Shown in pieces: positions 1-24,901 of a DNA stretch of 24,901 nucleotides (position 1 is its first letter; each line of letters opens with the position of its first letter). This DNA is from a virus. The stretch is taken from IMG/VR virus record IMGVR_UViG_3300045015_000009, positions 1 through 24,901 of that record. One strand, written 5' to 3'. Under the pieces are notes generated by a model. That model saw nothing but the letters and a program-made list of their open reading frames with translations. It was not told the origin of the DNA and did not search any database. Both the position numbers and the translations under genes were made by a program.

Positions 1-131
1 CGAGCCTTCGCCGGGTCGGACTTCACGGCCGCGTTGAAGGCGGCAGTCCGGATCTCGTCGGCCTGGCGTCGCTGGTCGCGGAACAGCAGATCGTACTCGT
101 TCTCGCCGGGCCCGATCGTGATGCCGGTCAC
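1..131 (-). CDS. Partial virion-region gene, 3' end beyond the left edge
   Basis: Only the first 43 or so residues are in the window, beginning MTGITIGPGENEYD and continuing with charged, helix-forming sequence. The GTG start overlaps the stop of the preceding internal virion gene as GTGA, a junction type used repeatedly in this genome, and no in-frame ATG is available nearby. By position (after the gp14-like and the 643-residue internal protein) this could be the large last internal virion protein, the slot of T7 gp16, which often carries a lytic transglycosylase. That role is inferred from gene order only, because no domain is visible in the short stretch present. Confidence 0.6.
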   Translation of the reverse strand, partial: MTGITIGPGENEYDLLFRDQRRQADEIRTAAFNAAVKSDPAKA

Positions 132-2059
132 TTGCCTGCTCCAAGGCCCTGCTGGCGCCGGGCAAACTCGTCCATCGAAGTCATCGGGTTCATGGGAGGA
201 ACGATCGGCTTGACGATTCCGGTCTGCTGCTGGACTCGAGCCCGCTGCGCCATCCATGCGTCAGCGATGGCCTGTTCGGTCACGGGTCGACCGGCACGCT
301 GCAAGGCAAAGACGATCTTCTCTCGCTCACTTGGCACGATCCGGTCACCGATCTCCGCGCCGACCGACGGCACGCTCGCGCGGTCTGTGCGCCCGGCCTG
401 CGTCGCGAAGATGTTCTCGCCTCCAGACTGCACGTATGCCTCGGCCTGCTCGTCCGGCAGGATCGTGGTGAAGTTCGTCGCAGAATCGCCGAACCATTCG
501 CTGATGAAGCCCTTGTCCAACACTGCATTGTCGAGCACTTCCTGGAACTGCTGGTCCGTCAGATCGCCTCGCCCATCCAGGCGCTTCTGCACACGCTCCT
601 TGAACAGGTAGAGCCTCTGCTTGCCAACGTCGTCGAGCGACCCGCGAGCAATCCCAGACGCACGGAAGAACGCTTCCTGCACCCGGTCCTCTTCGCTCAG
701 GATCTTCCGGTCCTTGTCCGACCCCTTGCCGTTCGCAACACGGTGCCGCGCCATGAGCGAGTTCATGTCGCCGTCGTCCAGCGCACCCCAGAACCGATGC
801 ACCAACTGCTCGGCCGACTTGCCGCGAAGCTCGTCGTCCGTCAGTGCCCACGCCTCGGCATACGCAGCCGGCGCCGTCTGCATCCGACGACTGTCCGCGT
901 CAAACTTCCGCAGCTTGGCCATGTCGTCGCCCTGGATCGCCGCAGCCAGGTCGGGCCGCTCGGTCATCATCTTGGCCAGCGACCGACCGTCGTCCGCGGC
1001 CAGCCACGTCGCCGCGTCGTTCAACGCCGACACCGACCGCTGTGCGTTCTGCCGCAGCATCTGCTGGCGCTCGCCACGCAGCCGATCCAGCGCCGCATCC
1101 TTCACTTCCTGCGGCAAGCTCTGCGCGCCGATCTTCGCCTCGGCGTCGTCGAACATCGCAAGCGTGTCGAACTCCGTCGGCGCCGAGCGGCCCTGCTTCG
1201 CCATCTCGGTCGACTTCGCATCGATCGCGGCAGACATCGCGACGCCGGCAGCCATCGCCGCCTCGCTTCCAATCGTCGCCGTCCTGACCTTGTTCGCGGC
1301 ATACGTCGAGGCCTGCAAAGACATCGCGCCACGGTTGGCATCGAGGTAGGCCCGCGCCTGCGGAGCCGTCATCGGATCTTGCGCATACTGGTCGATGACA
1401 CCAGCGTGCAGCGCGTCCGTTGCACCCTGCATCAGCTTTGCGCGTTGCGCCGATCCCTTTGGCCAGCCGTACAGATCGGCCAGCGCCTCCATGTCACGCA
1501 TCGCGCCAGCCGCCGCGATGTCGCCTTCATCGGTGCCGACAAGCTGGATGGCGCGCTGAATGCCGAGATCGGCTGCCACCTTCGTCTCGCCAGCGCGGAA
1601 GTTCCTGACCTCGCGCTCCTGGTGTAAGTTCGCCCGACCGTTGCTCTCTTGGTCAGATCGGTCCGCGTGCTCCGAGAAGTTCAGCCGCTGAACGTCGTTC
1701 TGCGCCAGCTTCATGACCTTCTCGCGCGCCGCCTTGAGTTGGTCAAACGACTGCTTGCGCCGATCCTTGTTCGCGTCCATTCCGACCGTCGACAGGAACC
1801 CCGTCTCAGGGTCGTTCATGATGGTCTCGACGTCTGCGTCGTAGAGGTTCCGCATCCTCAGAGACTGCGCGACGTCCTCTTGATCCTGGAACGTGTCGGC
1901 TGCGGCCGTCACCGCACGGCCAAGATCCTGCGCACCCTCGCCGACCGCCCGCAGGGTGGCGCCCGTCTGGTCCTGCATCGGCACGACGCGCCCCTCGACG
2001 CCGCCTGTCTGCGAGCGCACGGGCTGGATCGCCACCCGCGGCATGATCTCGATTGCCAT
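128..2059 (-). CDS. Putative internal virion protein (643 aa)
   Basis: The predicted protein starts MAIEIMPRVAIQP and is rich in Ala, Gln, Asp and Arg, with long helical stretches and no signal peptide or membrane segment. A segment near residues 75-95 (DPETGFLSTVGMDANKDR) resembles a short conserved motif I associate with internal virion proteins of podoviruses. It sits directly after the gp14-like gene, where T7 has gp15, and before another large gene, so a role as an ejected core protein is likely. The ATG shares one base with the upstream TAA (TAATG), and GGGAG lies about 7 nt before it. The frame stays open further upstream through the neighbouring gene, but that extension is out-of-frame overlap. 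No catalytic motif was recognised. Confidence 0.75.
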   Translation of the reverse strand: MAIEIMPRVAIQPVRSQTGGVEGRVVPMQDQTGATLRAVGEGAQDLGRAVTAAADTFQDQEDVAQSLRMRNLYDADVETIMNDPETGFLSTVGMDANKDRRKQSFDQLKAAREKVMKLAQNDVQRLNFSEHADRSDQESNGRANLHQEREVRNFRAGETKVAADLGIQRAIQLVGTDEGDIAAAGAMRDMEALADLYGWPKGSAQRAKLMQGATDALHAGVIDQYAQDPMTAPQARAYLDANRGAMSLQASTYAANKVRTATIGSEAAMAAGVAMSAAIDAKSTEMAKQGRSAPTEFDTLAMFDDAEAKIGAQSLPQEVKDAALDRLRGERQQMLRQNAQRSVSALNDAATWLAADDGRSLAKMMTERPDLAAAIQGDDMAKLRKFDADSRRMQTAPAAYAEAWALTDDELRGKSAEQLVHRFWGALDDGDMNSLMARHRVANGKGSDKDRKILSEEDRVQEAFFRASGIARGSLDDVGKQRLYLFKERVQKRLDGRGDLTDQQFQEVLDNAVLDKGFISEWFGDSATNFTTILPDEQAEAYVQSGGENIFATQAGRTDRASVPSVGAEIGDRIVPSEREKIVFALQRAGRPVTEQAIADAWMAQRARVQQQTGIVKPIVPPMNPMTSMDEFARRQQGLGAGK

Positions 2060-2634
2060 TACCGTCTCCCGCTGTAGGCCATGTACTGCCCGATCAGACT
2101 CCCGGCACCGCTCATGCCGGCACCGATGGCGCCCGCCGCCGGGTTGATGCTGTTCGCGCTGCCTCGAAGGTTCGCAGCGCTGGCTCGGCCGAGCAGCGAG
2201 CCGGCCCGCATGTTGGCAGCAGCCTCCCGCGTCGCCGCAGCCTGGCGCTGCGCGTTCGTTTTGATCGTGCGCTTGTCGACCTCGGCAGCGATGCGCATCG
2301 CGCGCTCGACTTCGCCGGCACTTCCCGATCCGACCTCGATCCCGCTCGCGGCGGTTCCGACTTGCAGCCGCGCAACGTCCTGGGCCTCCTGGGCGCCGCG
2401 CCACGCCGCAGCCTGGTCGCCAGCCCGAATGATGACCTCGGCGTCGCGCTCGGCCGCACGGGCCGCGATGTTCGCTTGGTTGGCAGCGAACTCGGCATTC
2501 ATCGCCTCGGTGCGAAGCTCGCTCTGCTTCGCCTTCAGGCCGTAGTAGGTGCCGGCGATCTGCAGCGCCGATCCACCCCCAGCCAGACCAAGCCCGAGCG
2601 AGTTCAGCCAGTCGTAGTTCGTCGCCGTCGCCAT
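2059..2634 (-). CDS. T7 gp14-like internal virion protein (191 aa)
   Basis: This is a small, Ala-rich protein. A Gly/Ala hydrophobic patch near the N terminus (LGLGLAGGGSALQIAG) is followed by a long helical region rich in Ala, Glu and Arg. A second Gly/Ala-rich stretch near the C terminus contains GAIGAGMSGAGSLIG. This layout is typical of gp14-type core proteins, which enter the host outer membrane during DNA ejection. Gene order (after the nozzle, before the larger core protein) agrees. The start is the ATG overlapping the nozzle stop (TGATG) with GGGGGGA just upstream. A GTG one codon earlier is also possible. The family call rests on composition and context. Confidence 0.6.
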   Translation of the reverse strand: MATATNYDWLNSLGLGLAGGGSALQIAGTYYGLKAKQSELRTEAMNAEFAANQANIAARAAERDAEVIIRAGDQAAAWRGAQEAQDVARLQVGTAASGIEVGSGSAGEVERAMRIAAEVDKRTIKTNAQRQAAATREAAANMRAGSLLGRASAANLRGSANSINPAAGAIGAGMSGAGSLIGQYMAYSGRR

Positions 2635-5600
2635 CACGGTCCCCCCAGTTCAACGTCGACAGTCATCGAGACGATCGTCAGAGGCAAGGGCACGTCCTGC
2701 GTGACGACGACCTGGGCGCGACCCCATGGACCGTTCACCGACGCCTCGACGTCCTTCGTGCGCATGCGCGTGTTGTCGAGGCCAGGAACCGCCCATGCCG
2801 TACGCACCACGCCACGCTCCGCGTCGTCGTCTTGGTAGGCAGCCACCTTGAACGTGCAGGAATCCGCGACCCGAAACGAAACGCGGTTGACGTTCAGTTC
2901 TCGCCCCTTGCCGTAGCCGTCGATCATGACGGAAGGCGGCATCGGCCGAAGCTCCGGCGTGTAGAGCAGGCCGACGTGCACCGTCGAGGCTGCAGACGCC
3001 AGCGTGATCGTTGGCGATGCACCAGTCGACACCGTGAACGGTCCACGAACCACGCCGTCAGCGACCGCGTAGACAACCTGGCCAGGAAGATGAGCGACAG
3101 GAATCGAAGTCACCGCGGGGCCGCTGTAGGTCACGCACGAGTCGAGATACTTGCACGCCGTCATCGTGTCCGGCGTTTCGATCCGGCCCATCCGCTCGAC
3201 GTGCAGCACGGTCGCGGAGTTGATCGTGCGCGAAACGATCGCGTAGAGGCGATCCCCGTCACTGTCCGGAATGACGCACACCGACTCGATCGACGCATCG
3301 GTCCCGGCTGTAGTATGGACGTGCCACCCGCGGATGTTCTGCGCCGGCATGTAGGTCATGCCGAGCAGCGCGCCGTCGTCGCGCACATACCACTCGATCG
3401 GCACGGGCGAACGCTGCTGCGCGCTTTGCATCAGCTCGAACCCGTCGAACAGGTGTGCCGATCGCACCGACAAGTCGGGAGGGTCGACGATCTGGTACGT
3501 CTGCGACGGCAGCTCGTAGACGTGCTGGTCTCGGGCGCCAACGAACAGGATGTTGCTGTTGGCGACGATCGGCCGAACGATCGTGCAGCCGACGTGCGAC
3601 AGCGGCCGGGCGTCCAGCGACGTTGGCGTGAGCACGTCGTTGTTGATGCCGGTGAGCCGGATCTCGGCCGCGCTGGTCATCACCCACAGTTGCGACGCCG
3701 GGACGATGTGCCGCACCAGCGTCCGCTCCCTGGCCGCCATGTCGAGCCGGATGCGGTCGGTGTCGAGGATGAGGTTCTCGTGGTAGCTCATCGTCGAGAC
3801 GGTGCCGGTCTTGCCGCCCCACACCCGACGGGGATTCGTGTCGCTGCCGCCGAACCATCCGCGCTGTTGGAAGTTCGCGACCGCGCGCGGGTACTCGGTG
3901 TCGAGGCCGCTGTCGTAGGTCGGCGGCTGCACGCCGAGATCCGGCCCGATGCCGTCGTCGGTCGCGGTCAGCAAGCTCGTCTCGATCACGAGGCCATAGG
4001 CGCCGTCCAGCAGCTTGTAGAGGCGGTAGCGCTGCGCACCCGTCACTGCGGTCCAAGCCAGCACGTTCGACGATCCTGGCACGTCCAGCGCGTTCGTGAC
4101 GGTCAGCGGAGTGCTAGCGGTGCTTTCGTCGCCATCGCGAATGGCCGTCACCACGTAGGTGCTGGTCAACTGACCCGACGAGCCAATCACCCGGATCGCG
4201 CCCGAGGTTGGCCCACCAGCGCCGACTTCTGCGCCGCCCACGATCGTTCGCAGGCGGAACGTATTGGGCGCCGGTATGTCGGTGACCAGGAAGAACCCAG
4301 GCGTCCCCGAGATGCTGCCGACAGCAAGCCCGCTTCCAACGGACGCCTCCAGGTAAACCACATCGCCAGGCAGCAAGGTGTGCGGCACCGCGCCCGTCGT
4401 GGCAGCCGTTCCGACGGTCGGAGTCGCTGCCGAGAACGTGACGTTGTAGTACTGGCCGAACACGCGGCTGCCGAGCGTCAGCGTCGGCGCTGGCGGACCT
4501 GGCGACGGATCAACGCGGCGGAACACGAACTTGGTGTAGCTGCTGCTCGTGCTGCTGCCACTCGGGGCATCGACGGACTCGCGCGACAACGTGTAGGCTG
4601 CGCTCTGCGGCTTCACCAACGTCCACACATCGAGGCTCTGGTCGTAGTTCAGGTCCGCGAGCGCTGCGGCCCCAAGCACTGTGTAGATCTCGTAGGCGCC
4701 GTCTGCCGGCATCTGGTGCCAGTTCGACACCGTCGGGAGAGCGGTCGGCAAGTCATCGATCGCGATGAACGCACGCGACGAGGTTGATGCCAGAATCGTC
4801 AGAGAGCCGCCCCACACGACGTCGCCCTGGTAGTAGGCATAGTGGAACGTGTGTGTTCCAGCGCCTGCCGAGGTCAGCGTGATCTGGTTGGTGTTGGCGA
4901 GCGCATCCTTCTTGGTCGGGAACACCGTGAACGAATCCGCATCGACGTATCGCGTGTAGTAGACGGTGCCGACCGCCAGCGGGCTCGGGAGCGTCCCGGT
5001 GGTCGTGAAGTGAACGGCGTCGCCGTGGGTCACAACCAGGCCGTGCGCCGCGGACGCATCCAGTTGGTTGCCGTTCCGAACGACGGTGCGAGCCTGCACG
5101 TATTCACGCGGCAGCCCCGATTGCTTCCAGAAGCTCGTCTCGTCGATCGTGCTGTTCGTCGTCAGGTCCAGCAGCGGCGCGCCAGGGCCAGCCGATGCCG
5201 ACAGCGTGAACACGGTCGACGAGACGACATCGCGCACGTAGTAGGTGCTCCCGGTTGCCAGATTGCCCGGGATGCTCGTCCCCTTGTGCGTGATCCGCAC
5301 CGCATCGTTCACCGCAAGGCCGTGCGCCGAACTGGTCGTGAACCTGTCCGTCGACAGATCCACCGACGCCACCGGGATCGGTGTCGCGTAGAGCAGCGTC
5401 GATCCGTTCGAGTGGAATCGGACGTGGTTCGTGCCCCACTCCATCGCGTAGGCATCGCCGTCGCCGTAGACGAACGGGAACAGCCGAGCCGACGAAGCGC
5501 CAGACTTGCACGCATGCACGAACTCGAACTGCGGTCGCTTCGTCAGGGCGCCAGTCGGGAGAATGATCATCTCCCGCCCGCGCGCAAAGCCGGTGCGGTA

Positions 5601-5684
5601 GCCCTCGTCCTCGATGTGCCCATGCATCATGGGCGACATCTCGCCGCCCGCGAAGCTGTGGGAGTATGACTTGCGCGACGCCAT
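2634..5684 (-). CDS. Tail nozzle protein, T7 gp12-like, with inserted beta modules (1016 aa)
   Basis: The N terminus carries the hallmark of the podoviral tail tubular protein B family: FAGGEMSPMMHG, then a Gly-Arg stretch and ILPTGALTKRPQFEF (residues 11-55). In the virion this protein would form the distal tail tube or nozzle below the adaptor. It is longer than T7 gp12. Extra beta-rich modules explain this: three HGL/YY repeats at about residues 103-176, 200-281 and 417-487 (the third degenerate), then a fibronectin-III-like domain at about 500-590 (STYVVTAIRDGDE, RYRLYKLLDG). Family-like sequence resumes from about residue 600. The ATG overlaps the adaptor stop (TGATG) and has no clear ribosome binding site, so translation is probably coupled to the adaptor. 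Confidence 0.85.
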   Translation of the reverse strand: MASRKSYSHSFAGGEMSPMMHGHIEDEGYRTGFARGREMIILPTGALTKRPQFEFVHACKSGASSARLFPFVYGDGDAYAMEWGTNHVRFHSNGSTLLYATPIPVASVDLSTDRFTTSSAHGLAVNDAVRITHKGTSIPGNLATGSTYYVRDVVSSTVFTLSASAGPGAPLLDLTTNSTIDETSFWKQSGLPREYVQARTVVRNGNQLDASAAHGLVVTHGDAVHFTTTGTLPSPLAVGTVYYTRYVDADSFTVFPTKKDALANTNQITLTSAGAGTHTFHYAYYQGDVVWGGSLTILASTSSRAFIAIDDLPTALPTVSNWHQMPADGAYEIYTVLGAAALADLNYDQSLDVWTLVKPQSAAYTLSRESVDAPSGSSTSSSYTKFVFRRVDPSPGPPAPTLTLGSRVFGQYYNVTFSAATPTVGTAATTGAVPHTLLPGDVVYLEASVGSGLAVGSISGTPGFFLVTDIPAPNTFRLRTIVGGAEVGAGGPTSGAIRVIGSSGQLTSTYVVTAIRDGDESTASTPLTVTNALDVPGSSNVLAWTAVTGAQRYRLYKLLDGAYGLVIETSLLTATDDGIGPDLGVQPPTYDSGLDTEYPRAVANFQQRGWFGGSDTNPRRVWGGKTGTVSTMSYHENLILDTDRIRLDMAARERTLVRHIVPASQLWVMTSAAEIRLTGINNDVLTPTSLDARPLSHVGCTIVRPIVANSNILFVGARDQHVYELPSQTYQIVDPPDLSVRSAHLFDGFELMQSAQQRSPVPIEWYVRDDGALLGMTYMPAQNIRGWHVHTTAGTDASIESVCVIPDSDGDRLYAIVSRTINSATVLHVERMGRIETPDTMTACKYLDSCVTYSGPAVTSIPVAHLPGQVVYAVADGVVRGPFTVSTGASPTITLASAASTVHVGLLYTPELRPMPPSVMIDGYGKGRELNVNRVSFRVADSCTFKVAAYQDDDAERGVVRTAWAVPGLDNTRMRTKDVEASVNGPWGRAQVVVTQDVPLPLTIVSMTVDVELGGP

Positions 5685-8356
5685 CAGCGTGCGAAGGGAA
5701 AGCGGTTTCGCTGCATCACAGGCGCCCGCTGCGAATCGACCCGCGCCGACTCACCGATCGCGAACTGCGCCATCTGCATGAACTCCATCGCGGCCTTCTG
5801 GTCGCGCTTCACCGAGGCGCACAGGTAGGACGTGAGCACCAGTTCCACGGCCTGCTTCCAGTCCGGAGGCCACTGCGTCGAATCGTCCAGCCTGGCGGTG
5901 TAGACCAGTTCGGCATCGTCCAGGTCGGTGTAGATCACCATCTCGCCGCCAGCGTTCTTCGCCCGCTTGAACGGGATCGGCTGCCGCTCGCCATACGCCG
6001 TGGTGTCGACCGCCTGGTTCAGGCCGTTGACGGAAGCAGTGACGAAGCCGCTGCCGAGTTCCGTGCGGCCAAGGGCCGACCCGTCCGTACCGTTCCAGTC
6101 GTCCGGCGCCCCGATCGGAACCACGGCGCGCTCGACGAAGCAGTCGTCTGGCACCGCATACATGAAGCGGTAGGCGCTGCGGTCGCTCTCCTTGTAGACC
6201 TCCCAGCCATTGCCGCCTGCGGTCGTCAGGTCGATGGCTGATCCGCCAGCCGACGTGGCTACTGCGAACGAAAGCGCCGTGACTCTCGTCGCGTAGTAGG
6301 TCGTGTCCTCCACCAGGGGCGAAGGCAGCGAGACGCCATCCGCCACGAACGAGACCGGGCTTCCGGTCACAAGCCCGTGAGGCTTGCCAACGGTGATCAG
6401 GTTGCTCGTGGCCGAAGCGATGGGGCCAAGAAGCCGTACCTTCGCCAGCTCCACGCGCTCATCGGCGAAGCTCCAGTGCCTCGCCGTGGTGACGAACTCG
6501 GCCGCCTGGTCGAACAGGAGCAGGCACTTCTCGGCATGCACGCTGCCCTCGGGCGGGTCCAGCGACGTGATGTTCGGCGTCTCGCCGATCGCCGTGAGCG
6601 CACGATTGCACATCGCGATCTTCACCAAGTCGCCGTCCGCAGTCGGCCCGACCAGCCGGTCGTGGATCGGCTCCCACACCCGGAAGAACTCTTGCCCGAG
6701 AATGATCTGACTCAGCGCCGACAGGTGCAGGTTGTCGTATGCGAACGTGAACCCGATGTTGCGCGTGTCGACGACGCCCGAGTTCGGGTCGTCGTCTGCG
6801 ATGCCGAACAGCGCGTCGTACACCCGGTCGCTGATCGGGTGGCCGGAACCGCCCGCGTAGGCGCACGGACCCGACATGATCCATGGAATGGTGTCGTCGC
6901 CGATGTAGGTGCGCAGCGCGTCCCGCAGAAGTTCCGTGTTCGCGCGAAGCCGGTAGGTGCGCTCCGCGCCGCTGGTCGGGTCGTTGTCGAACAGGTTGAT
7001 GAAGATGCCGCGCACCTTCATCGTGTTGCCCTCGGACTCGATCAGCGTCCGCATCGACGAGATCGCGCTCGTCAGGATCGGGTAGATCCCGTTCGGCGAC
7101 GACGGGTGGAAGTCGAGGTTCGTGAAGTCGTGCAGCGGTCCGACCAGGTTGTCGGCCACGCCGTCCGGCTGAAGCTTGAACGGCGAGATCATCGACGCGC
7201 TGACACCGAGCTGCAGAGCCACAAGAGGCCTTGCCGTCTTCGACCGCACGCTCCACGTCAGCTCGGCCAGGCAGTTGACCGACTCGTCTGCGACAACGGC
7301 CTCGCGCGGCGACGTGGCCGGCGTGAAGTCGTAGTTGCGATACTCGAGGCCGGTCAGGTAGACGGGCGCCACATCATCGAGGGCCACCGTCAGGCTCTGC
7401 AGAACCGCCTTCGGCGGCTGCATGCTGTCCAAGTCCTCGACCGAGTTGGCGCCGTCCAAGATGACAAACCCGGTCCCCACGCTCGGCAGTGTGCCGGTCA
7501 GCGGGCCGTCGAGCGTGATGGTCGTCGACGTCACCGCAGTGATGCGCCGAGCGTTGTTGTTCGACGTTGGTGTCAGGAACAGCACGTAGCGATCGACGTC
7601 GTTCGAGTCGAACGCCACCGTGGTCTCGGTCCGCGTGATGATCGTCGCGGTTGAGTCGATGGCCGAGATCGTGTGGCTGCTCGGCAGCACGACGAAGGCG
7701 TCGCCAGCGACGGGCGTCGGCGCATACTCGCCCGACACCGTGACGTCGTTGCCGACGGCGCTCACGACCCGCCTCAGCCCCGCCGTGCTACGCCCCGTCC
7801 CGCTCAGGATGAACGTCCACTGGTCGGCGACAGGCGTCGGCGAGATCGCAGTGCCGCTGTAGGTCACCGTGTCGTTCGCGCCAGCCGTGTTGACCGACGC
7901 AACGGTGCGCTGCTTGTTGCTCGCATACGGGCGCCGCGGCGTCCACATGCGCGTGCCTTCCATCTGCACGCTGTAGGGCTGCGTCACGCTCGACCGGGCG
8001 AACTTCGGGCTGCCCGAACTGTTGCTCGTGAGCGCGACAGCCGAACCGCTCGGCTGCGTGGCGACCTGGAACGTGTTCGGCGCGATCGAGATCGCGTAGT
8101 AGACCGTCCCGGCCGTGATCCCCCCAGACAGCGTGCCTCCGTTCGAGAAGAACACGATCGGTTGGTTCGACGTCAGTCCATGCGCCGTCGACGTGAACAG
8201 GTCGCCGGCATCCGCCGACGTGAACGACGTCATCGATCCCGGCACCGCCTGCGAGAACCATCGCAGGTAGGACGCGGCGTCGACCTCGTAGAGGTTCGCC
8301 AGGAAGCCCGCCATGTTCGACGAGCCGATGCAGATGATGACGTCCTGGTCAGCCAT
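5684..8356 (-). CDS. Fused SGNH esterase-like domain and T7 gp11-like head-tail adaptor (890 aa)
   Basis: Residues 6-562 look like an SGNH/sialate O-acetylesterase-type hydrolase. GSSN at 11-14 gives candidate nucleophile Ser13, block-II Gly is near 384, and DNLH at 541-544 gives the Asp-His pair. The usual QGESD box seems changed to a FDND sequence (456-459). Beta-rich inserts separate the blocks: an HGL/YY module (about 42-118) and a duplicated unit (about 173-223 and 252-300). Residues 575-890 match the tail tubular protein A/adaptor family: CNRALTAIGE, ITSLDPPEG, HWSFADER, FMYAVPDDC and a helical C terminus. Another HGL/YY module sits inside at about 645-720. No stop or frameshift separates the halves. 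AGGAG precedes the ATG but lies in a 7-bp hairpin. A weak internal GTG at 6625 could also yield a free adaptor. Confidence 0.85.
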   Translation of the reverse strand: MADQDVIICIGSSNMAGFLANLYEVDAASYLRWFSQAVPGSMTSFTSADAGDLFTSTAHGLTSNQPIVFFSNGGTLSGGITAGTVYYAISIAPNTFQVATQPSGSAVALTSNSSGSPKFARSSVTQPYSVQMEGTRMWTPRRPYASNKQRTVASVNTAGANDTVTYSGTAISPTPVADQWTFILSGTGRSTAGLRRVVSAVGNDVTVSGEYAPTPVAGDAFVVLPSSHTISAIDSTATIITRTETTVAFDSNDVDRYVLFLTPTSNNNARRITAVTSTTITLDGPLTGTLPSVGTGFVILDGANSVEDLDSMQPPKAVLQSLTVALDDVAPVYLTGLEYRNYDFTPATSPREAVVADESVNCLAELTWSVRSKTARPLVALQLGVSASMISPFKLQPDGVADNLVGPLHDFTNLDFHPSSPNGIYPILTSAISSMRTLIESEGNTMKVRGIFINLFDNDPTSGAERTYRLRANTELLRDALRTYIGDDTIPWIMSGPCAYAGGSGHPISDRVYDALFGIADDDPNSGVVDTRNIGFTFAYDNLHLSALSQIILGQEFFRVWEPIHDRLVGPTADGDLVKIAMCNRALTAIGETPNITSLDPPEGSVHAEKCLLLFDQAAEFVTTARHWSFADERVELAKVRLLGPIASATSNLITVGKPHGLVTGSPVSFVADGVSLPSPLVEDTTYYATRVTALSFAVATSAGGSAIDLTTAGGNGWEVYKESDRSAYRFMYAVPDDCFVERAVVPIGAPDDWNGTDGSALGRTELGSGFVTASVNGLNQAVDTTAYGERQPIPFKRAKNAGGEMVIYTDLDDAELVYTARLDDSTQWPPDWKQAVELVLTSYLCASVKRDQKAAMEFMQMAQFAIGESARVDSQRAPVMQRNRFPFAR

Positions 8357-8376
8357 CGGTCAGGGTCTCCTGACCG
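8357..8376 (-). promoter_or_regulatory. Hairpin around the ribosome binding site of the adaptor-fusion gene
   Basis: Perfect 7-bp arms (CGGTCAG and CTGACCG) enclose the 6-nt loop GAGACC, and the hairpin ends directly at the ATG. The AGGAG ribosome binding site is partly in the 5' arm and partly in the loop. In mRNA this could lower translation of the adaptor relative to the abundant capsid proteins encoded just upstream. No T-run follows, so it is not a standard terminator. Confidence 0.5.
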
Positions 8377-8380
8377 GGCA

Positions 8381-8854
8381 TCACGTCGGGCCGACGTAGT
8401 TGGCGGTCAACCGACTCGGCTTGTTGGGAGAGTGCCCGAGAGGGATCCATGCCGAGAACGCCCCGGTCGAGGGGGCCGCCGAAGCCAGCCACCCAAGTCC
8501 GATGTACGTCTGCCCTGCGGCAGCGGCCTCCGTCAGGCTCGGGATCTCGATGTCCATCTCTCGACCGACCACAAGCTGGGAAGAGACAAACGTCTTGGAC
8601 CCCAGAACCGTCGGCGACGAGAGGTCTGCGAAGTCGGACGTGATGACGCTGAACGCCACACTGGCGACGCCAACGTCGACCGTCTGCGTCCAGAAGATTC
8701 GGAACGCGAGCTTGGTGCCGCTCCCGATGTTGCGGCCAGCCAGACTTAGCGGCGTTCCAGAAACCCCGTTGATGACCCTGATGCTGTCGGTGACGCCGGC
8801 AATCGCAAGCGTCGTCCCGTTGGCGATTCGCGTGTAGGCGTCGTAGGTGCTCAC
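8381..8854 (-). CDS. Bbp16-like capsid decoration/cement protein (157 aa)
   Basis: This compact all-beta protein has the pattern I associate with the Bbp16 family of BPP-1-type phages. The N terminus contains DSIRVINGVSGTPLSLAGRNIGSG, followed by alternating strands ending FSVITSDFADLSSPTVLG. A VVGREMDIEIP strand and a C-terminal IGLGWLAS ... GAFSAWIPLG complete it. Proteins of this type bind the outside of the capsid. It lies two genes after the major capsid gene and directly after a second protein of similar plan. The GTG start overlaps the upstream stop as GTGA. A gap of 24 nt containing a hairpin separates it from the adaptor gene. The family call is from pattern, not a search. Confidence 0.65.
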   Translation of the reverse strand: MSTYDAYTRIANGTTLAIAGVTDSIRVINGVSGTPLSLAGRNIGSGTKLAFRIFWTQTVDVGVASVAFSVITSDFADLSSPTVLGSKTFVSSQLVVGREMDIEIPSLTEAAAAGQTYIGLGWLASAAPSTGAFSAWIPLGHSPNKPSRLTANYVGPT

Positions 8855-9594
8855 GGCGTCACGTAGTTGCTCGGGTTGATCGGGTGGTTGGACATCGGCG
8901 CCCCGCGCTGCAGGTCGCAGAACACCACGCCAGCCGACAGGTTCGCCGTCGGGACGTAGCGCGCGAACAGGTAGCGATGCACCGGCTGGACGCGGCTGTC
9001 GAGCAGCAGCGGGTTGATGCGGATCTGAACCTGCGTGCGGTTCGCGATCAGGCGCTCAAGCGGCACCTTGCTGGCGGCGCCGACCACCTCGGGATACCAC
9101 GTCAACGTGTGTGTTCCCGTGCCGGTGTCGGTGATGTCGACAGCCGTTCCGCCTGGCGTCGTCGAGACCTTGAACGTGTTGGTCGTGGTGTCGCGCAGGT
9201 AGTAGTTGGTCGAAGAAGCGAGGCCGCCGGGAAGCGTCGTGCTCGACGAAACCGTGATTCGCGTCCCGTCGATCAGGCCATGCGCCGTTGCCGTGATAAT
9301 GTCCGTCGTCGCGGCCGTGAACGTCTGCGTGTTGGTGGCCGGCGTGGTCGTCGGCGCCATCACAAGCTCGATGTCGAGCGTGGCGTTGTTGGTCGCGCTG
9401 TCGACCGTCGTGGTCGGCCAGACCAACGCGAACAGGTCGCAGAGGTCGCGCTTCGTGCGCAGCGACCCGCCCGCGTCGAGGTCGATCCAGTTGGTCGAGT
9501 AGACCGGCGCGGCAGCCGTCGCCGCAGCGATCGACTGACCGGCCGCGGAACTGCCGGTCGTGCCGGACAGACGAGTGAGAACGTCGAGTGTCAT
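8851..9594 (-). CDS. Second Bbp16-like virion protein with an inserted beta module (247 aa)
   Basis: Residues 1-90 and 168-247 follow the same plan as the next gene: STNWIDLDAGG and LDIELVMAP near the start, and RYLFARYVPTANLSAGVVFCDL near the end. Between them, residues about 90-166 form one HGL/YY module (TATAHGLIDG ... NYYLRD ... TGTHTL), apparently inserted in a surface loop. Removing it leaves a protein close in size to the 157-residue neighbour. The ATG has a strong AGGAGG site 8 nt upstream, fitting high expression, and starts 13 nt after the major capsid stop. It is probably a capsid cement or decoration protein; the module may face outward. Paralogy with the neighbour is inferred. 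Confidence 0.65.
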   Translation of the reverse strand: MTLDVLTRLSGTTGSSAAGQSIAAATAAAPVYSTNWIDLDAGGSLRTKRDLCDLFALVWPTTTVDSATNNATLDIELVMAPTTTPATNTQTFTAATTDIITATAHGLIDGTRITVSSSTTLPGGLASSTNYYLRDTTTNTFKVSTTPGGTAVDITDTGTGTHTLTWYPEVVGAASKVPLERLIANRTQVQIRINPLLLDSRVQPVHRYLFARYVPTANLSAGVVFCDLQRGAPMSNHPINPSNYVTP

Positions 9595-9607
9595 GGGCGG
9601 TTCCTCC

Positions 9608-10633
9608 TCAGGTAGTCACGGCCGATTCGGAGTTGGTGAGCGCGTCGCACTCGAAGATCGGGATGCCGTCGACTATGATGGCCTGACGCGGGCCGAGCAC
9701 CGTGAGCGCCTCGCCCCAGCCGACCGCCGTGAGCGACTTCGCAGCGGCCAGCCGGCGCAGGCCCGAGTAGACGGTGCGGTTCGCGATGCCGAACTTGCGG
9801 CCAACCACGTCCTTCGGGAAGCGGTCGTGCGCAATCATGATCTTGTCCAGGACGGTCGTGTAGATCGTCGGGAGCTGCGTGCCGGACAGGGCCGAGAAGT
9901 CGCCCGTCGGGATGTTGCCGATGCGCTGGACGCACCGCGGATCTTCGACCGCGAGGCCGACTTCCTGCCACATCTCGTCCTTGAAGCACGCCATGTTGGC
10001 GCCAGCCACGCCACCCTGGTTTGGCTCGATCTGCATCTGCCACGCGCGGTGGCGCATGCCCTTCCGACCGTTCTCCGGGTAGATGTAGTAGACCGTCTCC
10101 GGCGAGGCGTAGATCAAGTAGATCGACGCAAGGGCCGAACCGCCGAGGACGCCACTCGCGTCGATGAAGTTCTGGCCGAGGTTGTTGAACCGCACCTGAA
10201 GGCCGTCGAACTCCTTGCCAGCGCTCCCGGCCTTGGAGCCGTAGATCGTGGTGTACTCCTTCTTGCGCGCGATCGCGGCGAAGCCCGAACGCACCCGCTT
10301 GGCGCGCTCCGCTTCGATGTTGCCCATGTCCTCGGCAACCGCCACGTCGACCTTGCCCCACTGGTGGAAGTCGCAGAAGCCCTCTTCGTGGGCGACGCGC
10401 TCTTCCTTCGTCGCGGCAACGCCCTCGTTGCGCGCGCGGATCGTGGTGCCTGGTTCGGTCACGATCTGGCCGACCTTGTGCCGCGTGCCGCCGTTGCACG
10501 GCACGTAGTTCAGCATGTTGTCGAGCGGCGTGACCTGAGCCATCAGGTTCGCGGCGCGGAGAGCGTTGCCCTTCGGATCCTTGGCGACGTCGATGTCGAT
10601 GATCGTCGGGCCATCTGCGGTCAAAGCTGCCAT
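9608..10633 (-). CDS. Major capsid protein, BPP-1 (Bbp17)-like (341 aa)
   Basis: The sequence fits a podoviral major capsid family with an HK97-type fold. Features are an N-terminal TPLDNMLNYVPCNGGTRHKV, then TEPGTTIRARNEG, a hydrophobic-acidic DVAVAEDMGNIEAERA, a central EFDGLQVRFNNLGQNFIDA, and YYIYPENGRKGMRHR. EVGLAVEDPRCVQRIGNI comes near the C terminus. These stretches match the order I know from BPP-1-like capsid proteins. It would form the icosahedral shell. A scaffold gene lies 20 nt upstream and cement-like genes follow, the usual capsid order. AGGGGGA precedes the ATG by a good distance. The length is normal for the family and nothing looks broken. Confidence 0.9.
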   Translation of the reverse strand: MAALTADGPTIIDIDVAKDPKGNALRAANLMAQVTPLDNMLNYVPCNGGTRHKVGQIVTEPGTTIRARNEGVAATKEERVAHEEGFCDFHQWGKVDVAVAEDMGNIEAERAKRVRSGFAAIARKKEYTTIYGSKAGSAGKEFDGLQVRFNNLGQNFIDASGVLGGSALASIYLIYASPETVYYIYPENGRKGMRHRAWQMQIEPNQGGVAGANMACFKDEMWQEVGLAVEDPRCVQRIGNIPTGDFSALSGTQLPTIYTTVLDKIMIAHDRFPKDVVGRKFGIANRTVYSGLRRLAAAKSLTAVGWGEALTVLGPRQAIIVDGIPIFECDALTNSESAVTT

Positions 10634-10653
10634 TGTCTTGTCCCCCTGTCAGG

Positions 10654-11310
10654 TCAGAACCCAATGCCCATGCCGGCAGCCCAGGCCTTGTCGCTCTGGT
10701 TGTCGGCACCGAACTTCGGAGCGGCCGTCGGCGACGCGCCGGGAACCGCTGTGTCTTGCTTGGTGGCCTTCTCGACGAAGGCACCGAATCGAGCGACGAG
10801 CCGGTTGAACGCCGGCAGGTCGGTCAGGCCCTTGGCCTTCAAGTCCTCGAGCACGTCGGCGCCGGCGATCTCCAGGGCGAGCTTGGCGCGCGCCTGGTTC
10901 TCGGGCTTGCTCGGGTCGATGGTCGAGTCCTTGGCGTTCTCCTCTCGCCAACCCTTCTGCGTCTCCTCCCACTGCACCTTGACCGCGGCCTCGCGGCGAG
11001 CGCTGAGCGCAGGGAGCATCTTGTCGAGGATCGCCTGGCCGACCTTGCCGTCGACCTTGTGCTCGCCGAGCACGTCGCCGAACGCCTTGAGGTCGTCGGC
11101 GTGCATGCCTTCGGCCTTGAAGTCGAACTTGGGCGCGGCTGCGGCAGCGCCGATCAGGGACGCGGCACCAGGAGCAGCAGGCGCCGGCGTAGCTGCTGGA
11201 GCGGCCGGCGCTGGGGCCGCCGGAGCCGGCGTCGGCGCAGCCTCTGGCGCGCCACTGGCAAAGCCGTCGGTCGGTTCACTGGCAGTCGGAGGCAGAGCGG
11301 TTGCGGTCAT
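10654..11310 (-). CDS. Capsid scaffolding protein (218 aa)
   Basis: The N terminus (MTATALPPTASEPTDG) leads into an Ala/Pro low-complexity linker at about residues 20-55. A helical, charged core follows (ADDLKAFGDVLGEHKVDGKV, then WEETQKGWREENAKD) and a flexible Gly/Ala tail. This composition and its place immediately before the major capsid gene are typical of podoviral scaffolds, which guide procapsid assembly and then leave. The start chosen is the ATG that overlaps the preceding stop as ATGA, with GAAGAAG upstream. The longer open frame reads an Arg-rich out-of-frame stretch and is rejected. No protease motif was seen. Confidence 0.8.
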   Translation of the reverse strand: MTATALPPTASEPTDGFASGAPEAAPTPAPAAPAPAAPAATPAPAAPGAASLIGAAAAAPKFDFKAEGMHADDLKAFGDVLGEHKVDGKVGQAILDKMLPALSARREAAVKVQWEETQKGWREENAKDSTIDPSKPENQARAKLALEIAGADVLEDLKAKGLTDLPAFNRLVARFGAFVEKATKQDTAVPGASPTAAPKFGADNQSDKAWAAGMGIGF

Positions 11311-11603
11311 TGCTTCTTCCCGGTGCGCTTGGCGTGCTTGGTGGCCATCCCCTCGGCCCACATGGACCCGACGCCGAGTTCGTCGATCTCGATGAGTCGC
11401 GTCAGCAACTGCGCGCCGAAGTCGGCTGGCGTCGGTTGCTGGTCGAACGCCTTCGCGTCGCACAGCAGCGCGAACAGGAAGGCTCGCCCGCTTGCATCGT
11501 TCAGCAGGCCGCGCTGCACGCTTTCGATCTGCGTGCGCGGCTCAGCCTTGGGGAGAACCCAGGGGCGCGTCTCGATCGGGCTGGTCTCGAACTCGGTAGT
11601 CAC
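11307..11603 (-). CDS. Bbp19-like small head-region protein (98 aa)
   Basis: Residues 33-88 (LNDASGRAFLFALLCDAKAF, then a short linker and a helical MWAEGMA end) match the short conserved protein called Bbp19 in BPP-1-like phages, where it also lies just before the scaffold. Its molecular role is not known to me. The start is GTG, exactly 22 nt after a 20-bp conserved element, and no ribosome binding site precedes it. It is the first gene of the capsid and tail segment and overlaps the scaffold start as ATGA. The family call is from sequence pattern and order. Confidence 0.7.
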   Translation of the reverse strand: MTTEFETSPIETRPWVLPKAEPRTQIESVQRGLLNDASGRAFLFALLCDAKAFDQQPTPADFGAQLLTRLIEIDELGVGSMWAEGMATKHAKRTGKKQ

Positions 11604-11625
11604 CGAGCCGAACGATGAGCAGCGC

Positions 11626-11645
11626 CTGACGGGTTATGGGTGCTG
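11626..11645 (-). promoter_or_regulatory. Conserved 20-bp intergenic element, copy 1 (candidate late promoter)
   Basis: Read on the minus strand it is CAGCACCCATAACCCGTCAG. A second copy at 16725-16744 differs at one base. Both sit in the only gaps of the structural region, and both end 22 nt before a GTG start lacking a ribosome binding site. The element has no inverted repeat, so it is not a terminator. A phage-specific promoter or activator site is the simplest reading. Confidence 0.5.
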
Positions 11646-11670
11646 CCGGCCCGCCACGGCGCGGTCTACC

Positions 11671-12054
11671 TCACGCCCTGTCGTCCATCAGCTTCTGGAA
11701 CATCTCAGACAGCCGCGCCTCGCGCTGTTGCGCCCGCTCGTCCATCTTGGCGGTCGACTCGGCGAACGTGCGCGCGATGCCGGTGCTGGTCTCGCTGAAC
11801 TCGTGCGCGATCGACTTGATCGTCCCGTCGCGCTCCTTCAGTTGGTCGGCGTGCTCCTTGCCGATCCGCTCGTCGCGGCGCAGGAACAGCCAGACGCACA
11901 GCAGCACGCAGCCCGCCGCTCCGCTGGCCGTGATCTTGTCCCACGACAACGGCAGAACATCGGGAGCCTGCATGGCCGCCATGGCGGAGCCCAGCGTGAA
12001 CGCCGTGCCGCTGATCGTGCCGACGGTCCATTCGATGATGTGTGCGATGCTCAT
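11671..12054 (-). CDS. Small membrane protein with coiled coil, possible holin (127 aa)
   Basis: Two hydrophobic stretches, at about residues 5-28 and 42-59 (GAAGCVLLCVWLFL), are followed by RRDER and a long charged, probably coiled-coil tail ending in LMDDRA. A short two-helix membrane protein with a charged tail, encoded among structural genes, could be a holin or a membrane anchor. No endolysin is next to it, so the lysis role is only a guess. The chosen ATG lies 8 nt after the fibre gene stop. A longer upstream extension reads the neighbour out of frame and is rejected. Confidence 0.6.
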   Translation of the reverse strand: MSIAHIIEWTVGTISGTAFTLGSAMAAMQAPDVLPLSWDKITASGAAGCVLLCVWLFLRRDERIGKEHADQLKERDGTIKSIAHEFSETSTGIARTFAESTAKMDERAQQREARLSEMFQKLMDDRA

Positions 12055-12062
12055 GCCTTGAA

Positions 12063-13574
12063 TCACTCGAAGTAGCCGATGAAGGCGACGCTCCCATGGA
12101 CGACAAGTGTGTTCCCCGTCACAGTGCCGTACGGGCGCACGACCCAGTGGATGTAACATCCTGGCGGGATCGCCAGCGGCGCATCGCCGCAGTCGAGTGA
12201 TCCGCCTTCGACGTAGTCGCCGATCGCCGCCGTCGCCTTGAACGGAATCGTGTCGACCACGATGCCGCGCGGTCCCCACGCAGCAGCGGCATCCGGCGTG
12301 CTTGTGTTCGCCGCTGTGCCGCCGACGCCGACGATCAGGTTCAGGTTGATGGGGTTCGTCGCTGCCGCCGCCGTCGCGACCGTCTTGCCCCACCGCACGC
12401 CCGTGATGTAGAGCGTCTTGCCCGCAAGCGTCGCCGTGCCCGCCGGATTCAGGTAGGAGTAGACCGGGTAGTCAGCCTCGCTCGTCAGGGTCGAGATCGC
12501 GGGCGACACCCACTGTCCGCCGAGCGAGTTGATCGCAGGCGCGGTCGTCGCCGTCCACGTGCCAGCGGCGCGAGCCGTGGCGCTGGTTGGCCAGCCAGAC
12601 GACCCAGCCCCGCGCGTCGTCGTCGGCCCCGAGATCGTGCCTGGCTGAATGAACGCCGAGCCGCCACCCGAGCCGGTCATCTGGTGACCCCACGGCTTCG
12701 TCGTCGCGAAGTCGCCAAGGTTCACCGCCCACATGCGGACCGCCAACGTCCGCGCCGCCGACGCGGTGCCGGAGTTGTAGACGCGCGACATCAACGGCAG
12801 CGACGTGCTGCTCGTGACCGACGACGTGGCCGCCAATGCGTAGGTGCGGAACAACATCACGTCGTTGCACCACCACTGCACCTCGTCGTTGTGCACCGCG
12901 ATGAGGTAGTGGTTGCGCTCCGTCGCGTCGTAGTTGCCAGACCCGTCCGCCGCCGGAACGTTCGTCATCGACAGCGAGATCGACACTACGTCGACCGAGT
13001 TGTTGATGACCACGGCGTTCAACTGCCCGCCGCTGGTGCGCCGGAAGATCACGCCGTCCGTCATCTGCGCAGTGACGCCAGAGCAGTAGCCGATACCCCA
13101 CTCACTGACTGCGTTCGTCGACGTCGGGTTGCCCTCGGCCTGGATGATCTCGATCCACGTCTGCGCGCTCGTGTAGATCGGAAACGTGCGGTAGGTGCGC
13201 ACGTTCGTCCCCTGGCCGGTCGTCGTGCTGTTGCCGCTGTTCAACGTCAGGTTGCCGTTGGTCTGTATCGCCGTCATCGTCGTGTCGTTCTGTTGGAGTC
13301 GATCACGCGCGATGTTCGTGCCCTCGAACGAGTGCTGGAACAGCACCGTGTCCACGCTGACGCGGAGCCGGTAGTCCTCAGTCGCTTCCAGCGCCTTCGT
13401 GTGGCTGGTGCCGAGAACCGTGCCGTCATCGCTCTGCGCGACAAGCGCAGCGAACCCGGCGACCTCCGAATCGGTCGGCAGTTGCACGTGCTGCGCGTTC
13501 GTGCCGGTGTTCGTGACGCCGACCTCCGCTCCCGTGCCGCTCGTGATCCCACGAAGTGTCGAATCGAGTGCCAT
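12063..13574 (-). CDS. Fibre or receptor-binding-type virion protein (503 aa)
   Basis: The protein is rich in Thr, Ser, Gly and Ala and reads as beta throughout. A segment at about residues 64-95 (ATEDYRLRVSVDTVLFQHSF) followed by a lectin- or jelly-roll-like region resembles fibre or appendage proteins common in phage and metagenomic sequences. That region includes WIEIIQAEGNP, GVIFRRTSGGQLNAVV and EVQWWCNDVML. The C-terminal part (about 320-503) is a second beta domain ending VVHGSVAFIGYFE. Its location between the portal segment's smaller fibre and a membrane protein suggests a head or tail fibre; receptor binding is inferred. The ATG has GAGGGAT about 8 nt upstream. No catalytic motif was recognised. 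Confidence 0.65.
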   Translation of the reverse strand: MALDSTLRGITSGTGAEVGVTNTGTNAQHVQLPTDSEVAGFAALVAQSDDGTVLGTSHTKALEATEDYRLRVSVDTVLFQHSFEGTNIARDRLQQNDTTMTAIQTNGNLTLNSGNSTTTGQGTNVRTYRTFPIYTSAQTWIEIIQAEGNPTSTNAVSEWGIGYCSGVTAQMTDGVIFRRTSGGQLNAVVINNSVDVVSISLSMTNVPAADGSGNYDATERNHYLIAVHNDEVQWWCNDVMLFRTYALAATSSVTSSTSLPLMSRVYNSGTASAARTLAVRMWAVNLGDFATTKPWGHQMTGSGGGSAFIQPGTISGPTTTRGAGSSGWPTSATARAAGTWTATTAPAINSLGGQWVSPAISTLTSEADYPVYSYLNPAGTATLAGKTLYITGVRWGKTVATAAAATNPINLNLIVGVGGTAANTSTPDAAAAWGPRGIVVDTIPFKATAAIGDYVEGGSLDCGDAPLAIPPGCYIHWVVRPYGTVTGNTLVVHGSVAFIGYFE

Positions 13575-13583
13575 GGTGATCCC

Positions 13584-14177
13584 TCAACTCCAACGCCAAC
13601 GAACCGCGAACGTGCCCTGCATCTTGTCGATGCAGTGGGCATAGATGGTGAAGCCCACGCCTGGGCTGATGTCGCCAGCGGAGAGCGCGATCCAAAGCCC
13701 CGCATAGCGGTGGTCGTTCGCCGTGTGATCCGCAGTCGTGTCGCTGCCGACGATGAACGCTTCGGGCACGCTCGTGCCGACGATCGACGCCTGCCCGGTC
13801 ACGGCGACACTCGCCTCGCTGTTCCCAGGGAACGAGCCGAAGTTGATCGTCGCGGTGCCGAACGTCGAATCGCCACCACCGCCACCGCCAGGAACCGCCC
13901 ACGTTCGATCGTCACGCAGGAACTTCGCGCCGGTAGCCGTGCCCGTGCCCAACTGCGCGAACGGCACCAGCGTCGAGCCGTCGAGGCTGGCGTATCCGCT
14001 GGCAGCGCCCTTCTCGCTCTCCTTCTGGTAGCCGGTGTGCGGGTCGGTTGCGGCCTCATGCGTGGCAACGCCAGCCGCCACGGTCGTCGGGATCAGCGCG
14101 CGCAACCGAAGGTGCTCGCGGGACAAGTCCTGCGCCGCGTCTCGTGCGATGCCAGCGTTTGCGCGATCGCCACCCAT
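13584..14177 (-). CDS. Small fibre protein with collar-type N-terminal motif (197 aa)
   Basis: Residues 40-96 read HEAATDPHTGYQ ... GYASLDGSTLVPFAQLG ... KFLRDDRTWAVPG, the repeat-like pattern found in many phage tail and head fibres (DPH-x-x-Y, then G-Y-A-x-L-D, then a WxxP end). A run of six glycines (97-102) links this to a C-terminal beta domain of about 95 residues ending MQGTFAVRWRWS. It probably forms a trimeric fibre or attaches the larger fibre encoded next. The ATG overlaps the portal stop (TGATG), so it is translationally coupled to the portal. Confidence 0.7.
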   Translation of the reverse strand: MGGDRANAGIARDAAQDLSREHLRLRALIPTTVAAGVATHEAATDPHTGYQKESEKGAASGYASLDGSTLVPFAQLGTGTATGAKFLRDDRTWAVPGGGGGGDSTFGTATINFGSFPGNSEASVAVTGQASIVGTSVPEAFIVGSDTTADHTANDHRYAGLWIALSAGDISPGVGFTIYAHCIDKMQGTFAVRWRWS

Positions 14178-15895
14178 CAGCCACCGCCGACGCCAAGCGC
14201 CTCGGTCGCCAGGTTCGGTTCAGCAGTCGACACCGCACCGACAGCTTGCAGCGACTTCGCCCGCATGTTGCCGATCTGCGTCGCGTCAGCCTGCGCCTGT
14301 GCCTTCGCCTCGGCGTCCGCGATCGACTGCGCTTCCTCGTCGCTGCGCACCATCGAAGGGTCGACGTCGAACGTCTTGGCCGCCTCGTTGACGATCCCGA
14401 ACGACTTGACCTTGTGCAGCGCGCGCTTGTCGATCGTCTGCGCCGCAGCCCCAACGACGGACATGAACCCCGACAGCGACGAGATCCGCTGCGACTTCGC
14501 CGCCTTCGCCAGCACGCTCTCGAACTCGGGGTCGATCACGACGCGACGTTGCTGCAGAACCTGAGGAATCTGCGGCAGCAAGCCCTTCGCCTGCTGCACG
14601 TCGAACACGATGTCGACCCACGGCCGCGGCAGCTCGGAGATCAGGCGCGCAGTCTGCGGCCCGAGAATGTCCATCTTCTCTTGCCGCTTCTCGCGGATCG
14701 CCTCGGCCGTCACGTCCTTGGCGTCGATCGACGACAGCAGCGTGAAGGTGTCCGCATGCAGGACGCGCCGGATCTGCTCGCGGAAGTCGGCCTTCATCGC
14801 CAACAGGTGGTCGAGCCTCGCCTGATTGTCGACGACGTTCTTGATCCCCTGCGGGTTGTTCGACAGCACGCGACCGCCCGGCCGCCACTGGTTGCTCCCC
14901 AGCGCCTCGGTTGGCGCCGAGAACATGCCCTTGGTCTGCCAGTCGACCACCTCGGCGCGGCGGTTCTCGAGGTGCTGCAGGCTGCGCACGTGCGCCAGCG
15001 CCATCGGCCCGGGGCCGTAGCCGTAGATCCCGTTCCCCTGGATGTCGTAGCGCGGCGCCAAGACCGGGAACACGCGGTAGCCCGACTCGCGCAGGATGCC
15101 GTCGTCCTTCTTGCTGTCGCGCACCCAGTAGATCGACCGCCACGGCATCCGCGTCGCCGGCACGGGCGTGCCGTCATCGCTGAACCGCTTGCCACCTTCG
15201 CGCGGCTCGATGCCCTGGATGATGTGGACCGGCTCGTTCCAGTTCTTCGACCCCTGTTCGAACCGCGTGCGCAGCTCCTGCGGCAGATTCGCAGGCCCGA
15301 ACCACTTGGCAGCCTCGCGCAGCGTCAGCCGGAACTCGCGGTAGAGCGTGTCCACCTGGCCGCGGAAGTTCACGTCGATCGCGAACGTCCCGACCGGCAC
15401 GTTGTGATGCCAGATCGTGTACTTGTCGTCCTCGTCCACGATCGAAGCGCCACCACCGAACGCAAGGCAGTCGCGCGTCAGCGTCTTGAAGTCGGCCTCG
15501 GTGTTCGACTGCTGGCCGATGGCCATTTGGCTGCGACCGAGTTCCTTCAGGAACGCCTTCACCTCGCCGTCCTCGGCAAGGTCCGGTTCGTTGCGCAGCG
15601 TCAGCGACAGCCACCCGACACCCATCGGCGTCGCGTAGGTCATGTGCCCGGCGACGCTGACCGTCAGCGCCTCCGTGGCGGTCGTGTCGAAGATGTGGCG
15701 CTGCCGATCGGCTGCATGCTCCGGCGACGTGCAGAGCAGCGACGACGCATGCGGCAAGATCAGGTCGACGATGTCGCGGCAGCGAGCCTCGTGCGCCAGC
15801 CGTTCCTCGTTGGCCCACAGCGCCTGGAAGCGGTGTTCGGCCTCCTCGCGACGGGCAATCGCGCCGGCAGCTTGCGCCCCAGACCGGCGAGCCAT
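14177..15895 (-). CDS. Portal (head-to-tail connector) protein, T7 gp8 family (572 aa)
   Basis: This is the dodecameric ring through which DNA enters and leaves the capsid. Family features are FDTTATEALTVSVAGHMTYATP (69-90, read as two pieces), LAFGGGASIVDED (145-157), then VPVGTFAIDVNFRGQVDTLYREF (166-188, in two pieces). The long C-terminal helical region rich in Gln and Ala also fits. Length is close to other gp8-type portals. The ATG overlaps the upstream stop (TGATG). Both gene boundaries carry the same 15-bp sequence, and both this protein and the one before it end in Gly-Gly-Gly. No defect is visible. Confidence 0.92.
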   Translation of the reverse strand: MARRSGAQAAGAIARREEAEHRFQALWANEERLAHEARCRDIVDLILPHASSLLCTSPEHAADRQRHIFDTTATEALTVSVAGHMTYATPMGVGWLSLTLRNEPDLAEDGEVKAFLKELGRSQMAIGQQSNTEADFKTLTRDCLAFGGGASIVDEDDKYTIWHHNVPVGTFAIDVNFRGQVDTLYREFRLTLREAAKWFGPANLPQELRTRFEQGSKNWNEPVHIIQGIEPREGGKRFSDDGTPVPATRMPWRSIYWVRDSKKDDGILRESGYRVFPVLAPRYDIQGNGIYGYGPGPMALAHVRSLQHLENRRAEVVDWQTKGMFSAPTEALGSNQWRPGGRVLSNNPQGIKNVVDNQARLDHLLAMKADFREQIRRVLHADTFTLLSSIDAKDVTAEAIREKRQEKMDILGPQTARLISELPRPWVDIVFDVQQAKGLLPQIPQVLQQRRVVIDPEFESVLAKAAKSQRISSLSGFMSVVGAAAQTIDKRALHKVKSFGIVNEAAKTFDVDPSMVRSDEEAQSIADAEAKAQAQADATQIGNMRAKSLQAVGAVSTAEPNLATEALGVGGG

Positions 15896-16200
15896 CAGCC
15901 ACCGCCCCCGAGCTTCGCTGGTCGCGACAGCTTCACCCTGTCGTCGATCACGCCGGATCGGTCCGTCGATGCCAGCATCTCGTCAAGGCCGATCGTGCTG
16001 GCCGGCGATGGACGACTTGCCGTCGCAAGGTCGGCTTGCACACTGCGGGCGCGCTCAAGCATCTGCACGCGCAACGCCTCGGCCTGTGCCTCGCGGGTGC
16101 GGTAGCGCGCTTGTCGCGCCGCACTCTCTGCCCGTTCGCCGGAGTAGACGCCGTAGGCCAGGGCTCCGGCAGCGAGAGCGACTGACGTGACCGCGGCCAC
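15895..16200 (-). CDS. Small conserved protein upstream of the portal (101 aa)
   Basis: A hydrophobic N terminus (VTSVALAAGALAYGVY) precedes a charged helix, and the tail carries PSPASTIG and a final LGGGG. Short proteins with an ASTI(L/G)-type motif and a Gly-rich end occur beside the portal in many podoviruses; their role is not established, and a virion component is plausible. The GTG start lies 1 nt after the GNAT gene stop, with GAGG just before it, and no in-frame ATG offers a better start. The last codons form the 15-bp repeat shared with the far end of the portal gene. Confidence 0.65.
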   Translation of the reverse strand: MAAVTSVALAAGALAYGVYSGERAESAARQARYRTREAQAEALRVQMLERARSVQADLATASRPSPASTIGLDEMLASTDRSGVIDDRVKLSRPAKLGGGG

Positions 16201-16201
16201 C

Positions 16202-16702
16202 TCAGTGAGCCCTCAGGCGCTTGAGCCAGGCACGTTCGACGACCTCGTAGCCCGCCCGCTCGTAGAGCGTTCCATTCGGCATCGAGTCGTCGAGCTTCAC
16301 GTCGGACAGCGACACGACCGGCGCGCGCTGCTGCTTGGCCCAGCCCTCGAACCGGCGGCGCAGTTCGTCGCCATGGCCGCGGTGTTCCGGGTCGACCCAC
16401 CAGCCGAGTTCAGCGGCAACCGACTCGCGGCTGAACCACCACGGCGTCAGGATGCCCATGATCGCGCCGACGACCTTCGGGGGCTGCTCGTTGCCGAATC
16501 GATCGACCGGCATCGGCAGTTCCATCACGAACACGATGCCTCGGCTCAGCGCCTGCAGGATCGTCTGGCGTGCCGACTCCTCGTCGAACTCGACGAAGTG
16601 GGCGAACGGCGACAGTTCGATGAACCGGCGAGCGAATGCAAGGACGGTGCTCGCGTCAGCAATGCCGGCGCTGCGGACGGTGACGGTCGCGGTCGTGGTC
16701 AC
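16202..16702 (-). CDS. GNAT-like acetyltransferase-fold protein (166 aa)
   Basis: The fold is recognisable from beta-strand KVVGAIMGILTPWW (76-89), then ELGWWVDPEHRGHGDELRRR (98-117), where RGHG at 108-111 fits the acetyl-CoA loop. A C-terminal LYERAGYEVVERAWLKRL (147-164) resembles GNAT motif B. Such genes recur near portal and terminase genes of podoviruses, where they may act as virion or modification proteins; the substrate is unknown. The GTG start is exactly 22 nt after the second conserved 20-bp element and has no ribosome binding site. It is the first gene of the portal segment. Confidence 0.75.
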   Translation of the reverse strand: MTTTATVTVRSAGIADASTVLAFARRFIELSPFAHFVEFDEESARQTILQALSRGIVFVMELPMPVDRFGNEQPPKVVGAIMGILTPWWFSRESVAAELGWWVDPEHRGHGDELRRRFEGWAKQQRAPVVSLSDVKLDDSMPNGTLYERAGYEVVERAWLKRLRAH

Positions 16703-16724
16703 GATGGACCACGGTCGCCACGTG

Positions 16725-16744
16725 CTGCCGGGTTATGGGTGCTG
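16725..16744 (-). promoter_or_regulatory. Conserved 20-bp intergenic element, copy 2 (candidate late promoter)
   Basis: Read on the minus strand it is CAGCACCCATAACCCGGCAG, differing from the copy at 11626-11645 only at position 17. It begins directly after the TGA of the preceding small gene, and its end is 22 nt from the GTG of the GNAT-like gene. Position, orientation and spacing repeat those of copy 1, so it probably opens the portal segment. Confidence 0.5.
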
Positions 16745-16912
16745 TCAGAAGCCGCCGCACCAGCCGCGTGCAATCGCGGCGTCGACCTCGGCGCTGGTCA
16801 GCGGTCGCGTGCCGTTCGCGTGCTCGATGCAGCGCTGCTCCCACTTGCGACGGTCGCGACGGCGCGCCTTGTTCCGCCGGTGCCGGCGGCGGCGACCTGC
16901 TCGGGTGGTCAC
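16745..16912 (-). CDS. Very basic small protein (55 aa)
   Basis: The N-terminal half is almost entirely Arg, Lys and His (AGRRRRHRRNKARRRDRRKW), followed by a more ordinary LTSAEVDAAIARGWCGGF end. Such a charge points to nucleic acid binding, but the family is not recognised. The GTG start overlaps the stop of the preceding 51-residue gene as GTGA, which supports both. A longer upstream reading would run through that gene and is not favoured. Confidence 0.55.
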   Translation of the reverse strand: MTTRAGRRRRHRRNKARRRDRRKWEQRCIEHANGTRPLTSAEVDAAIARGWCGGF

Positions 16913-17064
16913 TCCTGCCAATCCGATGCGTCGTTGAGTCCGTGGTAGTAGCACCACAATTCGTCGACTGTCGGCACGCGCCCGATCTTGGCTAATAGCG
17001 ACTGCGCCAGCGATAGGGCCTTCAGCAGCCCGCCCATCGATTCGATCATCTGAGCTATGCCCAT
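16909..17064 (-). CDS. Small hypothetical protein (51 aa)
   Basis: The predicted product starts MGIAQMIESMGGLLKALSLA and ends NDASDWQE, with an amphipathic helix and a Trp/Tyr-rich centre (DELWCYYHG). AGGA lies 8 nt before the ATG, the gene begins 9 nt after the HTH gene's stop, and it ends in a GTGA overlap with the next gene. These three signs make a real gene likely despite its size. No family was recognised. Confidence 0.55.
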   Translation of the reverse strand: MGIAQMIESMGGLLKALSLAQSLLAKIGRVPTVDELWCYYHGLNDASDWQE

Positions 17065-17073
17065 GCCCGCATC

Positions 17074-17316
17074 CTAACCCTCGCGCTCCCGCGGCGTCAC
17101 GTTCCGGCGCACGTAGTAGATCCAGTTCTGCACCGTGCGCACCGACGCGACGCCCAACCGCCTGGCGATCTCGGCCGGCATCAGGCGGTGCCCGTTCTCG
17201 TCGCCGTACTCGTAGAGGTCACGCGCGTGCGCCACGACGGAATCCGGCACCTTCGCGCGCTGGTGGCTGTCGCCGCAGCGGTAGCCGGTCTCGGAGCGCT
17301 TGACGTGCTCAGCCAT
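17074..17316 (-). CDS. Small helix-turn-helix protein (80 aa)
   Basis: Residues 47-70 (PAEIARRLGVASVRTVQNWI) form a helix-turn-helix. The N-terminal half (RCGDSHQRAKVPDSVVAHAR) resembles the DNA-binding arms seen in phage HNH-associated and regulator proteins, but no nuclease motif follows. It may regulate late genes or assist packaging, given its place between terL and the portal segment. The chosen ATG overlaps the zinc-ribbon gene stop by 8 nt (ATGGCTGA). A longer upstream extension lies inside that gene and is rejected. Confidence 0.65.
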   Translation of the reverse strand: MAEHVKRSETGYRCGDSHQRAKVPDSVVAHARDLYEYGDENGHRLMPAEIARRLGVASVRTVQNWIYYVRRNVTPREREG

Positions 17317-17716
17317 GGGTCGGCACAGACCCAATGGGAAACCTCGTGAAACAATGCCCATACGCGCCGCGATCGTCGCGCCAAGCGCCTCGCTCTTCGT
17401 CGAACACGTAACGCTTGCCGCCACCCTCAAGAGTGAAGGCGTCGATCATGGCGTAGGCCACAGCGTCGGCGTATCGGAGATCTCCGCTGCCGTCGATGGA
17501 CACCACTTTGCGCCAAGTTGCTTTCCTGGCGACCTCTAGTCTCTGCCACACTCCGGCGATCGCTTTGGCCCCGCACCTGTGGCAGTGGGCTCGGTTCACG
17601 TCGTCGAACATGCCATCGGTGAGGGTTACTCCTAGGCAAGTGATGGAGACGTCGCGGTGCTCCGGGCCGCACTTCGGGCACACCAACGTGTCCGTGTCGT
17701 GACTCGGCCGCCTCAC
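17309..17716 (-). CDS. Zinc-ribbon protein (135 aa)
   Basis: Two Cys pairs, CPKC at 13-16 and CHRC at 45-48, form a probable zinc ribbon; the remainder (about 55-135) is unfamiliar, with KRYVFDEERGAWRDD near the end. It may bind nucleic acid or another phage protein. I take the GTG that overlaps the terL stop as GTGA, because GGAGG lies 5 nt before it. GTG codons at 17728 and 17737 are alternatives. It lies directly downstream of terL and is probably co-translated with it. Confidence 0.6.
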   Translation of the reverse strand: MRRPSHDTDTLVCPKCGPEHRDVSITCLGVTLTDGMFDDVNRAHCHRCGAKAIAGVWQRLEVARKATWRKVVSIDGSGDLRYADAVAYAMIDAFTLEGGGKRYVFDEERGAWRDDRGAYGHCFTRFPIGSVPTHG

Positions 17717-19197
17717 TTGCGCCTCCACGATCGCCACTCGTCCATCGAGTCCCGCGGGTCGTAGGGCTTGTCGTCCCTGGTGGCCATCCCGCGCGCGCCG
17801 TCTCGCTTCCGAACTGGGTATGCGAACGACAAGTTGAGCGCATCCAGCTTGTTCGGGCTCGGCAGCCCGCGGGCCTTCATGTCGTGTTTGGCCTCGATCT
17901 GCAGCTTGCCATCCATTCGAGGCACTGTCTCGATGCTCAGGAACTCGTCGCGGAACTGCGGGTCAGCCTCGATCGCTCCGCCCTCTTGCAGCCACTTCTT
18001 CGTCGCCTGGTGCATTTCGGCGCGCTTGTTCAGGCATCCCTTGTCGATCGCCGCCGAACCGAAGTCGACCAGTTGCCAATCGTGGCCAAGAGTGCGACCA
18101 ACAGACACCACGCCAGTGCCGTAGCCCATGTCTACGAACACGGCATCGGCGTTGTGCTCGTTCGCGAGGAAGGCCAGCATGTTGGCCATCGCAACGTCGT
18201 TGTCGTTCTTCGCCCCGGTACGCAGGATCTTGAAGTCCAGCCCCTGCCGCTTGCCGATCACCCACGGGTCATCGCCCTGCCACGAGTTGTCGAGCGTAAG
18301 GATCACCGGAGCAGAATCCGACGTGCCTGGACGCAAGTGCCTCCCGTATGCGGCATCCACATCGGCCTCGTTGAAGTACTGCAAGGCGGACATCGTCGGG
18401 AAGAGGCCGCGAACGCGGATCTTCACGATGTCGCTGTCCTCTCCGTAGTCGTCGACGAGCTTCTTGAACTGCGCGGCGTTCGTTCCCTCGACCGTGCGGG
18501 AGTCGATCTGCTTCGTCACCCAGCGGTGTTGGAACCGACGGAAGCACTCGCGAAACCGGCCGCTGGACCTCGTTGGGTTGCCAAACGCGATCCACAGGAT
18601 CTCAGTGTCCTTGTCGGTCATCGCGCCTTCGGCGACTTCCCAGACCTTGTCTGCAATCGCCGACGCCTCGTCGAAGATCAGGACGATGCGCTTGCCCTCG
18701 TTATGCAAGCCCTGGAACGCTTCGGTGTTGTTCTCTGACCACGGCACCGCGTCTGCCTTCCACTCGCGCTCGTGGTCGGGATCGTTCACGATCACGGACG
18801 TTGCAGTCACGCGGAACCAGCCCTTGGTGATCGCGAGCCGCGACCACTTGGCGATCTCTGGCCACGTCTTGGTGCGAAGCTGCGTGTCGGTGTTGGCTGT
18901 TACTACGCATCGGCAGTCAACACAGGTGTCCATCGCCCACTTGACGATCTGCGCGATCAATGCCGACTTGCCGATGCCGTGCCCACTGGTAACCGCGATC
19001 TGAAGCGGTTGGAAGCGGTTGGCGCCGCGCAGGTGCTGGCCGATCGTGTCCAGGATGTCTGCCTGCCACGCGCGCGGCCCTTTGCTCCGCGAGAGTTCGC
19101 CTTCGCCCCACTGGTAGGAAAACCGCACGTGACCCAGCGGGTCGGCCGCGAACCGACGCATGCGGTCGTCTAAGACGTCATGGCTATTGGTTGCCAC
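17713..19197 (-). CDS. terL: Terminase large subunit (494 aa)
   Basis: This is the DNA-packaging motor and nuclease. The ATPase part has Walker A SGHGIGKS at 71-78 and Walker B IVLIFDEAS at 171-179 (Asp176, Glu177), with a coupling-type sequence FGNPT at 205-209. The C-terminal RNase H-like nuclease has acidic residues at Asp303 (LTLDNSW), Asp356 (VFVDMGYG) and Asp452 (NKLDALNLS). All expected motifs are present and the length is normal. The GTG start overlaps terS by 14 nt, with AAGG upstream and no near in-frame ATG. It would act with the small subunit and the portal. Confidence 0.95.
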   Translation of the reverse strand: MATNSHDVLDDRMRRFAADPLGHVRFSYQWGEGELSRSKGPRAWQADILDTIGQHLRGANRFQPLQIAVTSGHGIGKSALIAQIVKWAMDTCVDCRCVVTANTDTQLRTKTWPEIAKWSRLAITKGWFRVTATSVIVNDPDHEREWKADAVPWSENNTEAFQGLHNEGKRIVLIFDEASAIADKVWEVAEGAMTDKDTEILWIAFGNPTRSSGRFRECFRRFQHRWVTKQIDSRTVEGTNAAQFKKLVDDYGEDSDIVKIRVRGLFPTMSALQYFNEADVDAAYGRHLRPGTSDSAPVILTLDNSWQGDDPWVIGKRQGLDFKILRTGAKNDNDVAMANMLAFLANEHNADAVFVDMGYGTGVVSVGRTLGHDWQLVDFGSAAIDKGCLNKRAEMHQATKKWLQEGGAIEADPQFRDEFLSIETVPRMDGKLQIEAKHDMKARGLPSPNKLDALNLSFAYPVRKRDGARGMATRDDKPYDPRDSMDEWRSWRRK

Positions 19198-19675
19198 CCT
19201 GTCCCTTCAGGCGCTCGTCGGCCTTCCGCATGCGCTCTGCCAGCCCAGTTTCGACCTTGATCGGATCGCCACCGTCGCCGCCGACCTGGACCTTGTTGCC
19301 GTAGCGGCGCGGATCCCAGCAGGCCAGCAGCTTGAGCCTAGTCTCGACTTGGAGCTTGCGGTGCCCGAGCATGTCGCCAGTCACGGTCTTCGTGCCGTCC
19401 TCATCCTCGGTCGTCGTCACGCCCTGCTGCGGCGTGTCGGCAATCGCAAGGCACTCCTCGGCGAGCACCGCGAACCCGATGTCCTTCGCGCGCGCGACCC
19501 GTTCGGCAAGCGCTGCGTCCGCATGGATCCAGTCATGGACGGTGGTCCGACCCGGCTTTCCGTCCTGGCGGCAGTACTCGCGCAAAGGCTTGCCATCGCT
19601 GATCCAGGCGACGATTTCGTCGTCGATTTCTGGCGTGCGGATGGTTGGTCGTCCTGGCCCTGCCACGTCATGCAC
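19184..19675 (-). CDS. terS: Terminase small subunit (163 aa)
   Basis: The N-terminal helix-turn-helix (RPTIRTPEIDDEIVAWISDG, then LREYCRQDG and TTVHDWI, residues 9-50) and the later LACWDPRRYGNKV (117-129) fit the common phage terminase small subunit family, which recognises viral DNA for packaging. It directly precedes and overlaps terL. The start is uncertain: GTG at 19675 or GTG at 19666, neither with a good ribosome binding site. A strong dyad (19669-19686) covers the first start and could hide it in an RNA hairpin or be an operator. Confidence 0.85.
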   Translation of the reverse strand: MHDVAGPGRPTIRTPEIDDEIVAWISDGKPLREYCRQDGKPGRTTVHDWIHADAALAERVARAKDIGFAVLAEECLAIADTPQQGVTTTEDEDGTKTVTGDMLGHRKLQVETRLKLLACWDPRRYGNKVQVGGDGGDPIKVETGLAERMRKADERLKGQGGNQ

Positions 19676-19686
19676 TATACTGCATG
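19669..19686. promoter_or_regulatory. 18-bp dyad over the terS start
   Basis: CATGCA and TGCATG form perfect 6-bp arms around CTATAC, whose centre TATA is itself symmetric. On the minus strand the centre contains TATAGT, close to a -10 box, although no convincing -35 box is seen. The dyad covers the GTG at 19675. It could be an operator, a TerS site or an RNA hairpin blocking translation. Confidence 0.5.
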
Positions 19687-19710
19687 TCCCGAGGAATGGA
19701 AGTCGGGCAA

Positions 19711-19754
19711 ATCTACCTGTCCCCAGGCTACGGATTTCCGATTTTCCTGTCCCC
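19711..19754. repeat. Two 14-bp direct repeats 30 bp apart upstream of terS
   Basis: ATCTACCTGTCCCC (19711-19724) and ATTTTCCTGTCCCC (19741-19754) match at 12 of 14 positions, and their starts are exactly 30 bp apart, about three helical turns. They lie in the 155-bp gap 19676-19830, which is AT-richer than its surroundings and holds no gene I can support. They may bind a regulator or the small terminase. Confidence 0.45.
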
Positions 19755-19830
19755 GCGGTGCCCTACGGGACCACTCGACGCCAACGCGAGCGATGGGCGG
19801 CGCGAGCGGATCGACGCCACCAGTTCGCAC

Positions 19831-20265
19831 TCAGCTCGGTCTATCGCTCGTGGTCACTTGGGGGTTCCGGTAGCCGTGTACGGCGAAGTGCTCGCGGAAC
19901 CTGTCAGCGGCGATCTTGATCGCGTGCTGTTCGTCGTGCGCCATGACATCGACGGACATCGCCCGTTCCGCGATCGGTCGCTCTTCGTAGCTGAGGTGCC
20001 CATAGATGACCGTCACTTGGCCAACGTCGATCAGACTGCCCCACTCTCGGCGGCTCGCGTGTCCGATGTCCAAAACGCCACGTTGCGTCCAGACCATCCA
20101 CGGAGTTCGTCCGTCGGTTGGCATGTTGTCGATCGGAACCTCTTCGATTCGACTGCCTTCGCAGACGGCAACGAACGCCTCGGCCTTCTCGCGAGTCGAG
20201 AAGGCGCCGACGATGCTGTAGTCGGAGTAGCTGCCGGTCGAGACGAGATAGATGATGGGCTCCAT
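19831..20265 (-). CDS. Conserved-type small phage protein (144 aa)
   Basis: The N terminus (MEPIIYLVSTGSYSDYSIVG, then FSTREKAEAFV) follows a pattern seen in many short phage proteins, in which a strand and SYSDYSI are followed by F-S-T-x-E-x-A. Function is not known to me. AAGGTGAT precedes the chosen ATG by a good distance. An ATG at 20298, overlapping the previous stop as ATGA, would add 11 residues. It is the last gene before the terS control gap. Confidence 0.6.
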   Translation of the reverse strand: MEPIIYLVSTGSYSDYSIVGAFSTREKAEAFVAVCEGSRIEEVPIDNMPTDGRTPWMVWTQRGVLDIGHASRREWGSLIDVGQVTVIYGHLSYEERPIAERAMSVDVMAHDEQHAIKIAADRFREHFAVHGYRNPQVTTSDRPS

Positions 20266-20294
20266 TGGATCACCTTGTGCCGACTTCGTGCAGA

Positions 20295-20489
20295 TCATGG
20301 CCCCTTAGCGTAGCGCCGAAGCTTGTAGGCTTCGCGTCGGCACTCGTGGCAGTTGTAGTGCCTGCCGCGCTTGCATCGGTTGCGGTAGGTGACGAGTTCG
20401 AGCGCCTTGTTGTAGTGCGCGGTCTGGCTGAACCGCTTTGGGCTGAACTGGCTCTCCGGCAAGTCTCGCTGGCAGCGTGAACAAATCAT
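20295..20489 (-). CDS. Small zinc-finger protein (64 aa)
   Basis: CSRC at 3-6 and CHEC at 47-50 would bind one zinc; the spacing and the basic C terminus (RREAYKLRRYAKGP) suggest nucleic acid binding. It resembles the N-terminal part of phage endonuclease VII-like or HNH-linked zinc proteins, but no nuclease residues are visible. The ATG overlaps the lipoprotein gene stop as ATGA, so the start is well supported. Confidence 0.6.
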   Translation of the reverse strand: MICSRCQRDLPESQFSPKRFSQTAHYNKALELVTYRNRCKRGRHYNCHECRREAYKLRRYAKGP

Positions 20490-21142
20490 CGCGTCCCCAC
20501 CTCAAAGTGAACAGGAGCACTCAACAGGTGCCCCAGCCCGTTCGCGTTCGGCCTCGCGACGAGCAGTTGCGTGCGGAATACGGTCCCCACCAGTTCGACC
20601 GGCGGCGTCCAGTTCAGGGAAACGACGCCGGTCGCTGGCGTGTAGGTCAGGAGTTCGCTGCCCGGCACGAGTAGGTAGTCCGGGTGGACCATCAGGCGAC
20701 AGCCTGGGGCGGATGCGCCTGGGATGATCGGCTGCGGCAGGTCGCGCAGACTGACCAGGAGCGACACGGCGACGGCTGGCGGTTGCAGCGCCTCGACCGA
20801 CCAGTCGAACCGGAACGGGCGCCCGGCGATCGGCGTGCTGATCGTCGCGTGGACGACGGGACCGCCGACGTTGGAGGCGCAGCCGCTGGACGGCCCCACG
20901 TAGACGGTCGCGTAGCGCGGCGTAGGGGCCGCCAGCGTGGCGAACGCGGTGCCGAGCGTGGTCGGCCGCATGACCGCTTCGGCGTCCTGGGCGCGGTCCC
21001 AGGGCGTTGCGGTGGCCGCTGGCGGGTGCGTGCAGGCGGCGAGAAGCAGGACGATGCCGGCCGTGCCGAACTGCGCGAGGGAATGACCCCTCGCGCACGT
21101 CGTTCGGCCAGCGACCCGTAGGTCAGAAGGGGATGTCGCCAT
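20486..21142 (-). CDS. Predicted lipoprotein (218 aa)
   Basis: A basic N region (Arg9, Arg13, Arg18) leads to a hydrophobic core GIVLLL and the lipobox LAAC at 34-37, so Cys37 should be lipidated after signal peptidase II cleavage. The mature part is beta-rich with GCRLMVHPDYLLV and SLNWTPPVELVG. The family was not recognised. In phages, lipoproteins encoded outside the virion block often block superinfection by related phages; that is an inference here. The ATG lies inside the last codons of the SSB-like gene (20-nt overlap), and no other in-frame start keeps the signal. Confidence 0.65.
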   Translation of the reverse strand: MATSPSDLRVAGRTTCARGHSLAQFGTAGIVLLLAACTHPPAATATPWDRAQDAEAVMRPTTLGTAFATLAAPTPRYATVYVGPSSGCASNVGGPVVHATISTPIAGRPFRFDWSVEALQPPAVAVSLLVSLRDLPQPIIPGASAPGCRLMVHPDYLLVPGSELLTYTPATGVVSLNWTPPVELVGTVFRTQLLVARPNANGLGHLLSAPVHFEVGTR

Positions 21143-21698
21143 GGTCAGCCACCGTCTTGGTTGGCTCGCCGATCGGCTTCCCCACAGGCTTCGGCTTCGC
21201 TGCGGCCTTCGGCGGTGCCACCTTCTTGGCCGAACTCGCAGCGGCGCGCAGCAGGGAACCGAACTGCGCGTCCATCGCGTCGATCTCCTCGGCGCTGGCA
21301 CCGCCTGGCGACGGCACGTAGTCGCCTGGGTTCATCCACCCGGCCTTGTAGCGGGTCTCGTTGTTGTAGGTGTCGGCCTTGACCGTCACCTGGACGACGC
21401 ACTCGGGAGGCGGGCCGCTCGCGACCATGCGCAGCGAACCGGTCCACCCCATCGACTCGGCGAGCTGTTCGCACGTGCCGACGTTCGGCGTGCCGTCCTT
21501 CTTGACGACGAAGTAGTCGCCCCAGACGCGAACCTCGGCGTAGCCGTCCCACGACTCCCACTCGTTCGCATCGTTGAGCTGTGCGAGAACGACGAACTCG
21601 AGCGCAATCGCGATCGACTTCTTGCCCTCGAAACTCTTCACCTTCCACGTGACGGGACGCACCTTGAAGATGCCCTCGCGGTCCAGATAGCTGCTCAT
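21123..21698 (-). CDS. SSB-like single-stranded DNA-binding protein (191 aa)
   Basis: The N-terminal part (to about residue 125) reads as an OB-like beta domain with VRPVTWKVKSFEGKKSIAIA and GYAEVRVWGDYFVVK. A Lys/Pro/Ala linker (about 155-180) ends in the tip DIPF at 188-191, the hallmark through which SSB proteins bind partners. This family would coat single strands during recombination or replication. It overlaps the ATPase stop as ATGA, with GGAG 7 nt upstream. The nuclease, ATPase and SSB order supports the role. A DUF669-type protein is the alternative name. Confidence 0.7.
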   Translation of the reverse strand: MSSYLDREGIFKVRPVTWKVKSFEGKKSIAIALEFVVLAQLNDANEWESWDGYAEVRVWGDYFVVKKDGTPNVGTCEQLAESMGWTGSLRMVASGPPPECVVQVTVKADTYNNETRYKAGWMNPGDYVPSPGGASAEEIDAMDAQFGSLLRAAASSAKKVAPPKAAAKPKPVGKPIGEPTKTVADHGDIPF

Positions 21699-22537
21699 TG
21701 CTTGTCTCCAAGGATCATGTTCCAGATCTCACCGTTGCCGATCTCGTACGGGAGCGAGTCCGGAATGCTCCGCTCGGCGCGACCACGCACCTTCGCGATG
21801 TGGTCGGGACGCTCGTTCGTCCAGATCGTGCGCGTGCCGCCGCCCTTGCCTTTGCCGTCGGCGGCCAACACGTCGTAGCCGACGAACAGCACGTGATCGG
21901 CCCACTGCACCACGCGGTTGCGGATGCTGTTCTTGCCGCTCTTGGGGTTCTGCAGATGCGGCTCGTAGCGGATGAAGTCGTCGCCGACAGGGTTTGGCAC
22001 GTCGCTGATGCAATCGTGCGCGACCAACACGACGTTCTTGCCGCGACGGATCAGCCGGTCGCAGTCCTGCAGCAGCAGCATGAACGACTCGTAGACGTGC
22101 GCGAGGCCCTTGCCGAAGCCGTAGGATTCGAGTCGATCGACCAGGTGGCCCTTCTCGTGCGGCACCGTGGCGAGCGTGTGCGCGGTCGCCAGTTCTTCGG
22201 CCTTGGTCGCGGTGTCGATCGCGACGGTGGCGTAGGGGTCGAGCTTGTCGCTCGCGATGACGGCGCGCAGGTCGTCGAACGTCTCGATGCCGCGGATGCG
22301 TGGCACGTCGAGTTCGTTGGTGCCGCCCTCGATGTCGAGAAACACGGGCGTCGGTGCGAGTCCGGCGAGGCTGGACTTGCCGATGCCGCCCGTGCCGTAG
22401 ATCAGCACTCGCTGCGGGCCAGCGATTCGACCCGTGGAAACGGCGAAGTCCTTGGCGACAGGGTTGGCCACTGCGGGTTTCGCGGCCGACGGGGCGCGCG
22501 ACGCGGGTGGCGGGGGAGGTAGTGGTTTCGTGGTCAT
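21695..22537 (-). CDS. Sak4/AAA_24-like recombination ATPase (280 aa)
   Basis: After a Pro/Ala-rich N terminus, residues 43-60 read RVLIYGTGGIGKSSLAGL, a clear Walker A (Lys54). VFLDIEGGTNELDVPRI follows, and VAIDTATKAEEL (105-116) is a Walker B-like strand with Asp108. NVVLVAHDCISDVP (168-181) matches the strand that follows in RecA-like phage ATPases of the Sak4/AAA_24 type. Some members promote single-strand annealing together with SSB. It starts 2 nt after the nuclease stop and overlaps the SSB-like gene. The short Walker B makes Sak4 likely but not certain. Confidence 0.8.
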   Translation of the reverse strand: MTTKPLPPPPPASRAPSAAKPAVANPVAKDFAVSTGRIAGPQRVLIYGTGGIGKSSLAGLAPTPVFLDIEGGTNELDVPRIRGIETFDDLRAVIASDKLDPYATVAIDTATKAEELATAHTLATVPHEKGHLVDRLESYGFGKGLAHVYESFMLLLQDCDRLIRRGKNVVLVAHDCISDVPNPVGDDFIRYEPHLQNPKSGKNSIRNRVVQWADHVLFVGYDVLAADGKGKGGGTRTIWTNERPDHIAKVRGRAERSIPDSLPYEIGNGEIWNMILGDKQ

Positions 22538-22539
22538 GG

Positions 22540-23547
22540 TCAGACGGTTGCATCCGATTGCCCGGATGCGGTGGCGTGGTCGGGATAGCCCCCGACCGGT
22601 GGCGTGAGTTCCGGATGCACGTCCGCCAACAGGCGGAAGCCACTCGGAGGTGCGGTCTCGCGGCTCAGTTCGTTGCCGCAGATGGACAGGTACGGGCACG
22701 TGTGGTGCGTGACGCAGGCGCCGGGGTTGCGATACCAGCGGCCGGCGCGCTGCATCTCGCGCATGGTCTGTTGCTGCTGCCAGACCTCGGACATGGTCTC
22801 GGCGAGGTCGCGATCGAGGCGCGCGATCTCGTGCCGCGCGAAGAAGCGAGCCGGGTCGGCACGCATCGCCTCGGCAACGCGAACCGTGTAGTCGAAGGGA
22901 GACTCGTCCTGCAGCCGCGTGTTCGCGTAGGGCGTGCCGTCCTTCTTGATCTGGATCTTGTCGGCTGGCGTCTTCTTGTAGGGACGCAGCAACGGCCGCT
23001 GCGTCACGTCGTAGAGGATCGCCGACACGTCGTGGCCGAGCGTGCGGGCCGCGACCAGGTAGAGACTCATCTGCTGGTCGAGCGACAGGCGCAGCCAGTA
23101 GTCGGAGCCCGGCGACAAGTCCTCGGTGGTGGTCTTGTAGTCCTGGATCGCGAGACGGCCCGACGGCAGCCGGTAGATGCGGTCGATCTTGCCGGCGAAC
23201 CGCCAGAGCTTGCTGGCTGCTCCGGTTTCGGGGTTGATCAGCGGCAGGTCGAACGCGAGTTCGGTCGCGACGACTTCCATGGTGTCGCCGATCCAGTGTT
23301 CGCGATGGACCGTGAACATGGCCGCGACAAGCCCGGCTTCGAAGGGATCAAGAGTGCCGAGTGCGGCGACAGCGGCTTCTGGATCTTGGCCAAGGTCAGC
23401 GGCCTCGAGTGCCGCGTGGTAGGCCGTGCCGATGCGGAGCGCTTCGCCGTCCTGTTCAGGCGCCAGTCCGATCTCGTAGCGGATCTGGTGCCGGCGCGGG
23501 CACGCGCGGAACGTCGAGAGCCGGGAGTGCGTCAGCAGGTTGCTCAT
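22540..23547 (-). CDS. Cas4/RecB-like PD-(D/E)XK nuclease with Fe-S cysteines (335 aa)
   Basis: The nuclease core has GTAYHAALE (40-48, His44), GKIDRI (119-124, Asp122) and IQDYKTT (134-140, Asp136 and Lys138), the D...D-x-K layout of this family. Cys16 in FRACPRR and C-terminal Cys278, Cys284 and Cys290 (ending CPYLSIC) would hold a 4Fe-4S cluster as in Cas4 and AddB. It probably resects DNA ends for the ATPase and SSB encoded next. The ATG chosen overlaps the small membrane-peptide gene as ATGA. An ATG at 23583 lies inside that gene. All key residues seem intact. Confidence 0.85.
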   Translation of the reverse strand: MSNLLTHSRLSTFRACPRRHQIRYEIGLAPEQDGEALRIGTAYHAALEAADLGQDPEAAVAALGTLDPFEAGLVAAMFTVHREHWIGDTMEVVATELAFDLPLINPETGAASKLWRFAGKIDRIYRLPSGRLAIQDYKTTTEDLSPGSDYWLRLSLDQQMSLYLVAARTLGHDVSAILYDVTQRPLLRPYKKTPADKIQIKKDGTPYANTRLQDESPFDYTVRVAEAMRADPARFFARHEIARLDRDLAETMSEVWQQQQTMREMQRAGRWYRNPGACVTHHTCPYLSICGNELSRETAPPSGFRLLADVHPELTPPVGGYPDHATASGQSDATV

Positions 23548-23621
23548 CCGAGCACCGCCAACGCGATGAAGAACGCGATACAAAGGACCGCGCCGACCTG
23601 CTCGATCTTGCGCCTACGCAC
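23544..23621 (-). CDS. 25-residue single-span membrane peptide
   Basis: The peptide has a basic N terminus (MRRRKIEQ) and a hydrophobic stretch VGAVLCIAFFIALAVLG, enough to span a membrane. GGAGG lies 7 nt before the GTG. The gene overlaps the previous stop by 8 nt and the nuclease start as ATGA. These signals support translation although it is very short. No family was recognised. Confidence 0.5.
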   Translation of the reverse strand: MRRRKIEQVGAVLCIAFFIALAVLG

Positions 23622-23733
23622 GGGACACCTCCACGCGCTTCCGCTCCGCGATCTGGAGCATCAGCAGCGCGAGTTGCCGCGCCTCGGGGAAGAGCATTCG
23701 CCCGGCCAGGAGTTGGCGAAGTCGTTCAGCCAC
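23614..23733 (-). CDS. Small paralog-like early protein (39 aa)
   Basis: MAERLRQLLAGRMLFPEARQ and the rest align with residues 11-44 of the next larger neighbour (RLR-x-LLA-x-R, then a hydrophobic helix and ER/EQK), suggesting a tandem duplication. The GTG has GGAGG 7 nt upstream and overlaps the neighbour's stop as GTGGCTGA. Function is unknown. A longer frame upstream runs through that neighbour and is rejected. Confidence 0.5.
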   Translation of the reverse strand: MAERLRQLLAGRMLFPEARQLALLMLQIAERKRVEVSRA

Positions 23734-23962
23734 GGCGCACCTCCCGCAGTTCGGCCTCGGCCGCTTCGGCGCGGGTGCGCAGTTGGTCGACCTCGTCGGC
23801 GAGGGCGAGCACGTCGCGCTCCAGTTCATCGGCGAGCGCTTCCTTCTGCTCGGTGAACCGAAGCACCATCATCACCATCCTGCGCTGCTTTGGGGGCAGG
23901 CGTTCGGCCAGCAGCTTGCGCAGTCGCGCCACGCTGTCCGCGAGTTCCGATGCGGCGCTCAT
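23726..23962 (-). CDS. Small coiled-coil early protein (78 aa)
   Basis: Residues 8-40 (DSVARLRKLLAERL and following) match the plan of the 39-residue neighbour, and the C-terminal half (LADEVDQLRTRAEAAEAEL) is a probable coiled coil. GGGAGG precedes the ATG, which overlaps the previous stop as ATGA. The longer upstream reading is out of phase with the neighbour's codons and rejected. Function is unknown. Confidence 0.55.
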   Translation of the reverse strand: MSAASELADSVARLRKLLAERLPPKQRRMVMMVLRFTEQKEALADELERDVLALADEVDQLRTRAEAAEAELREVRRG

Positions 23963-24210
23963 GCGCGCCTCCCGGCCTCTTCGGCCTGCGCGCGGTCCTC
24001 TTCGGTCAGCTTCGCCTCGGCCCTCATCGCGTTCGAGAAACTTGCGCCGATCGAGCCGAGCAGCAGGTCGATCGCGAGGCACTCGCCAACGCACGATTCG
24101 CGGTCGAACGTCTCGGGATCGAACACGATGCGCACGTTGTGCTGCATCTCGCGGATCTGGCTGCGAATCTGCTCGACCTGGATGGCGAGCACCTCAAGCG
24201 AGGGGGCCAT
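23959..24210 (-). CDS. Small early protein (83 aa)
   Basis: It starts MAPSLEVLAIQVEQIRSQIR, a likely helix, and has FDRESCVGECLAIDLLLGSI in the middle and a charged, Ala-rich tail (TEEDRAQAEEAGRRA). The ATG is 1 nt after the previous stop with a run of G residues upstream as a possible ribosome binding site. No family was recognised; helical protein-protein contact is the only suggestion from sequence. Confidence 0.5.
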   Translation of the reverse strand: MAPSLEVLAIQVEQIRSQIREMQHNVRIVFDPETFDRESCVGECLAIDLLLGSIGASFSNAMRAEAKLTEEDRAQAEEAGRRA

Positions 24211-24211
24211 C

Positions 24212-24565
24212 TCAGTAGTCCCCCCCGTCGAAGTCCGCGTCGGCGATCTCGGCATCCGCACGTTCAAGGATCTCGCCTTCGTGCTTGTCGATCAGCCGGT
24301 CCATCTCCTCGCACGTCGGTTCAACGCCGGGGAACGCCTTGTTCCACTCGGTGCGGTCAACGAGCTTGGCGGCACCGTCGAAGTAGGCGTCGTAGCGAGC
24401 GCCGTCGCCGCACTCGGGGGCTGGTGGCGTGTAGTCGACGCCTACGTCGATTTCGACGCCAGCGATGCGGGCTCGGCACTGGCGACGGCCGGTGGCCCAC
24501 ACCTCAACGTCGTAGTGCGGAAGGGTTGCGGACGGGACGGGGAGCGAGGTAGCGTTTGCGGTCAT
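24212..24565 (-). CDS. First gene of the leftward operon, acidic hypothetical protein (117 aa)
   Basis: The protein has a beta-like start (HYDVEVWATGRRQCRARIAG, then VEIDVGVDYTPP) and an acidic C terminus (ERADAEIADADFDGGDY). It would be the first protein made from the promoter box near 24700, after a leader of roughly 100 nt with two hairpins. The ribosome binding site is weak, so the leader may influence its translation. Function is not recognised; an early host-directed role is possible by position only. Confidence 0.6.
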   Translation of the reverse strand: MTANATSLPVPSATLPHYDVEVWATGRRQCRARIAGVEIDVGVDYTPPAPECGDGARYDAYFDGAAKLVDRTEWNKAFPGVEPTCEEMDRLIDKHEGEILERADAEIADADFDGGDY

Positions 24566-24591
24566 GGTCTCGGATTCCGTTCGGGACTTGG

Positions 24592-24635
24592 CCCCGGTCG
24601 CTCGTTCGCCGTGAGAAGTTGGCGAGCGGCCGGGG
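24592..24635. other. Long GC-rich hairpin in the divergent control region
   Basis: CCCCGG-T-CGCTCG pairs with CGAGCG-G-CCGGGG, a 13-bp stem with one T-G wobble around an 18-nt loop. On the plus strand it is followed by TGTTTGTTTTG, so it could terminate plus-strand transcripts. On the minus strand it lies in the leader of the early operon, where no T-run follows and an attenuator or leader structure is more likely. Confidence 0.5.
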
Positions 24636-24649
24636 TGTTTGTTTTGTGG

Positions 24650-24665
24650 CCAGGGTCACCCCTGG
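24650..24665. repeat. Short perfect inverted repeat near the predicted transcription start
   Basis: CCAGGG and CCCTGG are perfect 6-bp arms around TCAC. It lies just downstream of the predicted leftward promoter, so it may be an operator or a hairpin at the 5' end of the early mRNA. Confidence 0.4.
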
Positions 24666-24676
24666 TCATGTCGGTA

Positions 24677-24705
24677 AGCATCGGCAAACTTCGGAAGATT
24701 GTCAA
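24677..24705 (-). promoter_or_regulatory. Predicted leftward early promoter
   Basis: A perfect -35 box TTGACA (24705-24700) is followed after 17 nt by a weak -10 box GATGCT (24682-24677), so the start would be near 24670. It points toward the early operon, whose first ATG is at 24565. The spacer carries a CTTC-G-GAAG dyad (24689-24697), so a regulator bound there would block RNA polymerase. Confidence 0.5.
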
Positions 24706-24728
24706 GCGTGACGACTGGAAAACTTCGG
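24686..24728. repeat. Paired AAACTTCGG operator-like repeats
   Basis: AAACTTCGG occurs at 24686-24694 and again at 24720-24728, 34 bp apart, in an AT-richer patch. The first is part of the dyad CTTCGGAAG in the promoter spacer; the second continues CTTCGGCAAG. They are candidate sites for the divergent helix-turn-helix protein. Confidence 0.45.
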
Positions 24729-24751
24729 CAAGGCTCGCTACCGTCCGCGCC

Positions 24752-24901
24752 GTGGTCCGACACGAGACTTTCGCCGACCTGCTGCGCAAGCTGATGCCCA
24801 AGAGCGAGGGGTGGGGCGCCTTCGCCAAGCGTGCTGGCATCTCGGAGCGGTCGTTGCACCTGTTCCGCACCCAGGGCGGGAAGCGCCCCTACCGGCCCAC
24901 C
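24752..24901 (+). CDS. Partial divergent helix-turn-helix regulator
   Basis: This is the only plus-strand gene supported. It is open to the right edge and contains a probable helix-turn-helix (WGAFAKRAGISERSLHLF) as in Cro/CI or XRE-type regulators. I place the start at GTG 24752, because third-position GC rises sharply there. The upstream part of the open frame, from ATG 24668, overlaps the leftward promoter and repeats and has more A/T in third positions. No ribosome binding site is clear. It probably binds the nearby repeats and controls the early operon, but its C terminus and exact family are outside the window. Confidence 0.55.
   Translation, partial: MVRHETFADLLRKLMPKSEGWGAFAKRAGISERSLHLFRTQGGKRPYRPT

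Follow-up and report, generated by a model that had tools for sequence, protein, structure and literature searches.

The head-tail adaptor of phage T7 is a twelve-subunit ring under the portal, in which the alpha1-alpha2 loop contacts the nozzle and the dock region lies outside (PMC6702177). KP32 TTPA has been reported to be a dual protein, both structural and glycan-degrading (PMC5440376, PMC5741709). In other phages, tail proteins of the SGNH-hydrolase type have esterase activity and hydrolyse acetate esters, and SGNH fibres are presumed to remove acetyl groups from capsule or O-antigen (PMC13123978, PMC11654681). A GDSL-family esterase, P2_42, is abundant in virions of the Vibrio podophage Peru-2 (PMC13320782), and the neck passage structure proteins of lactococcal phages carry shuffled carbohydrate-active or carbohydrate-binding domains at the neck (PMC10684548). 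Here we describe a podovirus adaptor that is fused in frame to an SGNH-hydrolase domain. A preliminary description of this DNA had stated that no example of such a fusion was known; we likewise found no published SGNH-adaptor fusion in the literature searched, but the arrangement is not a one-off, since a second, divergent contig shares it.

The window, meaning the whole stretch of DNA analyzed, is a single metagenomic contig of 24,901 bases (IMG/VR virus record IMGVR_UViG_3300045015_000009), and all of its features given below are on the minus strand. The fusion gene (5684..8356) is a single open frame of 890 aa that begins with ATG at 8356, ends at 5684, and has zero internal stops. The uninterrupted frame noted earlier at these positions, with no strand given, was thus confirmed. 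A Shine-Dalgarno-like AGGAG in the upstream sequence (8367..8371) lies 10 nt before the ATG, and the fusion stop overlaps the ATG of the nozzle gene (TGATG at 5684). Third-codon-position GC is steadily high (about 0.9) across the junction between the two halves, indicating that the same reading frame is coding throughout. The nozzle (tail tube B) gene follows at 2634..5684 (phrog_376, E 4.6e-121), and a gene for a Bbp16-like capsid-associated protein lies upstream at 8381..8854 (Pfam Bbp16, E 1.2e-6). The resulting order of Bbp16-like gene, adaptor, and nozzle is that of phage BPP-1. BPP-1 and several of its relatives have a gene of ~55-70 codons between Bbp16 and the adaptor; in the window this small gene of the bbp15 slot is absent, and the SGNH half is in its place. 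The window looks like a partial genome, and its six frames contained no second adaptor gene. Two further genes lie between portal and scaffold (12063-14177); the first of them (13584-14177) matched a minor tail protein (E 1.9e-4) and includes a fibre-like segment, and fibres may be encoded at this unusual place.

Residues 1-568 (6653..8356) form the N-terminal SGNH-hydrolase domain, which has inserts. The Pfam family SASA (PF03629, sialic-acid-specific acetylesterase) matched residues 470-558 of the unedited protein with an E value of 0.0016 (18.6 bits), and the score rose to 22.1 bits (E 1.3e-4) after the inserts were removed by hand. Both scores are below the curated cut-off of 24.8 bits, so the assignment is to the SGNH superfamily only. 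The corresponding domain of the second contig matched SASA independently, the better E value of the two homologues being 0.0015. Searching with a profile of these two domains retrieved a protein from Actinomycetota (E 3.6e-4) that has the motifs GQSNM and WMQGE; matches of the profile in Pseudomonadota genomes fell on the beta-module region discussed below and not on the esterase core. A structural model of the fusion was built from a 34-row alignment (a single-sequence model had a mean pLDDT of only 31.6). Over about residues 2-568, it aligned with the SGNH-type carbohydrate esterases 2apj and 1zmb (Z 14.5) and, in the same region, with NanS (Z 11.2), and the remaining non-adaptor structural matches were mostly SGNH hydrolases. 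Predicted strands at 3-11, 378-384, 445-454, 492-495, and 526-529 alternate with helices, as in the alpha/beta/alpha SGNH fold; model confidence is low at residues 21-152 and 301-376. A beta-rich, fibre-like segment with predicted strands occupies residues 147-305 (7442..7918; 33% identity in the second contig).

SGNH block I is GSSNMAG (residues 11-17; 8306..8326), which aligned with GQSNM of two SASA proteins and contains the putative nucleophile Ser13. Block V is DNLH (residues 541-544; 6725..6736), with the putative catalytic Asp and His, where the SASA proteins have DHVH and DQIH. S13, D541, and H544 were invariant in the alignment with these two proteins. FINLFDND (residues 452-459; 6980..7003) stands where SASA proteins have WMQGESD; in this block III region, N458 is present and the usual Gly is replaced by Phe. 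Block II is ambiguous and could be G384 or the neighbouring SAS. The positions assigned earlier to GSSN (11-14) and DNLH (541-544) are therefore correct, and the proposal that residues 1-570 belong to an SGNH hydrolase is borne out by the fold and the aligned motifs. Sequence and model together identify residues 1-568 as an SGNH-hydrolase fold that keeps a putative catalytic Ser/Asp/His set.

The second half of the protein (residues 577-890; 5687..6628) is a complete podovirus head-tail adaptor domain. It matched PHROG 394 (phrog_394; E 3.8e-23) and the connector of Carin-1 (phmmer E 4.2e-6), and structural alignment gave a Z of 19.8 to the Carin-1 connector (8ck1_E), 13.5 to T7 gp11, and 12.7 to KP32 TTPA (5mu4). 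The four-helix bundle, dock region, and C-terminal helix are all present, and alignment with BPP-1 Bbp14 and others is unbroken apart from an inserted beta module at 645-721. A complete gp11-type adaptor had been proposed from about residue 575; the domain indeed starts at ~575-577 and runs complete to 890. The adaptor ring is not wholly hidden between portal and nozzle, as the preliminary description had it; its fibre-dock side faces the tail exterior (PMC6702177, PMC9509320). Only a short linker (residues 569-576; 6629..6652) separates the two domains, lying between predicted helices at 546-568 and 575-589. Just after it come TTG577 and GTG578; no other in-frame start lies nearby ahead of ATG582.

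The adaptor insert (~75 residues; 6194..6424), which sits where T7 has its fibre dock (PMC6702177), is one copy of a beta module of ~70 residues with the pattern HGL...G...YY...F...GG...LT. Five copies were found in three virion proteins of the window: one at residues 46-118 inside the SGNH domain (8003..8221), the adaptor copy, one at 9097-9330, and two in the nozzle (2634-5684), which also has one additional weak copy. The copy at 9097-9330 is in a protein encoded between the MCP and Bbp16-like genes (8851-9594) that has 33% identity in the second contig and, outside the module, matches no known family. Related podovirus proteins and a tail protein of a Rhizobium phage also contain the module, for which Pfam gave no match. 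Its sites differ between the two phages, and it gives the impression of a virion module that moves freely.

The second contig, IMGVR_UViG_3300036985_003617 (hereafter L134), was the sole relative found when viral contigs were scanned with the SGNH half aligned to two SASA proteins, and a second such scan with both fusions again found only L134. Its frame at 4092-6452 encodes 786 residues in the order SGNH domain, then adaptor, and is followed by the nozzle gene, so that searching other phage genomes for the junction, as suggested earlier, yielded the same fusion. The two phages are highly divergent: identity is 27% for the portal, 36% for the MCP, 33% for the nozzle, 33% for the N-terminal part of the adaptor, and 11% for the linker (residues 568-576). 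Of the virion parts compared, the SGNH core is conserved best, at 49%, with 59% in the block I region. Its excess over the other proteins suggests strong constraint, although these sequences would fit either an unusually constrained SGNH domain or one exchanged between lineages. L134 keeps GSSNMAGF and INLFDND unchanged (seven of the eight residues of FINLFDND are thus invariant) and has DGVH for DNLH. The module at 46-118 is missing at that site in L134, which has one elsewhere in its SGNH domain and none in its adaptor. Around the junction of L134, none of the codons ATG, GTG, and TTG occurs between residue 561 and adaptor Cys595, ahead of the conserved helix of the adaptor, so the adaptor of this phage could be made only as a fusion; no second adaptor was found in the L134 contig. 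A stop near 6640 hidden by a sequencing error, a concern raised earlier, is ruled out by this divergent fusion without a junction start codon. In a tree of adaptor domains, the two fusions did not group and the window branch was very long, and a single origin was not rejected (p-AU 0.449); one or two fusion events thus fit alike. The fusion is real and, as judged from sequence, conserved in at least two lineages.

The fusion is also rare. Over 110 further adaptors, drawn from viral contigs, prophages, and isolated phages, have frames of 90-298 residues (the shortest, of 90, is cut by a contig end), and the SGNH domain is absent from all of them. In 369 genomes of one bacterial class, six adaptor matches were found, in frames of 163-246 residues. 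Two entries of the viral structure library BFVD (A0A516LTA4 and A0A516LMG1) matched the model over 804 and 815 columns (E about 1e-24), whereas plain adaptors matched at only about 1e-8; on these model matches, the two entries are probable further fusions. Neither the whole protein nor its SGNH half, used directly in similarity searches, found an isolated-phage relative beyond a beta-module match; a search of plasmids with the L134 SGNH half found no relative, and nor did single-protein pattern scans of viral contigs and genome contigs. Scans for close relatives with MCP, nozzle, and portal found one contig with a portal 87% identical, which ends before the adaptor.

Adaptors with other large domains in one frame do exist, and three came to light among isolated or deposited phages. 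VP2p14 of Vibrio phage VP2 (2489-4714) is a 741-residue adaptor with C-terminal Ig-like and glycine-rich domains. Two spring-water phages encode adaptors with N-terminal beta repeats, one of 753 residues (MW202473, 947-3208) and one of 652 (MW202478, 1229-3187), whose repeats include TKTTTFTKxxATL. Both are annotated merely as "tail tubular protein A", and their repeats match no known family well. They were considered as further SGNH fusions and rejected, as the extensions had no SGNH match. These N-terminal extensions of ~420-520 residues in two other phages indicate that the adaptor N-terminus tolerates large domains.

The reading that we favour, and consider probable as a whole, is that the only head-tail adaptor of this phage carries the fused SGNH domain and that twelve such domains act as neck esterases that de-O-acetylate host glycans. 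The fusion itself is established; neck position, copy number, and activity we infer. Like other adaptors, twelve copies of the fusion would assemble under the portal. T7 geometry would place the SGNH-bearing N-terminus proximal to the portal, and the twelve SGNH domains would form a collar around the neck just below the capsid. This collar could strip ester groups, O-acetyl or similar, from exopolysaccharide, capsule, or O-antigen as the particle crosses the surface layer and docks, aiding adsorption as tailspike esterases do, from the neck instead. Because a likely tail-fibre protein is encoded in the window as well (13584-14177), adsorption may not need the neck esterase. The catalytic reading, drawn from two homologous sequences and a model of partly low confidence, is suggested by the retention of the putative catalytic motifs while the decorations moved, and we regard the functional claim as moderately likely.

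The strongest competing explanation, though an unlikely one, is that the SGNH fold has been kept to decorate the neck in a binding or structural role (glycan binding or stiffening), with weak or no catalysis. The presence of the inserted beta module in the nozzle and another virion protein, which is typical of decoration, fits this explanation, as do the replaced Gly of block III and the ambiguous block II. It accounts less well for the conservation in L134 of S13, D541, H544, and their surrounding blocks even though the beta modules moved, or for an SGNH core more conserved than any other virion part compared. We consider it improbable that two products are made, the full fusion and a free adaptor started at TTG577 or GTG578, with esterase on only some subunits of the ring. 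Such starts would give a nearly canonical adaptor N-terminal length, and a weak GGA lies 7 nt upstream, but there is no good ribosome site at the window junction, and L134, which lacks junction starts, does not need this arrangement. Slightly less probable again is an elaboration in which twelve active O-acetylesterases in the DNA channel would couple glycan binding or cleavage to the adaptor and nozzle and so help to trigger genome release. Cleavage of the fusion by the prohead protease or another enzyme, yielding an adaptor and a released esterase, is very improbable: beyond a short and unconserved linker nothing speaks for it, and none of that directly, and in the model the linker closely joins two predicted helices. 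Finally, a sequencing or assembly error that joined two neighbouring genes, conceivable in one metagenomic contig, is no longer reasonable given that an independent, highly divergent contig has the same in-frame fusion and gene order, without a junction start or a second adaptor, and that codon-position GC is uniform through the window junction.

Host-glycan esterases are already described on podophage spikes and fibres; the adaptor fusion would place a defined ring of esterases at the neck, on a component that is essential and, unlike a fibre, cannot be lost. With its clear enzyme domain and clear candidate catalytic residue, the fusion also offers a direct way to test the idea of a dual-function adaptor, which has been claimed for KP32 TTPA. 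The adaptor N-terminus emerges as a display site for large domains, and annotators have reason to inspect genes labelled "tail tubular protein A" whose products are 650-1,000 residues long.

What is new is the way in which two known kinds of protein, an SGNH virion esterase and a podovirus adaptor, are joined. BPP-1 Bbp14, the Carin-1 connector (8ck1_E), and the adaptors of PHROG 394 share fold and family with the fusion and likewise stand between a Bbp16-like protein and the nozzle; they are of ~200-230 residues and, unlike the fusion, have no SGNH domain. KP32 TTPA (5mu4) and T7 gp11 have the adaptor fold in common with it (Z about 13), but KP32 TTPA lacks a distinct enzyme domain, and its activity was ascribed to the helical region, whereas the fusion adds a whole SGNH domain. 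VP2p14, MW202473, and MW202478 resemble it in their large extra domains, but no enzyme domain, SGNH or otherwise, was recognised in them. The SGNH esterase tailspikes and tail fibres (G7C, Moo19, B2, and Klebsiella prophage fibres) are virion esterases, shown or proposed, for O-acetylated surface glycans (PMC13123978, PMC11654681); theirs are on spikes or fibres, and that of the window would be on a channel-forming adaptor ring. Peru-2 P2_42, whose place within the virion structure is not given, is encoded by a separate gene of 473 aa, unlike the fusion. The lactococcal neck passage structure likewise consists of separate neck proteins, whereas in the window the domain is fused to the adaptor itself.
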